Source: Slackia heliotrinireducens DSM 20476 (GTDB lineage Bacteria; Actinomycetota; Coriobacteriia; Coriobacteriales; Eggerthellaceae). From it: 64,000 nt of DNA. Shown one piece after another: positions 1-64,000 of this stretch. The translations under genes were made by a program, and so were the position numbers. Location of the stretch: positions 2,852,001-2,916,000 of the forward strand of contig NC_013165.1 in NCBI RefSeq assembly GCF_000023885.1, read 5' to 3'. The first letter of the stretch is position 1. Each line of letters begins with the position of its first letter. The notes under the pieces were generated by a model. The model saw only the letters and a program-made list of their open reading frames with translations. It made no database searches and was not told the DNA's origin.

Positions 1-1
1 C

Positions 2-247
2 GACCTTCCCGCAATCACGTACCTCAACAGCAGGTATGAAGGCAACCTCGCCATACTCTGGCTCGACGCGCACGGCGACCTAAACGCGCCGGTTCCCGCC
101 GAAGGGGGCCTGAAGGCGAGCGAGCTTTTGGCCATACTGCGCTCTCCTTTGGGAAACGTCGTCGGCATGGGCATCTACGAGTATGCACCCGCAGGCAGGG
201 TGGTTCCCCTGATGAAGGAAATCTTGGAAATCGGAATCGAGCTGTAG
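2..247 (+). pseudogene. Arginase/agmatinase-family C-terminal remnant (5' end outside window)
   Basis: An open frame enters from the left edge and ends at TAG 245-247, giving 81 residues. It holds the metal-binding signature LDAHGDLN, typical of the ureohydrolase (arginase) family. The text after it (EGGLKASELL, then GMGIYEYAP) matches the end of family members. Intact arginases have roughly 100 residues between these two parts, including further metal ligands; here they are about ten residues apart. I infer an in-frame internal deletion, so the product is unlikely to be an active manganese hydrolase. The missing 5' part cannot be judged. It could also be an unusually compact family member. 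Confidence 0.55.
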
Positions 248-310
248 GCAACGACGGATCTGCGCAGCTCCATCGGTCATGCCCCTCGCCGAACGTCGTC
301 CATCGGCGGA

Positions 311-350
311 CCTCGCCTTGCCCTACAACATGAGGCTCGCCGTTCGAACG
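311..350. repeat. 40-bp direct repeat, copy 1
   Basis: Positions 311-350 are identical to 7502-7541, same orientation, and the bases just upstream are also loosely similar. The unit ends in the palindrome CGTTCGAACG. It lies between genes in both places, so it is a dispersed intergenic repeat rather than coding sequence. Confidence 0.8.
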
Positions 351-460
351 ACCGTCAGCGGCGGCAGAGCCCGAACAAGAAGACCCGACGTTCGCCCTCG
401 CAAAGGCAAACGTCGTACTCGCATTGACGTGATTGTCCAATCCGTAGCGTTCACAATGAA

Positions 461-490
461 GAGGCCGCTCGGGATGTCCCGAGCGGCCTC
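461..490. terminator. Strong hairpin terminator between the arginase remnant and metQ
   Basis: A perfect 13-bp stem (461-473 with 478-490) closes on the loop ATGT and is followed on the plus strand by TTTT. It lies between convergent genes, so it probably ends transcription from both the remnant and the metNIQ operon. Confidence 0.85.
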
Positions 491-524
491 TTTTGGTTCA
501 TTGTCTTTACCGTACTGCAGAAAT

Positions 525-1379
525 CTAGAACGCAGGGATGACAGCTCCGTCGTAGGTGTCGTTGATAAAGTCGCGCACCTTATCCGTTTCCAGCAGCTCG
601 ACCATCTTCAGGATGGCCGGGTTGTTGGCATTGGCCTCGTTCACGCAAATGACGTTAGCGAACTGGGATTCGGTGGAATCTTCGCGCACCAGGTAATCGG
701 TGGGGTCAAGGCCAGCCTCCAGAAGGCGGTTCGTATTGGTGATGTAGGCGTCGAAGTCCTGGCGCGTGTTCAGGATGACGTCGGCGTCCATGGCCACGAT
801 CTCCAGATTCTTCGGGTTACTCTCGATGTAGCTCGTATCGGCGTTGGACAGGCTGATGTCGCTCTTCAGCGTAATCAGGCCAGCCTGTTCGAGGAGCTTC
901 AGGCAGCGATACTGATTGGTGACGTCTTCCTTGATGGCGATTGTGGCGCCGTCGGGAAGCTCGTCGAGGCTAGAAAGGGTCTCGGAGCACATAACCAGCG
1001 GCTCCAAGTGAATAGAACCCAATCCTACCAGATGACCGTTATTAGAGGCGTTCCATTCGTCGAGGTACGGAACGTATGCGTCGTAATGGAAGTCGACGTC
1101 GCCGTTCTCGACTTGCTCGTTCCACGTGGCATCCCATTCCTCGGATACGATGTCGAGCTTGATGCCCTCAGCGGCCAGGTCGTCCTCGATGCAACGAAGG
1201 ATTTCTGCGTGCGGAGTCGCGTCGGCCAAGCAGGTCAGCGTAACCGTTCCGTCGGCGGACTCTTCACTTTCAGCCTCAGGTTTGTCGCTGGAGCCGCAGC
1301 CGGCAACAGTTGCCGCCAAAGCAACTGCGAAAGCCGAGCTCAAGAGCAATTTGACCATTTTGCTTTTTACAAGTTTCAT
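525..1379 (-). CDS. metQ: MetQ/NlpA-family methionine-binding lipoprotein
   Basis: Substrate-binding lipoprotein of a methionine-type ABC importer, 284 residues. The N-terminus is a lipoprotein signal: charged start, hydrophobic stretch, then VAGC with the lipidated cysteine at residue 28. The mature part has the NlpA-family layout (EWDATWNEQVENGDVDFHYD and later VILNTRQDFDAYI). The start has AAAGGA just upstream. It is the last gene of a minus-strand operon metN-metI-metQ, the usual MetNIQ gene set. The ligand (L- or D-methionine or a relative) is inferred from family and context. Transcription probably stops at the hairpin at 461-490. Confidence 0.9.
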   Translation of the reverse strand: MKLVKSKMVKLLLSSAFAVALAATVAGCGSSDKPEAESEESADGTVTLTCLADATPHAEILRCIEDDLAAEGIKLDIVSEEWDATWNEQVENGDVDFHYDAYVPYLDEWNASNNGHLVGLGSIHLEPLVMCSETLSSLDELPDGATIAIKEDVTNQYRCLKLLEQAGLITLKSDISLSNADTSYIESNPKNLEIVAMDADVILNTRQDFDAYITNTNRLLEAGLDPTDYLVREDSTESQFANVICVNEANANNPAILKMVELLETDKVRDFINDTYDGAVIPAF

Positions 1380-1409
1380 CTCTTTCCTTTCGGTTGTTTA
1401 TTACCTATC

Positions 1410-2120
1410 TCAGAGCATCTTTCGACGCTTAAGAACCATACGTGCCATGCCTTCGAACATCAGTTGCACCAGCTCAGCGAACACAACCAGAATCAGCACC
1501 GTCGCAATAAGAATGTCGTAACGGAAGCGGTTGAATCCGTACTGCACCGCAATGTTGCCGATGCCACCCGCGCCGAACGCGCCCGCCAGGGCAGTCATGG
1601 ACAATATGGCGATCACAACCACGCCGAAGCTGCGGAAGATCGATGGCACCGCCTCAGGCAGCACCACCGTGAACATGATGCGTGTGTTGGAGGCGCCCAT
1701 AGCCTTTGCCGCTTCAATCTTGCCTCGGTCCACTTCGAGCAACGCCGTCTCGACGAGACGCGCGCACATAGGAATGCAGCTCATGGCCAAAGCAATGATG
1801 CAAGCGTTGGCACCGTAGCCCTTGCCCGTGATGGCACGAGCCAGCGGCAGCGTGAGGATAATCATGATCATCGAAGGCAGAGAGCGCAGCGCATTGATGA
1901 GCGCGCTCAGGGGCTGGTAGAACGCCGGCCGGGAATCAAGTCCCGTCGCGTTCGTCCATGCCAGTACGATACCGATCAGCGTTCCAAATCCGAACGTGAG
2001 AACGGTGGCCATGAGAATCATGTACAGCGTATCCAGGCACGCAGGGCCCAAAAGCGCCCAGACCTCGGCCGAAAACGCGCTCGCGATGATTTCCTGCAGG
2101 GAATGAGTCGCAAACGTCAT
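1410..2120 (-). CDS. metI: MetI-type methionine ABC transporter permease
   Basis: Membrane component of the methionine importer, 236 residues with about five or six hydrophobic helices. The EAA loop contacting the ATPase is visible (EAAKAMGASN, in the second half). I place the start at 2120 (MTFATHSL) rather than the longer frame opening at 2153, because a GAGGT-like ribosome site lies just before it and the metN stop is two bases away, indicating translational coupling. Confidence 0.9.
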   Translation of the reverse strand: MTFATHSLQEIIASAFSAEVWALLGPACLDTLYMILMATVLTFGFGTLIGIVLAWTNATGLDSRPAFYQPLSALINALRSLPSMIMIILTLPLARAITGKGYGANACIIALAMSCIPMCARLVETALLEVDRGKIEAAKAMGASNTRIMFTVVLPEAVPSIFRSFGVVVIAILSMTALAGAFGAGGIGNIAVQYGFNRFRYDILIATVLILVVFAELVQLMFEGMARMVLKRRKML

Positions 2121-2122
2121 GC

Positions 2123-2923
2123 CTACCTCACCTTCGGTTTCTCGCTCGCCCACGTTTGGCTGAGCTGTTTCTCAACGCTCAAGAACATCTGGCCGGTTTC
2201 GCTGCAGGGTGCGTCCAGAACCTCGTGCGCCGGACCTTTTTCGACGATAAGGCCGTTCTCGATGACGGCCACGTGATTGCAGGCATAGCGCATCACATTG
2301 ATTTCGTGCGAGATCATAACCACCGTTACGCCATGTTCCTTGTTCATGAATTTGATCAGGTCCAGAACGGAGAGCGTGGTCAGCGGGTCAAGAGCGCTCG
2401 TTGCCTCGTCGCAGAGCAGCACCTTAGGATCGTTAGCCATGGCTCGCGCGATTCCGACGCGCTGTTTCTGTCCACCCGACAGCTGGCTCGGGTAGTAATC
2501 CGCCTTGTCGGCCAGTCCGACTTCCTCGAGCAAACGGCTCACTTTCTCTTGCTGCACCTGTTTGTCGACGCCGGCAATTTTGAGGGGATACGCCACGTTG
2601 TCGCGCACCGTCTTCGAGTCGAACAGGTTGAAATGCTGAAAAATCATGCCGATTTCCTGGCGCTTCGCAGCCAGCTCGCGCTTCGACAAAGAAGCGATGT
2701 CCACACCGTCGATGGCAATAGTGCCCGATGTTATCTCCTCAAGGCGATTGAGGCAACGCACGAACGTCGATTTGCCAGCACCGCTCAAACCGATGATGCC
2801 GTAGATGTCGCCCTTTTCGATGTCAAGGTCGATTCCCTTCAGCACCTCGACGCTTTGGTTTTTCCTGTCAGTGAATACTTTGCGCAAACCCTCGATATGA
2901 ATTGCCGGCTCGCCCATATGCAC
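2123..2923 (-). CDS. metN: MetN-type methionine ABC transporter ATPase
   Basis: ATP-binding subunit of the methionine importer, 266 residues. Walker A is GLSGAGKST (45-53), the ABC signature is LSGGQKQR, and Walker B is VLLCDEATSALD, followed by the H-loop MISHE. Classical MetN proteins are about 340 residues with a C-terminal NIL regulatory domain that senses methionine; this one stops soon after the nucleotide-binding domain, so that feedback domain is absent. A second in-frame ATG two codons in is an alternative start. No S-box riboswitch is evident upstream. Confidence 0.9.
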   Translation of the reverse strand: MHMGEPAIHIEGLRKVFTDRKNQSVEVLKGIDLDIEKGDIYGIIGLSGAGKSTFVRCLNRLEEITSGTIAIDGVDIASLSKRELAAKRQEIGMIFQHFNLFDSKTVRDNVAYPLKIAGVDKQVQQEKVSRLLEEVGLADKADYYPSQLSGGQKQRVGIARAMANDPKVLLCDEATSALDPLTTLSVLDLIKFMNKEHGVTVVMISHEINVMRYACNHVAVIENGLIVEKGPAHEVLDAPCSETGQMFLSVEKQLSQTWASEKPKVR

Positions 2924-3261
2924 CGTTCCCTACTCAATACCCGATTGCCAGCGCGCAGGCATAGGAAAACCATACGCTGTTCGGTGTCGATTATTCGCTT
3001 ATGCAGAAAGGTGCGCTAAATGCCGTTCCAATCATTCAGCGCATTGGCAGAAACCTCCAGCAAGGTCTAAGATTCGCCTTCTTGACGCAGAACAGAAGCC
3101 ACGAACCGCAGAAGTCATGCTGCGAAGTATTTATATAAATATTCAGTATATTGACTTGAGTCCACTTGCTCAATAGAGAACCACTACAGTCGCCACAGGA
3201 TGGGCATATGTTTTCTCGCACTTGCCGCACCACTTCTACCCGTTATGGGAAATCGCTTCGA
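2924..3261. other. Intergenic, no gene seen
   Basis: This 338-bp stretch separates metN from the transposase gene. It includes an AT-rich patch around 3118-3175, unlike the coding flanks. No tRNA, riboswitch or convincing gene is visible. The metN promoter should lie here on the minus strand, but I could not pick a clear one, and I see no terminal inverted repeat for the neighbouring transposase. Confidence 0.5.
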
Positions 3262-4959
3262 TTATTCTTGCCGCACCTGACGAAACATGCGAGAAATCGC
3301 CGAGACGCTCATAAGGGGATGAGATAAATCAATCCCCACCGCTTCGGCGAGCCTATCGCTCAAATGGCTTCGATAGTTGAAGAAGTATTGCCCTGGACTG
3401 ATTTCGAGGCCCGTTAGCTGGACGAGCGTGTCGAGATGCGTCTCATCGGCAGGTCCTGCCTCGGCACTTTCGCAGATCAGGTGCTTTGTGCAGGACGCCA
3501 AAAAGCATATGAGAAAGTGCGCCTGGATATAACGATTTCGCGAAAGCCAGCTTGGATACGCGCTCCATTCTCCCGGCATGGGTTCGAATTCGACTTGCAT
3601 TTCGTCCAACTTACGGTATAGCCCGATGACCTGCGTTTCTGAAAGATCGAGCTCGGACGTGACAAGATTCAGATAGCCGTCCATCGCCTCGTCGGCAGCT
3701 ATTCTGTCCCAATATACCTGCCATACACGACTGTCCGTTTCGCTTGGCCGGGCGCCGTCTGATTTGTAGATGGCACGCACCGAACGAGCAGAGCCATCCA
3801 AAGACCGGCCATTGGCGAACGCGTTCTCAGTTCGTTTGACTATCCGGAATCGGTTGAAACGCCTGGACTCGTACTCGTCGCGTAACCACGCCGCCACTTC
3901 TTTAACGGCGATGCTGCCTGGATGCTTGCGGGCGCCAAAACCTTCAATCGAACGCACGTCCATGCGCTGTTTGCAGCGGGACCCATTATCATCAAGCGGT
4001 TTATACCCTTTCGCATCGATGAGCCACATGCGAGAACTCTGTTTGCCCTTGCGTAACGACTGCGGCAATGCAAAGCCGAATCCTCGGTCGGAAAGCTCAC
4101 CGAGCTCGAAGCTATCTGCGCCAACGGCTTTGCGGGAGACGACAACGAGACGTGTGTCGGGATGGCGCTCGGCAAGTTCGATCATGGCAGGAAACGAACT
4201 AAGCGGCGCAGCCAGGCTTGCGCAGAAAACAGCATAATCGAGCGGCATGCCTTCTCCGTTCGTCATTAACGCAAACTGGACGACGGGATTGTCGCGGTTT
4301 TGCCAAGGCTTCGCAAAGTCCGGCTTGTCGTAGCGAGTTCCTTCAATATAGAAATTAGTTACGAAGCAGTACGCATGCGAATGTCCCCGTTCATGTCGCT
4401 CGCTGCGCATGGCTTTACCTACGTGCTTGCGCAGCTTCGAGAAATCGCTCCCCAATGCATCCATGGCTTTGGACAGATCGTCGCAGGTCAAGCTCGACAT
4501 GCCGGGAATTCGCGAACGCAACGAGCACGCCTCGATTGCGGGTTGCAATCGAGCAATTCGGTTCCACACAAGAAGCTCCACCGCTCGTACGAGCGCCTTT
4601 TCAGCTACGAATCGATTACCGCAACGTTTGAGCGCGTTGCCGATATGCAAGCTTTGATGGAGGAAGGCGAACGCGATAGCCGACCCCGCCTCAACAGAAC
4701 GCCCCCGGCCAAACGGAATTCTCGCATTCTCCGAATACGACAACGTCACAGGAGGCTTTTTGTCGGCATGAGAAAGGTTCAGCTCCTCAACAACACTTTG
4801 AAAATGAGCGATTGGATTGGCGAAGCTTTTTTCAAGCTCGTCGAGATAGCCCAAGCTCCAAAGCGTTTTGGACCGCGGCTTTCCTTCCATCGAACGATAA
4901 CTCTGCACGATAGATAAGTACACGCGGCCGTTGGCTTTTTTCTGCTTGCGTAGGTACAT
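3262..4959 (-). CDS. IS1634-family transposase-like protein, catalytic residues apparently lost
   Basis: A 565-residue protein with the layout of IS1634/IS4-type transposases: N-terminal MYLRKQKKANGRVYLSIV, a central RNase H-like core (TNFYIE, NPVVQFALMTNGEGMPL, SDRGFGFALPQSLRKG) and a C-terminal segment IQAHFLICFLA. Family members carry a DDE triad. At the expected first Asp (YDVTNFY-type motif) this protein has Phe199, at the second (VVADRGLNS-type) it has Arg276, and at the catalytic Glu it has Gln455. The frame is otherwise intact with no stop. No flanking terminal repeats or second copy were seen. It is either a recently dead element or a transposase kept for DNA binding; the alignment is by eye. 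Confidence 0.75.
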   Translation of the reverse strand: MYLRKQKKANGRVYLSIVQSYRSMEGKPRSKTLWSLGYLDELEKSFANPIAHFQSVVEELNLSHADKKPPVTLSYSENARIPFGRGRSVEAGSAIAFAFLHQSLHIGNALKRCGNRFVAEKALVRAVELLVWNRIARLQPAIEACSLRSRIPGMSSLTCDDLSKAMDALGSDFSKLRKHVGKAMRSERHERGHSHAYCFVTNFYIEGTRYDKPDFAKPWQNRDNPVVQFALMTNGEGMPLDYAVFCASLAAPLSSFPAMIELAERHPDTRLVVVSRKAVGADSFELGELSDRGFGFALPQSLRKGKQSSRMWLIDAKGYKPLDDNGSRCKQRMDVRSIEGFGARKHPGSIAVKEVAAWLRDEYESRRFNRFRIVKRTENAFANGRSLDGSARSVRAIYKSDGARPSETDSRVWQVYWDRIAADEAMDGYLNLVTSELDLSETQVIGLYRKLDEMQVEFEPMPGEWSAYPSWLSRNRYIQAHFLICFLASCTKHLICESAEAGPADETHLDTLVQLTGLEISPGQYFFNYRSHLSDRLAEAVGIDLSHPLMSVSAISRMFRQVRQE

Positions 4960-5483
4960 GAAGCAACTCTAGCAGCGCAAATAGCGCACTGAGAACGGCT
5001 GAGCCCGTAAATCTACCGTTTATCTACGAATAGATATATGCAATAAGTATTGTAATTATGAATATATATTCATTGCCCAGCGAAAACGCAGCTTGATGGA
5101 CGACGAACGCCAAAATCGGCAAAGCGGGTCCTTTGACGGTTTTAAACGCTCGGCATAATTCAATAATCGTGTTTGCTATGCTGATGGCGTTTCGAAACCA
5201 CATGCGCTTTTTCTGCTGCTATAAAGCGCATGCGCATCTGTGCGAGTCGCATTCTACATCGAGAAAGTCCCTATGCTCTACCTGGCGTTATGAGATCGTG
5301 CCCCATTGGGCACAAGAACCATCTAGGTCTTGAAGCCGCACATACAAGGCAAGCGGCAGCGAATCGTTGCGATTGACGAAGTTGCTGCGCGGAAATCGGC
5401 GCGTTCAACAGGGAGTGCACTTTTCACCAAGGGGGAAGGCAATTGTATGCTCCGGCTTAATGCGCCCGAGAAGGGAGAATTGT
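4960..5483. other. Intergenic, AT-rich then promoter region of corrinoid gene
   Basis: About 520 bp. The left part (5020-5075) is strongly AT-rich. A stretch around 5138-5151 (GGTTTTAAACGCTCG-like) resembles one at 43191-43204 inside an inverted-repeat element. A possible promoter for the next gene is TTCACC (5423-5428) and TATGCT (5446-5451), spacing 17. No cobalamin riboswitch motif is seen. Confidence 0.35.
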
Positions 5484-6137
5484 ATGGCCAGTAAGGAAGA
5501 ACTCATTCAGCGGATGTACGACTGCGTCGTCGAGATGGAGGACGAAGACGTCGTGAACGCATGCAGGGAATACCTTGCAGAAGGCTACGACGCCTACGAC
5601 GGCATCATGGAAGGCCTCGTGGCCGGTATGAACAAAGCCAGCGAGCTTTACGACGAGGAGGAATACTTCGTAACCGACGTGCTGCTCTGCTCGGATGCGC
5701 TGTATGCAGGCTTGGACGTGCTGCGTCCGCACCTCAAGAACGACGAGTCGATGGGCGAAGCCAAAAAGGTCGTTATCGGTGTCGTTGAGGGCGATACGCA
5801 CGACATCGGAAAGAACCTCGTGAAAATCATGCTTGAAACCGCCGGCTTCGAGATGTACGACCTTGGCCGCGACGTGCCCCTGAACTCCTATGTCGAGAAG
5901 GCCCAGGAGGTCAATGCGGATATCGTCGCCATGTCCACGCTCATGACCACCACCATGGGCGGCATGCGCACCGTCGTTGAAAAGCTCGGCGAAGCCGGCA
6001 TCCGCGATCATGTGAAGGTGATGATCGGGGGCAGCCCCGTTTCCCGCAAGTTCGCCGATGAGATTGGCGCCGACGGCTACTCGTCGAACGCCGTTGAAGC
6101 CGTGGCCGTCGCCAAGGAGCTCGTCGGCATGAAGTAG
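5484..6137 (+). CDS. Corrinoid (B12-binding) methyltransferase protein, MtaC/MtbC type
   Basis: Carries a cobamide whose cobalt shuttles a methyl group between a substrate methyltransferase and an acceptor methyltransferase; cytoplasmic. The 217-residue protein has the helical cap domain (about 1-90) and a Rossmann-like B12 domain with the DxHxxG signature at residues 104-109 (DTHDIG), His106 being the lower cobalt ligand, plus a GG turn (IGGSPV) near the end. Start 5484 is chosen for the GGGAG just upstream; a longer frame opening at 5367 has no ribosome site. It is followed 100 bp later by a UroD-family methyltransferase, its probable partner. No substrate-specific methyltransferase is adjacent. 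Confidence 0.92.
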   Translation: MASKEELIQRMYDCVVEMEDEDVVNACREYLAEGYDAYDGIMEGLVAGMNKASELYDEEEYFVTDVLLCSDALYAGLDVLRPHLKNDESMGEAKKVVIGVVEGDTHDIGKNLVKIMLETAGFEMYDLGRDVPLNSYVEKAQEVNADIVAMSTLMTTTMGGMRTVVEKLGEAGIRDHVKVMIGGSPVSRKFADEIGADGYSSNAVEAVAVAKELVGMK

Positions 6138-6237
6138 GCAGCCCCGTCCGCGCAGAGCCGATATGACCCGGCCGGATACACATGCAGGTTAGACAGCATC
6201 AACAGATGTCAGTTACGTCAACGTTATAGGAGTGAAT

Positions 6238-7314
6238 ATGCATCCCAAAGATCAAATGACGCCTAACGAGAGAATGGGAGCGTTGTTCGCAGGAGAGCCC
6301 CTCGACCGTCTGCCTATGATGCCCTTCGTCATTTCCTACTCTCCCCGTGTTTTGAACCAGACTCAACGCTGGTATCGTGAGAGCGCCGAAAACCGTGCGG
6401 CGTGTCAAATCGCCGCTTACGAAAAGTGGGGGCACGACACGATGGTTATTGAATACAGCCTCCACGGGGTGTCCCATGCGCTCGGCAGCACCTGGACAGA
6501 CCCCGAAAACGCACAGACCGCGATCGACAAGCACCGCCTTGACGACCTTGATGACGTGGACGGGATCGATTGGGATATCGATGCGGTTCGCAAGGAGAAC
6601 GATCCGTGGATGCAGATGAACGTCGACGCCGCGCAAATCTGTCTTGATAGGTACGGTGACGAAGTGGGCGTGAGCGTCACTCTGCCTGGAGCAATGACCG
6701 CGGCTTCGGGTCTGTATCCCGTCGCTCAGCTGCTTCGAGCGAAGAGAAAGCAGCCCGAACAGCTTCATAAGCTGCTCAAAATCTGCAATGAGGCCATAAA
6801 ACTCGTATGCGAGGAGTTCATCAAACTGGGCGCCACCCCGTTCCTGTGCGACCCGGTCGCTTCCGGCACCATCATCAACGAGAAAGAATTCCGCGAGTTC
6901 TCGCTGCCCTACACTCAGGAGGTTTTCAAGTTCTGCCATGACAACGGGGGAGGCTGCGGTTATCACATCTGCGGTGATACGACGAAGCTCACCCAAGCCA
7001 TGAGTGAAAGCGGCTGCGACATGCTCAGCGTGGATGACGCGGTCGACCTTTCGTACGTGAAGGAGGTCTGCGGCGATAAGCTGCCGCTCATCGGCAACGT
7101 AAGCCCAAACGCCACAATGATGCTCGGCACTCCCGAGGATGTTCGACGCAACATCAAGGAGAACCTCAAAAAGGCATACGACTCCCCTTGCGGATACATC
7201 GTTGCCACCGGTTGCGACATTCCGCTGCCCGCCCCGATCGAGAATGTCGATGCTTTCATGGACGGCGTTCGTGAGCTCGCCCGATATCCGTTCGACCCCG
7301 AAAAGTGGGCATAG
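6238..7314 (+). CDS. UroD/MtaA-family corrinoid-dependent methyltransferase
   Basis: A 358-residue protein of the uroporphyrinogen decarboxylase superfamily, in the branch of cobamide-dependent methyltransferases (MtaA, MtbA, CmuA). Zinc ligands of that branch are present: HIC at 243-245 and Cys326 (ATGCDIP). It presumably moves a methyl group between the corrinoid protein encoded just upstream and a thiol or tetrahydrofolate; the acceptor is unknown. Start ATG 6238 follows AGGAG (6228-6232) at normal distance; a GTG two codons earlier overlaps that ribosome site. The gene is clearly not heme-pathway HemE, given its context and zinc site. Confidence 0.88.
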   Translation: MHPKDQMTPNERMGALFAGEPLDRLPMMPFVISYSPRVLNQTQRWYRESAENRAACQIAAYEKWGHDTMVIEYSLHGVSHALGSTWTDPENAQTAIDKHRLDDLDDVDGIDWDIDAVRKENDPWMQMNVDAAQICLDRYGDEVGVSVTLPGAMTAASGLYPVAQLLRAKRKQPEQLHKLLKICNEAIKLVCEEFIKLGATPFLCDPVASGTIINEKEFREFSLPYTQEVFKFCHDNGGGCGYHICGDTTKLTQAMSESGCDMLSVDDAVDLSYVKEVCGDKLPLIGNVSPNATMMLGTPEDVRRNIKENLKKAYDSPCGYIVATGCDIPLPAPIENVDAFMDGVRELARYPFDPEKWA

Positions 7315-7501
7315 CCGCGGCAGAAAGATTATCCGAGATTGGCGCTTTTGGCCCCGTTTGCGTGAGCTGCGGGTCTGTTCTCTCTGCGGATTGAGGCCTA
7401 TGCAATCGGACGTGGAGAGAACCTTGCGCCATCCCCCCGACTTTGCGTTAGTTTGCCGAGATGCCCTTTCGCCCGCTCTCCACCCCCCTCCATCAGCATG
7501 G

Positions 7502-7541
7502 CCTCGCCTTGCCCTACAACATGAGGCTCGCCGTTCGAACG
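7502..7541. repeat. 40-bp direct repeat, copy 2
   Basis: Identical to 311-350. It sits in the 290-bp gap between the UroD-family gene and the convergent VanX-type gene. No coding sequence was recognised in that gap. Confidence 0.8.
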
Positions 7542-7604
7542 GCCCCCAAGGGGAAGGCGAAGCACATAGCGAAAGCACCTTGCCGCAGCGGCGCCGAAAC
7601 CGCT

Positions 7605-8405
7605 TTACTTTACGGCGTCGGCGCAGTTCGGAAAGTCGAAGAACGTCTCCGGATACGGCTCGTCGGCCAGGCGGAAATGCCACCACTCGGTATCGAGCGG
7701 AGTGTAGCCGGCGCCTACCATGATGTCGCGCAGGGTCATGCGGTTGGCGTACTGTTCGTCGGTGATATCCATGTAATCGGGATGGCTCAGCTCGCCGAAG
7801 AAATCGAAGGGACCGCCGGTGTCGATTTCCTTACCCGTCGCCATATCGAACAGCGTAAGGTCCACCGTCGCACCGCGGCTGTGTCCGCTGCGATGGTCGA
7901 TGTAGCCCTGGTCGAACAGCACGGATTTATCCAGGTCAGGATAGAAATAGGGCTTCATGCGCGTGTCATTCACATCCTCCGCCCAGCGCTCGAAGTGGTT
8001 CACGCTGCGCTGCGGTCGATACGCATCCCAAATCTTCAGGCGATAGCCTGCGGCGATGGCGGCGTCGCTTGCATCCTTTAAGGCTTCGGCCGCCTGCTTG
8101 CACAGGATTGCCACGGGTTCCAAGTAGCCGTCGATGTGTTCGCCCACGAAGTTGTACGTGCCGAAGTAGCGAATCTCTTGGATGACGTCGGGCGCCACAT
8201 CGGTAATCAGCACGAAATCGCTCGCGTCGTAGGACGCGTCATCCAACTTCGTGTAGCCCTCGTACAGGTCGGTTTCTTCCGGCTTTTGTGCACAACCGCC
8301 TGCAAGCGATGCGGCAGCCGCCCCAGCCAAGGCAAGCCCGCTCAGCTTGATCGCATTGCGCCTGCTCATAGTAGAACCGTTCGATCGATTCGGCGATGTG
8401 GCCAT
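7605..8405 (-). CDS. VanX-family D-Ala-D-Ala dipeptidase, Tat-exported lipoprotein
   Basis: Zinc dipeptidase of the VanX/DdpX family (peptidase M15D), 266 residues. Signatures are GHSRGATVD with zinc ligands His175 and Asp182, and EWWHF with Glu240 and ligand His243. The N-terminus has a twin-arginine motif (SRRNAIKL, Arg15-Arg16), a hydrophobic stretch and a lipobox AGGC (Cys38), so it should fold inside, leave by Tat and be lipid-anchored outside. That placement points to recycling of wall-derived D-Ala-D-Ala rather than cytoplasmic vancomycin-resistance VanX; no vanHA genes are nearby. Start 8405 follows a run of G (AAGGGGGGG). Confidence 0.88.
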   Translation of the reverse strand: MATSPNRSNGSTMSRRNAIKLSGLALAGAAAASLAGGCAQKPEETDLYEGYTKLDDASYDASDFVLITDVAPDVIQEIRYFGTYNFVGEHIDGYLEPVAILCKQAAEALKDASDAAIAAGYRLKIWDAYRPQRSVNHFERWAEDVNDTRMKPYFYPDLDKSVLFDQGYIDHRSGHSRGATVDLTLFDMATGKEIDTGGPFDFFGELSHPDYMDITDEQYANRMTLRDIMVGAGYTPLDTEWWHFRLADEPYPETFFDFPNCADAVK

Positions 8406-8835
8406 GTTTTGCGCCCCCCCTTGTTGTTCGGTTGTGCGCGACGGCCGCAAACATGGCGTCCATGCGCACCGATGCCTGAAGATGAACAAACCCATTGTAA
8501 TCCGAAACCAACGGCCGCATATGACCAAACTGCCCGAAACGGCAACCGCGCAACAGGCAATCAGGCACTGGCAGCAAAATGCGGCAGCACGTTGCAACGC
8601 TGCATTCTGAAGCACGTCATCATATAGGAGTCCGGCACCACCGCCCGTCGAGGCCGAACACGCGCGGAGCTGCATCGCCAAAAGCAGCTCCGCGGCTTCC
8701 CCAAAGGCAACAGGCCCCTTGGGAAATGCCCGTACTTTGCACCCCACGCCATGACCGAATATCGAGCACGAGAACATCAGGTGCTTCTGGTATGCTCCTG
8801 GAAACGGTGATTGAAAAACGACGGAAGGGGCGATC
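8406..8835. other. Divergent intergenic region with an 11-bp stem-loop
   Basis: 430 bp between divergent genes. It holds a perfect 11-bp stem (8663-8673 with 8684-8694, loop ATCGCCAAAA), not followed by a T run. An extended -10 element TGGTATGCT at 8788-8796 probably serves the downstream GyrI-like gene. No gene was recognised. Confidence 0.5.
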
Positions 8836-9468
8836 ATGGCGTTCGACTTCAAGAAGGAATACCGCGACCTGTATCGGCCGAAAACCACGCCGTCTGTGGT
8901 GCAGGTGCCGCCCATGTGCTTTTTAGCCGTGGAGGGCGAAGGCGATCCCAACCAGCAGGACGGGGCCTACCAGCACGCTTTGAGTCTGCTGTACGCCGTC
9001 GCCTACACGCTGAAGATGAGCTACAAGACCGACTACGCGATCGACGGGTTTTACGAGTACGTTGTGCCGCCGTTGGAGGGCTTTTGGTGGCAGCCGGGCG
9101 TTGCGGGCGTGGACCCCACGGACAAGGCCTCGTTTCGGTGGCTTTCCGTCATCCGCGTACCCGAATTCATCACCGAGGCCGACTTCACCTGGGCAAAGGC
9201 CGAGGCGCAGCGGAAAAAGAAACTCGACTGCTCGCCCGTGCAGCTGATTGAAATCGACGAGGGCCTGTGCGTGCAATGCATGCATGTGGGCCCTTACGAC
9301 GACGAGCCCGCAACGGCCGAGGCCATGCACCGGTTCGCAGCCGAAGCAGGCTACGTGCCCGATTTCACCGACGCGCGCCGGCACCACGAGATCTATCTGT
9401 CCGACCCCCGCAAGGCCGACCCCGCCAAGATGAAAACCGTCGTCCGCCACCCCGTCCGCCCGGTCTAG
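8836..9468 (+). CDS. GyrI-like small-molecule-binding protein
   Basis: A 210-residue stand-alone protein of the GyrI-like (SOUL/BmrR effector-binding superfamily) group. It begins MAFDFKKEYRDLY and has the PPLEGFWW and VGPYDDEPAT segments seen in this family of single-domain proteins. There is no helix-turn-helix, so it is not itself a regulator. Relatives bind or hydrolyse small hydrophobic or electrophilic compounds; the ligand here is unknown. Ribosome site GGAAGGGG precedes the ATG. The following 25 bases (9474-9498) repeat GGGACAGT three times between convergent genes. Confidence 0.8.
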   Translation: MAFDFKKEYRDLYRPKTTPSVVQVPPMCFLAVEGEGDPNQQDGAYQHALSLLYAVAYTLKMSYKTDYAIDGFYEYVVPPLEGFWWQPGVAGVDPTDKASFRWLSVIRVPEFITEADFTWAKAEAQRKKKLDCSPVQLIEIDEGLCVQCMHVGPYDDEPATAEAMHRFAAEAGYVPDFTDARRHHEIYLSDPRKADPAKMKTVVRHPVRPV

Positions 9469-9535
9469 CCTTCGGGACAGTGGGGACAGTGGGGACGGAG
9501 CCCATCGTCCATCTTTGCGATTCGAAGGTCCGATC

Positions 9536-10354
9536 CTAAAGCTCGATCAAACCGCAGCTCTTACCGAATGCGTAAATCTTGCAGCGACCCTGCAGCGGGA
9601 ACTCCGCTCGCGCCTCCTGCTCGGGGTACAGGCGCTTGATGCGCACCAGGTCATCGCCCACTGCTGCGATGAACATCAAATGGTCGTCCTTCGCCATGGG
9701 GTGGATAATGCGCACGCGCTGAACTCCGTCGGCATGTTCCACCGTAGCGTCCAGCACGCCGTCGTTTTCCACGGGAGCAAGCGGCTCGAGCACGTTGCTG
9801 CAGCAGCGAACCGCGACCTCGCCCGCAGACCATACGACGTTTCCGCAATCGGGACATACGTACAGTTTGCTCCTGCGCAGGTTGGCCGCCACGTTACTGT
9901 TCTGAACGTCGCGCCAGTGTTTCAGTGTAGGCATGACCGCGCCCAAAAACGACACGGCCTCTTCCTGGGTGTAGCCGGTGGCCTGCATCAGGAAGGGCAC
10001 GTTGCGCTCGATGGTCTCGTCCAGCCCCGCCGCGGTGAACTCGCCGTTCTGGTAACACCAGCCGCAGTAGTCGGGGTTTTCCGTGCCGTCCGCGTTGGTG
10101 CCGAAGGGCATGTTCGGCACGTCGAACGGGGTGCCGCAGCACTGGCACGCGGGAGCGTCGGGCAGGTCGAACAGGCCCACTGCGGGCACGCCCAAGACGC
10201 TTGCCAAGAGCTTGCGCATATCGATGCTCGGCTCGCTTTCCCCGGTCTCCCAGCGGCTGACGGCCTGCCGCGTCACGTACACCTTTGCCGCAAGCTGCTC
10301 CTGCGTGAGTCCCGCTTCCTTGCGGGCGTTCTGGATGGCCTCGCTGACCTTCAT
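9536..10354 (-). CDS. XRE regulator fused to a zinc ribbon and a degenerate desulfoferrodoxin-like domain
   Basis: A 272-residue probable transcription factor. Residues 1-60 are an XRE helix-turn-helix (LTQEQLAAKVYVTRQAVSRWETG). Residues 70-105 look like the putative zinc ribbon PF12674 (CQCCG, CGWCYQNGEF). Residues 164-272 resemble desulfoferrodoxin: a desulforedoxin-like site CPDCG plus CC (Cys167, 170, 184, 185), then HPMAKDDH like the superoxide-reductase ligand stretch. The usual end motif YCNKHGL reads FGKSCGL, so the catalytic iron site looks broken. I infer a metal or redox sensor built from a superoxide reductase. Start 10354 has GAAAGGAGC upstream. Confidence 0.75.
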   Translation of the reverse strand: MKVSEAIQNARKEAGLTQEQLAAKVYVTRQAVSRWETGESEPSIDMRKLLASVLGVPAVGLFDLPDAPACQCCGTPFDVPNMPFGTNADGTENPDYCGWCYQNGEFTAAGLDETIERNVPFLMQATGYTQEEAVSFLGAVMPTLKHWRDVQNSNVAANLRRSKLYVCPDCGNVVWSAGEVAVRCCSNVLEPLAPVENDGVLDATVEHADGVQRVRIIHPMAKDDHLMFIAAVGDDLVRIKRLYPEQEARAEFPLQGRCKIYAFGKSCGLIEL

Positions 10355-10639
10355 GGCCTGCTCCTTTCGTTCGCTGTCTGCGGATATCATACGGGCGCCC
10401 GCCGCCAAAGTCACGCAATAGCGAATTGCGTCCGTGTGAGCAGGGGAAGAAGGCGCTTCCGGGCGGGGCGGGGAATGCAGGGGTGTTCGCGCAATCCTCC
10501 GTTGCTGTGACTCGCAGCTTGCGATGTAAGCCGTTCTTGACAAGGGGTCGGCCGTTTTGCCGCGTTCGGTTGGTGGTGAACTGCGCTTTCGACGGGTATT
10601 ATTTCATGCGTGGTATGAATGGTGCGAAAAGGAGGAGCG

Positions 10640-10828
10640 ATGCACTACGAATACGTGCGCGTGAAGCTGGACAAGAACAACTACGCCCTGAACGCCGACA
10701 TGGAAAGCCATCGCGACGTCATCGACCGCAAGGCCGCCGAGGGCGCGCGCTATGTGGGCTGGTTTCCGGTGGTGCAGGGGCCCACGGGCAAGACCGTTGA
10801 GTTCGACCTGATCTTCGAGGTGGCGTAA
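10640..10828 (+). CDS. DUF4177 small protein
   Basis: A 62-residue protein with the DUF4177 look (YEYVRVKLD, then GWFPV and VEFDLIFE at the end). Function is unknown for this family. ATG 10640 follows a good AAAAGGAGGAG. Its TAA stop directly abuts the ATG of the next gene, so it is the first gene of a three-gene operon with an XRE-AbrB regulator and a membrane hydrolase. Confidence 0.75.
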   Translation: MHYEYVRVKLDKNNYALNADMESHRDVIDRKAAEGARYVGWFPVVQGPTGKTVEFDLIFEVA

Positions 10829-11263
10829 ATGGGCATCGCGCAGAACATACTGGCAGCGCGCCAGAGGTCGGGGCTTACGCAGGAGCAGCTGGCGGCGTCG
10901 GTCGGCGTGTCGCGGCAGACGGTGGCCAAGTGGGAGTCCGGGGAAACCTCGCCCGACCTCGAGCACGCGGCGGCGTTGGCTGCTACCTTGGACACGACGG
11001 TGGACGGGCTGGTGTCATTCGACGACGCCGGCTTGGGAATTGCGCCTCCGCCCCGAGGAAAGCACCTGTTCGGAAGCGTGAAAGTGGGAGAGCGCGGGCA
11101 GATCGTCATCCCCAAGGAGGCGCGCGAGGTGTTCGGCATCCGTCCCGGCGACAAGCTGGTGGTGCTGGGCGAGGACGGCCAGGGCATCGCGCTGTGCAAG
11201 GAGTCGGAGTTCATGGCGGGCGTCGAGGCCGTCATGGCGGCCGTGCGCAGGTCGGCGCTATGA
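10829..11263 (+). CDS. XRE helix-turn-helix plus SpoVT/AbrB regulator
   Basis: A 144-residue DNA-binding protein with two different DNA-binding folds: an XRE helix-turn-helix at about 5-60 (LTQEQLAASVGVSRQTVAKWESG) and a SpoVT/AbrB beta-barrel at about 82-125 (GSVKVGERGQIVIPKEAREVFGI). The combination recurs in Firmicutes and Actinobacteria, usually next to small transporters or enzymes it controls. It starts right after the DUF4177 stop, and its own TGA overlaps the hydrolase ATG by four bases (ATGA), so the three genes are translated together. Autoregulation is likely but no operator was identified. Confidence 0.88.
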   Translation: MGIAQNILAARQRSGLTQEQLAASVGVSRQTVAKWESGETSPDLEHAAALAATLDTTVDGLVSFDDAGLGIAPPPRGKHLFGSVKVGERGQIVIPKEAREVFGIRPGDKLVVLGEDGQGIALCKESEFMAGVEAVMAAVRRSAL

Positions 11264-12345
11264 CCTTGACTAGGCGAAAGGGCAGCGGGTTGAAAACGGT
11301 TGCTGTGATTCTTGCGGTTCTGCTGGTTGCGGCTGCGGCGGCGGTCTTTGTCTACCGCGACCACAACCTGCACGCCGACGAGCGCATGATCGCCCGGGCA
11401 TTGGATGCCGGCTTCGTCGAGAAACAGGCAGACGTGAATGGCGCCACGATCAATTACGCGGAGGGCCCCGACAACGGGCCGGCCTTGCTGCTGGTGCATG
11501 GGCAGGGCATGGAGTGGGAAGACTACGCGTCCGTGATGCCTGCGCTGGCGAAACGCTACCATGTGTTTGCGGTCGACTGCTTCGGGCACGGCGAATCGGC
11601 GCACGAGCCCGCGTGGTATACGTGTGCGGCGAACGGCGATGCGCTGATTGCGTTCGCGGCACAGGTCGTGGATGGGCCGTACATCGTCTCGGGGCATTCG
11701 TCGGGCGGCATCATTGCAGCGTATGTGGCCGCAAACGACGCCGAACACGTCGTTGCATGCGTGCTGGAGGACCCGCCGCTGTTCCGCGTGACGCCCGAGG
11801 AGGCGCAAGAAGGTGCGGGCACCTTCGCCTGGTTCGACGGCTACACGGTGGCGCACTCGTTCCTGCAGCAGGACCAGGTTGCGGCGTATCCCGCGTGGTA
11901 TGCGGAACACAGCTATCTATTCGGCCTGTTCGGAGGCCTGCAGTCGATGCTCGCTGACCAGACGGCCGCGTGGTGTGCCGCTCATCCCGGCGAGCATGCG
12001 GTGAACGCCTGGGTGCCGCGGGCGTGGACGCGCGGAATGTACTTCATGGACGACTACGACGCGCGCTTCGGCGACGCGTTCTACGACGGCAGCTGGATGG
12101 AGGGTGTTTACCAGGAGGCGTTGCTACGCGCCATCGAATGCCCGACCGTGTATCTGAAGGCGATCACGCGCTACGGCGACGACGGCGTGCTGTACGCAGC
12201 CACGACCGACGACGATGCAGCCCGCGTGTGCACATGCCTCGCGACCTGCGAATACGTCGAGATCGACTCCGGCCACGACATCCACGTGGAGCACGCCAAG
12301 GAGTTTGTTGCCGCTATCGACCAAGCAGCAGATCTTGCGGAGTGA
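11260..12345 (+). CDS. Membrane-anchored alpha/beta hydrolase
   Basis: A 361-residue alpha/beta-hydrolase. One N-terminal membrane segment (about 12-32, VAVILAVLLVAAAAAVFVY) anchors it, with the catalytic domain probably outside the cytoplasm. The oxyanion segment is LVHGQG, the nucleophile elbow is GHSSGG and the late catalytic His lies in SGHDIHVEH. Substrate unknown. It overlaps the upstream regulator by four bases and is the last gene of the operon. Confidence 0.85.
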   Translation: MTLTRRKGSGLKTVAVILAVLLVAAAAAVFVYRDHNLHADERMIARALDAGFVEKQADVNGATINYAEGPDNGPALLLVHGQGMEWEDYASVMPALAKRYHVFAVDCFGHGESAHEPAWYTCAANGDALIAFAAQVVDGPYIVSGHSSGGIIAAYVAANDAEHVVACVLEDPPLFRVTPEEAQEGAGTFAWFDGYTVAHSFLQQDQVAAYPAWYAEHSYLFGLFGGLQSMLADQTAAWCAAHPGEHAVNAWVPRAWTRGMYFMDDYDARFGDAFYDGSWMEGVYQEALLRAIECPTVYLKAITRYGDDGVLYAATTDDDAARVCTCLATCEYVEIDSGHDIHVEHAKEFVAAIDQAADLAE

Positions 12346-12373
12346 ACAGCGTCTCCCGTTCTCTGGCTTGGCG

Positions 12374-12673
12374 CTATTTCTTCGGCTTTGGCAGCTCTTT
12401 AAGCATGTCGGCGACGACCTCGGCGATGCGGCCAGAATCTTCGCTGTCGACAAGCTGCATGGGCCTGGCGCCGTCGTAGGGAATCTGCTCCTGTGGGAAG
12501 GCGCCGCGCGCAGAGGCGGTGCTCTTCAGCAGGAAGCGGTCGTCGTACACGCCGCCGAACAGGATGCGCTGACTGTAGAGCAGGTATTCGCCCATCATCT
12601 TCTTATGGGTGACGTCGGGAACGTCTCTGAGCAGGTCAAGAACGAATTCCAGGTATTCGGGGCTGCTTGCCAT
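12374..12673 (-). CDS. TfoX N-terminal-like protein
   Basis: A 99-residue protein of the TfoX/Sxy N-terminal domain family (THKKMMGEYLLYSQRILFGGVYDD). In gamma-proteobacteria Sxy co-activates competence genes with CRP; stand-alone short versions in other phyla have no known role. Start 12673 follows GAAAGGA. It is convergent with the hydrolase gene and follows another hydrolase fragment on the same strand. Confidence 0.85.
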   Translation of the reverse strand: MASSPEYLEFVLDLLRDVPDVTHKKMMGEYLLYSQRILFGGVYDDRFLLKSTASARGAFPQEQIPYDGARPMQLVDSEDSGRIAEVVADMLKELPKPKK

Positions 12674-12721
12674 GACGCATCCTTTCCTTTCAAATCGGCT
12701 GTTCGCGCATGTGTTGGTCGC

Positions 12722-13417
12722 TTACTTTTCAGAGGCTTTTAGGAGCCGGTGGTCTTCGAAGAAGTCGATCGCGTCGTTGAGGGCGCGGTCGAAAAGCTCG
12801 AAGGGCCAGGTGCGGAAGCCATGCCCCACGCCTTCGACGATTTCGAGCCTGCAAGCACCCGGGAACGTTTCGGCAGCCCGCCGCGAATACGAGGACGGCA
12901 CCATCCGGTCCAGCTCGCCGTGGACGATGAAGACGTCGCCCGGGTAGCGGCCCATGAGCTCGAAAACGTCGGTGGCCAGCGCGTCCTCGTTGTACCGCCG
13001 CCCGATGACATGGGGCCCCACCTGCATCGTTTCAGGAACAACGCCACCGCATGCCGCAATGCGCTCGTGTGCGTCGTCGCCGATGCAGAATGCGGGGAAG
13101 AACAGGCCCAGCGCCGCCACGTCTTCGGGCCGCCTGCTTGCGACGACTGTGCTGGCGTAGCCTCCCTGGCTGCTCCCCAACAGGAACAGGTTGTTTGCGT
13201 CGATATCCTGCCGGGCGCGCGCCCAGTCGACGACGGCGTCAAGGTCGTCCGCCTCGGTGAGCACCGACATGTCCAGCATGGTTCCGCTGCTTTGCGACTC
13301 GGGTCCTCCGCCGCAGAAGTCGAAGGCAACGAACGCGAACCCGCGCTCCACGAAGGGCCGGTGCATTCCGCTGTCGTACACGTGGCTCGCGCCGAACCCG
13401 TGCGAGCACCCCTTTGG
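12722..13417 (-). pseudogene. 5'-truncated alpha/beta hydrolase
   Basis: The frame encodes an alpha/beta hydrolase from its first conserved loop onward: SHGFGASHVYDSG, the nucleophile elbow GSSQGG, then HGELDRMV and the final GVGHGF. The frame is open only back to a TGA at 13418-13420, a few codons before SHGFG. Family members need 25 or more residues before this loop (first beta strands). The best start inside is a GTG at 13381, which would drop the oxyanion loop. The upstream neighbour ends at 13451. I infer the 5' end was lost by deletion, although the rest has no stops. Confidence 0.65.
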
Positions 13418-13450
13418 TCAGTTTTCCTGTCCCTTTTCATCGGACAAGCC

Positions 13451-14974
13451 CTAGCCTCGGGTTCCCTCAAACGTCACCAAACCCGTCGGCAGCTCGACGG
13501 TGCCCCTAATCGAATCGCCGTCGCGCGTGCCCTTGATGCGCGCCTCGGCCTTTCGGAAAGCCACCTTCACGAGCGCGGTTGCCTCGAATCCATCCGCTGT
13601 TACAATGCCCCATTGTACGGGCTGCTTCTTGCGGAGGATCTCCATGTGCCCGCCGAGCGTGGTGCCGTCCACTTCAAGCACAAGCTTCATGTTCGATTTG
13701 CCCATCGGCCCCTCGAACGTGCAATCCCACGAGCCGGCCAAGCCCGGGTCGGGCTCCCCTCCCTCGTCGATATCGGAGGCTGCGGGGCCTGTCGTGGCAA
13801 CGGGCGCTTCGAACCACTCGGGTTGCGGCACGAGCGGAAGCTTCGCCGCCAAGTCGCGTTCGGTCACGTGGTCTGCCGGGTCGACGATGAATTCCCGATA
13901 CTGCGAGGACAGCTCGTAGTGCATCTCACCCTCCACCACGAGGGGGTCTTCGCCCGGGCGCTCGATCGTGAGCTTGCCGATGGCGGCGTGGCGCGAGATG
14001 GAGGGCGCCGCGCCCACGCTTCGAAACGCCGCTTGGATGGCGGCGGGCGCCATGGCGTACTGGTCGTTGCCCACGAGGAAGCGAAGCTCGGTCAGCTCGT
14101 AGCGCACCTTCACCCCATCGCGCTCGAAGCGGTACACCATGTGGGACGGCAGGGTCTTGCCGGTCTGCTCTAGCACGAACTCGCCATCCATCCGGATGTC
14201 GACGCCCGGGCCCATCTCCACGTTGTCGAACACGACGTTGCCCTGCGCGTCCTGGACGCAGAACCAGGGGAAGCGCACGTTGCCCGTGGCGTCATTGGAC
14301 ACGCTGTCGAACACGAGGATGGTGTAGCCGTCCGATTGCTGACGGCCCCAAAGCCACCGGTTCCAGAAGTTCAGCAAAAGGCCAGTGGCCCACTGGTGGT
14401 CGTGATATCCGCGCCCGCGCACCTGCCGCGTCTGCCCGTCGCGCACGAGCGTGCCGGAAACATCGCCGCGCGGCACGGCGCACAACCACGTGAAGTAGCT
14501 CTCATAGTCCTCGCCGAAGTCGACATAGGCAGTGCCAGGGCGCCAAGAAGTGGCGGTCTTCTTCAGTACCAGGTCCAGCGAGATGCCTTTCACGTCCTCG
14601 ACGTGCACCTGATAGGTCTCCAGGTCCCCCCTGAACGTGTGCGGGCCGATCTTCACGTCGCAACGCTCCTCGGAAAACGAGCAGTCGGCCTCGTCGAGGA
14701 ACGCGAAATCGTTGATCTCGTGCCCATCGGGGAACTGAACGTTGGCGTAGAAGAACGGGTGCAAACCCTCCTCGGGGCTCCCGATTACGGGGTTGGTGGC
14801 AAAGTTCAGGTTGACCTTCGTGCCGTCGTCGAGGTCGGCGTCAAAGTACCACCACTCAATCCATCCTGGCTGCGCGCCGTTGCGCTTGCCGTCCTCCCAG
14901 GGGGCCACGATCTTTTGGTCTATGCCCATGCGCTCGAAGTCCTCCGCCTTGTTTCTCATTCTCGCGTTCGCCAT
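13451..14974 (-). CDS. Lipocalin-like (CrtC/AttH-type) protein with C-terminal calycin-like domain
   Basis: A 507-residue protein. The main part resembles carotenoid 1,2-hydratase/AttH lipocalin-like proteins (PGWIEWWYFDADLDDG, a later WATGLLLNFWNRWLWG). The last 95 residues form a second small beta domain (AGSWDCTFEGPMG to VTFEGTRG) of a kind also found fused to flavin oxidoreductases in Coriobacteriia. The reaction is unknown; hydration or isomerisation of a hydrophobic substrate is an inference. No signal peptide. Start 14974 is supported by GAAAGGAAGG. It is divergent from a TetR gene, which probably controls it. Confidence 0.75.
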   Translation of the reverse strand: MANARMRNKAEDFERMGIDQKIVAPWEDGKRNGAQPGWIEWWYFDADLDDGTKVNLNFATNPVIGSPEEGLHPFFYANVQFPDGHEINDFAFLDEADCSFSEERCDVKIGPHTFRGDLETYQVHVEDVKGISLDLVLKKTATSWRPGTAYVDFGEDYESYFTWLCAVPRGDVSGTLVRDGQTRQVRGRGYHDHQWATGLLLNFWNRWLWGRQQSDGYTILVFDSVSNDATGNVRFPWFCVQDAQGNVVFDNVEMGPGVDIRMDGEFVLEQTGKTLPSHMVYRFERDGVKVRYELTELRFLVGNDQYAMAPAAIQAAFRSVGAAPSISRHAAIGKLTIERPGEDPLVVEGEMHYELSSQYREFIVDPADHVTERDLAAKLPLVPQPEWFEAPVATTGPAASDIDEGGEPDPGLAGSWDCTFEGPMGKSNMKLVLEVDGTTLGGHMEILRKKQPVQWGIVTADGFEATALVKVAFRKAEARIKGTRDGDSIRGTVELPTGLVTFEGTRG

Positions 14975-15083
14975 GACGCCTTCCTTTCGTTGGAGCTTCT
15001 CCATGTCTCCAAAGTAGCTGTGCTCGGCCACATTTGTCGACCGATAAAACCCAATGAGCCGTACAGATAAGAAACACACTGTT

Positions 15084-15106
15084 TATAATAGTTCCGATAA
15101 GCGAAC
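15084..15106. promoter_or_regulatory. Candidate operator/promoter between lipocalin and tetR genes
   Basis: TATAAT at 15084-15089 is followed by a 16-bp imperfect palindrome, GTTC-N8-GAAC, at 15091-15106. Its place between divergent genes fits binding by the TetR protein. No convincing -35 was found, so the assignment is tentative. Confidence 0.35.
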
Positions 15107-15168
15107 GTCATAACGAAGTTGTCACGGGGGCTGGCGCCCCGTTCGTGTTCATTTGGGGAGGAGGGCTC

Positions 15169-15726
15169 ATGGGCGAGGACCTGCGCGTGGTGAAAACGAA
15201 ACGCGCCGTCGAAGGCGCGATGGAAAAACTGCTCGCCGAGCGGCCGTTCGATGCGATCACCGTGCAGGCGATACTCGACGAGGCCCTGGTGAACCGCAAG
15301 ACCTTCTACAGCCACTACCGCGACAAATACGACCTGGTGCGCAAGATGGCCGACGGCTTCTTTGCCGACATCGCCGCGCTCGTGGAGGCTCGCAAACGTT
15401 ACGACGTGGTGCCCGATAGCCCGTTCGGCGCGATGGACGCGCTCTACGGGTCGCTTCTGGCCAAGCGGAGGCTCGCGCTCGCGCTTTGGGACGTGAAGTG
15501 CGAGGGCCTCGATTTCTCGGGGGAGCTCGCCTCGATTGTCGAGGGCGCGTACCTGTCTCATTTCGGGAAGACCGGAGCTGGCGACCCAGTTCTGCAAGCG
15601 AAGCTCGCGTCGGCGATGGTGGTTGCAATGCTGCATTACAGGCTGGAGGCCGGCGAGCCCTTCACCGCCGCCGATATCCACGCTGAGCTCGACGTTCTGC
15701 ACCGCCGGGTCTCGGGCTCTCGTTGA
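15169..15726 (+). CDS. TetR/AcrR-family regulator
   Basis: A 185-residue TetR-type regulator. The helix-turn-helix is near the N-terminus (FDAITVQAILDEALVNRKTFYSHYRDKYDL, about 26-55) and the rest is the helical ligand domain. ATG 15169 follows GGGGAGGAGGG. The divergent neighbour is the lipocalin-like gene, the probable target; a hydrophobic inducer would fit, but this is inference. Confidence 0.9.
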   Translation: MGEDLRVVKTKRAVEGAMEKLLAERPFDAITVQAILDEALVNRKTFYSHYRDKYDLVRKMADGFFADIAALVEARKRYDVVPDSPFGAMDALYGSLLAKRRLALALWDVKCEGLDFSGELASIVEGAYLSHFGKTGAGDPVLQAKLASAMVVAMLHYRLEAGEPFTAADIHAELDVLHRRVSGSR

Positions 15727-16160
15727 GCTTCCACGAACCCGAAGCCGCAGGATGAACACGGGTTGTCGTAAACACGGGTGCCCAGGGACGCTCTCCACGC
15801 CTCGCCCTCGTTGTTCCCCAAACGCGGAGCCATCGAGAAAACATTCTGGATGTCCCCTTGACGCTCATGGTCCCGAGAGAAGAAAGCAGGCCAGCCGCCT
15901 GAAAAAAGCTAGCTGACCTGCTGTAACGTTTGGTCGCGGGGGCTGGATTTGAACCTACGACCTCCGGATTATGAGTGCGTAAAGACGACCCGACAGTGCA
16001 TGACACAAAACGACAAAAGTACCTTCTACCAGCCCTTTTCGATGACACTGGTACCTATGCAAGACACGATGCGACACTGGTTTTTTGGCCAGAGTCACGG
16101 CAAAGTCACGGCACCCGACAGGCAAACACCCAGCTCGGATGCCGAGGAAGGAAGGTAGCA
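15727..16160. other. Left edge of accessory region, no intact gene
   Basis: 434 bp holding the tRNA-Met fragment described next and a stretch (15977-16160) with the repeated text GTCACGGCAAAGTCACGG. This looks like decayed attachment-site surroundings, but no integrase can be read in it on either strand. Confidence 0.4.
15931..15975 (-). pseudogene. 3' half of a tRNA-Met (CAT): integration-site scar
   Basis: Read on the minus strand, these 45 bases run from the anticodon loop CTCATAA through TCCGG, a T-arm with TTCAAAT, and the acceptor end to an encoded CCA. The 5' half of the tRNA is absent; the sequence turns into unrelated DNA exactly at the anticodon loop, where many tyrosine integrases cross over. 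TCCGG after the loop marks an elongator tRNA-Met; the initiator tRNA at 31.8 kb differs at seven of the 45 positions. The T-stem has an A-A mismatch, a sign of decay. Confidence 0.8.
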
Positions 16161-16472
16161 ATGTCAGCCGCGAACACCGATTGGACCGCCCTGCAGCAGG
16201 CCGAGGACATGGCCTATTTCAAAGCCGACCTCTGCTGCTACTCGCCTGAAAGCTACTCGCTCGAGGAGAAGAAAGAGATCTGCAACGACATGATTTCCAC
16301 CAGCAAGACAATGCTCGACGCCATGCGCGCCGACTTCGAACAGCCGCCCGCTGATGCTAGGAGCAAGCTCCTCGATATGCTCTGCCGGTCGGGGGTAGAG
16401 AGCCCCGAGTGGTGGTGGAATGTGCTCGTCGGAGAGGGTGACCCGCTGTATGGGGAGCTTGAGGCGATCTGA
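16161..16472 (+). CDS. Hypothetical 103-residue protein
   Basis: Not recognised. ATG 16161 has GGAAGGAAGG upstream and the frame looks genuine. The product is acidic and probably helical, with a Trp cluster near the end (PEWWWNVLVGEGD). It is the first gene inside the accessory region, right next to the tRNA-Met scar, a position where mobile elements often keep small accessory or excision genes. Confidence 0.6.
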   Translation: MSAANTDWTALQQAEDMAYFKADLCCYSPESYSLEEKKEICNDMISTSKTMLDAMRADFEQPPADARSKLLDMLCRSGVESPEWWWNVLVGEGDPLYGELEAI

Positions 16473-16582
16473 CAACACTGGCTGCGTATTCGCACGGGGT
16501 CAGACAGCGTCTTGCTTTTCTAGTTGTAAGGAGGTGGTCATCGCTCCACGACGTACGCCGCGATGATTGACTCCATAAAAGA

Positions 16583-16623
16583 ACTGCCTCCCGAGATCGC
16601 GTTGTCCGTCCTCGGGAGGCAGT
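16583..16623. terminator. 13-bp hairpin, probable terminator
   Basis: A perfect 13-bp stem (16583-16595 with 16611-16623) with a 15-nt loop. On the minus strand it is followed by TCTTTTA, on the plus strand by no T run. It separates the hypothetical gene from the next transcript. Confidence 0.6.
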
Positions 16624-16651
16624 GTCTAATGGCGTCACAAGGTGGCCCTCT

Positions 16652-16679
16652 TTGGGAAGTGGGTGCGCCGTGGTATGCT
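16652..16679 (+). promoter_or_regulatory. Promoter of the YjdF-like gene
   Basis: TTGGGA (16652-16657), 16 bp, then the extended -10 TGGTATGCT (16671-16679). The predicted start near 16686 lies right at the first paired base of the structured leader, supporting both calls. Confidence 0.6.
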
Positions 16680-16687
16680 TTGCGTAT

Positions 16688-16771
16688 CGGAGATAAAAAC
16701 ACGACCCCGTCGGGTAGTCGGGGTGCGCCGACCGGCGTCAGTAACCTGCCTCCTTGGTTGTCCCTTCTCCG
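16688..16771 (+). ncRNA. Structured leader, candidate yjdF-type riboswitch
   Basis: The leader folds by eye into a closing stem CGGAGA (16688-16693) with TCTCCG (16766-16771), enclosing three hairpins: ACCCCG/CGGGGT (16704-16709 with 16719-16724), GCGCC/GGCGT (16725-16729 with 16734-16738) and AACC/GGTT (16743-16746 with 16756-16759). It precedes a DUF2992/YjdF gene. In Firmicutes such genes follow the yjdF riboswitch (Rfam RF01764), which responds to azaaromatic compounds. I cannot check the consensus, so the class is inferred from context. Confidence 0.55.
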
Positions 16772-16802
16772 CGTGGTGACTTACATAAAGGAGGAAATCG
16801 CC

Positions 16803-17228
16803 ATGCGGAAGATCAGGGTATCCTCCACCCTGACCGTCTATTACGACGGCCAGTTTTGGGTGGGGGTGTTCGAGCGTGTCGAGGACGACCGCTACAGCGC
16901 ATGCCGCGTCGTGTTCGGCGCGGAGCCGTCGAACGAGGAGGTCCTGGACCTCGTCTGCAGCAGGTACAACGAGCTTCGCTTCACGAAGCCAACGGCCCAC
17001 TTGGAAACGCCGAAGCGGGCCGCGAACCCCAAGCGACGCCAGCGCGAGGCGTCCCGAGAGATGAGGCAGCGCGGCCCATCCACCAAGGCGCAGCAGGCAC
17101 TGCAAGAGGAGCGCGAGGCGTCCACCCAACAGAGGAAAGCCGACGCCCGCGACAGGCGAGAAGACGAAAAGCGCCAGCGGTTCGAGCAACGGCAGGAGAA
17201 ACGAAAGGCGAAGCACCGCGGCAAGTGA
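16803..17228 (+). CDS. YjdF-like (DUF2992) protein
   Basis: A 141-residue DUF2992 protein. The N-terminal 60 residues form the conserved part (STLTVYYDGQFWVGVFERVEDDRYSACRVVFGAEP); the rest is a highly charged Arg/Lys/Glu helix, typical of the family, which suggests nucleic-acid binding. Function is unknown; in Firmicutes the gene is controlled by a riboswitch sensing azaaromatics. ATG 16803 follows AAAGGAGG. The structured leader and promoter upstream match that arrangement. Confidence 0.88.
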   Translation: MRKIRVSSTLTVYYDGQFWVGVFERVEDDRYSACRVVFGAEPSNEEVLDLVCSRYNELRFTKPTAHLETPKRAANPKRRQREASREMRQRGPSTKAQQALQEEREASTQQRKADARDRREDEKRQRFEQRQEKRKAKHRGK

Positions 17229-17239
17229 AGCCCACGGCG

Positions 17240-17268
17240 TTCCACAACCGTAGTCGGCATGATATGAT
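17240..17268 (+). promoter_or_regulatory. Candidate promoter of the methyltransferase gene
   Basis: TTCCAC (17240-17245), 17 bp, TATGAT (17263-17268). The start near 17275 would leave about 60 nt before the folded leader. Confidence 0.45.
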
Positions 17269-17335
17269 GCTTGCGATACGCGGGGCATGGGGCCTCGCGG
17301 CAACGGCCATCCAAGGGGATGTCTTTTTGGTCATT

Positions 17336-17439
17336 GTTCTGTAGGGAACGCTAGAACCTAACGATTCGAGAGGGGCACGTAGCTGCCCTTGGTTCGCTGC
17401 GTTCCGAATCCATCCACAGCTAACGGATTCTCACAGAAC
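17336..17439 (+). ncRNA. Unassigned structured leader with a compact three-way junction
   Basis: Read directly: P1 GTTCTGT (17336-17342) with ACAGAAC (17433-17439); P2 GGAACGC (17345-17351) with GCGTTCC (17399-17405); P3 GAACC (17354-17358) with GGTTC (17391-17395), topped by AGGGGCA/TGCCCTT (17371-17377 with 17384-17390) around the loop CGTAGC; P4 GAATCC (17406-17411) with GGATTC (17425-17430). Junction strands are 2, 0 and 2 nt. The 3' strand of P1 touches AGGA (17440-17443), the probable ribosome site of the gene at 17451. This is the layout of a translational riboswitch or other cis-regulator; I do not recognise the class. Confidence 0.65.
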
Positions 17440-17450
17440 AGGACAAGACG

Positions 17451-18167
17451 ATGAACTTCCCGAAGGCTAACTCCTTCTCAACATCCATCATGCGCGAGCG
17501 CAGCATGGGGCCCAACCCGCTCAAGCTCTGCGAGGAGCTGCTGGAATACGCAGACATTCACGCAGGCTCCGTCGTGCTCGACCTCGGCAGCGGCGCCGGG
17601 CTCACGAGCGCCCTCATGGCGCGCGAGTTCGGCCTCACCGTGTACGCAGCCGACCTCTGGAGCGACCCGTCCGACAACATGCGCTTCTTCGAGGCGTGCG
17701 GCCTCACCAACCGGCAGATCATCCCGCTCAAGGCTGACGCGACCGCGCTTCCCTTTGCGCACGAGTTCTTCGACGCGGTGGTGAGCGTCGACTCGTACAA
17801 CTACTTCGGCCGCGACCCCCGCTACCTCGGCGGGCACCTGCTGCCGCTCGTCAAGCGTGGCGGCGAGCTGCTCTTTGCCATACCCGGCATGGTGCGCGAC
17901 TGCCACGACGACCTGCCCGCGTGCCTGCTCGCGTCCTGGACGCCCGAGCAGCTCGACTACATGCACGACATGTCTTGGTGGCGCGTCAACATCGAGCAGA
18001 CCGAGGATGTCGAGGTCCTCGACATGCGCGAGATGGCCTGCACGCGCGAGGCGTGGGCCGACTGGATCGGGTGCGACAACGAGTACGCTGCGGGCGACCG
18101 CGCCGCCGTCGAGGCCGGTGCGCTCGACCATCTCAACACCATCGCCGTGAGGCTCAGGCGCAGGTAG
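17451..18167 (+). CDS. Class I SAM-dependent methyltransferase
   Basis: A 238-residue class I methyltransferase. The SAM-binding glycine loop is VVLDLGSGAG (41-50), followed by the acidic residue after the second strand (YAADLW) and motif II (FDAVVSVDSYNYFG). Start and end look complete. The substrate is unknown. It follows the YjdF-like gene and has its own structured leader whose last stem abuts the ribosome site, so expression is probably controlled at translation. An N-methyltransferase acting on heteroaromatic compounds would fit the neighbouring YjdF system, but that is speculation. Confidence 0.85.
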   Translation: MNFPKANSFSTSIMRERSMGPNPLKLCEELLEYADIHAGSVVLDLGSGAGLTSALMAREFGLTVYAADLWSDPSDNMRFFEACGLTNRQIIPLKADATALPFAHEFFDAVVSVDSYNYFGRDPRYLGGHLLPLVKRGGELLFAIPGMVRDCHDDLPACLLASWTPEQLDYMHDMSWWRVNIEQTEDVEVLDMREMACTREAWADWIGCDNEYAAGDRAAVEAGALDHLNTIAVRLRRR

Positions 18168-18197
18168 CGCAAAACCCCAGCTAGAGAGCGATGACAC

Positions 18198-18231
18198 GGG
18201 CCGTGTCGCCGACGTGACGGCACGGCCCTTT
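18198..18231 (+). terminator. Terminator after the methyltransferase gene
   Basis: Stem GGGCCGTG (18198-18205) with CACGGCCC (18221-18228), then TTT. Confidence 0.75.
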
Positions 18232-18296
18232 CCCGGCGGCCCCGTGGCGGGTACCTTCGCCTTGCCATGGGTCCACCGACGGATAGGAGAATCATA

Positions 18297-18983
18297 GTGA
18301 GAGAGATGGCAGAACCAAGAAGGGACCTCGCAATGGGGACGGCGCTGCTCGCCGCGTTCGGACTCTGGACGGCGCTGGTGCAGCTCGTGGACGTGCGTCC
18401 GGTCGGGCAGAACGGCACGGACGTCGGATTCGCGGCATTCAACGTATGGTTCCACGGCCTAACGGGCGTACACATGGTCCTCTACGCGATCACCGACTGG
18501 CTCGGCCTCGTGCCGGTAGCCGTTTGCCTTGGCTTCGGGGCCATGGGCGCCACGCAGCTCGTCAGGCGCAGGAGCCTCTTTGCAGTCGATCCCGACCTGC
18601 TGCTCCTCGGCGTCCACTACGTCTTGGTCGCAGCCGCGTATCTGGTCTTCGAGGCGTTCCCGATAAACTACCGGCCGATCCCCATCGACGGCGTCATGGA
18701 AGCGTCCTACCCGTCCTCGACGACGCTGCTGGTCCTGGGCGTCATGCCGACGCTGGCCTACCAGATCGCGCGGAGGTCGAAGAGCATTCAGGCAAAGGTT
18801 GCCGTCGTCGCCTTCGTGGCCGCGTTCTCCGCCCTCATGGTCGCCGGCAGGCTGGTCTCCGGCGTGCACTGGGCCACCGACATCGCCGGCTCGGTTCTCC
18901 TGGCGGCTGGTCTGTTCGCGATGTACCGGTACGCCGTCGCGCAAGCCGACGCAAGGCTTACCACTGCACGATTGGAGGGATGA
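18297..18983 (+). CDS. PAP2-superfamily membrane phosphatase
   Basis: A 228-residue integral membrane protein with about six helices. PAP2 signature parts are visible: a PSST version of the PSGH motif (SYPSSTT) and GRLVSGVHWATD, matching SRxxxxxHxxxD with the catalytic His and Asp. It probably removes phosphate from a lipid such as a phosphatidate or isoprenoid pyrophosphate. The start is a GTG at 18297 with AGGAG at the right distance; an ATG at 18306 is an alternative. Its TGA is eight bases from a membrane-bound XRE regulator, so the two form an operon. Confidence 0.8.
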   Translation: MREMAEPRRDLAMGTALLAAFGLWTALVQLVDVRPVGQNGTDVGFAAFNVWFHGLTGVHMVLYAITDWLGLVPVAVCLGFGAMGATQLVRRRSLFAVDPDLLLLGVHYVLVAAAYLVFEAFPINYRPIPIDGVMEASYPSSTTLLVLGVMPTLAYQIARRSKSIQAKVAVVAFVAAFSALMVAGRLVSGVHWATDIAGSVLLAAGLFAMYRYAVAQADARLTTARLEG

Positions 18984-18985
18984 CG

Positions 18986-19588
18986 ATGGAGTTCGGCGAG
19001 AAACTGCAGGAGCTAAGGAAGGCGCGCTCGCTCACGCAGGAGCAGCTGGCAGAGGCGCTCTACGTCTCGAGGACGGCCGTGTCCAAGTGGGAGTCCGGCA
19101 GGGGCTACCCGAGCATCGATTCGCTCAAGGAGGTGTCGCGCTTTTTCTCGGTGACGATAGACGAGCTTATAAGCCCTGACGAGGTCGTGTCGGTCGCACA
19201 GGCCGAAAGGAGGTCCTTCGCACGCGGGTATGCGTCGATGGTGTGCGGGCTGTTGGACGTTTTGGTTGCGCTGCTCCTGGTTGTGCCGGTGTTCGGCAAC
19301 GGCCCCGAGGGTCCGGCTGCGGTCAGCCTGCTCGCGCTAACCGGCGCCAGCACATGGATCAAAGTGGTCTTTACCGCATGCGTCGGGGCGACTGTGATTT
19401 GCGGGCTCTGCGAGATCGCCGCATCCCGCGCCGACGGACGATGGGGGAAGCTGGCCCTGGCGGCGGGGGCCGCGCTTTCCGCTGCCTGCGTGGCCGTCTT
19501 CATCCTGGCGAGGCAGCCTTACGCTGGCATCATTTGCTTCGCGCTGCTCGCGGCGAAGGCAGTTATGCTCTGGATGCGCGACCGCTAG
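18986..19588 (+). CDS. XRE regulator with a C-terminal membrane domain
   Basis: A 200-residue protein: XRE helix-turn-helix at about 5-60 (LTQEQLAEALYVSRTAVSKWESG), then four hydrophobic helices from about residue 85. Such membrane-tethered XRE proteins are common in Firmicutes and Actinobacteria and may sense membrane or wall state. Start 18986 is preferred because GGAGGG lies six bases before it; ATG 18980 overlaps the upstream TGA. Co-transcribed with the PAP2 phosphatase. Confidence 0.8.
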   Translation: MEFGEKLQELRKARSLTQEQLAEALYVSRTAVSKWESGRGYPSIDSLKEVSRFFSVTIDELISPDEVVSVAQAERRSFARGYASMVCGLLDVLVALLLVVPVFGNGPEGPAAVSLLALTGASTWIKVVFTACVGATVICGLCEIAASRADGRWGKLALAAGAALSAACVAVFILARQPYAGIICFALLAAKAVMLWMRDR

Positions 19589-19600
19589 TGCGTGTGGTAC

Positions 19601-20992
19601 CTACGCTGCGGTGATATATCCCGGCGTGCTCGCGGTGTCGATGCGGAAGTACGTATACGCCGTCTTGTTGCTTGCCCATGCGGTGCCGTTTCCGCCCACC
19701 GGCGACGTAGAGCACGAGTAGAAGCACTGCGACCCCGTGATTCCGCTCGAAGGAAGCGCCCACGTGCTGTCTGCGTAGATCGTCGTCAGGTGCGAGCATC
19801 CCGAGAACGTGTAGAACAGGTCCGTCAGCGTCGACGGGTCGAAGCCGCGAAAGTCGATGGTCGTGAAGGAGCAAGACGAGAACATGTAGCGCATCGACCG
19901 CACGCCGGAGAGGTTGCCCAAGCCGGATATGCTGGCCAGGCTCGTGCAGCTGTAGAACAGGAAGTTCAGGTTCAAATACGAGAACGCTGCCATGTCCGCC
20001 GCGAAGGTCGCGCTCGTGAGGTTCTGGCGGTGCGTCGCGCCCGCGACGCCGTCCCAGGGCGTGAAGCCCAGCCCCACATACTTGCCGATCGCGCAGATGC
20101 GCCCGCTCGCGACGAGCTCGCGCGTGGCATCAGGCGTTCGCGTTGCCGTGAGCACGCCCTCGCCGTCGGCGTAGAAGTGCACCCAGAACCAGGTGCGCCT
20201 ATCGTCGTTCGGGTCGGTCAGCACGCCGCCCGTTCCCAGCTTGCACACGCTCGCCCCGCTCGTGGTCGAGGGCACGAAGCCGTCCGTGCCTCCCACCAGG
20301 CGGTTGCAGCTGTTGAACATGAGCGAGCCCGAGAGCCCCGAGTTGCTGAACGAGGTCGCGTAGATCGTCTCGAGGCTCGAACAGCTCGTGAACATCTGGT
20401 TCGTGCTGGTCATGCCAGACAGGTTCTCGAACCCGCGCACCTCGGTGCAATTCGAGAAGACGTTGAACCAGTAGTTGCAGTTCGTCAGGCCTAGGCCCGC
20501 GATAGTCGAGTCGATGTAGACCTTCTTCACCAGCAGCTTGATCGAGTCGTATGAGCGTGCGCTGGCAGAGGAGTAGCCCGCCGGGTCGATCTCGAATACC
20601 TGCACGATGCGACCGCCGGTGACGGAGGTGCGTCGCTCGTAGTAGTTGATCTCCAGGGTGCCGTCGTCCAACAGCAGCGCCCGGATCCTGTAACCCACGT
20701 CCCACTCGAGCGCCAGGATGGCGGCTGCCATGTCACCCGGCGCATAGAGCGTGCTCTCGCCGTTCTGTCCGCGAATGGCGGAGGCGATGTCCGAGAACAC
20801 CGACTCCGGCAGCACGCCGGATTCTAGCTGCATGTACGGCTGCTCCTGGTAGTCGCCAGCATCGGTGCCATCGAGAGCAGAAACGGCTGCAGCCATCTCC
20901 CTCGGCTTGTACAGCGTGGCCACGCCCGCCTGGTAGCGGATCGCGTTGGCTATGTCAGTGAGGATGCGAGTCGATACGGTTCCAACAGCCAT
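19601..20992 (-). CDS. Phage tail-tip/host-recognition protein with BspA-like repeats
   Basis: A 463-residue protein. The N-terminus holds two copies of a motif typical of siphophage tail-tip proteins (LTDIANAIRYQAG...YKPREMAAAV at about 11-39 and FSDIASAIRGQNG...YAPGDMAAAI at about 66-93). The rest is rich in Ser/Thr/Asn/Cys and carries BspA/DUF285-type repeats (SCSSLETIYA, LFYSCTSLASISGLGNLSG, TFSGCSHLTTIYAD). BspA repeats are surface-adhesion modules. It is three bases downstream of a baseplate BppU-like gene on the same strand. With no head, portal or lysis genes near, it is a stranded piece of a prophage, or a captured adhesin. Confidence 0.75.
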   Translation of the reverse strand: MAVGTVSTRILTDIANAIRYQAGVATLYKPREMAAAVSALDGTDAGDYQEQPYMQLESGVLPESVFSDIASAIRGQNGESTLYAPGDMAAAILALEWDVGYRIRALLLDDGTLEINYYERRTSVTGGRIVQVFEIDPAGYSSASARSYDSIKLLVKKVYIDSTIAGLGLTNCNYWFNVFSNCTEVRGFENLSGMTSTNQMFTSCSSLETIYATSFSNSGLSGSLMFNSCNRLVGGTDGFVPSTTSGASVCKLGTGGVLTDPNDDRRTWFWVHFYADGEGVLTATRTPDATRELVASGRICAIGKYVGLGFTPWDGVAGATHRQNLTSATFAADMAAFSYLNLNFLFYSCTSLASISGLGNLSGVRSMRYMFSSCSFTTIDFRGFDPSTLTDLFYTFSGCSHLTTIYADSTWALPSSGITGSQCFYSCSTSPVGGNGTAWASNKTAYTYFRIDTASTPGYITAA

Positions 20993-20995
20993 GGC

Positions 20996-21754
20996 CTAAA
21001 ACTCTTCCTCTTCGAGGTTGACGAGCGCGGCGATGGCGTCGTCCACGTACTGCTTGGTGGCGTAGGCCGATAGGTCGGGCGTCGTGCCCGACGGCCCCTG
21101 CGAACCCTGCGGCCCCGTGGCTCCCGTCTCGCCTTGCGGGCCAGTCTCGCCTTGGATTCCCTGGATGCCCTGTGGCCCGCGCAGGTCGGCCGAGCTCGTG
21201 CCCGACGCGCTCGTCACCGTCAGCACCGAGCCGCTCCAGCTAGCAGTGGCGGAATCGGCAGCGTCGTTTGCCGCCTCAGCCGCCTCGTTGGCCGCGTCAG
21301 CCGCCGCCGTGGTGATCTCGATTGCGCCCTCGTAGCGCTTGATGGTCTCCACGAACAGGGTGAAGCCGTCCTCGCTCTCGGTGCCGCCTGTGATCACGGG
21401 CTCCACTCGGATGGTGAACGCCCGCGTGCTGATGCTCTTGCCGTCATGCGTCACCATGAACTGCGCGTCCACCGCGCCCTCGGCCTCCTGCATGGCGGCC
21501 GGGTAGTATACGACGAATTGCCCCAGGGACGCGTCAATCTCCGTCATCGGCTCGCACCCGCGCGTGCCGGCCATCTTGTGCCTCCAGAGGAAGTAGACCT
21601 CGGCGCCGGTCAGGTCGGCAGCCGCGCCGCCCTGTCGAACGTGCAGCTCAAGGCCGCGCCCCGTGGCGTCGGCGGGCGACGCCACCAGGAGGTCACCCAG
21701 CCGCTCGTCCGCCGAATCCCATATGATCGTGTGAAGTCCGTAACCGTCGAGCAT
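20996..21754 (-). CDS. BppU-like phage baseplate protein with collagen-like segment
   Basis: A 252-residue protein with an N-terminal BppU-type baseplate domain (about 1-125: LHVRQGGAAADLTGAEVYFLWRHK, SLGQFVVYYPAAMQEAEG), an Ala-rich coiled stretch (about 140-165) and a collagen-like Gly-X-Y run (about 184-215: GPQGIQGIQGETGPQGETG) before a trimer-forming end (YATKQYVDDAIAALVN). This is the usual plan of a trimeric baseplate or neck-fibre protein. ATG 21754 follows GGAGGGG. It forms a two-gene operon with the tail-tip protein. Confidence 0.8.
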   Translation of the reverse strand: MLDGYGLHTIIWDSADERLGDLLVASPADATGRGLELHVRQGGAAADLTGAEVYFLWRHKMAGTRGCEPMTEIDASLGQFVVYYPAAMQEAEGAVDAQFMVTHDGKSISTRAFTIRVEPVITGGTESEDGFTLFVETIKRYEGAIEITTAAADAANEAAEAANDAADSATASWSGSVLTVTSASGTSSADLRGPQGIQGIQGETGPQGETGATGPQGSQGPSGTTPDLSAYATKQYVDDAIAALVNLEEEEF

Positions 21755-21786
21755 GATGCCCCTCCAATCCTCGGGGCATAAGGGTA

Positions 21787-21811
21787 GGCCCGCGTCACAA
21801 GGACGCGGGCC
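21787..21811. terminator. 10-bp hairpin downstream of the NmrA-like gene
   Basis: Perfect stem GGCCCGCGTC (21787-21796) with GACGCGGGCC (21802-21811), loop ACAAG; no T run on either side. It probably separates the NmrA-like gene from the phage genes. Confidence 0.55.
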
Positions 21812-21842
21812 CGACGGTCTTGCGGCTATGCGAGAGACGCCG

Positions 21843-22475
21843 CTACTTGCGCACCACGCTGATGCGCTGGCGGATGTGGTCTCCGGACTCGATCTCGTCG
21901 ACCATGGCGATGGCATAGTCGGCGTAGCTGATGACGGACTCGCCAGCCTCGTTGAGCGTGAGCTCCTCGCCGCCCAGGATGTAGGCGCCGGTGCGCTCGC
22001 CCTCGGCCTGGAAGTCGCCCGCAGGAGAGATGTAGGTCCACGCCACGTCGTCGCGGGCGCGCAGCTCCTCCAGGGCCTTGGCCATGGCCGCCGCCAGCGG
22101 TTTGAAGGCGTCCGGGAAGTCGGGGCCGTCGGCCACGCAGGCGGTGTGCTCGGGGTTCACGTAGAGCGAGCCCGCACCGCCCACGACGAGCAGGCGCACG
22201 TCGGTGCCGGCAACGCAGTCGCAGAGGTGCGCGAGCGTGGTGGAGTGCTGGGGCAGCGTCTCGGGCGTCCAGGCGCCGAAGGCGTCGACCACGACGTCGA
22301 AGCCCGCCAGGTCCTCGGCCGTGAGGTCCATGATGTCCCTCACGACGGCTTTCTCGGCGACGGTCTGGTTCTCGCCGCGCACGAAGGCGGTGACGTCCAT
22401 GCCGCGATCGATTGCCTCCTTCACGATGAGCTTGCCGGCCTTGCCGTTTGCCGCTACGACTGCAATCTTCTTCAT
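21843..22475 (-). CDS. NmrA/YwnB-like NAD(P)-binding oxidoreductase
   Basis: A 210-residue atypical short-chain dehydrogenase of the NAD(P)-binding NmrA/YwnB group. The Rossmann motif is at the N-terminus (IAVVAANGKAGK). The family includes redox sensors and quinone or flavin reductases; the substrate is unknown. It is divergent from an Rrf2 regulator with three shared operators between them, matching the ywnB/ywnA pairing in Bacillus. Ribosome site GAAAGGGG precedes ATG 22475. Confidence 0.85.
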   Translation of the reverse strand: MKKIAVVAANGKAGKLIVKEAIDRGMDVTAFVRGENQTVAEKAVVRDIMDLTAEDLAGFDVVVDAFGAWTPETLPQHSTTLAHLCDCVAGTDVRLLVVGGAGSLYVNPEHTACVADGPDFPDAFKPLAAAMAKALEELRARDDVAWTYISPAGDFQAEGERTGAYILGGEELTLNEAGESVISYADYAIAMVDEIESGDHIRQRISVVRK

Positions 22476-22494
22476 GGTGGTGCCCCTTTCGTAG

Positions 22495-22607
22495 GTTGTA
22501 ACCTTAACGCTTACAGCCTGTACTATGACATGCCGCCGATGTAATGTCAACGATTACAACATGGGTGTCCACAACTCCTCCATAGTTGTAATACGTGACA
22601 TTACAAC
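22495..22607. promoter_or_regulatory. Three tandem palindromic operators between NmrA-like and Rrf2 genes
   Basis: Three 23-bp sites share the form GTTGTAAY-N7-RTTACAAC: 22495-22517 (GTTGTAAC/CTTACAGC), 22538-22560 (GATGTAAT/ATTACAAC) and 22585-22607 (GTTGTAAT/ATTACAAC, perfect 8-bp arms). Centres are 43 and 47 bp apart. The placement and symmetry fit binding of the Rrf2 dimer and control of both genes. Confidence 0.85.
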
Positions 22608-22646
22608 CGACGTGTGCTACGCTATCCGAGGAGAAAGAGAGGGATT

Positions 22647-23087
22647 ATGAGGTTCTCGTCCAGGCTGCCGGTAGCCACCCACATACTGCTCTGCATCGCC
22701 CTTCTGGGACACGAGCACAAGACCACGTCCACGTTCCTCGCAGGCAGCGTCGGCGTGAATCCCGTCATCGTGCGAAACGTCCTGGGGCAGCTCAAGGCCG
22801 CGGGCATCGTGACGGTGGAGCCGGGCGTCGGCGGGGCATCGCTTGCCCGCGCGCCGGAGGAGATAACGCTGCGCGACGTGCTCGAGGCCGTCGAGGACGA
22901 CGCGGGCGTCTTCCGCATGCACGAGCACCCCAGCCCCGAGTGCCCCGTGGGCCGCAACGTGCACGCCGTGCTGGGCGCGGAGCTTGACGCCGCCGAGCGG
23001 GCCATGATGGACCGCCTGGCCTCCGCCACCCTGGCCGACCTGGCGGACGAGACGCGAGGGCTCATCGCGCAGCAGGAGCAAGCCTAG
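22647..23087 (+). CDS. Rrf2-family regulator (YwnA-like)
   Basis: A 146-residue Rrf2 winged-helix regulator (TSTFLAGSVGVNPVIVRNVLGQLKAAGIV forms the recognition part, about 28-57; the wing contains VGGASLARAPEEITLRDV). Cysteines are few (HPSPECPVGRN has one), so an iron-sulfur cluster of the IscR type is unlikely; it resembles the YwnA branch, which reacts to thiol-active compounds. ATG 22647 follows GAGAGGG. The divergent NmrA-like gene is its probable target. Confidence 0.88.
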   Translation: MRFSSRLPVATHILLCIALLGHEHKTTSTFLAGSVGVNPVIVRNVLGQLKAAGIVTVEPGVGGASLARAPEEITLRDVLEAVEDDAGVFRMHEHPSPECPVGRNVHAVLGAELDAAERAMMDRLASATLADLADETRGLIAQQEQA

Positions 23088-23334
23088 AAGTCCAGGTCAA
23101 CAGCACTCGAAGATCAAGACCGACCAGTGCGTCCGCGTTCCAAAGCGCCTTGACGACCGACGACCAAGTGCGCAGGACCCGAGCCGGCGAGCCTGATACC
23201 ACTGAGCCCACAGTCGGTTCACGCCCGGCCGCCCACGCTCCGGGTGTTCTCCGCACCCTGCGTGGCTGCCTAGCCGCCATTGGCTGGTTTCACCGCCCAT
23301 ACAGTACCGCCTTTCGCTTCCTTGGGCGGCTGCT
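23088..23334. other. Intergenic, nothing recognised
   Basis: The stretch between the Rrf2 gene and the terminator of the convergent SPFH gene has no gene I can recognise; short frames on both strands lack ribosome sites. Confidence 0.4.
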
Positions 23335-23377
23335 TAAAAAGGCAGCCCGCCAACCTGCGATGAGGCTAGCGGGCTGT
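23335..23377 (-). terminator. Terminator of the SPFH/PH operon
   Basis: On the minus strand a 9-bp stem (23369-23377 with 23342-23350, one G-T pair) is followed by TTTTT (complement of 23336-23340). Confidence 0.8.
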
Positions 23378-23431
23378 CGCAAGGTAGGCTCTAGCCTGCC
23401 TATTCCAGAAAACCCATTCCCTGTCTAAATC

Positions 23432-24544
23432 CTAGAGACCCATGATCTCCCTCTTTTTGACGTCGAACTCTTCTTGCGTAAGAATGCCAGCGTCGACAAG
23501 CTCTTTCAACTTCTTAAGCTGTTCAATCTGTTCATCGAATGACATGGCGGGCCTCTGCTCAGCGACGGATCCCAGACCTTGAGCCATGTTCATGCCAAAG
23601 ATCATGCCACCCGCATCGCCAAGACCGTTATCTCGGATTCCCTCAGCAATCTGTTGCTGTGCGGCTATGTTGGACGCACGCTGAGAAACATCGTCGTACG
23701 CCTTCACGCGCATTCTGTTCTCCGAGTATTGTCTGACAAGCTCTCTCGATTGCTCGGTAAACTCGATGTTTTCAATAGCAACCTTGGTCAGTTTGAAACC
23801 GAACCGCTCCTCCCAGGTACCAGCATTATCGTTGTCGTTGGCGACCGTATTGGCAATAGCGTTGGCCTGCGCGGGCAGTTGCGAAATCCTGTAAGTGCTA
23901 GATAGCGAGTTCAGTGCAACGGTAAATGACTGCAAGAATTCGGCCAGAATCTGTGATCTCACCTTTTGGTCGTCGAAGGTGTAATAAGTGACGTTAGCGG
24001 GAACGAAGTTGCAAATGAACGTAACAGGATTGGTGACCTTCACAGTGAAAGAACCGTAGGCAAATATCTCTAGGTCAGTACCGTAAAAGTAGTCGTTATA
24101 TACCTGTGCTCCCTTTGTGCCGAACTTTATGTCCCTGATTTCCCTGAGGTTCACAAATGCAATTTGCTTGTAGTCGGCCGACATGCCGCCATAACCGAGT
24201 CTTTCCTTAGCCTGACTAAAGATAGCGCTTGTGAAGCTTGAACCATTAAAAACGCTTTCCTGCCCATTCCGGTACTCATACCCGCCAGGTACCGTGATGA
24301 TTTCCTCTATTCCCGATTGGCTGAAAATGAAACAGGCCGTATTTTCGGGGACGTATATCTTGGAACCATTGCTTATGACGCCGTCTGATCCATACATGTT
24401 AGTGCCACGGCCATTGCTAGTGGACCTTAGTATGCCGGGAGAAACCACGACGTGCTCGTCAAATGCACCCGCAGTAATGATGTCTTTCCACTGGTCGGCA
24501 AACGCACCGCCAATAGCACCGGTAAATGCCCTAATTACCCCCAT
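23432..24544 (-). CDS. SPFH-domain protein with SHOCT tail (YdjI-like)
   Basis: A 370-residue SPFH/band-7 protein of the YdjI ('virion core') group: N-terminal amphipathic stretch, SPFH core (about 30-290, with VVVSPGILRS and TEQSRELVRQYSENRMRVKAYDD) and a C-terminal SHOCT module (LKKLKELVDAGILTQEEFDVKKREIMGL). There is no transmembrane helix. In Bacillus YdjI takes part in bringing the membrane-stress protein PspA to the membrane. The gene follows a PH-like zinc-ribbon gene by 18 bases in the same operon. Its codon use looks less GC-biased than its neighbours, in keeping with accessory DNA. Confidence 0.85.
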   Translation of the reverse strand: MGVIRAFTGAIGGAFADQWKDIITAGAFDEHVVVSPGILRSTSNGRGTNMYGSDGVISNGSKIYVPENTACFIFSQSGIEEIITVPGGYEYRNGQESVFNGSSFTSAIFSQAKERLGYGGMSADYKQIAFVNLREIRDIKFGTKGAQVYNDYFYGTDLEIFAYGSFTVKVTNPVTFICNFVPANVTYYTFDDQKVRSQILAEFLQSFTVALNSLSSTYRISQLPAQANAIANTVANDNDNAGTWEERFGFKLTKVAIENIEFTEQSRELVRQYSENRMRVKAYDDVSQRASNIAAQQQIAEGIRDNGLGDAGGMIFGMNMAQGLGSVAEQRPAMSFDEQIEQLKKLKELVDAGILTQEEFDVKKREIMGL

Positions 24545-24562
24545 ACAAATCCACCTCCGATA

Positions 24563-25204
24563 TTAAAGCGTTTGCTCAGTGTCGCAGTATTTGCACTTCA
24601 CCGTCTGACCTCGATATCCTGTCAGCGGAGCTGAGCAAGACATACACTTCTTGCTGACCCTTTCACTCGCAACCGCTCCGGCGACGCTAGCGGCGGCTTT
24701 TGGAGCATTTTTCCGTGGCTTGAAGCCGAGCGCGTCGAGGAATTCGTTACCTGCGTCTTTGAGTTCGTCGCCAACTTCCCTGAAGGCGCCAACGAGCGTA
24801 TCACTGTCATAATCATCATCGTCGTAACCGCTTCCGGTTTGACCATCGCCACCACCAACGACGCTTATGATGGCGTCAATCCACTTTTTGATATTCCTCT
24901 TATTGCCTGCTTGGAAGTTGAACGACTCGCATTCGCCACTAGTCAGGTAAACATCGAGCGTAGCAGTCCCATTGGACAACTTACCCATCATGACCTGCGG
25001 CTTGCCATTGAACATCTTGATCTGGCTAAGGGGATACACGAAGACATTCTTCGTATTGCCGAACACTCCCTTGTTGACGCAAACCAGATTTAAGCTGGTG
25101 AGCATAAGATCGTCCGTGTAAATCGCGAACATGCCGCCGTGGGCGACGCTAGATTCTTGGAGAATCATCGACTCGTTTGGCATAAGTCGATATTTGCCGG
25201 CCAT
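24563..25204 (-). CDS. PH-like protein with C-terminal zinc ribbon
   Basis: A 213-residue protein. Residues 1-115 form a PH/GRAM-like beta domain (YTDDLMLTSLNLVCVNKG, FVYPLSQIKMFNGKPQV), followed by an acidic linker (GYDDDDYDSD) and a zinc ribbon at the end (CMSCSAPLTGYRG, CKYCDT: CxxC-N16-CxxC). Found with SPFH/YdjI-like genes; a role in membrane-stress scaffolding is inferred from that pairing. First gene of the operon. Confidence 0.7.
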   Translation of the reverse strand: MAGKYRLMPNESMILQESSVAHGGMFAIYTDDLMLTSLNLVCVNKGVFGNTKNVFVYPLSQIKMFNGKPQVMMGKLSNGTATLDVYLTSGECESFNFQAGNKRNIKKWIDAIISVVGGGDGQTGSGYDDDDYDSDTLVGAFREVGDELKDAGNEFLDALGFKPRKNAPKAAASVAGAVASERVSKKCMSCSAPLTGYRGQTVKCKYCDTEQTL

Positions 25205-25821
25205 CTCCGCCTCCTATAATGCTTTATCCATGTGCTCGTAATGACATTTCTGCCAAATTGTCTCACTTGATAGGCTTGCTTCCGTTAAAAGCTCCGCCAG
25301 CAAGCCCATTGGTTCATTATCCACCTTTTGCTGTACTTTCGCTGGCCAGGCGCTCCGTTTTTTACCGATTGCGTTGGTTTTGGAACACGATTCTACATTG
25401 GACTGGTACGGCGTATGCAGCGGAGTTGAGCATCCGTCGGCCCTCTCTGCTCGTCGCCGAAATTGTTCAGGCCGGCGAGCCTGCGCCAGCGTCTCATGGC
25501 CTCGTCAGCGTTCGTGCTGATGCCGACGTTAGTAGTCCGATCTTGCCACCTCGCTGCTTGGCGGGTGCGTCGGCGAACGGCCACGGCTCGGTCTCCTTCA
25601 GTGCTTCGACGTCGCCTTCGCCGCGGGCGATCACCTGACAGGAACTTGAACCTGGAGGTACGACCTCGACACCTAGCTGCACCTGTGGAAGCCCTTTGGC
25701 AACTCGGCCTTACTAGAACCCACTAGGACCGCCTCGCCTGCTGTAGCGCGATTTGTGCCGACACTATGGCAAGGCAACACCGGCAGTGAGATAATGCCAG
25801 CCCGACCACAGAAAGGACACC
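25205..25821. other. Intergenic, no gene recognised
   Basis: 617 bp between the divergent PH-like and DUF3644 genes. Several short frames exist but none has a ribosome site or familiar sequence. GATAAT near 25790 may be the -10 of the downstream gene. This is probably decayed accessory DNA. Confidence 0.4.
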
Positions 25822-26832
25822 ATGAACGAGATCAAGGCCACAACTTGCGAGCGCTTGCTCGACAAATCACAGGAAGCTTTCCTGCTCGCAATAGAGCTCT
25901 ACAACCGCCCCACGATCCGCTATCACGCTGAGGGGTGCTGCTTCTTCCTGTGCAACGCATGGGAGCTGATGCTGAAGGCATACATCATCCGCACGATGGG
26001 ATACGAGACCATCTACTACCCCAACAGCGACCGAACGCTCTCGCTCTCCGACTGCCTGAAGATGGTGTTCACCAACGAGAACGATCCGCTGCGGCTCAAC
26101 ATGGAGATCGTGGGCGAGTTCCGCAACACCAGCACGCACTTCGTCACCGATGAGTACGAGCTGTTCTACGGCCCCATTCTGCAGGAATGCGTGAAGTTCT
26201 ACGAAGAGAAGCTGCGCGAACTCCACGACATCGAGATCAGCGACCGCATCCCCGAGAACTATCTTATGCTTTCCGTGCGCCGAGGCGACGTGGACTTCGA
26301 CATCATCAAGGCTCGCTACCCACGCGAAGTGGTTGAGAAGATGCTCGAGCTCGGCTCGTCCATCGTGGCGAGCCGCCCAGATGGCACTGGCATAGGCTAC
26401 GCCACCGAACTGCGCTTAACCAAGAAGAAGGGCGAGGGCACCCCCGTGCGCATCGCGAACGATGCGGACGCTGCCGTATCCATCCTCCACTCGCTCACCG
26501 ACCCCATCAACAAGTACATATATCGAACGAAGAAGGGTACCGAGTTCATTCGGCGCAAGCTCAGCAAGGAGGGAATCACGCTCTTGGTGAAAGGAGAGCC
26601 GAAAGAATTCAATACGTTCCACTTCGGCATCTTCGTCGACTTCTACAACATGAAGGGAAACGACACCTACTCGTACAACCTGTCCCTAGGAGGCGAGCAG
26701 CCCAGCTGGGGATATTCCCAGCTGGCCATCGACCTGATGCTCCAGGAGATTCGCCGCGGCCCCAAGCACGTCATCGACAGCATGCGCGCCGAGCTCTCAA
26801 AGCGTAATTCGAGGGAAAAGAAGGGCCGCTAG
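25822..26832 (+). CDS. DUF3644 (HEPN-superfamily) protein
   Basis: A 336-residue DUF3644 protein; that domain belongs to the HEPN superfamily, whose RNase members use an R-X4-6-H motif. Here it is RNTSTH at 101-106, after helices with NAWELMLKAYIIRTMGYETIYY. The C-terminal half (about 170-336) is unfamiliar. HEPN proteins often act as toxins or abortive-infection RNases; no antitoxin partner is adjacent. ATG 25822 follows GAAAGGA. Its position between mobile remnants fits an accessory defence gene, though activity is inference. Confidence 0.75.
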   Translation: MNEIKATTCERLLDKSQEAFLLAIELYNRPTIRYHAEGCCFFLCNAWELMLKAYIIRTMGYETIYYPNSDRTLSLSDCLKMVFTNENDPLRLNMEIVGEFRNTSTHFVTDEYELFYGPILQECVKFYEEKLRELHDIEISDRIPENYLMLSVRRGDVDFDIIKARYPREVVEKMLELGSSIVASRPDGTGIGYATELRLTKKKGEGTPVRIANDADAAVSILHSLTDPINKYIYRTKKGTEFIRRKLSKEGITLLVKGEPKEFNTFHFGIFVDFYNMKGNDTYSYNLSLGGEQPSWGYSQLAIDLMLQEIRRGPKHVIDSMRAELSKRNSREKKGR

Positions 26833-26835
26833 ACA

Positions 26836-26947
26836 GCAGAAGAGCCGACCCCAGGAGCAAGGGAATTCTAAGCGATCCGAGGATGCCTACCCCCATTCGG
26901 GGACCCAGCTTTGTTCCACCCAAGTCGGCTTCTCTGCGATTGAATTC
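26836..26947. repeat. Imperfect inverted repeat bounding 112 bp
   Basis: GCAGAAGAGCCGAC (26836-26849) pairs with GTCGGCTTCTCTGC (26934-26947) at 12 of 14 positions; a small hairpin (CCCCATTCGGGG) lies inside. It directly follows the DUF3644 gene and could be its terminator or a small mobile element. Confidence 0.5.
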
Positions 26948-27025
26948 TACCACGCCAGCACGAGTCTTAGAACCCCTGTAGAGCTGCCGTTACCTGCTCT
27001 CGGTCGCTGGCTGACCTCGATCAGG

Positions 27026-27097
27026 CTAATGTAATCCTGCACGTGATTCCATTAGATTGGGATGGAATTACATTAGTTCGCCGCGCGATTACATTAG
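27026..27097. repeat. Cluster of ATTACATTAG repeats
   Basis: CTAATGTAAT (27026-27035) faces two direct copies of ATTACATTAG (27067-27076 and 27088-27097, 21 bp apart), with a near copy (CCATTAGATT, 27049-27058) between. Multiple spaced terminal repeats of this type occur at the ends of IS21-like elements. A short minus-strand coding scrap (MNAWEYRAKWYGEDE, about 27208 downwards) adjoins them. No intact transposase is present. Confidence 0.5.
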
Positions 27098-27229
27098 TTT
27101 TCGAGACCGCTTGCATCACTCCGTCAGCCCCTTGAGCTCCTAAGCACGTGCCTTGGCCGTCTTCTCGTCCTCGCCATACCACTTGGCGCGATACTCCCAA
27201 GCGTTCATGGTGACGTCGCCCATCACCAC

Positions 27230-27401
27230 AGGAGGATAGCCAAGAAGCTGGCGTCGGAATGCGAGCAATGGGCGAGAGAGAAAGGCTGCGCCGAATTCGC
27301 CAGCGACTGCGAGCTGACAAACACGGCATCAATCAGCTTCCACTTAGGCATCGGGTTCCAAGAAGAGAACAGGATCATCTGCTTCAAGAAAAAGCTCTGA
27401 C
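27230..27401 (+). pseudogene. Frameshifted C-terminal fragment of an AAC(6')-like GNAT acetyltransferase
   Basis: One frame reads RRIAKKLASECEQWAREKG, then CAEFASDCELTNTASISFHL and GIGF, ending near 27358; after a one-base shift it continues KEENRIICFKKKL and stops at TGA 27399-27401. ASDCEL, the FH...GF pattern and RIICF are hallmarks of the C-terminal half of aminoglycoside 6'-N-acetyltransferase-like proteins. The N-terminal half is gone and replaced by the repeat cluster. It is therefore a non-functional resistance-gene relic. Confidence 0.75.
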
Positions 27402-27905
27402 GCATTACGACCCGTTAGGTGCGGAAGCCCATCACCCTCTCAGTACATCGTCCATCATCGCGTATCGAACAGCGTCGGAGGTCGTCGACCACCATGCTGC
27501 CGTCATTTGCCTGATGCCGTCATGTTCGTGCTGGACCAAGCGGGGCTAGGTTCTGGAAGCCGCCTCGCAAACACTGCAATCCATGCCAGGAACGGCTCCG
27601 GTGCACATGGCGTCATCCAAATCGCAATTGTTACCTTAGGCGCCTTTTTCTTCGTTCTATTTTTATCTTTCTGTGCAATAATACATGTTAGTTTCGGATA
27701 ACTTTTAAGAGCTGCCGCATGCCGGGCAAGACCCTTGGATGGGTCTCGGGCAGGCACCATACCCGCTCTCAGCATGCGTTTTCGTGTCGAAAAGGTCCCC
27801 GAAGCACTTCTAAGACCCCAAGTCACCCAAGCTGGAGTTCGCCATTCCCGGCGAGAGCATCCGGATTAATCCGAGTACCAAAAACAGTCGTCGAAAAGAG
27901 GACAC
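27402..27905. other. Intergenic, decayed DNA before the ABC exporter
   Basis: About 500 bp without a recognisable gene. A 64-codon frame at 27507-27701 has no ribosome site. The stretch 27640-27715 is AT-rich and may contain the promoter of the ABC operon. Confidence 0.4.
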
Positions 27906-29762
27906 ATGGCAGATACAGTCAAAAAGAAGAGCGATCTTGGCGTATTGCTCGAATATGCGGGAAGGCGCCGCGGGCTTACCTACTTGGGGCTCGCCCTTTC
28001 CGCAATTTCCATGGTGCTGAGCATGGCACCCTACATCTGCATTTGGTTGGCGGTGCGCGATCTTATCGCCGTGGCTCCAAACTGGAGCAATGCAAGCAGC
28101 GTCAGCCTGTATGGATGGGCGGCTTTCGCCTTCGCGGTCGCAGGCATCATCGTGTACTTCGCAGCGCTCATGTGCACACACCTGGCAGCGTTCCGCACCG
28201 CGTCTAATATCCGCAAGCGGGGCATGGCGCATCTGATGCGCACGCCGCTTGGCTATTTCGACAACAACGCGAGCGGCCTCATCCGCAACCGTCTGGATGG
28301 CGCTTCGGCCGAAACCGAAACGCTGCTGGCACACAACCTTGCCGACATCGTTGGCACGGTCGCCATGCTCGTCAGCGTGATTGCGATCATGTTCGTGTTC
28401 GACTGGCGCATGGGTCTGGCATGCCTGCTCGCAGCGGTCATCTCGATCATCTCCATGTTCGCGATGATGGGTGGCAAGAACGCCGACCTCATACGGGAAT
28501 ACCAGGCCGCTCAGGACCGCATGAGCAAGGCAGGCACCGAATACGTGCGCGGCATTCCCGTTGTAAAGGTGTTCCAGCAGACGGTGAACTCGTTCAAGGC
28601 CTTCAAAGAGGCCATCGACGACTACAGCGAAAAAGCCAGCAACTATCAGGGGAAGGTGTGCCGCATCCCCCAGGCGGTGAACCTCACCTTCACCGAAGGC
28701 GCTTTCGTGTTCTTGGTGCCGGTAGCGCTGTTTCTGGCGCCCGGCGCCCTTGCTTCGAACGACTTCGCAGGTTTCGTGACAGATTTCGCATTCTACGCAG
28801 TGTTTTCCGCCATCATCTCCACCGCGTTGGCGAAAATCATGTTCGCAACCAGCGGCATGATGCTGGCGAGCACGGCTCTCAGGCGCATCGAGTATGTGAT
28901 GGATGCCCCCACGCTTAAGGTTTCCGCAGATCCAGCCGTCCCGCAGAGCAACCGCGTCGAGTTCAAGAACGTTTCCTTCACGTATGAAGGAGCCGCCGAA
29001 CCCGCACTGAAGAACGTGTCATTTGTGGCCGAATCAGGACAGACCGTTGCCCTGGTAGGCCCAAGCGGCGGCGGCAAGACGACGGCGGCCAGCCTTGTCC
29101 CCCGCTTCTGGGACGTTACGTCCGGCAGCGTAGAGGTTGGCGGCGTAGACGTGCGCGCCATGGATCCGCACGTGCTTATGGACCAAATCGCATTCGTCTT
29201 CCAGAACAACCACCTGTTCAAGACCTCCATCTCGGAAAACGTTCGAGCCGCTCGCCCCGAAGCCGCGCGCGAAGAAGTGATTGCGGCGCATTCCGCCGCG
29301 CAGTGCGACGACATCATCGCGAAGCTGCCCGACGGAATAGACACGAAGATCGGCACGGAGGGCACCTACCTTTCCGGAGGCGAGCAGCAGCGCATCGCGC
29401 TTGCGCGCGCCCTCCTGAAAGACGCGCCGATCGTCGTACTCGACGAAGCGACCGCCTTTGCCGACCCTGAAAACGAGATGCTCATCCAAAAAGCATTCGC
29501 AAAGCTTGCGCAGGGACGCACGGTCATCATGATTGCGCACCGCCTTTCCACGGTGGTGAACGCCGACCAGATTGTCGTCCTCGACTCGGGAAAAGCCGTC
29601 GAAAAGGGAACGCACGAGGAGCTTGTGGCTGCAGGCGGCCTGTACGCCCGCATGTGGAACGACTACAACAAAGCCGCCACATGGCGCATCGCCGGCGCAG
29701 CGCAAATCCCACAATCCGACCCCAAACGACCCGAGCCCCTGGCCGGAATCGAGGTGATGTAG
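27906..29762 (+). CDS. ABC exporter half-transporter A (membrane + ATPase)
   Basis: A 618-residue half ABC exporter: six-helix membrane domain (about 20-310) followed by the ATPase. Walker A is GPSGGGKTT, signature LSGGEQQR, Walker B IVVLDEATAFAD, H-loop IAHRLS. It pairs with the next gene, whose ATG follows this TAG with no gap, as a heterodimer. Similar pairs in Coriobacteriia and Firmicutes resemble IrtAB/YbtPQ-type transporters or peptide/drug exporters; substrate unknown. The linker after the ATPase (PQSDPKRPEPLAG) is a short disordered tail. Confidence 0.92.
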   Translation: MADTVKKKSDLGVLLEYAGRRRGLTYLGLALSAISMVLSMAPYICIWLAVRDLIAVAPNWSNASSVSLYGWAAFAFAVAGIIVYFAALMCTHLAAFRTASNIRKRGMAHLMRTPLGYFDNNASGLIRNRLDGASAETETLLAHNLADIVGTVAMLVSVIAIMFVFDWRMGLACLLAAVISIISMFAMMGGKNADLIREYQAAQDRMSKAGTEYVRGIPVVKVFQQTVNSFKAFKEAIDDYSEKASNYQGKVCRIPQAVNLTFTEGAFVFLVPVALFLAPGALASNDFAGFVTDFAFYAVFSAIISTALAKIMFATSGMMLASTALRRIEYVMDAPTLKVSADPAVPQSNRVEFKNVSFTYEGAAEPALKNVSFVAESGQTVALVGPSGGGKTTAASLVPRFWDVTSGSVEVGGVDVRAMDPHVLMDQIAFVFQNNHLFKTSISENVRAARPEAAREEVIAAHSAAQCDDIIAKLPDGIDTKIGTEGTYLSGGEQQRIALARALLKDAPIVVLDEATAFADPENEMLIQKAFAKLAQGRTVIMIAHRLSTVVNADQIVVLDSGKAVEKGTHEELVAAGGLYARMWNDYNKAATWRIAGAAQIPQSDPKRPEPLAGIEVM

Positions 29763-31505
29763 ATGTTCGGCAAGAAGTTCCAAAGGAGGTTCGCGCTTAC
29801 CGACCAAGGCGTCGTCAACATGAAGAAGGGCACGTTCTGGACCGTCGTCGTCAACCTGACGGCAATGGTCGGCATGGGCTTGCTCTACCTGCTCATGATG
29901 CAGTTCACAAACACCCTGACCGACGGGTCGGACTTACCGAATGCCATACTGTTCTGCCTGCTCACACTTGCTTTCGTGGTGCTGTCGTTCATCACGCACC
30001 TCCAGCAGTACGACGCCACCTACGGCCTGGTCTACGACGAGGTGAAAACCATGCGCGTGGGGCTGGCGGAACGGCTGCGCAAGCTGCCCCTGGGATTCTT
30101 CGGCAAGCGCGACCTGGCCGACCTCACCGAAACCATCATGGGCGACGTGAATCGTATGGAGCACGTGTGGTCACATGCGGTCGGATACCTCTACGGCAGC
30201 TATATCTCCACGGCCATCATTGCCGTCATGCTCCTGGCGATGGACTGGCGCCTTGCCATTGCGTGCCTGTGGGGCGTACCTGTGGCGTTCTTGCTGCTGT
30301 TCGGCACCCGCAGGCTGTCGGAGCGCAATTCTGCCACCACGAAGGCGGCGGCGCTTGAAGTCTCCGACGGCATCCAGGAGACGCTCGAGAACATCCGCGA
30401 GATTCACGCGACCAACCAGCAGCAACGCTATCTTGACGACCTCAACGCCAAAATCGATGCACACGAGCGAACGATGATCAAGGGAGAGCTGGCAACCGGC
30501 CTGTTCGTGAACGGCGCAAGCGTCATCATGCGCCTGGGTGTGGCTACCACCATCCTCACCGGCGCCAACCTCATTCTATCCGGGCAGATCGACTTCATGG
30601 TCCTGTTCTTGTTCCTGCTGGTCATCACACGCATCTACGCCCCCTTCGACCAGAGCCTCATCATGATTGCCGAGATGTTCCTATCCCAGATTTCCGCCGA
30701 CCGTCTGATGGCGATCTACGATACGCCCATAGCCGAAGGCGCCGAGACTTTCGCGCCGGACGGCCACGACATCGTATTCAAGAACGTTGGGTTCTCTTAT
30801 TCCGACGAGCAGGTGCTGCGGGGCGTGAGCTTCACCGCCAAGGAGGGCGAGGTGACGGCGCTTGTGGGCCCGAGCGGTTCGGGCAAGAGCACATGCGCAC
30901 GCCTAGCCGCACGACTGTGGGATGTTGCAGAGGGAACAATCGAGGTCGGCGGCGTGGACATCGCAACGGTCGACCCCGAGGTGCTGTTGACCGACTACTC
31001 CATGGTGTTCCAAGATGTGACGCTGTTCGACGACACGGTCATGGCGAACATCCGGCTGGGCAAGCTGGGAGCCACCGACGAAGAGGTGCTCGCTGCGGCT
31101 GCGGCAGCCAACTGCGACGAGTTCGTGAGCAAGCTGCCGCTGGGCTACAACACCCCCATTGGCGAAAACGGAGCCAGGCTTTCGGGCGGCGAGCGCCAGC
31201 GCATCTCCATCGCACGCGCCCTGCTGAAAGACGCACCCATCGTGCTTCTTGACGAGGCGACGGCGTCGCTGGACGTGGAGAACGAAACGAAGGTGCAGGA
31301 CGCGCTTTCACGCCTGCTGCAGAGCAAGACCGTGCTCGTGATTGCACACCGCATGCGCACGGTGGAAGCCGCCGACAAGATCGTCGTGCTCGCAGGCGGG
31401 CGCGTTATAGAGGAAGGCACCCCTGCCGACCTGCTCGCGCGTGAGAACAGCTCGTTCGCCCATATGCGCGAATTGCAGTCGGCAAGCGCCCGATGGAGCA
31501 TGTAA
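29763..31505 (+). CDS. ABC exporter half-transporter B (membrane + ATPase)
   Basis: A 580-residue partner of the preceding half transporter: six membrane helices (about 20-310), then Walker A GPSGSGKST, signature LSGGERQR, Walker B IVLLDEATASLD and H-loop IAHRMR. Both halves keep the catalytic Glu after Walker B, so both ATP sites look competent, unlike many heterodimeric exporters with one dead site. Translation is coupled to the upstream gene. Confidence 0.92.
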   Translation: MFGKKFQRRFALTDQGVVNMKKGTFWTVVVNLTAMVGMGLLYLLMMQFTNTLTDGSDLPNAILFCLLTLAFVVLSFITHLQQYDATYGLVYDEVKTMRVGLAERLRKLPLGFFGKRDLADLTETIMGDVNRMEHVWSHAVGYLYGSYISTAIIAVMLLAMDWRLAIACLWGVPVAFLLLFGTRRLSERNSATTKAAALEVSDGIQETLENIREIHATNQQQRYLDDLNAKIDAHERTMIKGELATGLFVNGASVIMRLGVATTILTGANLILSGQIDFMVLFLFLLVITRIYAPFDQSLIMIAEMFLSQISADRLMAIYDTPIAEGAETFAPDGHDIVFKNVGFSYSDEQVLRGVSFTAKEGEVTALVGPSGSGKSTCARLAARLWDVAEGTIEVGGVDIATVDPEVLLTDYSMVFQDVTLFDDTVMANIRLGKLGATDEEVLAAAAAANCDEFVSKLPLGYNTPIGENGARLSGGERQRISIARALLKDAPIVLLDEATASLDVENETKVQDALSRLLQSKTVLVIAHRMRTVEAADKIVVLAGGRVIEEGTPADLLARENSSFAHMRELQSASARWSM

Positions 31506-31756
31506 ACCTAGCAGGCTCCTTGGCACCTTCACCGCCGAGGACGAGTAAGACGCCTGATACGCAGAACTCATCATGTGGCTTTCAACGACATGCGTGAAGG
31601 AAAGGCTTCCTCGATCGATGCGGCTGTAAAAGAACAGGACGATGGGCGGGCGCATTGCAGCCTCAGGGTTTGGTCCGGCAGCAGGAAAACCATTCGTGCC
31701 CGGTATTGAGCCACGGGGAGAACGGACTGAAAGCCGATTTTGCCCGATGAAATAAC

Positions 31757-31779
31757 AAAAGCCAGGAAGAAATCCTGGC
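31757..31779 (-). terminator. Terminator of the initiator tRNA gene
   Basis: Stem GCCAGGA/TCCTGGC (31761-31767 with 31773-31779), followed on the minus strand by TTTT (complement of 31757-31760). The preceding 250 bp (31506-31756) hold no recognisable gene. Confidence 0.85.
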
Positions 31780-31788
31780 CAGAAATGT

Positions 31789-31864
31789 TGGTCGCGGGGG
31801 CAGGACTCGAACCTGCGGCCTTCGGGTTATGAGCCCGACGAGCTACCAACTGCTCCACCCCGCA
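31789..31864 (-). tRNA. Initiator tRNA-fMet (CAT)
   Basis: 76 bases including the encoded CCA, read on the minus strand. The anticodon loop is CTCATAA. Three consecutive G-C pairs in the anticodon stem (GGG before the loop, CCC after) and A11-U24 in the D arm mark it as the initiator. Position 1 is T against G72, a weak wobble pair where most bacteria have C1-A72. Promoter and terminator are both visible, so it is a single-gene transcript. Confidence 0.93.
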
Positions 31865-31895
31865 ATGTATGTGGTGCGTCGTAACGCGAATTGAT

Positions 31896-31924
31896 ATACT
31901 AGTCCCCGCAGCAAGCCATTGCAA
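31896..31924 (-). promoter_or_regulatory. Promoter of the initiator tRNA gene
   Basis: On the minus strand: TTGCAA (31919-31924), 17 bp, TAGTAT (31896-31901); start expected near 31889, 25 bases before the tRNA. Confidence 0.6.
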
Positions 31925-32018
31925 GTAAAAGTTTCTGCCGCAGGTTATACACCACGGCATCTTCACAATACATAAGCCCTTCAAGAACCCCCACGCGAAC
32001 GACGCACCCCGTAATCCG

Positions 32019-33044
32019 TTACGAAGCCTCCCCTGCTTCGCGCACCGTCTCGAGTACGGCACGCACGTTCTCGGAAGGCGAACCCATGCCTAAACCGCAG
32101 GCCGGGGCGATAATGTTGGAGCCGTTGTTCATACACATCCGCGTAAGGCTGCGCACGCGCTCGGCGTCCTTGAGCTCGATGGCGAACGTGCTCACATTGC
32201 CCATCACCACCCTGCCCGGCAGGTTCTTGCGAGCCTCCTTGATAGGCACCACGGCATCGAAGGAAAGCGCGTTGCAACTGATCTTGGCGACCTGCTCGTA
32301 CACGGAACGCATCTGCCCGCAGATATGCACGATGGTGCGAGCGCCTGCATCCTGCAGCGCTTTCTGCAGCTTCTCCAGGTACGTGACCGCGTACTGGTCG
32401 AACGAACGCGGACCCATAATTTCGCCGGTGCCGCTGGGGTCGGCGATGGCAATCACGTCAGCGCCCGCTTCGACCTGCGCCAACCCGAATCGAATGAGCT
32501 CGTTGGTAATGAAGTCCATGTAGGCGTGGGAAAGCTCCTTCTCCTTGTAAAGCTGCTTGTAGTACTTCACCGGGTCCATGACCGAGCTGGCCACGCTCAC
32601 CGGGCCCACAAGGTTGCCCACGATGGGCACGCCGTCGTCGTAGGTCTTCAGAATTTTGATGGCTTCGATAACCGTTTTAGCGCGGCCCGATTCCAAATCC
32701 ATCGGCTTCACCTGTTTGTAGTCGTGCACGTCGAAAATGGCGTAGCCGGTGATGTGCGGCTCCACGTCTTTACGGCCGATGGTCACCTCGGCACCCATAG
32801 CCTCCGACTCCACGCTCATGCAGAAAGGCACGCCGTAGTTCTCGAAGAACCCGCGGTCGTAGACGGCCTTGGCCAGCGCGGCCATCTTCTCCGGGTCGTA
32901 GTGCGCCTCGGGGAAGAACACCCCGATTTCGTCCTGCAACCCCACGGTGACCATATTCATCATGCCGCCGGGGCAGATGCACGGCGGACGGTCGGTCTCC
33001 TTACCGTCGAGCGTCGCCAAGAGTCTTTCCTTCGCAGTGGTCAT
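32019..33044 (-). CDS. UroD/MtaA-family methyltransferase
   Basis: A 341-residue UroD-superfamily protein of the cobamide methyltransferase type. Zinc ligands are visible in HICGQ and in the late APACGLG. It begins MTTAKERLLATLDGKETDRPPC, as MtaA-like proteins do. ATG 33044 has GAAAGGA upstream. It is the last gene of a minus-strand cluster (double-cubane protein, RACo-like activator, second UroD protein, DUF1638, this gene). It probably transfers methyl groups from a corrinoid protein encoded elsewhere, possibly the one at 5.5 kb. Confidence 0.85.
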   Translation of the reverse strand: MTTAKERLLATLDGKETDRPPCICPGGMMNMVTVGLQDEIGVFFPEAHYDPEKMAALAKAVYDRGFFENYGVPFCMSVESEAMGAEVTIGRKDVEPHITGYAIFDVHDYKQVKPMDLESGRAKTVIEAIKILKTYDDGVPIVGNLVGPVSVASSVMDPVKYYKQLYKEKELSHAYMDFITNELIRFGLAQVEAGADVIAIADPSGTGEIMGPRSFDQYAVTYLEKLQKALQDAGARTIVHICGQMRSVYEQVAKISCNALSFDAVVPIKEARKNLPGRVVMGNVSTFAIELKDAERVRSLTRMCMNNGSNIIAPACGLGMGSPSENVRAVLETVREAGEAS

Positions 33045-33060
33045 GAGCAATCCTTTCAGC

Positions 33061-33798
33061 CTACCGCTTACGTTTGTCTTCAAATTCGAAATCATCCTGC
33101 TCAAGGGCCCGGCCCGGCTCCACAACCAAGATGTCGTCGTCCCAACGCCCCGAGAGCAGCTTTTCCAACACTTCGTTTCCGCCTTCATCCACACGCGTGC
33201 ATACGCCCAGCTCGCGGGCAGTAGCACACGCAATGGGCATGACCGAGCCCACATCGTAGCACCCGTTGTCGATCAGTGAGACCGCCTTGTACCCCTCGAA
33301 CATGTGCCGCATGATGATGTTCGCCCGGCGCTCGCCGTACTTGAGCGCATACCGTTCGCGCAGGCCGATCACCGTGGCGGCTTCGTCCTGGGACCAGCCT
33401 CGCGTCAGATACATCACCCCGGCCTTGGAGAGTCCGCGCTGCATCCTTTCGCCGTGCTTGAGCATGAAGTTGATGCAGTCGTCGAACCTCGGCATTGCAA
33501 GCGTGGCCGAACGGGTCCGCAGGCCAACTGCGCCGTTGCCGCACAGCCCGAAAGCGAGCAGCACGGTTTTCGCGCCGCGGTCTTCGACCCAGTCGATGCG
33601 TTCTTGCAGCACAGCGCGAAGGCGCGTGGGCTCGTTGTGATAGCCCCGATCGACCCAGATCACCGGGATCTGAGCTCCGACAGCCTTCATGGCGCAGGTC
33701 ACCTCGTCTTCCACCATGGCGCAGGAGATGAGCACCGGCCCGCCGTCGAAACGGGGGTCGGCCGTCACTTTGCGGATGTCGGGCAGGATATCGGTCAT
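33061..33798 (-). CDS. DUF1638 protein
   Basis: A 245-residue DUF1638 protein (LISCAMVEDEVTCAM, IPVIWVDRGYHNEP, LLAFGLCGNGAVGL). The family has no established activity but is regularly found with corrinoid methyltransferase and activator genes; the conserved Cys residues (ISCAM, GLCGNG, NGCYDVG) suggest metal or cluster binding. Its ATG shares one base with the stop of the upstream UroD-family gene (TGATG), so translation is coupled. Confidence 0.85.
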   Translation of the reverse strand: MTDILPDIRKVTADPRFDGGPVLISCAMVEDEVTCAMKAVGAQIPVIWVDRGYHNEPTRLRAVLQERIDWVEDRGAKTVLLAFGLCGNGAVGLRTRSATLAMPRFDDCINFMLKHGERMQRGLSKAGVMYLTRGWSQDEAATVIGLRERYALKYGERRANIIMRHMFEGYKAVSLIDNGCYDVGSVMPIACATARELGVCTRVDEGGNEVLEKLLSGRWDDDILVVEPGRALEQDDFEFEDKRKR

Positions 33799-34688
33799 CA
33801 GGCCTGGGGTTCCTTCATCACAAGTTCGCGAATCTTGCCGTTAAGGACCCTCACGCCCACGTACTTGATGCAGGTCTGGCCCACAATGCGCGCCTCGCCA
33901 CGCAGGCGCAGCAGCGCTTCCAGGAAGTCGACGGATTCGCCAAGATCGTGAATCTTCACCTCGGCACATCCGGTATCGATAAGGGCGTAGGCGATCTTCG
34001 GGCACAGCTGAAGCACCATGCTGCCGCCGATGCGCTCGTCTAAGGCGCGCACGAAATCCGCCATGAACAAGAGCATCGACTTCTCCATCACGCGCGGGCC
34101 CAAGATGCTCAACGTGCCGGCGGAATCCGACAGCGTGATGACGTCCACTCCGCACTCGCGCGCCTCATCCACATAGGGAAGAAGCTGTCCGGCGAGCTTC
34201 CACATAACCTCTACCGCCTGATCAGGCTGTTTGCGGAACATCTTGAACACCTTCGCCGCATCCATGAGCGACTGCATCATGGTCCAAGGTCCCACGATTT
34301 CAAGACACACGGTTTCGCCGCGCTGCTTCAGGATGCGGCACGCCTCCAGCACCTCGCGGATGCGCCCCTGCGAGAAGTCGATGTCAGGCAGCGCCATGAA
34401 GTCCTCGTAAGACTCGCAGACGGGATCGGCCGCGCGGGGGCACGATTTTGCATCGCCAAGCTTCACGTTGCCGCCCATGGCCTCAACTTCCACCGTGCGG
34501 CAGAAGGGCAGCAGGCAGAAATTCGCCCCATCGTGTTCCTTAATGGCCAAAGACAGCGTGGCCATCGTGTCGCGGTGGCAGTAGGCATCGGGAAACTCCA
34601 GGTCAAGCCCCTGGGTGACCTCAGGGCTCACACCAACCGAGTTCGCGTACGTGCATCTGAAATCGCGGATCTTCTTCGCACCCACCAT
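33798..34688 (-). CDS. UroD-family protein with altered zinc site
   Basis: A 296-residue UroD-superfamily protein, shorter than the other two in the window. At the place of the zinc motif HxC it reads LQLCPK, so the His is Gln; a later Cys (GQTCIKY) remains. It may bind metal differently or act as a partner rather than a methyltransferase. ATG 34688 follows AAGAAGG and lies two bases after the RACo-like stop. Coupled to the DUF1638 gene downstream. Confidence 0.8.
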   Translation of the reverse strand: MVGAKKIRDFRCTYANSVGVSPEVTQGLDLEFPDAYCHRDTMATLSLAIKEHDGANFCLLPFCRTVEVEAMGGNVKLGDAKSCPRAADPVCESYEDFMALPDIDFSQGRIREVLEACRILKQRGETVCLEIVGPWTMMQSLMDAAKVFKMFRKQPDQAVEVMWKLAGQLLPYVDEARECGVDVITLSDSAGTLSILGPRVMEKSMLLFMADFVRALDERIGGSMVLQLCPKIAYALIDTGCAEVKIHDLGESVDFLEALLRLRGEARIVGQTCIKYVGVRVLNGKIRELVMKEPQA

Positions 34689-34690
34689 AG

Positions 34691-36511
34691 TTAGCCTTCT
34701 TTCCGTTTGGAAACGTCCGGGAACATCATGCACTGGGAGAACAGACGCTCGTAGTTCTCCGTCGCCCCCAGCTCCATGTAGTCCATCTCGTGGGCAAGCC
34801 GCTCCATCCCGCGCTTGACCTCGCCCGACATGAGCGCCATGTACGCGCCCGTCTTGGAGGTGTTGCCGGCGTAGACGATGCGGTCCTCCACCTCTTCGGG
34901 AAGGATTCCCGTGCCGGTGATGGAACTGGCCGTGAGATGCGCGCCGAACTGACCTGCGATGATAACCTGATCCAGATCGTCCATACCGATGCCAGCCTTG
35001 TTCAGAAGCGCCATGAATCCCGAAAGGATGGCGCCCTTGGCAAGCTGCACCTGCCGCACGTCGCCTTGGGTCACAAGCATGGGCTCCGCCCCGTCGACCA
35101 GCACGAACGAGCGCTTGCCGTCCTCGTGTTCGATGAGCATCTTCCTGCGGTAATCGTCCTCGGGCAGGCGGTCCAGCTTCACGAACGCACCGTTCTTGCG
35201 CACGAAACCGCAGCGGACGAGCTCACGCAGCACGGCCAAGATGCCGCTGCCGCACAAACCCTGAGGCTCCACGTCGCCGCCGATGATCGCGAACTGGTTG
35301 CCATCTTCGGTAATGGTGATCTCTTCGATGGCGCCTTCGGCCGCACGCATGCCGGCGCTGATGTTCATGCCTTCAAGGGCGGGGCCGGCCGCACACGAGC
35401 ACGACAGCAGCTGCCCCTGTTTTGAAAGGACGATTTCGCCGTTCGTGCCGATGTCTATGAACAGCACGTTGTTCTTGACGTTGTGCAGGTCGCACACGTA
35501 GGCGCCCGCCACGATGTCGGCGCCGATGTAGGCCGAAACGTGCGGGAGGCAGTACAGGCGCGCGCCGGGGGCCGCCTCGATGCCGATGGCGCGGGCAGGC
35601 AGGTCCTTCGCGCGTGCGAAGGCGGGGGCGAAGGGGGCCTTGCCGATGCCGTGGGCATCCACGCCCAACAGCATGTGCATCATCGTGCAGTTCGCGCCCA
35701 CGGCTATCTCGTAAATCCGGTTGCGAGGGATGCCGGTCTCTTCGCAAAGCTCGTCGAACATGCCGTTGATGGACTTCACCATCACCTTGCGCAGGTTGGC
35801 GATGCCGTTGTCCGGATGCTCAAGCTCGTACGTGATGCGCGTGAGCACGTCCAGGCCGAAGACCTTCTGGGCGTTGATCTGCGAAGCGTCCGCCAGAACT
35901 TCGCCCGTGGCAAGGTTGACCAGCTCGCACACCACGGTGGTGGTGCCGATGTCGATGGCCACGCCGTACAGCTCGTCGGTGGTGTCGCCCCGCTCGATCT
36001 GCACGACTTCGCCATCGTGAAACACCGCCGTGAACTCGCCGGGTACGAGGCCGGCGTCAATCAGCACCTCCGCAGAAAGCGCGTCCACACCCAGCTGGGC
36101 GCAGGCCTGGTCTTCGAAGGGGGTCTGGTCTTCCAGCGTCGGACGTTCGATGGTAAACGTCCGCTTCGATATGTCAGGGTCGTATTCGAATTCAGGCAGC
36201 AAGCCGGTCGTGAGCACTTCATGCTTGCGTTCCCGGTGCATCGATACGATGTCCATGTCGGTTTCGGGCTTCACCATGCAGGCGAGCCTTACGCCCGCTT
36301 CGATCTCCTTGGCGGAAAGCAGTCGGCGCTCGGTTTCCGTCGGAGCGACGGGGTTTTCCGAAACAACCTTCACGCGGCACTTGCCGCACGTCCCTTTGCC
36401 GTTGCAGGGGTTGTCCACCGCAACATTTGCGTCAAGCAGCGCATCGAGCAGGGACTGCCCGGGTTTGCACTCGATCTTGACCGAGCCCGAGTCGACGCTG
36501 ATCGTGGGCAC
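34691..36511 (-). CDS. RACo-type reductive activator of corrinoid proteins (2Fe-2S + ASKHA)
   Basis: A 606-residue protein that reactivates corrinoid proteins by reducing accidentally formed Co(II) to Co(I), driven by ATP. The N-terminal plant-type 2Fe-2S domain has Cys36, 42, 45 (CNGKGTCGKC) and Cys78. The large C-terminal ASKHA (DUF4445) domain shows the phosphate loops AIDIGTTTVV and FIDIGTNGEI. The start is GTG at 36511 with GGGAGG before it. Position between the double-cubane protein and UroD genes supports the call. Confidence 0.92.
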   Translation of the reverse strand: MPTISVDSGSVKIECKPGQSLLDALLDANVAVDNPCNGKGTCGKCRVKVVSENPVAPTETERRLLSAKEIEAGVRLACMVKPETDMDIVSMHRERKHEVLTTGLLPEFEYDPDISKRTFTIERPTLEDQTPFEDQACAQLGVDALSAEVLIDAGLVPGEFTAVFHDGEVVQIERGDTTDELYGVAIDIGTTTVVCELVNLATGEVLADASQINAQKVFGLDVLTRITYELEHPDNGIANLRKVMVKSINGMFDELCEETGIPRNRIYEIAVGANCTMMHMLLGVDAHGIGKAPFAPAFARAKDLPARAIGIEAAPGARLYCLPHVSAYIGADIVAGAYVCDLHNVKNNVLFIDIGTNGEIVLSKQGQLLSCSCAAGPALEGMNISAGMRAAEGAIEEITITEDGNQFAIIGGDVEPQGLCGSGILAVLRELVRCGFVRKNGAFVKLDRLPEDDYRRKMLIEHEDGKRSFVLVDGAEPMLVTQGDVRQVQLAKGAILSGFMALLNKAGIGMDDLDQVIIAGQFGAHLTASSITGTGILPEEVEDRIVYAGNTSKTGAYMALMSGEVKRGMERLAHEMDYMELGATENYERLFSQCMMFPDVSKRKEG

Positions 36512-36617
36512 GGCACACCTCCCATCTCATGCGGGCATCGGGAGCCGGAGCCGAATCGATGTCCCGCAATCCGCTTGGTAGAACCTACCTCGCCCCTTTC
36601 GGAGCAAGGTCGCGAAA

Positions 36618-36651
36618 GCCGGCCCCGTTGCCGCAAAGCGCCAGGGCCGGC
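36618..36651. terminator. Hairpin between double-cubane and RACo genes
   Basis: Perfect 8-bp stem GCCGGCCC (36618-36625) with GGGCCGGC (36644-36651) in the 153-bp gap; on the minus strand it is followed by TTTC. It may attenuate or separate transcription inside the cluster. Confidence 0.5.
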
Positions 36652-36664
36652 GTAAAAAACAAAT

Positions 36665-37819
36665 CTAAAGCATCTCGATGAGGGCCTGCAGACGGGTGTT
36701 CAGCTGGCCTTCGTCGGCGTTGGAATAGTCGGTTTCCACATGGTAGTAGGCGATGCCCTTCTCTTCGGTCACGAAGCGGCTCACCTCGTAGGTCTCGATG
36801 TTGTAGGTGTGGCAGCCCTGCAGGGTCATGTCCACAACGGCGTCGGCCTTGAACTCGTCGATAAGTTCGCCCAGCAGCTGGAAGCGGTACGTGTCAGGAG
36901 ACATCACCGAGCAGCCGATCTTGAAGTAGCGCTCGGCCAGAGCCTCGTAGACGTCGGGGTTGTCCTCGTCGACCAGGTTGTAGTAGTTCTTGATGCCGGT
37001 GCAGTTCTCGAAGGCGACCACCACGCCGCCGGTCTCCTCGATGATGCGGGCGACCTTCTCGGTGGCGCCGCCCATCGGGCAACCGGAGATGATGATGCGC
37101 GGCTTGTGGCCGATCTTGGCGCTGTTCTCCTCGGCCTCCTCCAGAATGCGATCCTTCACCTCGCGCATCTGCTTGACGGCCAGTTCGCGGTCGAAGGTGA
37201 ACGATGCGCCGTAGACAACCTTGAACAGGTCGTAGCCCATGACAGGCGTGGGATCCATCTTCATCAGGTCGAAAATCTCCAGGGCGGCGCGGCGCTCTTC
37301 GTTACGCAGCTTGATGGCTTCGCGAATCTGGTCCTCGGTGATTTCGACGCCGAAGAAGTCCTCGAGCTTCTCCTTGAAGCGGATGACCTCCTTCTTCCAC
37401 AGGGCGAAGCCGTCCTCGTCCTGGGTGTTGGGCAGCTGCATGATGTGCATGGGCTTGAATTCGCTCATGAGCTCGTACATCTTCTTCTTGCCGTCGCAGG
37501 TGCTTTCGGCAACCACCAGATCGCTGAAGTAGAAGAACGGGCACTTGTCGGACTTGGCGAAGCCGTAGCTCGACTTGATGAGCGGGCACAGGCTTGCAGG
37601 CAAATCGCGCTCGGCCAGCGGGATGGTCTCGTCCGACATGGAGCACAGGCCCACCACGGCGGCGTTCATGGCCATGGGCAGCTCGACCGGAACGTAGGTG
37701 CAATACGTTCCCACCAGCGGAAGGTTCTTGTCCTTCTGCTTCTTTGCGGAAAGGAAGGCGTTCTTGCGGCCTTCGGCGAATTCCTCGAAGATTTCCGGCA
37801 GTTCTTTCCTGATCTCCAT
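36665..37819 (-). CDS. 2-hydroxyacyl-CoA dehydratase-like double-cubane cluster protein
   Basis: A 384-residue member of the 2-hydroxyacyl-CoA dehydratase/benzoyl-CoA reductase subunit family (HgdB/BcrB-like). Cysteines at 40, 59, 78, 93 and 108, plus later ones (ISGCPMGG, ENCTG, GCSVMS, LQGCHTYN), fit the double-cubane [Fe8S9] proteins, which pair with an ATP-driven ASKHA reductase and carry out very low-potential reductions. No partner subunit is adjacent, arguing against a true dehydratase. Start 37819 is chosen for AAAAGGAG upstream; the frame extends ten codons further without a better site. Confidence 0.8.
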   Translation of the reverse strand: MEIRKELPEIFEEFAEGRKNAFLSAKKQKDKNLPLVGTYCTYVPVELPMAMNAAVVGLCSMSDETIPLAERDLPASLCPLIKSSYGFAKSDKCPFFYFSDLVVAESTCDGKKKMYELMSEFKPMHIMQLPNTQDEDGFALWKKEVIRFKEKLEDFFGVEITEDQIREAIKLRNEERRAALEIFDLMKMDPTPVMGYDLFKVVYGASFTFDRELAVKQMREVKDRILEEAEENSAKIGHKPRIIISGCPMGGATEKVARIIEETGGVVVAFENCTGIKNYYNLVDEDNPDVYEALAERYFKIGCSVMSPDTYRFQLLGELIDEFKADAVVDMTLQGCHTYNIETYEVSRFVTEEKGIAYYHVETDYSNADEGQLNTRLQALIEML

Positions 37820-38125
37820 AGAGACACTCCTTTTCTGACTAAAAGCCATTATTTGCCTGATTGCGGAAGCGACGTTGCAGATACGCCGGACGATTTAACT
37901 CTTTGCTTCGCAAGCACGGCCGACGCGCAGATTCTCGGCCCGTTACGGCAATCCCCCTTTTGTGTGCAGCGTAGGTTTTGCCCTATTTGCTTACCGCGGT
38001 CATTATATCGCCCTCTTCACGTCGGTACCATGGTCAGAAACAGTTACACTGTCAAACATACAGTCAGAAAGGGCACCCCCCCCCCGCTCGGCAGGGCGAT
38101 GCCGCCCGGCAAAAAGGGGCAGCGC
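37820..38125. other. Divergent intergenic region
   Basis: About 300 bp between the divergent double-cubane and CobW genes. It holds a C10 run (38077-38087 region) and the text ACTGTCAAACATACAGT (38049-38065), which has ACTGT/ACAGT symmetry and could be an operator. No cobalamin riboswitch was seen. Confidence 0.35.
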
Positions 38126-39115
38126 ATGGACTCAAACGAAACCCTTCCCGTAAAAATCGACATCATCGGCGGCTATCTGGGCGCCGGTAAAACCACCTTC
38201 CTGAACAAGCTCGTCCGCGACGGGTTGGGCGCCTCGCGCGTCGCCATCGTCGAGAACGAGTTCGGACAGGAGCCTGTGGACGATGCCGTGATCGAAAGCC
38301 CCGGGTTCTCGATGCGCACGCTGGCGTCGGGTTGCATTTGCTGCTCGCTGAAGGTGGGGTTCATGGACTGCATCGCCGATATCGTCGCCGAGTGCCAGCC
38401 TGACCGCATCCTCATCGAACCTACGGGGCTTGCCAGCCCTGCCGAACTGGAGCGGACCTGTCAGCTGGCCATGCGCATGAAGGGACTTGCCCGTCCCGTG
38501 CGCGTGAACTCCATGACCGCCATCGTCGATGCCACCGACGCCGTCGAAATGATCGATTTCGAAATCCCCGTCTACATGAGCCAAATCGAACAGGCCCACC
38601 TGATCGTGCTGAGCCACACCCAAGAGTTGGATGCCGCGCAGCTTAACGAGGCGGTAGCGGCGATTCGCGAACACGCCAAGCCGCAGGTGCGCATCATAAC
38701 CGAGCCCTGGGACAGCCTCGATGCGCTTGAGGTGCTGGCCCTTTCGGAACAGGCCTACGCAGACGACCTTGACCATGCGGAAGACGCCGACGACCATGAT
38801 CACGACCGCGCCCATGACCACGGGCACGGGCACCACCACAGCCACGAAGGCTTCTCTTCCATAGTCCTGAAGCCCCAAGGCGCCTTCGACAGCCAAACCG
38901 TCGAACGGCTGAACACCGCCCTGCGCGAACAGGGAACATCCCGGGCGAAGGGCTTTCTGCCCTCCCCCGACGGCGGACTGCTCCATTTCGAATACGTGAA
39001 CGGACGCAGCACGGCCGAACCGACCCATTACGAAGGCCCCGCCAAGCTCATCGTCATCGGCGCGCACGTCGATGCTGCGGCCCTTGCCTTCGTTGAGGAC
39101 GCTTCCCGGCTCTAG
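38126..39115 (+). CDS. CobW/P47K-family GTPase metallochaperone
   Basis: A 329-residue COG0523 protein. Walker A is GGYLGAGKTT (15-24), the metal motif CICC is at 70-73, and a His/Asp-rich loop lies at about 212-242 (DHDHDRAHDHGHGHHHSH) before the CobW C-terminal domain. The usual guanine-specificity NKxD reads SHTQ in VLSHTQELD. Such proteins deliver zinc, cobalt or other metals; next to a corrinoid-dependent cluster, cobalt or zinc for the UroD-type sites is plausible but unproven. ATG 38126 follows AAAGGGG. Confidence 0.85.
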   Translation: MDSNETLPVKIDIIGGYLGAGKTTFLNKLVRDGLGASRVAIVENEFGQEPVDDAVIESPGFSMRTLASGCICCSLKVGFMDCIADIVAECQPDRILIEPTGLASPAELERTCQLAMRMKGLARPVRVNSMTAIVDATDAVEMIDFEIPVYMSQIEQAHLIVLSHTQELDAAQLNEAVAAIREHAKPQVRIITEPWDSLDALEVLALSEQAYADDLDHAEDADDHDHDRAHDHGHGHHHSHEGFSSIVLKPQGAFDSQTVERLNTALREQGTSRAKGFLPSPDGGLLHFEYVNGRSTAEPTHYEGPAKLIVIGAHVDAAALAFVEDASRL

Positions 39116-39271
39116 CCAAGTCCGACAACCCGACTCAATCCACGGAATCATCTGCGCCACCCGGACCATTTCGGTTGCAAATTCCCGCTCTTCTGGGCAA
39201 AAGCGGTATCATGAAACGGTCTACGAAACGAGTGACATGCCGCATCATCCGAAATAAGGAGGAAGATCACC

Positions 39272-40210
39272 ATGTTTTGTCCCAAATGCGGAGCCCAATA
39301 TCCCGACGGCACCCCGTTTTGCGGCGCATGCGGAACCCCGCTCACAGGCGGCACCCAGCAGCAGACCGCATACCAGCCGCCCATCGGTGCGGCGCCCACG
39401 CCCCAGAAGAAGCTTCCCGTCATCCCCATCGCCATCGCCGCAGCAGCCATCGCGCTTGTAGCCATCATCGCACTGCTCGTCGTGCCCCGTTGCAGCGGCG
39501 GCTCGGCTGCCACCAGCACCGACGTCGATATGGTCGAAGTCGTCAGCGGCGAGGCCGAAGGCGCCCTCGAGAAGTACGAAAGCGCTTCCATCGACACCGG
39601 CGACGGCGACATCACGTACCGCTACTCCTCCGCCGACTTCGGCGAATACCTGGACAACCTGATCTCCGATGCCCAATCCGGCGACCTCAGCCCGAACGAC
39701 ATCACCGACATTCTGGATGCCGACCAGGCCGCCGAGTTCGACGGAGAGTGGGTCATGCTCTGCGGCGAAGACAACGGCTGGCTGGTGGACATGGCCAACG
39801 AGTCGCTGTCCTATACCTATGATTTCGACGTCCTGTCCGACACCTGGGTCGCCTATGCCACCGTCGTCAACAGCACCGAGCTCACCAACGAGGACATCGC
39901 CAAGACCGTCAAGTCCTGCGGATTCAACTACGACCACATCACCGTGTCCGACATGTCCGCTGACGCCCTGGTCAACCTGGCCGACAACGCCAGCGGCGGC
40001 TACAGCGATTTCAGCTACGCCATCGACGCACTGACGCTTGAAAACGCGGCGCTGGGCTACTTCCAGCAGGCCAACATGGTCGGCGCCGTGATCGACCTGC
40101 AGTGTGAGGACTATTCCATCATTTTGGTGGTTGCTGACAACCCCGAGAACTACACCGAGCTTCTGGGCGACGACGTGGTCGAAAGCATCCAGAACACCTA
40201 CGTCGAATAA
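39272..40210 (+). CDS. Zinc-ribbon membrane-anchored protein
   Basis: A 312-residue protein: zinc ribbon at the extreme N-terminus (CPKCG, CGACG), Pro/Gln-rich linker, one membrane helix (about 49-73) and an acidic extracytoplasmic domain with many Asp/Ser/Tyr. The domain is not recognised. It sits 27 bases before a large ABC protein and is probably its operon partner. A protein with the same N-terminal plan is encoded at 57.0-59.4 kb. Confidence 0.65.
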   Translation: MFCPKCGAQYPDGTPFCGACGTPLTGGTQQQTAYQPPIGAAPTPQKKLPVIPIAIAAAAIALVAIIALLVVPRCSGGSAATSTDVDMVEVVSGEAEGALEKYESASIDTGDGDITYRYSSADFGEYLDNLISDAQSGDLSPNDITDILDADQAAEFDGEWVMLCGEDNGWLVDMANESLSYTYDFDVLSDTWVAYATVVNSTELTNEDIAKTVKSCGFNYDHITVSDMSADALVNLADNASGGYSDFSYAIDALTLENAALGYFQQANMVGAVIDLQCEDYSIILVVADNPENYTELLGDDVVESIQNTYVE

Positions 40211-40237
40211 CCCGCTTACCGCAAGGCTGACCTGCCC

Positions 40238-42997
40238 ATGTTCGAGCTGCACGACATTTCGAAACGCTATGGTGAAGGCGCCGCCTCGCACCTGGCGCTG
40301 GACGGCGTCAGCCTTGCATTCGCCGAGCCCTCGCTGACCTGCATTCTGGGTCCTTCGGGCTGCGGCAAAACCACGCTGCTCAACATCATGGGCGGCCTCG
40401 ACGGGGACTTCGAAGGCTCCGTCAGCATAAACGGTGTTTCCACCAGCGGTTTTTCCGAAACCATGTGGGACGCGTACCGAAGCACGCAGGTGGGGTTCGT
40501 CTTTCAGGAACCCCACCTGATCGACTACCTCACCGTGGCCGAAAACGTCCGCATTGCGCTGGACATGGCCACCGCCCGAAGCGGCGCGGCCGTCGACGCC
40601 GACGCCGCCGTGGCCCGCGCCTTGGCCGATGCCGGCATCGGCGAGCTGGGCGATCGTCTGCCCTCGGAGCTTTCCGGCGGCCAGGCCCAACGCGTCGCCA
40701 TCGCCCGAGCCCTGGTCAAGGAGCCGCGCATCGTTCTTGCCGACGAGCCAACCGGGTCGTTGGACAGCGCCAACAGCGCCGCCATCATGCAGCTTCTGGC
40801 CGACATCGCTCACACCCGCTTGGTGGTCGTGGTCACGCATGACCGCGATTCGGCCGAACGCTTCGCCACCCATATAATAGAGATGAACGACGGCAAGGTT
40901 GTAAGCCACCGCCGGCTGCGCGCTCAGACGGCTGCAGCCAAAACGACCGCCGCACATGCGCCCCGCGCCAAGGCGAAGTCCGCTTCCGCCGTCTTCGAGC
41001 TGGCCCGGCGCCACCTGAAAAACAAGCGGGGCCGCTCGATCATTACCACGCTGGTGGCAAGCATCGGCATTTTATGCATCGTGCTCATGTCCGCCATCAA
41101 TATCGGCGCCCGCGCGTATATGGACGAAGTGGCAACGAACTCCCTGATCAGCTCACCCATCGAGATTAAAGAGGACGGCACGGCCAATGCCCTGCAGTCG
41201 CTGTCCTTCGATACGGGCGGCCTGCTGACCCAAGGCGCCGCCGAAGGCGAGACCCCCACCGCGGTCACAGCCGGCATGCAGGCGCAGATCATGCTGTACG
41301 CCGCGCTGGAGAACCGCCAGGAATGCGACCTGAGCTCCTTCATCACGCACCTGGACCTGAGCGAATCGGACATCCGCGACAACGCCTTCGACGTACAGAT
41401 GCGATATCCCATCGAGCTCAACGTGTACGACCGCAACAACAACCAGATTGTCAAGGCGGGCAAAGCCACCATCCTGCGCAATATCGACCCGTCCACCATC
41501 TTCGGCGAGCAGGCCACCGAGATCATCGAGCAGAAGTTGCCCGATCCCGCCAACCTCATGCGCCAGTTCGTCATCAACGACGAGACCGGGGAGACCCCTT
41601 ACGAGTTGCTGGCCGGCCGATACCCCGAAAGCTACGACGAGCTGGTCATCATCACGGCCCGCGACGGCTCGGTCAGCGATTACTTCATCTACGCGGCCGG
41701 CATCGAGGACTATCACACCTTGGTGGACGCAGCCACCGACATCACCATGGGCAACGATTTCGAAATCCCCGAGCAGACCCCGTCCTATAGCTTCGACGAC
41801 CTGCTGGGCCTGACCTACAAAGTGGTTCCCACCTGCGATTACTATTACAAGGAGAACGGCATCTGGCAAGACGGCCGCAGCCAGAAGGACTTCCGCAAGA
41901 AGCTGCTGGCCGACGCCACCGAGCTCACCGTGGTGGGCATCGTCCGCCCCAACGAGGCCATTGACAACGGCACCGAAATTGGCACGTTGGCCTACGACGA
42001 GGGGCTCATCCCCTATCTGGTCGACGCCGCCAACGACAGCGAGATCGTCCAAGAGCAGCTGGCCGACCCAGAATACGATGTGCTCACCGGCGAGAGTTTC
42101 TCCGCCACCCCGGCCACCGAAGCCCAGCGCGCCGACTTCGAGAACACCAAGCAGGCGCTGCTTGACGCCATGGACCCCGAACTGTTCTCGGACTACAAGC
42201 GCCAGCTGATTGAAAGCCTGTCGTATTCCCAGGTCATAGCCCTTAAGCAGCAACTTGGCGGATATATGAACGTCGACGGCAGCCTGAACGTCTCCGAAGG
42301 CGACATCCGCCAAATCGCCTCGCTGCCCGACAGCACCTTCGCCGCGTTTCTAGAGCAATACGCGCCGTCGAGCCTGAATGCAGGCTACAAGAAGAACCTG
42401 GATGCGTTAGGCGCCGTCGACCTGATGAAGCCCACGGAAATCGACATCTACGCCAAGAGCATGGACGCCAACGACGCCATCCTCGCCGAAATCGAGGAGT
42501 ACAACGAGCACATGGAGCTCACCGGCGCCAACTCCGCACCGCTGGCCACGTCCAACAGCAACAGCGCCCTGCTGGCCCGAGTGACGTCGGTCACCGGCAC
42601 CATCGTGCGCGTGCTGGCAGTCCTTATCGTGATTGCCCTGGCCATGAGCATGTTCATGGTGTTCTCGGTGACCTACGTATCGTCCATCGAGCGCCGCCGC
42701 GAAATCGGCATCCTGCGTGCCATGGGTTCCACCAGGCGCGATATCGTGCGTCTGTTCGATTACGAGAACCTGGTCATCGGCGCATTCGCAGGCGTGGTAG
42801 GCACGATCGTCTCCTTCCTGCTGCAGCCGCTGCTGAACCTGCTCACGTTGTTTTTGACCGCACAGACCGGGCTGTGCCACGTGCCGCTGTGGATCGTTTT
42901 TCCCGCAGTGCTGCTGGGCGCGCTGATCGCCGTGCTTGCAGGCCACATCCCCGCGCGCCGCGCCGCCGCCAGCGACCCCGTGGAGCTGCTGCACTAG
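40238..42997 (+). CDS. MacB-like ABC protein: ATPase fused to an FtsX permease
   Basis: A 919-residue single chain. The N-terminal ATPase (about 1-225) has Walker [10 protein letters not shown], signature LSGGQAQR and Walker [13 protein letters not shown]. After a linker come one membrane helix (about 268-290), a long extracytoplasmic domain (about 290-780) and three helices with the FtsX motif ([18 protein letters not shown]). MacB proteins move lipoproteins, peptides or siderophores or act as mechanotransmitters. The external domain is much larger than MacB's. The neighbouring zinc-ribbon protein may serve as its accessory factor. Confidence 0.88.
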
Positions 42998-43056
42998 CGA
43001 TTCGCGGTTTCAAATCGAGTTTCGTCCGGCGAATCGGGCGCTTTCTGTCGATAAAA

Positions 43057-43250
43057 CCGACTTGGAGGTTTTTTTTCAGAGGCGTTTTTGGACCCTTTTG
43101 TCCCCGTTGAAGACCGCCTTGCAGCGGTTTTCGGGAAGATGCCTCATCTTGAAAAGCTGCCGCTTCTATCGTCCCAGGTCAGAGCCTCGTGGTTTTAAAC
43201 GCTCGCATCAGAGACGATACTTGCAAATTCTATACAAACCTCCAAGTCGG
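43057..43250. repeat. 194-bp segment bounded by perfect 15-bp inverted repeats (MITE-like)
   Basis: CCGACTTGGAGGTTT (43057-43071) is the exact reverse complement of 43236-43250. AAAA borders both outer ends, a possible target duplication. The interior has no coding capacity. Resembles a miniature inverted-repeat element; part of the interior recalls 5138-5151. Confidence 0.65.
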
Positions 43251-43290
43251 AAAAACGTGCAGAAAGTGGCGGAATCGCCGGATGGAAAGC

Positions 43291-43318
43291 AAAAACGCCG
43301 CCCGAAACCGGACGGCGC
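43291..43318 (-). terminator. Terminator of the rRNA methyltransferase operon
   Basis: A GC-rich stem (43296-43303 with 43310-43317, one mismatch) followed on the minus strand by TTTTT. Confidence 0.8.
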
Positions 43319-43345
43319 TTGCATGATTCAACGGTCTGGACGCGG

Positions 43346-45319
43346 TTATTCGGCCTGTTCCTCCGGGTCGGCCTGCGCCTCGACTTCCTGAGGCTCGGCC
43401 TGTTGCGGCAGAACCTTACTCACCACGTAGCATTTATGGATGCGCGGATTACGCTCGAAGTCGTGCGGGATGGTCTGCGCCGTGATGTCCTTCAGCACGA
43501 TGCCCTCTTTGGCCAGCGCCTCCACATCCGGCGTGAAGTTGCGCAGGTTGCAACTGAAGATCGCCTTGCCGCCGGGGGTGAGCAGAGCCGCCACGCCGAT
43601 CAGCAGATTCACGTGATCGCGCTGCACGCTCCAGGTGGTGTCGCCCATGGACTTCGAATTGGAGAACGTGGGCGGGTCCACGAAAATCAGGTCGTAGCGG
43701 TTCCCCGTGCCGATTTCGCGCTCGATCCAACGCAGTGCGTCGTACCTCACGAAACGATGGCGGGTGGGGTCGCTGATGTTGTTCAGCTCCATATTGCGCT
43801 CGGCCCAGCCCAGATACGTGCGGGACATGTCCACGGTGGTCGTGGTGAGGGCGCCACCCAAAGCCGCATGCACCGTGGCGGTGCCGGTGTAAGCGAACAG
43901 GTTCAGGAAGTTGGTGCCCTGCGCCAGTCGGCCCACCAGCTCGCGGGTGATGCGATGGTCCAAAAAGATGCCTGTATCCAGATATCCGCCCAGGTCAACT
44001 TCGAAAATGCAGCCGCTTTCGTCGGTATAGACCACACAGCTGTCCTTTTGCTGGTCGGTATACTGACCGCCGCCCTTCTCGTGGCGGCGCGTCTTGGCGA
44101 ACACGTGGTCCGCAGGCACGCCCATCACCACGGGAGCCAGCGTCATGACGTCGGCGAACCGGGCCGCCGCCTTCTCCTCGCTGACCTCCTTAGGAGCCTG
44201 ATACTCGGCAATGACCAGGTAGCTTTCGCCTTCGTTCTTCCAAACGCCGTCGTAGCGGTCGATGGCCACGGAGAAATCGGGCAGGTCGGCGTCGTACACG
44301 CGGTAGCAGCAGATCTGGTTGTCCTCGGCCCACTTGCGACGCTCCTTGGCCACCTTCTTCAGGCGCGCGGCGAACTGGTCGGCACCGCCGTCGTATACGG
44401 CAATCTGTTCCTCGGTGCCCGTCATGGCGTTGGCCACAAGGATGATATTCTCGGGTTCGCCCAGGTCAATCGGCTCGGGCGCAGGTGCGGCATCGCGGAA
44501 GTTCCCGCGTGCGGACACGGATTTGCCGCTGCGGTAGGCGCCCTGCCTGTCGCGGGCTCCGCCGCGGTCGCCGGGCTTGCCACGGAAACCGCCGCGGTCG
44601 CCGCCAGGACGTCCTCCGCGGAAACCGCCGCGGTCGTTGCGACGCTCCAGCTGGCCGTGGTAGCCCGTGTATTCGCGCTCAGGCTTCTCCTGCTCGGCCG
44701 GCTTGCCGCGGTAGCCGCGGTCGTCGCGGTCGGGACGGCCACCCCTGAAGTCGTCGCGCTTGCCCTTGTAGTCACGACGGTCGTTACGGTCGTTGCGGAA
44801 GCCGCCACGGTCACCGCGGTCGCTGCGATTGGCGCGATAGCCTCTGGACTCCCCATCGCGGGAACCCTTGTAGCCGTCGCGTTTGCCCTGGTAGTTACGG
44901 TCGTTGCGGTTCCCGTCGCGCTCGCTGCGGAAGCCTCCGCGGTCGTTGCCGTCGCTCCTGTAGCCGCCGTCGCGCTTGCCCTTGTAGCCACTGCGGGACT
45001 CGCCGTCGGACCTGCCGCGGTAGCCGCCGGAACGACCGCCCCGATTGTCGCCGGGCTTGCCGCTGCGATACCCACCGCGGGAATCTCCGTCGCGGCCGCC
45101 CTTGTAGCCGCCGCGGGGACCCCCGTCGCGGCTGCCTTTGTAACCTCCGCGGGACTCTCCGTCTCGGCCTCCGCGATAGCCGCCTCGACCGTCGCCCGAA
45201 CGCCTGCGGTCGCCGTCGGACTTGCCGCGGTATCCGCCGGAGCGCCCATCGCGGTAGCCGCCGGAACGACCCCTTGACCCGCCGTTCGGCCTGTCGTTGC
45301 TACGATTCTCCTGGTCCAC
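43346..45319 (-). CDS. RlmK-type 23S rRNA methyltransferase with a long RGG-like N-terminal tail
   Basis: A 657-residue protein. Residues from about 288 match the C-terminal RlmK half of E. coli RlmL (m7G2069 of 23S rRNA): FAARLKKVAKERRKWAEDN, CYRVYDADLPDFSVAIDRY, DTGIFLDHRITR, the SAM loop LNLFAYTGTATVHAALGG, VDMSRTYLGWAERN and the catalytic DPPTFSNSK. The RlmL half (THUMP plus m2G2445 enzyme) is absent. Instead residues 1-280 are a low-complexity tail of repeated GGYRG/GGFRG/SRDGES units rich in Arg, Gly, Asp, Ser and Tyr. It starts three bases after the NUDIX gene. The tail probably binds RNA or drives condensation (inference). Confidence 0.88.
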   Translation of the reverse strand: MDQENRSNDRPNGGSRGRSGGYRDGRSGGYRGKSDGDRRRSGDGRGGYRGGRDGESRGGYKGSRDGGPRGGYKGGRDGDSRGGYRSGKPGDNRGGRSGGYRGRSDGESRSGYKGKRDGGYRSDGNDRGGFRSERDGNRNDRNYQGKRDGYKGSRDGESRGYRANRSDRGDRGGFRNDRNDRRDYKGKRDDFRGGRPDRDDRGYRGKPAEQEKPEREYTGYHGQLERRNDRGGFRGGRPGGDRGGFRGKPGDRGGARDRQGAYRSGKSVSARGNFRDAAPAPEPIDLGEPENIILVANAMTGTEEQIAVYDGGADQFAARLKKVAKERRKWAEDNQICCYRVYDADLPDFSVAIDRYDGVWKNEGESYLVIAEYQAPKEVSEEKAAARFADVMTLAPVVMGVPADHVFAKTRRHEKGGGQYTDQQKDSCVVYTDESGCIFEVDLGGYLDTGIFLDHRITRELVGRLAQGTNFLNLFAYTGTATVHAALGGALTTTTVDMSRTYLGWAERNMELNNISDPTRHRFVRYDALRWIEREIGTGNRYDLIFVDPPTFSNSKSMGDTTWSVQRDHVNLLIGVAALLTPGGKAIFSCNLRNFTPDVEALAKEGIVLKDITAQTIPHDFERNPRIHKCYVVSKVLPQQAEPQEVEAQADPEEQAE

Positions 45320-45322
45320 GTC

Positions 45323-45958
45323 TTACTCCTTTGTGAACGGGTTGAACACGACCATGCCAAGCACCAGCTGCACGCGGATAGAAATGGGGTCGCGGTTCTC
45401 TTTCAAAAAACGGGCCACGTCTTCACGCGGCAGTTCGAACACATCGATAAACTCGGTGGGCTCCGGCGACGCTTCTCCCACCTTCTCCACCTGCGTGAAC
45501 ACCATGGCGATGCTCTCGTCGCCCATGCCTAAGGACGAATAGGCCGGCTGCTCGAAATACCTCAGCATGACGGGCGTGCCGTCGGCGTTGCGGCTGATGT
45601 CGTAGCCGGTCTCCTCGCGCAGCTCGCGGGAGGCGCACTCCACGATGTCTTCGCCCGGTTCCAGCAGGCCCGCCGGGAACTGCACGCAGTCGCGGTTCAT
45701 GGGGAAGCGGAATTCCCTGGTCATAAGGAAGGCGCCCTCGGCGGTCATGCCGACGATGCACACGGCGTCGCTTTTGGGCTTGTCGGGCGTTTCGGCGACA
45801 AGGTTCGCCCCGTACACGTCCGCCTTCTTACGGGACACCGACTCGTAGTCATGCACGCTGCCGTCGGGCATGCGGTAATGCATCACGTATTTGTTGAGCC
45901 AGCCGGCGCTGACTTGGTCCATTCCCAAAAACTCGGGGCGCGCCTTGGATTCGGGCAT
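45323..45958 (-). CDS. NUDIX hydrolase (ADP-ribose pyrophosphatase-like)
   Basis: A 211-residue NUDIX protein. The NUDIX box is GLLEPGEDIVECASRELREE followed by TGYD. The position and length fit ADP-ribose or nucleotide-sugar pyrophosphatases, which hydrolyse NDP-X compounds with magnesium. It is co-transcribed with the downstream RlmK-type gene (three-base gap). Confidence 0.88.
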   Translation of the reverse strand: MPESKARPEFLGMDQVSAGWLNKYVMHYRMPDGSVHDYESVSRKKADVYGANLVAETPDKPKSDAVCIVGMTAEGAFLMTREFRFPMNRDCVQFPAGLLEPGEDIVECASRELREETGYDISRNADGTPVMLRYFEQPAYSSLGMGDESIAMVFTQVEKVGEASPEPTEFIDVFELPREDVARFLKENRDPISIRVQLVLGMVVFNPFTKE

Positions 45959-46032
45959 AGCAATGCTCCTCTCGGTACAAACACACTTCGGGGCATTATA
46001 CCAGCGGCATGGCCCGAACAGCGGTTTTACAC

Positions 46033-47235
46033 CTATTCAGGGTTTATGGCGGCATCGGCGTCCGCAGGGGCAGCCGTCTCCTGCACCGCTTCGGCCGCAC
46101 CATCCCCAGCGGTCCCGAAGGCCGCTTCGCGCTTTGCCACGTCTTCCTTCAGCACGCGGTAACCGGCAGCAACCAGCGGCACCGCCACCAGCATGCCGAA
46201 GATGCCCGACACGGCACCGCCGATGGTGACCGCTGCGAGCACCAGAACGCCCGACAGGCCCACCGACGTGCCGACGACCTTCGGGTAGATGAAGTTGCCC
46301 TCGATCTGCTGCAACACGATGATGAACACCAAAAACTCCAGCGACTGCTGCCAGGAGAACGTCAGAATCATGAACGCGCCCACCGCGGCGCCCAAATACG
46401 CGCCGACGATGGGGATGAGTGCCGTCAGGCCGATGAGCGCGGCGATCATGGATGCGTACGGCAGTCGCAGAAGCGTCATGCCGATGAAGCACAGCACGCC
46501 CAGGATGACCGCCTCGGTGCACTGCCCTACCACGTATTTATGGAACGAATCGTCCAGCAGTTCGGCGAAGCGCGCACCTTGCGCATACCATTCAGGACGC
46601 ATATAGGCCTTCGCAACGCGCTTGATCTGCGGAACCACGCGGTCGCGGCTGGCCAGAAAATACATTGCGAAAATGATGCCCATGACCCAGATGAGCATGG
46701 TGGTGAAGGTGTTGCTCAGCCCGGCGAGCCAGCCGGCAATACCCGACTGCAGCGCCGCCGTCACGTCCGCCAGCACGGTGTTCCAGTCGAGTTCTTTCAT
46801 GTAGTCGACGACCGACGCGGGGATCAGCGCCACCAGAGACTCGTTGGACAAAAGATTGTTGACCGCTGCGGGCGCGCTCTGGACCAGCGTGTTTATGGCT
46901 CCGACGAACTGCGGCACCACCAGCACCATGATGGCGCCCACGATGCCGACGATGGTGATGATGGCGCCGCCCATGCACACGGGCCGCTCGAGCCTCTTCG
47001 CCAAGGCGCCGCTGAAGCATCTGCCGTAATGCCGCTCGTAGAACGACATGAGGATGTTGATGATGTACGCCAGCGCGGCACCGATGATGATCGGCTCCGC
47101 CGCGTTGATGAGCACCGCGCACATGGTCGCGACCATGGGCCAGTAGGTGATGGCCAAATACACGATGAAAACGGTGACACCGATTCGCAGGCAGGTGCGC
47201 CAAAGCGGGAAGACCGTTTCGTTTTCTTGCGTCAT
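46033..47235 (-). CDS. AI-2E (TqsA/PerM)-family transporter
   Basis: A 400-residue membrane protein of the AI-2 exporter family with about eight helices and the family signature in its second half (ALIGLTALIPIVGAYLGAAVGAFMIL, QIEGNFIYPKVVG). Members export autoinducer-2 or act as cation/proton antiporters; which applies is unknown. ATG 47235 is selected because AGGAA lies before it; the frame is open further upstream. The last 25 residues are disordered. Confidence 0.88.
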   Translation of the reverse strand: MTQENETVFPLWRTCLRIGVTVFIVYLAITYWPMVATMCAVLINAAEPIIIGAALAYIINILMSFYERHYGRCFSGALAKRLERPVCMGGAIITIVGIVGAIMVLVVPQFVGAINTLVQSAPAAVNNLLSNESLVALIPASVVDYMKELDWNTVLADVTAALQSGIAGWLAGLSNTFTTMLIWVMGIIFAMYFLASRDRVVPQIKRVAKAYMRPEWYAQGARFAELLDDSFHKYVVGQCTEAVILGVLCFIGMTLLRLPYASMIAALIGLTALIPIVGAYLGAAVGAFMILTFSWQQSLEFLVFIIVLQQIEGNFIYPKVVGTSVGLSGVLVLAAVTIGGAVSGIFGMLVAVPLVAAGYRVLKEDVAKREAAFGTAGDGAAEAVQETAAPADADAAINPE

Positions 47236-47370
47236 CTGGGTTCCTATCCGATAGTCATATTTGGGAATTGCACGTGGGACACGCGCACCATTATAACCAC
47301 GTCCCGGCAAAAGCCGACGCTGCTGCGACAAGTGGCGAACTCGTGTTGCATTTGATCACGCGCGTCGGCG

Positions 47371-47829
47371 CTATGCCAGCAGGATGCAGTTCAGGCACCG
47401 TATGGCGTCGCGAAACGCCCGCAATGCGGCGCGGTCGTCCAGATAGCTGACCTCCACGCGGGCCGTAAGCGCGTCGCGGTCGGTCCAGCGGGTGGCTCCC
47501 AGGAACTTTCCCGACGTCACGCCCTGCTCGGCAAGTTCGTCGGGAATGCCCACCTCGGCATGATGGGCCACCTGGTCTTCGATCACCATGTGTTCCAGCA
47601 GATGCGGAAGCGACGTGTGGTCGGCCACCGCAGCGAACGTCGGGCCCACGTCGTTGATGCAGGCATGTTGCATCAGGCGCGGATACCGCTTGAGCACCTC
47701 TTCGAGCAGCTGCGGCGTGGTGATTGCGAACCGCGCGTGCGTGACCCGCACGTTGGCGATGATCCGCTCGGGTCGGACGATGTAACCCTCGACAACGATA
47801 ACGGCATGATCAGGAGAAACTTCTACCAT
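47371..47829 (-). CDS. Cyanophycin-synthetase N-domain-like small protein
   Basis: A 152-residue protein resembling the N-terminal domain of cyanophycin synthetase: HLLEHMVIEDQ (compare HVVEHVALELQ) and a following GKFLGATRWTDRDALTARVEVSYLDDRAALRAF. The ATP-grasp and ligase parts of cyanophycin synthetase are absent, so it cannot make polymer alone. Its ATG directly abuts the stop of the upstream gene. Function unknown; the family call is by eye. Confidence 0.5.
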   Translation of the reverse strand: MVEVSPDHAVIVVEGYIVRPERIIANVRVTHARFAITTPQLLEEVLKRYPRLMQHACINDVGPTFAAVADHTSLPHLLEHMVIEDQVAHHAEVGIPDELAEQGVTSGKFLGATRWTDRDALTARVEVSYLDDRAALRAFRDAIRCLNCILLA

Positions 47830-49206
47830 TTATGCCCCCGTTCCCGGTTGTATGGCGTTTCCGCCGATGGTCAGTTCTTTGTCACCCGATTCTACGGCTT
47901 CCCCGTTGGCCTCCAGGTAGGAGTCCTTCGACTTCGCTGGCTTCTCAGGCTCAGGCTCGCTTGAGGCCTCGGGCTCGGCCTGCCCTTCCTCAGGTGCGGA
48001 AGCCTCCTCCGACGGGGCCTCAGCAGGCTCCTCGACGGCAGGCTCCTCATAAACGTCCTCTTCGACGTACTCTTCCTCGGTGTATTCTTCGGTGTACTCC
48101 TCCGATTCGGCCAGCTCCTCGTCATACGCCTCTTCGTCGTATGCGGCCTCGTCGTCCGTCGTTTCGGAGGACTGCTCGTCTTCCGCCTCCGCAGGCTGGC
48201 CCCTCAGCTCGGGCTTCGTGTCCGTGTCGTCCGAAATCCGCACCAGTGTGAGAACGGTTCCGCCCTGGGCGTTGTCCCCTTCGTAAATCTTCAGGGTGTT
48301 GCGGTCCTCGGAGAACTCGTACCGACCGCCGCCGGTTTTATCCTCGAAGGTGTACGTGATGGTCTTCTTCCACGTGTCCATCTCGTAGTTGTAGAACAGG
48401 TTGTTGGGCATGCGCACGGCCTCGCCGTCGAAAACCACCGTCATGGTGTTGTTCTCGGTACGCCACGTGCCCTGGATGTCCAGCTCGTCGTCGTAGCGGA
48501 AGAACGTCTGCCAGGCCATGATCAGACCCACCACGGCAGCCACGATGACGAACCCGGCCACAATGGCGAACGCCATCTTGACCGTGTCGATGGACCCCTC
48601 CGTAAGCGGCGCCCGCTCGGCTGGACGGCGGTCCTCCGCCACGCGCCCCTTGAACGGCTTGCGCTTGGTCGGCTTGTGGGGCTCTTCCACGTCGAAGTCG
48701 TCCGACGCGCCCTCGTCGACGGCACCTTCGGCATCCGATCCCGCCTCGGCCTCGGCCTCGGATTCGTCCGCGGCCCCTTTCCCGCCCTTGAGGAACGTGA
48801 AAATCGACTTCTTCTTCGTGGCCTCATCGGCGACCTCTACCGATTCGGAAGAACCGTCGTCGGAGGACGCCCCTTCATCACCTGCAGAAGCTTCCTCAGG
48901 CGCAGGCTCCGCCTTGTGGACCGAGGCGCGGCGCTTGCCCTTGACCGAACGCTTCTTGACGGTCTTCTTCGGCTCGTCGGAAGACGCCGTTTCCGTCACG
49001 ACGGACTCGGGTTCGCCTGCGGACGCCTCGTCGACGGCAAGGTCCGCAGCCTTGGGCGCAACGTCGGAAGCCGCCTGGTCGGCAGGCGGTTCAGCGGCTT
49101 CGGGCGCAACAACGGAAGCCGCCGTCTGTTCGACGGCTTCCTGTTTGACGGGTGCGGATGCGCGCTTCTTGCCCTTGACGGAGCGGCGCTTGGGAGTATC
49201 AGCCAT
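47830..49206 (-). CDS. Acidic disordered membrane protein with DUF5640-like domain
   Basis: A 458-residue protein. The N-terminal 200 residues are disordered, Ala/Glu/Ser-rich and carry two copies of a basic motif (KRRSVKGKKRAS at 6-17, KKRSVKGKRRAS at about 84-95). One membrane helix lies at about 209-232. A small beta domain follows (LDIQGTWRTENNTMTVVFDGEAV to LTLVRISDD), like extracytoplasmic DUF5640/lipocalin-type modules, then a 150-residue acidic tail with EEYTEEYTEEEYVEE repeats. Function unknown. It lies between serS and the cyanophycin-N-like gene. Confidence 0.6.
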   Translation of the reverse strand: MADTPKRRSVKGKKRASAPVKQEAVEQTAASVVAPEAAEPPADQAASDVAPKAADLAVDEASAGEPESVVTETASSDEPKKTVKKRSVKGKRRASVHKAEPAPEEASAGDEGASSDDGSSESVEVADEATKKKSIFTFLKGGKGAADESEAEAEAGSDAEGAVDEGASDDFDVEEPHKPTKRKPFKGRVAEDRRPAERAPLTEGSIDTVKMAFAIVAGFVIVAAVVGLIMAWQTFFRYDDELDIQGTWRTENNTMTVVFDGEAVRMPNNLFYNYEMDTWKKTITYTFEDKTGGGRYEFSEDRNTLKIYEGDNAQGGTVLTLVRISDDTDTKPELRGQPAEAEDEQSSETTDDEAAYDEEAYDEELAESEEYTEEYTEEEYVEEDVYEEPAVEEPAEAPSEEASAPEEGQAEPEASSEPEPEKPAKSKDSYLEANGEAVESGDKELTIGGNAIQPGTGA

Positions 49207-49247
49207 AGGAGTGCGTTTCAGTGGTTCGTTCGGCTCGGATTATTCGA

Positions 49248-50534
49248 TTACAGCTGGTCAGCAGCGATGACTTCGACGCCGCCCATGTAGGGAACCAGCA
49301 CGTCGGGCACCTTGATGGAGCCGTCGGCCTGCTGGTAGTTCTCCATGACGGCAGCCATCGTACGGCCCACAGCCAAGCCGGAGCCGTTGAGCGTGTAGAC
49401 GTAACGCGTGCCCTTGAACTTGTTGGGGTCGCGGTACCTGATGTTGGCGCGGCGTGCCTGGAAGTCGGTGCAGCAGGAGCAGGAGCTGATCTCCTTGTAG
49501 GCGTCGTAGCTGGGCAGCCACACTTCCAAGTCATAGGTCTTGGCGGCGGAGAATCCCAGGTCGCCGGTGCACAGCGAGATGACGCGATAAGGCAGACCCA
49601 GCAGCTGCAGGATGTTCTCCGCGTCTTCGACCATGAGCTCGAGCTGGTTGAAGCCATCCTCGGGGGTGGCGAATTTGACCATTTCGACCTTGTCGAACTG
49701 GTGTACGCGAATCAGGCCGCGGGTGTCGCGCCCGGCGCTGCCGGCCTCCTCGCGGAAGCAGGCGGTGTAGCCGCAGTACTTCAGCGGCAGCTGGCTTGCC
49801 TCGAGCACGTCGCCGGCGTGGATATTGGTGAGCTGGACCTCGGCCGTGGGGATGAGGTACAGGCCCTCGGTGGTGTGGAACAGGTCTTCTTCGAACTTAG
49901 GCAGCTGGCCCGTACCGTACAGGGTGTTCCCGTTCGCCATGACCGGGCACCACCATTCCTTGTAGCCGCGGGAACCGTGCGTGTCAGCCATGAAGTTGAT
50001 CAGCGCGCGCTCCAGACGGGCGCCCAGGCCGCCCAGCAGCACGAAGCGGGAGCCGGCCAGTTTGGTGGCGCGCTCGCTGTCGATGATGTTGAGGTCGGCA
50101 CCCAGATCCCAGTGGGCCTTGAATTCAAAGTCGAACTTGCGGGGAGTGCCCCAGCGACGGACCTCGGGGTTCTCGGTTTCATCCTTGCCGACGGGCGTGG
50201 ACTCATGCGGAATATTGGGGATGCGGCACAGCATCTCGTTCAGGGCGGTTTCGGCTTCGGAACGCTTCGCGGACACCTCGGCGATCTTCTCGTTCAGCGC
50301 ACGGACCTCTTCCTTGGAGGCTTCGGCCTCGTCCGCCTTGCCTTCGCGCATCAGCGCGCCGATCTGCTTGGACGCGGTGTTGCGCTTCGCCTGCATGGCC
50401 TCTTCGTCGGCGATGTATGAACGGCGGGATTCGTCCAGCTCATTGAACTTATCGACGTCCCAGGAACCGTTGCGGTTCTTCATGGCCTGGGTAATGACGT
50501 CTTGGTTTTCACGAACGAACTTGATGTCCAGCAT
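49248..50534 (-). CDS. serS: Seryl-tRNA synthetase
   Basis: Charges tRNA-Ser with serine. The 428-residue protein has the N-terminal coiled-coil arm (about 30-100, with [22 protein letters not shown]) and the class II core: motif 2 around [26 protein letters not shown] and motif 3 near [16 protein letters not shown]. Start 50534 ([10 protein letters not shown]) is the usual one and has GGAG upstream. No T-box leader was seen. Confidence 0.97.
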
Positions 50535-50767
50535 TTCATACTCCAATCTTTAGGTGTTCGAACGAGTATACCGCAGCAAGGCAGGGCTTGCGCCACTCAG
50601 AACGCTCACACCACACCCTTTTCAAGCGAACGAGCCGACAATGCCGTTTCAAGCCACTCCCGTTGCATAAAACGGCTCCATATCTGCAAGAGCGCATCGC
50701 CACCGGCGCTTGCCTAGCTTTCCGTCCCGTAGCCCGCGCCAACCGTCACGCTGCTTTGATGGATTGC

Positions 50768-50797
50768 TTGTCAATCGAGCCGTTCAATGGATAGAAT
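50768..50797 (+). promoter_or_regulatory. Promoter of the small acidic membrane protein
   Basis: TTGTCA (50768-50773), 18 bp, TAGAAT (50792-50797). The rest of the 320-bp gap between serS and this gene holds no recognisable gene. Confidence 0.65.
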
Positions 50798-50857
50798 AGC
50801 CATTGCTTCAAATGCGGCTATCGCGGATAACCCGCGTGCAATACGGAAAGAGGACCC

Positions 50858-51058
50858 ATGGACTTCATGGCTATATACCACTTCATCTTCGAGACCTATT
50901 ACGGCATCGGCATCCTCGTTGCCTCGGGCCTGGTTCTCAGCCTCATCATCAGCATCATTCTCGAGCACAAGACCCGCAAGACCTACGTCGACCGCGGGCC
51001 GCGCGACGATGACGATGATTGGAGCTTTTTCGACGACGATGACGAGGAAGAGGAATAA
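50858..51058 (+). CDS. Small single-pass membrane protein with acidic tail
   Basis: A 66-residue protein: one hydrophobic helix (about 11-36, YHFIFETYYGIGILVASGLVLSLIISII), a basic stop-transfer stretch (EHKTRKTYVDR) and a C-terminal run of Asp/Glu with WSFF in its middle. ATG 50858 follows GAAAGAGGA, and a clear promoter and terminator frame it. No known family. It has its own transcription unit, so it is probably a real small protein. Confidence 0.7.
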   Translation: MDFMAIYHFIFETYYGIGILVASGLVLSLIISIILEHKTRKTYVDRGPRDDDDDWSFFDDDDEEEE

Positions 51059-51092
51059 CCCCCTCGCGCTTCGCCGCACCGCAAAACACGTC

Positions 51093-51118
51093 GGGCCGTC
51101 CCCTAGGGGCGGCCCTTT
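51093..51118 (+). terminator. Terminator after the small membrane protein
   Basis: GGGCCGTCCCCTAGGGGCGG forms a near-perfect hairpin (51093-51115) followed by TTT. Confidence 0.8.
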
Positions 51119-51147
51119 CCGTATATATGGGGAAAATGCCTGGTCGG

Positions 51148-52035
51148 CTATGCGGTAAGCAGACCCGCCACGGCGCCCAGCAGAGGCTCGAAGCTCACGC
51201 CGCGCTCCTTGAAGTGGGGCTGCTTGGCCGACACCAGCATGGCGTCGTGGGTCAGACGTCCTGCGAACAGGACGGCTTCGGCGAAGGTGCGGCCCGCCAT
51301 GATGCCCGCCAGCAAGGCGCTTGCGTACAGGTCGCCCGTGCCGTGCAGCATATACGGGACGTATTCGTTGCTTGCTTCGAAAGGCTCCACGTCCACGCCG
51401 CCGATGAAGTTGCGGATCAGCCCGTCGCCGCGCTGCACGCCCTTGAGCACCACATACTTGGCGCCCCGCTCCACCAGTGCGTCGATGATGCGGTACGCTT
51501 CTTCATCAGGGATGTTGACGCCAGCCCAATCATCCCCGATGGGTTCGCCCAGAATGATGGCGGCTTCGGTCAGGTTCGGCGTGAGGATGTCGGCGTCGGC
51601 AGCCAGATCGGCCATGGCCTGGCACAGCTCCGGCGTGTAGGTGGGATACACCTTGCCGTGGTCCGCCATGACAGGGTCGACCACCTTGAGCGCATCGGGA
51701 TAGGTGGCGTAGATGTCACGGATGATGTCTACCTGCTCGGGCGAGCCGAGGAACCCGGAGTAGACGGCATCGATTTCCACGCCGATGCCTTTCCAGGCGT
51801 TCAGGTAGTCGTTCAGGATGTCTGTCGTGTCATGCATGTACCAGCCCGGAAAAGCGGTGTGGCTGGAGAACAGACCCGTCGGCACGGGACACACATCGCA
51901 TCCGGCGGCGGACAGCACCGGAATTGCCACGCCGAGAGAGCATTTGCCGTAGCCGCACAGATCATGCACGGCCGCGATGCGAGGAATGTATGCTCCGTCG
52001 CGTTTGTACAGGACTTTCTCTGTTGCTTTCTCCAC
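51148..52035 (-). CDS. Pyridoxal/pyridoxamine kinase (PfkB/PdxK-type)
   Basis: A 295-residue ribokinase-fold kinase that phosphorylates pyridoxal, pyridoxine or pyridoxamine (PLP salvage). Signatures are VHDLCGYGKCSLG near the N-terminus, VVDPVMADHGK in the middle and HGTGDLYASALLAG with the catalytic Asp, typical of PdxY/PdxK. The start is GTG at 52035 (MEKATEK) after GAGAGGTGG. Upstream DNA (52036-52200) is AT-rich and should hold its promoter. Confidence 0.88.
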   Translation of the reverse strand: MEKATEKVLYKRDGAYIPRIAAVHDLCGYGKCSLGVAIPVLSAAGCDVCPVPTGLFSSHTAFPGWYMHDTTDILNDYLNAWKGIGVEIDAVYSGFLGSPEQVDIIRDIYATYPDALKVVDPVMADHGKVYPTYTPELCQAMADLAADADILTPNLTEAAIILGEPIGDDWAGVNIPDEEAYRIIDALVERGAKYVVLKGVQRGDGLIRNFIGGVDVEPFEASNEYVPYMLHGTGDLYASALLAGIMAGRTFAEAVLFAGRLTHDAMLVSAKQPHFKERGVSFEPLLGAVAGLLTA

Positions 52036-52208
52036 GATGAACCACCTCTCATTAGTTCGGATTGCTTGGCTTTATATATGATTGTACTATAGTATCTATT
52101 AAAATATGCAAGGTTCATTACCCTTTTAACATACCATATTAGTAGGTTTTTCAAATCTACAGAATGGCCCGCAGCAGAAAATATTTTCTCGAATTTTGAA
52201 AAATCTGC

Positions 52209-52237
52209 TTGCATATCGGGAACAAGTGGAGTAACGT
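52209..52237 (+). promoter_or_regulatory. Promoter of tRNA-Leu
   Basis: TTGCAT (52209-52214), 17 bp, TAACGT (52232-52237); start expected near 52244, about 16 bases before the tRNA. Confidence 0.55.
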
Positions 52238-52259
52238 ACATTCTCGCTTCACAGCACAT

Positions 52260-52346
52260 GCGGGTGTGGCGGAATTGGCAGACGCGTACGGTTCAGGTCC
52301 GTATGGGGGCAACCCCGTGAAGGTTCAAGTCCTTTCACCCGCACCA
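52260..52346 (+). tRNA. tRNA-Leu (CAG)
   Basis: 87 bases with CCA encoded. Acceptor GCGGGTG pairs with CACCCGC; the anticodon loop TTCAGGT gives CAG; the long variable arm (TGGGGGCAACCCCGT) marks a class II tRNA-Leu. Confidence 0.96.
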
Positions 52347-52357
52347 TTCAAACATAG

Positions 52358-52386
52358 AGCTCAGCCTTGACGGCTGGGCTTTTTTC
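52358..52386 (+). terminator. Terminator of tRNA-Leu
   Basis: AGCTCAGCC (52358-52366) pairs with GGCTGGGCT (52372-52380), one G-T pair, followed by a T run (TTTTT). Confidence 0.9.
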
Positions 52387-52631
52387 ATATCCTGACGCTT
52401 CGGCGTCTCCCCTTTGCAACATATCAGGCGCAGTTCAGGCCCCCGAAGCGGGCTTTGGCCATCCGTGCCCTCGGCCCGCATGCGGGTCTTGGGCAAACCA
52501 TGCCTCGAACCGTCTCCGGCAGGATCATGTCCGTCCAATCCGGCCGAGGCCTGCCTGAGCACACCCATCATCCCTTCGGCATTCGCGCAGAACCGTCCTG
52601 CGCCATCATCCGTATTCTGACAGGAGGCATT

Positions 52632-53558
52632 ATGAACGAATCGATGTACCCTTCCGGGCCCCGTACCGACAACCCCGCCGACCAGGAGCGGTTCTACAGC
52701 AGAACGTGGTTCGTCGTGCTCATGCTTATCGTGTTCCCGCCTGTCGGCATACCTCTGGCCTGGGTTTTCTCGAAACCTGGCAGCAAGGGCGGGCGCATCG
52801 CGCTTACCGTGCTTTCGGCATGCATCCTGGCCGGTGCGCTGGCTGGCGGAAGCGGCGCCGAGAAGTCCGGGCAGTCCGCGGAAACAGCGCAGCCGCCGGC
52901 CGCCGTCGAGCAGGAAGTTCCCATCGACCGCACCCCTGCGCCGCAACCGAATGCCGCCGAAACGCCCGAAGAGCCCGCGCCCGTGCTTGAATCCATTGAC
53001 GCAGCGTACACGGGCAGCACCGAGGAAGGCACCGTGGTGACCGACGCCGATTTCGAGGTGACCGGCACCTATTCCGATGGAAGCGCAGGCAACGTGGCCG
53101 ATTTCACGCTGGACGCCGAACCCACCCTTGCCGCAGGCGAAACCACTACGGTCACGATCGAGGCCGAAGGCGTGAGCTGTTCGGTGGACATCGCCTGTAC
53201 GACCGTTACGAAAGACCAGTTCATCGAGGACTGCAGCACGGTGACCTACGAAGATCTGGCCCGCAACGAAAGCGACTGGACAGGAGAGAACGTTTGCGTT
53301 TACGGCCAGGTCATACAAGTAACAGAAGATGCTGAAAACACCATGTACCGCGTGTCCATCTCCCCCACCGACTACGGTGGATGGGACGACCCGGTCATCG
53401 TGCTTATCGACAACGCCGATTTGGAAGACCGCGTATTGGAAGACGACATCGTGACGGTGTACGGCGTGTCCACGGGGCTTTACACCTATACCACCGTGCT
53501 CGGCGCGTCGCAGACCGTGCCATCGATCTTGGCGAGCTACATCGACATCGACGGGTAG
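52632..53558 (+). CDS. Membrane-anchored protein with Ig-like and OB-like external domains
   Basis: A 308-residue protein. Two hydrophobic segments near the N-terminus (about 26-46 and 55-75) are followed by a Pro/Glu/Ala-rich linker, an Ig-like strand-rich part (about 120-190, DADFEVTGTYSDGS) and a C-terminal OB-like part (GENVCVYGQVIQVTED, DDIVTVYGVSTGLYTY). Function unknown. ATG 52632 follows CAGGAGG. The gene lies alone between tRNA-Leu and a DMT exporter. Confidence 0.6.
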   Translation: MNESMYPSGPRTDNPADQERFYSRTWFVVLMLIVFPPVGIPLAWVFSKPGSKGGRIALTVLSACILAGALAGGSGAEKSGQSAETAQPPAAVEQEVPIDRTPAPQPNAAETPEEPAPVLESIDAAYTGSTEEGTVVTDADFEVTGTYSDGSAGNVADFTLDAEPTLAAGETTTVTIEAEGVSCSVDIACTTVTKDQFIEDCSTVTYEDLARNESDWTGENVCVYGQVIQVTEDAENTMYRVSISPTDYGGWDDPVIVLIDNADLEDRVLEDDIVTVYGVSTGLYTYTTVLGASQTVPSILASYIDIDG

Positions 53559-53581
53559 CCGCACGATTGCAGCCCCATCTT

Positions 53582-53638
53582 GGTACGCCCCGGTGCCGGC
53601 CGAAGTCGTCGGCACCTGAGGCCGGCCTTCGGCGTACC
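53582..53638. repeat. Nested inverted repeat (cruciform-capable)
   Basis: GGTACGCC (53582-53589) pairs exactly with GGCGTACC (53631-53638) and encloses GGTGCC (53592-53597) with GGCACC (53611-53616). No T run follows, so it is not a simple terminator. Confidence 0.65.
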
Positions 53639-53834
53639 CCGGAGTTCGGGTCTGGTGCAGCGCTCCCATCAATCTCTCCAACGGCATCGAGTCTCATATG
53701 CAGTTGCACCCAGGCCCGGCCCGGTTACGCCAACATCGGGCTGCGCCGCACAATTTGGAAATATTTGAAAAGCCAAGCGCACGCTTTGCGGCTTGCCTAT
53801 AATGCCTCCTGTGCAAAATAGGATGGAGGTCGAA

Positions 53835-54782
53835 GTGAACAGGTTCATGCAGGGGGTGTTGTTTGCGCTTGCCGGAGCATCGCTCTGGGGCTTTTCGGGC
53901 GGCACCGCGCAGTTCCTGTTCTCGAACTACGAGACCAGCTCCCTGTTCCTGACGGCCGTGCGTATGCCCTGCGCCGCCCTGCTGCTCTTCTTACTCGTGC
54001 AGTGGAAGCGCCCTGGCGTCATCCGAAAAATGCTTGCAGACCGCCAGACCCTTCGGGCCCTGTTCGTGTTCGGCATGGCCGGGTTCTTCCTGTCGCAGGC
54101 AACATACCTGTTCACGGTGGATTACACCAACGCCGGCACCGCAACGATCCTACAGCAGTCTTCCTGCGTGCTTATTATGCTGTACTCCTGCGTAAGGTCG
54201 CGCCGCGGTCCTAGGCCGTTCGAGCTTGCTGCGCTCGCATGCGCCATGATCGCCACATTCCTTATTGCCACCGGCGGCGACCCAAGCCAACTCAACCTGC
54301 CTTTGGCGGGCCTTCTTTGGGGCCTGGCAAACGCCATCACCGTCGCCTTTTACATCATCCAACCCGTCGACATGATGCGGACATACGGCAGCATGCCTGT
54401 AATCTGCTGCGGCATGGCCACAGGGTCGATGCTGGCCATTCCCGTTTTCGTGCTAGCGAACCTTATCGGGCCGATGTTGGGCATCAATCCCGGCTGGTAC
54501 AGCATGCCTTCCCTCGACGGCGAGGGTTGGCTCATGCTGGCGCTGTTCGTGCTCGTCGGAACCTTCGCCGCCTACGCCCTGTACATGCACGGCGTCTCGG
54601 TCGTCGGCAGCGTGGTGGGCTCGCTTCTCGGATGCGCCGAGCCGGTAAGCGCGTCGCTGTTCTCGGTCCTGTGGCTGGGCAGCGCCTACACGTGGGCCGA
54701 TTGGACCGGCTTGGTGCTGATGCTGGCCACCGTCGTGTTCGTCACGCTTCCGTCGAAAAATCCTGCGGACAACAGCCGCTGA
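53835..54782 (+). CDS. EamA/DMT-superfamily transporter
   Basis: A 315-residue membrane protein with ten predicted helices and two EamA repeats (ASLWGFSGGTAQFLF starts the first, GLLWGLANAITVAFYI the second; YTNAGTATILQQSS and GCAEPVSASLFSVLWLG are the paired conserved loops). Exports or imports metabolites such as amino acids; substrate unknown. I choose GTG 53835 because GGAGGT ends four bases before it; an ATG at 53823 overlaps that site. Confidence 0.85.
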   Translation: MNRFMQGVLFALAGASLWGFSGGTAQFLFSNYETSSLFLTAVRMPCAALLLFLLVQWKRPGVIRKMLADRQTLRALFVFGMAGFFLSQATYLFTVDYTNAGTATILQQSSCVLIMLYSCVRSRRGPRPFELAALACAMIATFLIATGGDPSQLNLPLAGLLWGLANAITVAFYIIQPVDMMRTYGSMPVICCGMATGSMLAIPVFVLANLIGPMLGINPGWYSMPSLDGEGWLMLALFVLVGTFAAYALYMHGVSVVGSVVGSLLGCAEPVSASLFSVLWLGSAYTWADWTGLVLMLATVVFVTLPSKNPADNSR

Positions 54783-55023
54783 CGCTGCCTGGCAGAACAG
54801 CAAACCGCATATCGTTTTCGAATGCCCGCTCGGCCACCCTTGAGACGCAGCGCCATGCACGTGGCGCACCCGCGTATCACCCTTGCGACGACCGCTCGCC
54901 CAGCCTGAAAGCGGTTTTCGTGCAGGCCGCCCCGTTTCGATAGGCTTTTTTGTACAATTCCGCTACACCGAATAAAAGCACGGGCCGAACGACCCGTCCG
55001 ATCCATAAAAAGGGAGGAACACC

Positions 55024-56346
55024 ATGCGCACCATCAATATCGGCCTCGTCGGACTCGGCACGGTTGGCGGCGGCGTCGCTCGCCTCATCATGAATCACCA
55101 CGACGATTACGTGAAGAACTACGGCATCGACCTGCACTTGAAGAAGTGCTGCTCGCTGTACCAGTCCGACGCCGATCGCCTGGGCCTTTCCGCCGACCAG
55201 TTCACCACCGATTGGCATGACGTCGTGTCCGATCCCGACATCGATATCGTCATCGAACTCATCGGCGGCACCCACCCCGCCATGGACATCTTCGAGGAAT
55301 CCTTCAAGAGCGGCAAGCATGTCGTGTCCGCCAACAAGGCGCTGCTGGGCCGTAACACCGAGCACCTGGCCCGCCTGGCTGCCGAAAACGGCGTCTCCTT
55401 CCGCTGCGAAGCCGCAGCCGCCGGCGGCATCCCCGTGGTGCACGCCCTGGAGCACGAGCTCAACGGCAACGAGATCCTCACCATCGCTGGCATTATGAAC
55501 GGCACCACCAACTACATCCTGTCCCGCATGAAGCATGAGGGTTCCGACTTCGCCGAGGTGCTGGCCGACGCCCAGGCCCTGGGCTACGCCGAAGCCGACC
55601 CCTCCGCCGACGTGGACGGCTTCGACGCCGCATCCAAGATCGCCATCCTGGGCTCCATGGGCTTCCGCACCCGCATCACCACCGACGACGTGTACATGCA
55701 GGGCATTCGCGACATCTCCGCTGCCGACATCGAGGTCGCCGAGGAGCTGGGCTGCACCATCAAGCTGCTGGCCATCGCCCGCAAGACCGACACCGGCGTG
55801 GACGTGCGCGTGCACCCCACCATGATTCCCAACGGTCACCCGCTGGCCAGCGTCGACGGCGCCATGAACGCCGTGTACGTCGTGGGCGACGCCGTGGGCG
55901 AAACCATGTTCTACGGCGCCGGCGCAGGATCCTTCCCCACCGCCTCTGCAGTTGTGGGCGACGTCTTCGCTCTGGCCGAGCCCATCTCCCAGGGTCAGAA
56001 GCCTCTGCCCGAGGCAGAGCCCTTCAGCGTGAACCGTCCAATCCGCACCATCGATAACCTGCATACCCGCTATTACATCCGTCTGACCGTGGAAGACCAG
56101 CTGGGCACCCTGGCCGCCAGCACCCGCATCCTGACGGACAACAACATTTCCATCAGCAACATCCGCCAGCTGGAAGGCACCGGCGACGGCACCTGCACCC
56201 TCGTGTTCGTCACCCACAGCGCCCTTGAGGCCGACCTGAAGAAGGCCGTCGAAGCCTTGGCCGCAGACGATTCCATTCGCGAGGTGGCATCGGTCATCCG
56301 CGTCGAGGACATCGACAAGTGGACCGAGGGCGTGTTCGCCAACTAA
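55024..56346 (+). CDS. hom: Homoserine dehydrogenase
   Basis: Reduces aspartate semialdehyde to homoserine in threonine/methionine synthesis. The 440-residue protein has the Rossmann motif GLGTVGGG at about 11-18, the catalytic core (VSANKALLG, MNGTTNYILSRM, GYAEADPSADVDGFDAASK) and a C-terminal ACT domain (about 350-440, RLTVEDQLGTLAASTRIL) for feedback control. ATG 55024 follows AAAGGGAGG; a clear terminator follows the stop. Confidence 0.97.
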   Translation: MRTINIGLVGLGTVGGGVARLIMNHHDDYVKNYGIDLHLKKCCSLYQSDADRLGLSADQFTTDWHDVVSDPDIDIVIELIGGTHPAMDIFEESFKSGKHVVSANKALLGRNTEHLARLAAENGVSFRCEAAAAGGIPVVHALEHELNGNEILTIAGIMNGTTNYILSRMKHEGSDFAEVLADAQALGYAEADPSADVDGFDAASKIAILGSMGFRTRITTDDVYMQGIRDISAADIEVAEELGCTIKLLAIARKTDTGVDVRVHPTMIPNGHPLASVDGAMNAVYVVGDAVGETMFYGAGAGSFPTASAVVGDVFALAEPISQGQKPLPEAEPFSVNRPIRTIDNLHTRYYIRLTVEDQLGTLAASTRILTDNNISISNIRQLEGTGDGTCTLVFVTHSALEADLKKAVEALAADDSIREVASVIRVEDIDKWTEGVFAN

Positions 56347-56368
56347 CCCGGGCACTCTAGATATACGA

Positions 56369-56400
56369 AAGCCGCCGGCATCGCGCCCGGCGGCTTTTTT
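56369..56400 (+). terminator. Terminator of hom
   Basis: AAGCCGCCGG (56369-56378) pairs with CCGGCGGCTT (56387-56396), followed by a T run. Confidence 0.93.
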
Positions 56401-56489
56401 CTACGTGGGTCAGCCTATGCATGACGTCGGGCCTGCTTCAAGTTTCCCGTACTGAAGCGGCAATGCCGAACGAAACCAGCGCAGACTCC

Positions 56490-57044
56490 TTATTCCACCA
56501 GGACAAACCCCCATTCACCCCAGGTCCAGATGGATTCCTGCCCGTCAAGGGTCACCAGATGAAGGCGGGCGTCGTCGTCGAACCAGGCCTTACGGGCGTC
56601 CATGCGGATGTCGGAAGACAGCCACACCTGGTCGAACCCGCCGTCCGCGTACCGCAGCACAAAGACATGTTGCGAATACCCCTGATTGTCCTTCTCAATC
56701 CAGAACGGGCGCGACGGGCCGAAACTGCCCCGCTTCCACACCAGAGCTACCACTTCGAGCAATCCGTCGCCGTCCACATCCACGGCGAACGCGTCCGACA
56801 CCTTCCACTCCTGCGGGGCTTGCGAGACCGAACCGTCGGTTTCGACCACCTGCATCCGGCGGCCGGACAGGCCCAGGACCTCTTCGGCCCCGTCGCCGTC
56901 CAGGTCCGCTTCGACCTGCGCGGCGTTCCAATCGACCCACGACGGCAGAAGCAGGCCCGCATGCACGAGGACGGCCACCCCGACGGCCACGAGGACCGCC
57001 GCGAGCGCGCCGCCCATTGGATATGTCTTCGTTGTACGGGTCAC
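56490..57044 (-). CDS. Membrane-anchored FG-GAP/VCBS-like protein
   Basis: A protein of about 184 residues with one N-terminal membrane helix (MGGALAAVLVAVGVAVLVHAG) and two DxDGDG calcium-type loops (DLDGDGAEEVLGL and DVDGDGLLEVVAL) in an FG-GAP-like beta repeat. The beginning is uncertain: GTG 57044 lies two bases after the upstream stop but has a weak ribosome site; ATG 57017 is the alternative. It is coupled to the DUF3160 gene and probably works with it at the cell surface. Confidence 0.6.
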   Translation of the reverse strand: MTRTTKTYPMGGALAAVLVAVGVAVLVHAGLLLPSWVDWNAAQVEADLDGDGAEEVLGLSGRRMQVVETDGSVSQAPQEWKVSDAFAVDVDGDGLLEVVALVWKRGSFGPSRPFWIEKDNQGYSQHVFVLRYADGGFDQVWLSSDIRMDARKAWFDDDARLHLVTLDGQESIWTWGEWGFVLVE

Positions 57045-57046
57045 GC

Positions 57047-59431
57047 CTACCGGGGTCGCTCGACCTGGAATCCGCGGGTCCATTCCTCAATGTCCTGGGC
57101 CGGCTTGGCGAAGTTGCCGTCGTCGCCGATATCGATTCCCATCATCTTGCGCCATTCGGAATCGGTCAGACGCTCGGCGATAGGCTGCTCGAACTCGTAA
57201 TAGCTGAATACAACGCCGCTGGTCAGATGCAGTTCGCCGTCGATGGGCACCACTACGAACACTTCTGAAAGGTCGCCCACGCCCACCTCGAGGCAGGTGC
57301 CCGACTGCGCATCCGTGGCGATGTCGGCCACCAATGCCGCCGGGAATTCGCGCGCCGTGAAATTCTCGCCCTCAGCTTCGCCTTCGTACACCGTCTGCCA
57401 GAAATGCTCAAGCTGGCCGCCGTAGCTGCGGATGAGTTCGAACTCCTCGTCCGTGGGCAGTTCGCCCTGCAGCTCCTTGATGGCGATGGTTTCAAGCTGG
57501 CCTGCCAACGAGGAAAGCTTCTCCAGGTTTTCGGCGTCCTCGGCGCTCAGCATGCCGTAACGGTCGAGCCCTTCCGCCGTGGCGTCCGTCAGCTTCTGCA
57601 GACGCTCGAACACCATCGGCTCCGGCTCCACGTAGCCGCGGTCGTCCACATCGGGCTCTTCGCCGCCGCCCATCTCGGCCATGACCTGTTTGGAATACAG
57701 AATGGTGTCGTGCTTGAGCTCGGAGTAGCTTCCCAGGTAGGACTGCAGGTTCTTGCGGGTCCACTGGTCGTTGGCCATAAAGGACGGATAGCCTTCGCCC
57801 TTCACGTCCAGCAGCGGATCCAGCGTATAGAGCCACTGGCTGTACAGGCTGGCCGACCACAGCGTGTCGTCGTCGGCGCTGCCCAGGCCCTCACGCAGGG
57901 CGGTCATGTTCTCGGAGTAGTTCTCGTAACCGGTTTCGCCCTGCTCCTCGAGGATTTCGAGAGCTTCGTCGGACCCCAAGGCCGCCGGCACATCAAGAGC
58001 GCAGGGCAGCATGCGGTCCTCGCCGGCGTCGTTCGCAAGCACCTCGTTGTAGACCAGCTTCTGGAAGATGGCCGAGTCCAGCGTGAACCTCTGCCCCATA
58101 AAGCGGTAACCCTTGTTCTCCTCCTCGTAGTCGGCGTCGTCGTCGCGCCCTGTGGCGATGGAGTTGATCTGGGGCGCAGGCATGTCCGCCGTCAGAGTGT
58201 GGACCTCGGCCCACGCATCCTCGTTTTCGACCAGATCGTCAATGGAGGGAGTTTTGCCGTAAACCGACTCGAGGATGGGATAGTACTCGTAGAAGCCGCA
58301 GTCGTCGCTGGCGCCTGCGAAAAAGCTGGTCACGGTGTAGATGCCTTCCCAATCCGCCAGAGCGCCGCTTTCCTGCAGCGCCAGCGCCATCAGACAGGCG
58401 CTCCTATCCAGGTCCTCGTTTTTCTGAGCGAAGTTCATGCGGCCGTACCACATCATGGCCTTGAAGTAGCTTTCCAGCTGCTCGTCGCCCTCGTAGTAGC
58501 CCCGTACGACGTATTGGCTGTAATCTTCCATGTTGCCGGCGCCCATCAGCGGGGATTCGGCGATGCCGGCGGCGTCTTCAATCTGCGCCAGTTCGGCGGA
58601 AACCACATCCTCCACCTGGGACGGCACCTCGGTCGAGGGATCGAGCAGGCTCGCGCCCACCGCGAAGAACGCCACATTGCGCAGGGCGGCGTCCTCCCAC
58701 CCGGTGCCTTCGGCCGCCGCAAGCTGCTCCAGACTTTCGTCGAGCATGGCCCGGCTCACCTCGCCTAAGGCGGGCGCCAGGTAATCGCGCTCGGTGTTCT
58801 TCATGAGGTAGCTGAAATACAGATGGTAGGTATGCATCATCGAATCGACGGTTACGAAATTCGGCGTCTGGCTGTAGCGGTTCATTTCGTAGGAGTCGAA
58901 GAATTCGTATCCTGCCTGGCCCACCGACACGGCGAACCCGTTTTGGACCACCAGATCCTGCTCCTCGTCCGTCAAGTAGAACCTGTTGGCGTTGACCACG
59001 TTGGTCAGGCCGTCTTCGACGGCGTACGGTTCAACACTCGGCACCACGGACGCAGCGTCGCTTTCCTGGGTGAAGGAGATAAGAACGGGGCGTTCCATGC
59101 TGACGACCTCTTGGCCGTCGGCCGCTGTCGCCGTAGAGGTCTGGCCGGCAGTCTGGGACGTCGTGGCCGTTGACTCATCGGCATCGTCCCCATGGAGCAC
59201 CGCAATGGTGGCGCCTATGGCCACAAGCCCGCACAGGAGCACGGCCGCAAGGGCGACCATACCGGCACCGACCCGCTTTTTCGGGGCCTGGGTGGGCGGC
59301 TGCGCCGCAGGTGCCTCGGGTTGCGGCATCGCTTTCTGCAAGGCATCCGCTCGATCCGCCACGGGGGCACCGCAGCTTCCGCAGAACGCATCGTCTTGGT
59401 TCAATTGGTTTCCGCACTTCGGACAGAACAT
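57047..59431 (-). CDS. DUF3160 protein with N-terminal zinc ribbon and membrane anchor
   Basis: A 794-residue protein: zinc ribbon (CPKCG, CGSCG, residues 3-22), Pro/Gln-rich linker, membrane helix at about 56-80, Ser/Thr-rich linker and a large extracytoplasmic DUF3160 domain (from about 120; FVTVDSMMHTYHLYFSYLMKNTE is the family hallmark). Function unknown. ATG 59431 follows GGGAGGA. The zinc-ribbon plus helix plus external domain plan is shared with the protein at 39.3-40.2 kb. Followed at once by a calcium-loop protein in the same operon. Confidence 0.82.
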   Translation of the reverse strand: MFCPKCGNQLNQDDAFCGSCGAPVADRADALQKAMPQPEAPAAQPPTQAPKKRVGAGMVALAAVLLCGLVAIGATIAVLHGDDADESTATTSQTAGQTSTATAADGQEVVSMERPVLISFTQESDAASVVPSVEPYAVEDGLTNVVNANRFYLTDEEQDLVVQNGFAVSVGQAGYEFFDSYEMNRYSQTPNFVTVDSMMHTYHLYFSYLMKNTERDYLAPALGEVSRAMLDESLEQLAAAEGTGWEDAALRNVAFFAVGASLLDPSTEVPSQVEDVVSAELAQIEDAAGIAESPLMGAGNMEDYSQYVVRGYYEGDEQLESYFKAMMWYGRMNFAQKNEDLDRSACLMALALQESGALADWEGIYTVTSFFAGASDDCGFYEYYPILESVYGKTPSIDDLVENEDAWAEVHTLTADMPAPQINSIATGRDDDADYEEENKGYRFMGQRFTLDSAIFQKLVYNEVLANDAGEDRMLPCALDVPAALGSDEALEILEEQGETGYENYSENMTALREGLGSADDDTLWSASLYSQWLYTLDPLLDVKGEGYPSFMANDQWTRKNLQSYLGSYSELKHDTILYSKQVMAEMGGGEEPDVDDRGYVEPEPMVFERLQKLTDATAEGLDRYGMLSAEDAENLEKLSSLAGQLETIAIKELQGELPTDEEFELIRSYGGQLEHFWQTVYEGEAEGENFTAREFPAALVADIATDAQSGTCLEVGVGDLSEVFVVVPIDGELHLTSGVVFSYYEFEQPIAERLTDSEWRKMMGIDIGDDGNFAKPAQDIEEWTRGFQVERPR

Positions 59432-59867
59432 ACGGTCCTCCCAGGTAATCTTCTGAAACGAATCCTTCTCTTTATCCGTCCGAGCGAGCCCCTTGTCAAG
59501 CAAACCGGCGTTAAGCGGTCGGTTAATAGGTCTTCGCGAGGCTCGCTGCGGTTGGTGCAAGCGGGCGCCCGCCTAAGCAGAGCCGGCGATACGGATTCGA
59601 TGAGAAACGGGCTCGGATTCCAACCGCAATACCTGCACCGCACGGTCAGCATAGACACTATACGTTGCGTTATATCCAACGGTACAAACAAGAGCCAAAT
59701 GAAATCTGATTAGCACAAAACGCAAAATTATATTTCAACATGGAATATTTTCAAGTATTTTTTCAAAATATTAGGTGAATGTGGCACTTCATGCATGTTA
59801 TCCTACGTACGGGTACAGGACAGACGTTCTACCAACGCCTGGCCACCGTGAGGGTTAGGGGGTTTAG
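59432..59867. other. Divergent intergenic region before carD
   Basis: About 435 bp; the part 59700-59800 is strongly AT-rich. It should contain the promoters for the DUF3160 operon and carD. No gene, RNA or clear operator was recognised. Confidence 0.4.
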
Positions 59868-60179
59868 GTGTACCAAGTCGATGACAAAGTCATTTATGCA
59901 AACTACGGAGTATGCATCGTCAAGGAAACCAATGCGCACATCTCGATGATGGGTAACGAGGACCGTCCGTATTACATCCTCGCCGCAACGCGCGACAAGG
60001 GCGGGAAAATCTACGTTCCCATGGATAAGGAAGACGCGCTGCGCCCCGTCATGAATGCGGAAGACGCCCGAGCGCTTATCGATTCTTTCGAAGGCATCGA
60101 GACCGACGACTTCAAAGACAGCAACTCGCGCACCGTCGAAGACCACTTCAAGAAGATGCTGCGCACCTTGCGGGAATAG
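59868..60179 (+). CDS. carD: CarD/CdnL-family RNA polymerase-binding regulator
   Basis: A 103-residue protein made mainly of the RNA-polymerase-interacting domain of CarD/CdnL/TRCF (MYQVDDKVIYANYGVCIVKE, PYYILAATRDKGGKIYVPMD). Full CarD proteins are about 160 residues with a helical DNA-binding part; this one has only a short helical end (TVEDHFKKMLRTLRE), so it is a short variant. The start is GTG at 59868 after TTAGGGGG. Its 3' end runs into a truncated channel gene on the other strand. Confidence 0.8.
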   Translation: MYQVDDKVIYANYGVCIVKETNAHISMMGNEDRPYYILAATRDKGGKIYVPMDKEDALRPVMNAEDARALIDSFEGIETDDFKDSNSRTVEDHFKKMLRTLRE

Positions 60180-61504
60180 ATCTTGCATTCGCGCATGTCC
60201 AGCGTGATGTTGGTCAGCTCGTCCGGGTTCGGCATCATGTCTGTATCGATCTTGCCGGGCTCGGCGGCGACGATGGCGCGCGACCCGGGTGCGGAATGGG
60301 CGTCTTCTTCAAGCAGAATCTGCTTCAGCATATCGCTGTAGCCCAGCACCAGCATGGTGTGCGGTGCCTCGGAGACGTTGGGTTCGAGCTGATAGGCGGA
60401 CGTCTCGGGCACAGCCGGCTCCTGCATGCGGGTGGCGTCGTCGTCGTGGGCCAGCAGAATCAGCTGGTCGCCAGCCTGGACTGTCTGATCGGTCGGCGGG
60501 TTGAGGATGTTCTGTCCGTTGTGCACGATGCCGATGGCCGTGGACGTCGGCAGGGACAGGTTGATTTCGCGGATGTTCTTCCCGACGGCTGCGGGAATAT
60601 CCTCGACGTAGATTTCGTTGCCCTTGAAGCTGAGCAGTTCGGAAAGAATCGAAGACATGCCAGGATGGCGGCTTGCCTGCACCATCAGGCGACCGATGGT
60701 CTTCTGGAAGTTCAGAATCTCCACCCTGTCGCCGCCGGCGATCTTGGCGGGCCCCAGCACCTCGCGGTCGCGGATGACCGCCGTGATGTAGGCGTCTTTG
60801 TTGCCCAGCTCGTCAAGCAGGCTTTCGCAGGCGAGAATCGTCTTGACCGTCATGAAGTCGTCAGGCAGGTTGACGATGATCGACTTGCAGGTGTCAAGCG
60901 AGCACACCTTCAGATCGCTGACGCTGTCGGGCTTGCCGCTGCGGCAGATGATGCGCGTGTTGCCGACGTCTTCGATGCGGTCCCGAATGATGTGCTCCAT
61001 GGCGGTCTTCTCCTTGTCGGCCATGACCACCACAACCGCGTCTTTCTGATTGGCGTTCGCAAGAATCAGCTCTTCAAGGATGCTCGTGGCGTTCTCGTCG
61101 AAGCCGATGATGACCACGTGGCCTTTTTCGATGACCGGCGAATGACCGCGCTGCAGATCGGCGACCTTATCCTTGATGCCATTGGAGATGGTGCCGATAA
61201 GGAAGCTGGTGATGAAGATGCCGACCAACGTGACGATGGTCATGACGAAGAGGTAAACGACCGTGCCCTCTTCCTTGGCAAGCACGCCCGTGTTGATGGC
61301 ATGCATGAGGGTGAACCAGATGGATCCGCCCACCGAGCTTTCGCCTGAGCCGTCAGGACCGCCCAACGCGACGCTGATTAAGCCGCCGATGATCACGACC
61401 ACTGCCGTTATGACACCGAGAACAAGGAGCAGCGATTTTGTTCCGCGGGACATAAGGTTGTCGAACCAATACCTGAAGCGCTGCTGTGCTGTCGCATTTT
61501 TCAT
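60011..61504 (-). pseudogene. POLLUX/CASTOR-like ion-channel protein, 3'-truncated and overlapping carD
   Basis: The frame encodes a 497-residue product. It has membrane helices at about 25-50 and 78-115, then an RCK-type NAD-binding domain (GHVVIIGFDENATSILEELILAN) and the start of a second one (MLVLGYSDMLKQILLEEDA). Homologous channels are about 620 residues and continue well into the second domain. Here recognisable sequence stops at about NITLDMREC, just where the carD stop codon lies; the last 57 codons read antisense through carD and look random. I infer loss of the 3' end by deletion. ATG 61504 follows AAAGGAA. Confidence 0.7.
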
Positions 61505-61801
61505 GGACGTATTCCTTTCTTGTCTACTCGGAAGGGACAGAATGAAGCGCATTGGTCGATCGAGCTTTCGGGCGCACCTCCATATCCTTCGGATGCACGG
61601 CGGCGCTTCGTCGGAGACGTTTCAAGATTCAGAAACGCCGTGGTCGCGCAGGCGAATTCCCATGCTTCGGGTTGGACTTTACCTAAGTAAAGCCTTACGG
61701 ACCTATTGTAATCCCACTACCTATGAAATGCGTATCATACTGCACTTTTTTATGTATCCGCCTGGACAGAACCTTCGCCGCGCAGATGAGCTCCCGAGCA
61801 T

Positions 61802-61835
61802 AAAAAAGAACCCCGACCGAGCGGCCGGGGTTCTT
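61802..61835 (-). terminator. Terminator of the ArsB/NhaD-like gene
   Basis: On the minus strand, AGAACCCCG (complement of 61826-61834) pairs with CGGGGTTCT (complement of 61807-61815), followed by TTTTTT. The rest of the gap 61505-61801 has no recognisable gene. Confidence 0.88.
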
Positions 61836-61857
61836 GTGGTTATGCAGGTGCGATACC

Positions 61858-63126
61858 TTACATCGGCGGGAAGCGCAGAATCAGGTAGACGCAGGAGATG
61901 ACCACGGTGAGTATCATGACGGGGAAGCCAGTCTTGAGGTACTCGATGAAGGTGATCGGATGGCCGTGCTTGGCCGCGATGTCGGACAGAACGACGTTCG
62001 CGGAGGCGCCGATGAGGGTACCGTTGCCACCCAGGCAAGCGCCCAGGGAGACAGCCCACCACAGCGGGGTAACGTCCATGCCGGAACCTTCCATGGCCAG
62101 CAGAATCGGGATCATCGTAGCGACGAACGGGATGTTGTCCAGGAAGGACGAGATGATGGCGGATGCGAAGACCAGAACGATCATGGTCAGGAAGACATCG
62201 CCACCGGTGACGTCGATGAGCGCGTTGGCCAGGGCGTCGATGGTGCCGGTCTCGACCATGCCGCCGACGATGATGAACAGACCCGCGAAGAACGCCAGGG
62301 TAGTCCACTCAACATGCAGCAGAGCCTTGGTGACGTCGCGGCGGGACAGTAGCAGGATGAGGGCTGCAGCGGAAATGGCGACGACGGAGGACTCGATGCC
62401 CAGTTTGCCGTGAATCATGAAGCCGACGACGACGATCGCAAGGATGACGACGGAGAGCTTCATCAGGTGCTCGTCCTCGAAAGCGGGCTCGAGCTCCATT
62501 ACGCGAGCCTTCTCCTCGTCGGTGACGTGCATCTTGCGGCCGTACAGCACGTAGAACACGCCGATGATGACGACCATGATCACGACGACGACGGGGGCGT
62601 CAACCGCGATGAAGTCTGCGAAGGAATAGCCGGCTGCGGAACCGATCATGATGTTCGGCGGGTCGCCGATGAGGGTTGCCGTGCCGCCGACGTTGGACGA
62701 CATGATCTCGACCATGAAGAACGGCATCGGATTAATCTTCAGCAGTTCGCAGATGGTGAGCGTCATGGGGCCGATCAGCAAAACCGTGGTGACGTTATCC
62801 AGGAATGCGGAAAGAACCGCAGTCAAGATGGCGAACAGAATCATGATATGCCACGGATCGCCCTTGGCAAGCTTTGCGCACTTGATGGCCAGAAACTCGA
62901 ACAGGCCAGACTGGCGCACGACAGCCACGAAGAGCATCATGCCGAACAGCACGCCCAACGTGTTGTAGTCGATGTGCCCGATGGCCGTCTCGAAGTCCAT
63001 GACATGGAAGATGATGAGCAGCATAGCGCCTGCAAGCGCCACGACCGTTCGGTGCACCTTCTCCGAAACGATGAGGGTCATCGCAACGAGGAAGACAACG
63101 ATTGCAAAAATCTGGGCAAAACCCAT
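61858..63126 (-). CDS. ArsB/NhaD-superfamily ion transporter (SLC13-like)
   Basis: A 422-residue membrane protein with about eleven helices and two inverted repeats, each with a family motif (LSAFLDNVTTVLLIGP...GGTATLIGDPPNIMIG and ISSFLDNIPFVATMIP...GGNGTLIGASANVVLS). This belongs to the ArsB/NhaD/P-protein ion transporter superfamily; the ion (sodium/proton, arsenite or a dicarboxylate) cannot be told from sequence. ATG 63126 follows AGGAGG. It has its own terminator. Confidence 0.88.
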   Translation of the reverse strand: MGFAQIFAIVVFLVAMTLIVSEKVHRTVVALAGAMLLIIFHVMDFETAIGHIDYNTLGVLFGMMLFVAVVRQSGLFEFLAIKCAKLAKGDPWHIMILFAILTAVLSAFLDNVTTVLLIGPMTLTICELLKINPMPFFMVEIMSSNVGGTATLIGDPPNIMIGSAAGYSFADFIAVDAPVVVVIMVVIIGVFYVLYGRKMHVTDEEKARVMELEPAFEDEHLMKLSVVILAIVVVGFMIHGKLGIESSVVAISAAALILLLSRRDVTKALLHVEWTTLAFFAGLFIIVGGMVETGTIDALANALIDVTGGDVFLTMIVLVFASAIISSFLDNIPFVATMIPILLAMEGSGMDVTPLWWAVSLGACLGGNGTLIGASANVVLSDIAAKHGHPITFIEYLKTGFPVMILTVVISCVYLILRFPPM

Positions 63127-63222
63127 CCCTCAACCTCCTATCCCTATTTTTTTTACTAATCAGTGTTTAGTTATAGTACCGCATTTATCAATCATATCGG
63201 CTGAGATATTCCGATTTGGTGC

Positions 63223-63259
63223 AAAAAGGCCAATACTCATTATGAATAATAATGGCCTT
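63223..63259 (-). terminator. Terminator of the Rrf2 gene
   Basis: On the minus strand AAGGCCA (complement of 63253-63259) pairs with TGGCCTT (complement of 63226-63232), then TTT. Confidence 0.75.
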
Positions 63260-63309
63260 GCGACCCGAAAGCATGCACCCGTTCGGCTATCGACAGTCGT
63301 TCCAACTCT

Positions 63310-63720
63310 TTATATGTAATACTCGATCACTGGATCGGAATGGTCGAGAATGTCCTGCAACGTGATGTTCTCCAAGCACCGGGTGATGGCGCCCTCAAGA
63401 CTCTCCCACGCAAAGGCGGATGCGGGGCATTCCCGCGCCTCATCGATGGGGACCGGAGAGAACCCCCCTTCGGTCAACATGAGGATTTCAGCGACGGTTA
63501 TGAGCTCGGGATCGCGCGCCAGCTGGTAGCCGCCCTGATAGCCGCGGGTGATCTTCAAGATGCCCGACGGGCTGAGCAGCGACACGATGCGCTCAAGGTA
63601 CTTTTTCGACACGTTTTGCCGCTCCGCCACCGCCTGAAGCGAAATGACGCCCGCATCTTTATGCTGCGCCAGGTCCAACAGAAAGCGCAGGGCGTAACGT
63701 CCTTTTGTGGAAACGAGCAT
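63310..63720 (-). CDS. Rrf2-family regulator
   Basis: A 136-residue Rrf2 winged-helix regulator (YALRFLLDLAQHKD, SLQAVAERQNVSKKYLERIVSLLSPSGIL as helix-turn-helix at about 27-55, then TRGYQGGYQLAR as wing). The three-cysteine cluster site of IscR is incomplete: only Cys in REC and ITRC remain, so it is closer to CymR-type cysteine-metabolism regulators. The palindrome upstream may be its own operator. Confidence 0.9.
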   Translation of the reverse strand: MLVSTKGRYALRFLLDLAQHKDAGVISLQAVAERQNVSKKYLERIVSLLSPSGILKITRGYQGGYQLARDPELITVAEILMLTEGGFSPVPIDEARECPASAFAWESLEGAITRCLENITLQDILDHSDPVIEYYI

Positions 63721-63741
63721 GACAACCTCGCATGACTAACC

Positions 63742-63756
63742 CTACCGATGCGGTAG
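63742..63756. promoter_or_regulatory. Palindrome upstream of the Rrf2 gene
   Basis: CTACCG-ATG-CGGTAG is a perfect inverted repeat 22 bases before the Rrf2 start, well placed for autoregulation and also close to the nitroreductase end. Confidence 0.5.
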
Positions 63757-63785
63757 ATTCTAGCAGATTCAACGTTTCCTGCGCT

Positions 63786-64000
63786 TTAAATGCGGAAAGC
63801 CCTGCCCTCGCTGCGGGGCTTCGCTTCGGGAAGCGGTCCGTCGGCATAGCCCAGCGCCAGATGGCCGATGCCTTCCCACTCGTCGTCGAGGCCGAGCTTC
63901 TCCAACAGCTTGCGGCCGAACTCCGATTCGAACTCCTCCTTGGCACGGTGGACCCAACACGACGCCAACCCCAGATCATGGGCGGCAAGCATCATGTTGC
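63786..64000 (-). CDS. Nitroreductase-family protein (C-terminal part; 5' end outside window)
   Basis: The last 71 residues of a nitroreductase: NMMLAAHDLGLASCWVH is the FMN-enzyme family hallmark, and GIGHLALGYADGPLPEAKPR is the usual ending. The frame is open to the window edge. These enzymes reduce nitro compounds or quinones with NAD(P)H and FMN. Partner gene content upstream is unseen. Confidence 0.85.
   Translation of the reverse strand, partial: NMMLAAHDLGLASCWVHRAKEEFESEFGRKLLEKLGLDDEWEGIGHLALGYADGPLPEAKPRSEGRAFRI

Follow-up and report, generated by a model that had tools for sequence, protein, structure and literature searches.

Leaders of the ermC type act by translation attenuation through a leader ORF. 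In the Bacillus subtilis tlrB (yxjB) leader, as described in the sections of PMC6851288 drawn on here, the hairpin that hides the Shine-Dalgarno (SD) sequence also blocks the leader ORF. The toiL upstream ORF (uORF) of the Escherichia coli topAI-yjhQ-yjhP operon lies in a region that pairs around the downstream ribosome-binding site (RBS). When stalled at its start codon, ribosomes extend to +16 to +18; in the authors' proposal, the next RBS is unmasked by ribosomes held at any point on the uORF (excerpts of PMC12121999). The tetracycline uORF of the tetQ leader from Bacteroides CTnDOT is 'only four codons long' (Wang 2005 as quoted in part of PMC12121999; tetQ according to part of PMC5418344).

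The leader analyzed here precedes a methyltransferase gene of Slackia heliotrinireducens DSM 20476. Its sequence and that of its relatives make it a probable member of the ermC/tlrB/toiL type of translation attenuator, here with a leader ORF of minimal size, and a new RNA family. In common with tlrB and the ermC-type leaders, in the passages of PMC6851288 and PMC5418344 that describe them, it has a leader ORF with an SD sequence and an SD-sequestering structure over a methyltransferase gene, and it may share with tlrB a timing problem before that structure forms. The tlrB and ermC enzymes methylate 23S rRNA, whereas the enzyme here has, by its listed structural matches, a small-molecule type fold; likewise, the tlrB peptide has an R-X-R arrest motif, whereas the macrolide-arrest motif R/K-X-R/K is absent from the peptides of the 74 leaders compared here, which are mostly MVIVL. 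The likeness to toiL, drawn by description, is an ORF-RBS pairing that held ribosomes open, here by prediction. It differs in that a five-codon UUG ORF encloses a junction, and in the regulated gene and the host. The toiL operon includes yjhP, and YjhP (1nkv) ranks 43rd among the listed fold matches of this methyltransferase. A very short uORF, translation attenuation and proposed start-codon stalling also liken the leader to tetQ as described in those excerpts, in another host phylum and before another gene. The azaaromatic (yjdF) riboswitch lies at the same locus, is also a translational switch and possibly answers the same stimulus, but the two RNAs are distinct, and the RF01764 model has no match in the leader at 17314-17453.

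The window is the whole 64,000 nucleotide stretch of DNA that was analyzed. The following features, all on the forward strand, define the locus within it.

16683-16781 (+): azaaromatic (yjdF) riboswitch RF01764, 71.1 bits, before the yjdF gene
16803-17228 (+): YjdF/DUF2992 protein gene, a recurrent neighbor of the methyltransferase
17241-17268 (+): promoter-like site, TCCACA, 16 nt and a TG-extended TATGAT; 9 of 12 matches, 0.1 expected in shuffles
17279-17299 (+): P0 hairpin CGCGGGGC-ATGGG-GCCTCGCG, near the inferred 5' end
17314-17330 (+): near-invariant block AGGGGATGTCTTTTTGG, with SD-like AGGGG, 8 nt spacer and UUG ORF start
17327-17344 (+): proposed leader ORF, UUG GUC AUU GUU CUG UAG (M V I V L stop), with a fixed stop
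17336-17342 (+): P1 5' strand, inside the leader ORF; partner 17433-17439, 7 bp
17345-17351/17399-17405 (+): P2, 7 bp, in the predicted fold and the covariance-model alignment
17354-17358/17391-17395 (+): P2b, 5 bp, in the predicted fold and the covariance-model alignment
17371-17377/17384-17390 (+): P3 hairpin, 7 bp with one G-U
17406-17411/17425-17430 (+): P4 hairpin, 6 bp, absent from some clades
17433-17439 (+): P1 3' strand, abutting the methyltransferase SD
17440-17443 (+): AGGA, SD of the methyltransferase, fully paired in the predicted fold
17451-18167 (+): methyltransferase gene (class I, SAM-dependent; Methyltransf_11; 238 aa), predicted fold of small-molecule type

The conserved core of the leader is AGGGGAUGUCUUUUUGG followed by UUG GUC AUU GUU CUN UAR, about 31 nt at 17314-17344. 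With the preceding A the SD-like sequence reads AAGGGG (17313-17318), and the UUG begins 13 nt past the A of AGGGG. The leader set comprised 106 sequences, of which 75 were distinct; L060, with a one-base deletion, was left out, giving 74. Sixteen loci had been skipped before the 106 were assembled (14 chance motif matches, one duplicate of the window, and L104 at a contig edge), and loci with no recognizable methyltransferase start (L005, L081, L095, L107, L110, L111, L112, L128 and L130) were excluded from the 106. The stop of the leader ORF is at an identical offset in all 74 leaders (63 TAG, 11 TAA), and the first stops of the other two frames scatter. UUG is kept in 73, with one UUU; AUG or GUG is never seen. 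Codon 5 is CUN in 71 of the 74, with all four third bases occurring. The U and A of the stop are invariant, even though the predicted folds of 27 leaders have them paired in 22 and 17 cases respectively, unlike the adjoining paired position, the third base of codon 5, which co-varies. The peptide is xVIVL in 59 leaders (58 with UUG). The others are VLVL and DLVL (4 each), VLAL (2), and VFVL, DLVQ, VVVF, NLVR and VPVL (1 each).

We infer from these sequence features that the leader ORF, which at five codons is too short for a codon-substitution test, is translated. The strictness of the UUG exceeds what a start codon needs, a point that weighs to some degree against interpreting the stretch simply as an ORF. 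In L039 and L060, both closely related, either the UUG or the frame has been lost. Translation of the AUG frame into a leader peptide (MSFWSLFC...) was considered and rejected, since the first stops of that frame are scattered and the fourth codon in L077 is UGA; L077, with the AUG frame so broken, retains UUG AAC CUU GUC CGA UAG.

In every representative inspected, the part of the leader ORF that forms the P1 5' strand is able to pair, with differing letters, with the region of the methyltransferase RBS. In the window GUUCUGU pairs with ACAGAAC ahead of the AGGA. By eye, the pairing is of 11 bp over the SD in L053 (CCUUGUCCUGU/ACAGGACAAGG), of 11 bp past the SD and including the AUG in L113 (CAUUGUUCUUU/AAAGAACAAUG), and of 14 bp spanning about 200 nt in L123 (UUCUAUAAAGAACG/CGUUCUUUAUAGAA). 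The register slides between clades, lying before, over or after the SD and at times including the AUG. The predicted duplex of each ORF strand with its own RBS partner averages -19.05 kcal/mol in 27 representatives (<70% identity), compared with -15.35 (sd 0.63) for permuted partners, and none of 20,000 permutations was as good. Five controls (the reversed strand, three other upstream or internal regions, and coding sequence) gave z values of -1.9 to +1.4. With L078 and L116, in which the wrong start was scored and which were left out of the n=27 analyses, the figures for 29 leaders are -18.38 and -14.98. A leader's own partner ranks first in only 3 of these 29, probably because clade mates pair equally well, so the test discriminates between clades. 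The weakest duplexes are those of L136 (-10.0 kcal/mol) and L076 (-12.4 kcal/mol).

A covariance model made from 21 main-clade leaders gave 48 matches at E up to 0.1 in a search set of the window and 51 of the 137 loci, 7 of these 52 being in the training set. All 47 leader-bearing sources were matched, and none of the archaeal or other loci (L065-L069). The earlier note had asked for covariation among homologues, and this is found between clades and is weak within the main clade alone. In the covariance-model alignment 27 of 30 pairs are changed on both sides, compared with 17.8 in shuffles (0 of 500), although this alignment was fitted to the structure and the result is thereby favored. Five of the seven P1 pairs have two-sided changes, P2 and P3 co-vary too, and slid structures on the same alignment reach at most 15 two-sided pairs. 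For the main clade alone, with P3 misaligned, 4 pairs are changed on both sides, compared with 1.9 in shuffles (12 of 500), and the percentage paired was reached by 72 of 500 shuffles. RNAalifold on the all-clade MAFFT alignment returned only a G-U-rich hairpin, CCAAGGGG/CUUUUUGG, with no two-sided change. A pseudoknot of CUUUUUGG with CCGAAUAG was also tried by eye; it fits some clades, fails others and was rejected.

The window leader is predicted to fold stably. The four helices described in the earlier note (7, 7, 5+7 and 6 bp), around a three-way junction with strands of 2, 0 and 2 nt, are all present where it placed them. The folding energy of 17320-17460 is -50.4 kcal/mol, against a mean of -36.6 for 200 shuffles (sd 3.9; z -3.52), none of which was equally stable. 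The closing helix does lie at the ribosome site: it abuts the AGGA at 17440 directly, and the predicted P1 (UUGUUCUGU/ACAGAACAG) extends into it through GUC/GAC, so that the AGGA is wholly paired. The main clade has the P0 hairpin, which some other clades are without, with compensating changes noted by eye and uncounted. A -10-like hexamer is seen by eye around the position of the promoter-like site in many main-clade relatives.

Other parts of the earlier description did not hold among relatives. The loops proposed as conserved (TAACGATTCGAG, CGTAGC and ATCCACAGCTAAC) are variable. The boundaries 17336-17439 take in only the 3' two thirds of the element, most of the conserved core being upstream of them. 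The three-way junction is inconstant by eye, with P4 or additional hairpins coming and going, and the domain enclosed by P1 tolerates large insertions and apparent replacement (L014, L045 and L123). The leader of L045 (upstream of 3001) has a large insertion in which the P2-like 5' strand seemingly occurs twice, suggestive of a partial duplication of the enclosed domain, and P1 is apparently kept there through compensating letters.

These properties of the enclosed domain bear on whether the leader is a metabolite riboswitch. P2-P3 and an internal-loop motif, A(A)YSGMAKAR, would then be the aptamer, and binding of a ligand, perhaps an azaaromatic or the substrate of the methyltransferase, would shift P1 and free or hide the RBS, with the 5' block as part of the aptamer or as a pseudoknot partner. 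The motif recurs in 19 of 29 divergent leaders, several of the misses being near-misses, a recurrence that might mark an aptamer or equally a site for a protein and that the attenuator leaves aside; the covariation of P2/P3 fits this reading, as does the riboswitch of the adjoining yjdF gene. However, the motif was not found in the window leader or in several other main-clade leaders, no Rfam riboswitch matches, and a UAR in fixed frame is not accounted for. A riboswitch is considered unlikely, and is not the first choice, because the most conserved letters lie outside the enclosed domain, that is, in the P1 5' strand and upstream of it, while the domain itself can be greatly enlarged or apparently replaced.

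Under the preferred reading, that of an attenuator, the leader ORF would leave the RNA polymerase about 100 nt before the RBS. If no ribosome lingered, P1 would form around P2-P4 and would hide the RBS and probably the leader ORF itself. A ribosome held on the ORF, most simply at the start codon, would cover the P1 5' strand with its footprint (to about +16 to +18); the RBS would stay open and the methyltransferase would be made. Since the ORF is 18 nt long, a ribosome at the UUG would cover about all of it. The signal would therefore be whatever holds ribosomes on the first codons, candidates being a ribosome inhibitor or a toxic aromatic compound that acts on translation, and the role of the methyltransferase would be to detoxify a small molecule by modifying it. 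Stalling as the signal and the direction of control are both proposals, and the identities suggested for signal and substrate are inference only.

A folding model is consistent with this mechanism. Masking of -13 to +18 around the UUG lowered the mean predicted cost of opening the SD-AUG region of the methyltransferase from 9.8 to 4.6 kcal/mol in the 27 representatives, and from 11.5 to 3.0 kcal/mol in the window leader. Control blocks of equal length average 8.6 kcal/mol, and the footprint is below every control block in 24 of the 27. On masking, the RBS also becomes more likely to be unpaired on average (0.36 before, 0.56 after), but less likely in six of the 27 (L009, L014, L045, L077, L123 and L132).

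Because a structure that hides the SD also blocks the leader ORF in tlrB, translation of the leader must precede the structure, and the same is expected here. In tlrB, RNA polymerase pausing is needed for timely translation of the leader peptide (PMC6851288, in the sections used). This bears on a different explanation, in which RNA polymerase pauses, or weakly terminates, at a hairpin that precedes UCUUUUU (17308-17321 or 17311-17330), the hairpin acting alone or timing the attenuator. Two terminator-like matches lie at 17308-17330, where 0.1 would be expected. The stem is only 5 bp, however, and its 5' side drifts while GGAUG is fixed, so that it is weak or absent in several representatives; the co-variation of ORF and RBS is also left unaccounted for. 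A transcription-level element is considered highly improbable.

Relatives of the methyltransferase were found at 56 loci, of which 51 are in Coriobacteriia, to judge by title, and 5 archaeal or other. The Coriobacteriia loci are mostly from metagenome assemblies, together with Slackia sp. ZJ119 and Adlercreutzia sp. ZJ176. A pattern search allowing one mismatch found the block in 63 of 396 Coriobacteriia genomes, with 77 matches listed; the reversed pattern, as a control, matched in 12 genomes among the matches listed. Thirteen of the 77 were judged to be chance matches because the ORF is absent after the block, a number consistent with the control, and were set aside. This leaves 64 block matches in 53 of the 396 genomes; for 53 of these 64, a match to the methyltransferase lies no more than 350 nt away. 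The remaining 11 include some at contig ends, some broken copies, and L077 (G272), which precedes a partial match below the cut.

Conversely, 53 of the 63 methyltransferase match rows have the block within 350 nt upstream. Among copies of at least 58% identity and 500 nt, 50 out of 51 are preceded by the block with at most one mismatch, and the other (L143) by the block with two. All five copies of 53% identity or less are without it, and the other four rows without it are fragments of <500 nt. The block is held nearly letter for letter across several Coriobacteriia families, many of the carriers coming, to judge by title, from animal gut and rumen metagenomes. Outside the class, the exact block was found in none of 270 genomes from the rest of the phylum (1 of 296 overall, the window's own). 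A plasmid or phage origin of the leader was considered and rejected, since searches of 72,556 plasmid and 50,697 phage records gave no match; the one match of the pattern to a viral contig (L103) has neither the ORF nor the methyltransferase.

Wherever the element is intact and a downstream gene is present on the contig, that gene belongs to this methyltransferase family. This speaks against a site for a trans-acting protein or small RNA that recognizes AGGGGAUGUCUUUUUGG and opens or stabilizes P1, since a global factor usually has more targets. Such a factor would explain 17 contiguous near-invariant nucleotides, including a U5 run and the spacer AUGUCUUU, whose near-invariance is without explanation if the leader is an attenuator. 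It would not account for the fixed in-frame UAR, and a trans-factor site is judged very unlikely.

The predicted structure of the methyltransferase has a mean pLDDT of 93. The best structural matches listed are Bacteroides BVU_3255 (Z 22.4), AtmM (20.7), RebM (20.3) and phosphoethanolamine methyltransferases (about 20). These top listed fold relatives are small-molecule or unassigned methyltransferases, though a shared fold gives no indication of the substrate. No rRNA methyltransferase (Erm, RlmA) is among the listed Pfam, NCBIfam or fold matches, and no relative of solved structure was found by sequence at E up to 1e-10.

The neighboring yjdF gene was said in the earlier note to have a riboswitch-like leader, which is indeed the azaaromatic riboswitch at 16683-16781. 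In the sample of 396 genomes of the class, 5 methyltransferase copies have a DUF2992 match no more than 500 bp away, on the same strand in G000, G330 and G380 and divergent twice in G066. At other loci DUF2992 is directly upstream of the methyltransferase (L018) or about 1.4 kb upstream (L046). By a rough estimate of uniform placement that ignores shared descent, the 133 DUF2992 match rows in 396 genomes would put about 0.03 within 2 kb of any of the 52 methyltransferase copies, giving P values of 2e-10 for 5 or more and 0.0004 for 2 or more. The azaaromatic riboswitch is ahead of yjdF in the window, L016, L022 and L026, and was not reported in L012, L018 or L046, the last with little upstream sequence. 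The word 'methyltransferase' is absent from the text of the main yjdF riboswitch paper (PMC4793209).

This recurrent link, often with the azaaromatic riboswitch, suggests that the methyltransferase and YjdF may answer the same toxic compounds, and hints at xenobiotics. A broader proposal is that the 31 nt block, about one initiating-ribosome footprint, represents a new class of ribosome-occupancy sensor, which would detect a ribosome stuck at the first codon of the block's ORF and which switches on a xenobiotic methyltransferase partnering the azaaromatic-controlled YjdF. Both leaders would then respond to one toxic aromatic chemistry, the first by binding it directly and the second via its effect on the ribosome. 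This proposal is tentative and rather doubtful as a whole. Among other neighbors, L018 has a TPP riboswitch (4178-4290) a short distance past the methyltransferase gene. Besides yjdF, a second neighborhood recurs in many relatives: downstream of the methyltransferase come genes for a PAP2 phosphatase and an HTH regulator, as in the window (18282-19585) and in L019, L023, L024, L028-L031, L035 and L038.

The earlier note had proposed that the element touching the ribosome site of this SAM methyltransferase gene would be a new regulatory RNA if its loops recurred in homologues. It is conserved and unrecognized, as proposed, while the constancy of its junction, its loops and its boundaries were not borne out. 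The architecture is indeed without a match in Rfam 15: no family reaches its gathering threshold, and E values up to 10 give just three implausible matches. Thus neither an Rfam match nor a lack of covariation, which the note had named as arguments against novelty, was found. No description of the element was found among the full-text papers listed, which is weak evidence as subscription journals and bioRxiv are mostly outside its coverage; the Rfam result is the stronger evidence of novelty. The excerpts of PMC7247131 list a Coriobacteria L31 leader, which belongs to a different gene.

The regulatory logic is that of the known leader-ORF attenuators, and the RNA family is apparently undescribed. 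Its novelty lies in the family itself, in so small an ORF within a ribosome footprint that hardly varies, in a pairing with the RBS that slides, and in the variable junction that this pairing encloses. If the attenuator reading is correct, this is a new cis-regulatory RNA family that is recurrent in Coriobacteriia, and its unusually small leader ORF, equal in length to a start-codon ribosome footprint, would be a clean model of minimal ribosome-stall sensing. Induction of the methyltransferase may come from stress on translation or from toxic compounds, and the yjdF link would provide a handle both on the protective target of the azaaromatic riboswitch and on the substrate of the methyltransferase.

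Second copies of the leader are present in four genomes of one family (L081, L107, L110 and L112). The leader ORF is intact in these, the 3' P1 strand is replaced, and the copies now precede another reading frame, which we take to be ATPase-like in L081, L107 and L110; in L112 an ABC-ATPase-like frame lies farther downstream. The same broken end recurs among the four, as if spread by recombination. Two methyltransferase genes behind normal leaders have one in-frame stop each, a TGA at G234:C33:28988-29698 and a TAG at G066:C39:48297-49007. Three of the chance matches to the block (L117, L119 and L120; GTCTTTTTGGGACGGGGC) belong to long inverted repeats, almost perfect and confined to one genus among these matches, which may represent a small mobile element of palindromic form.
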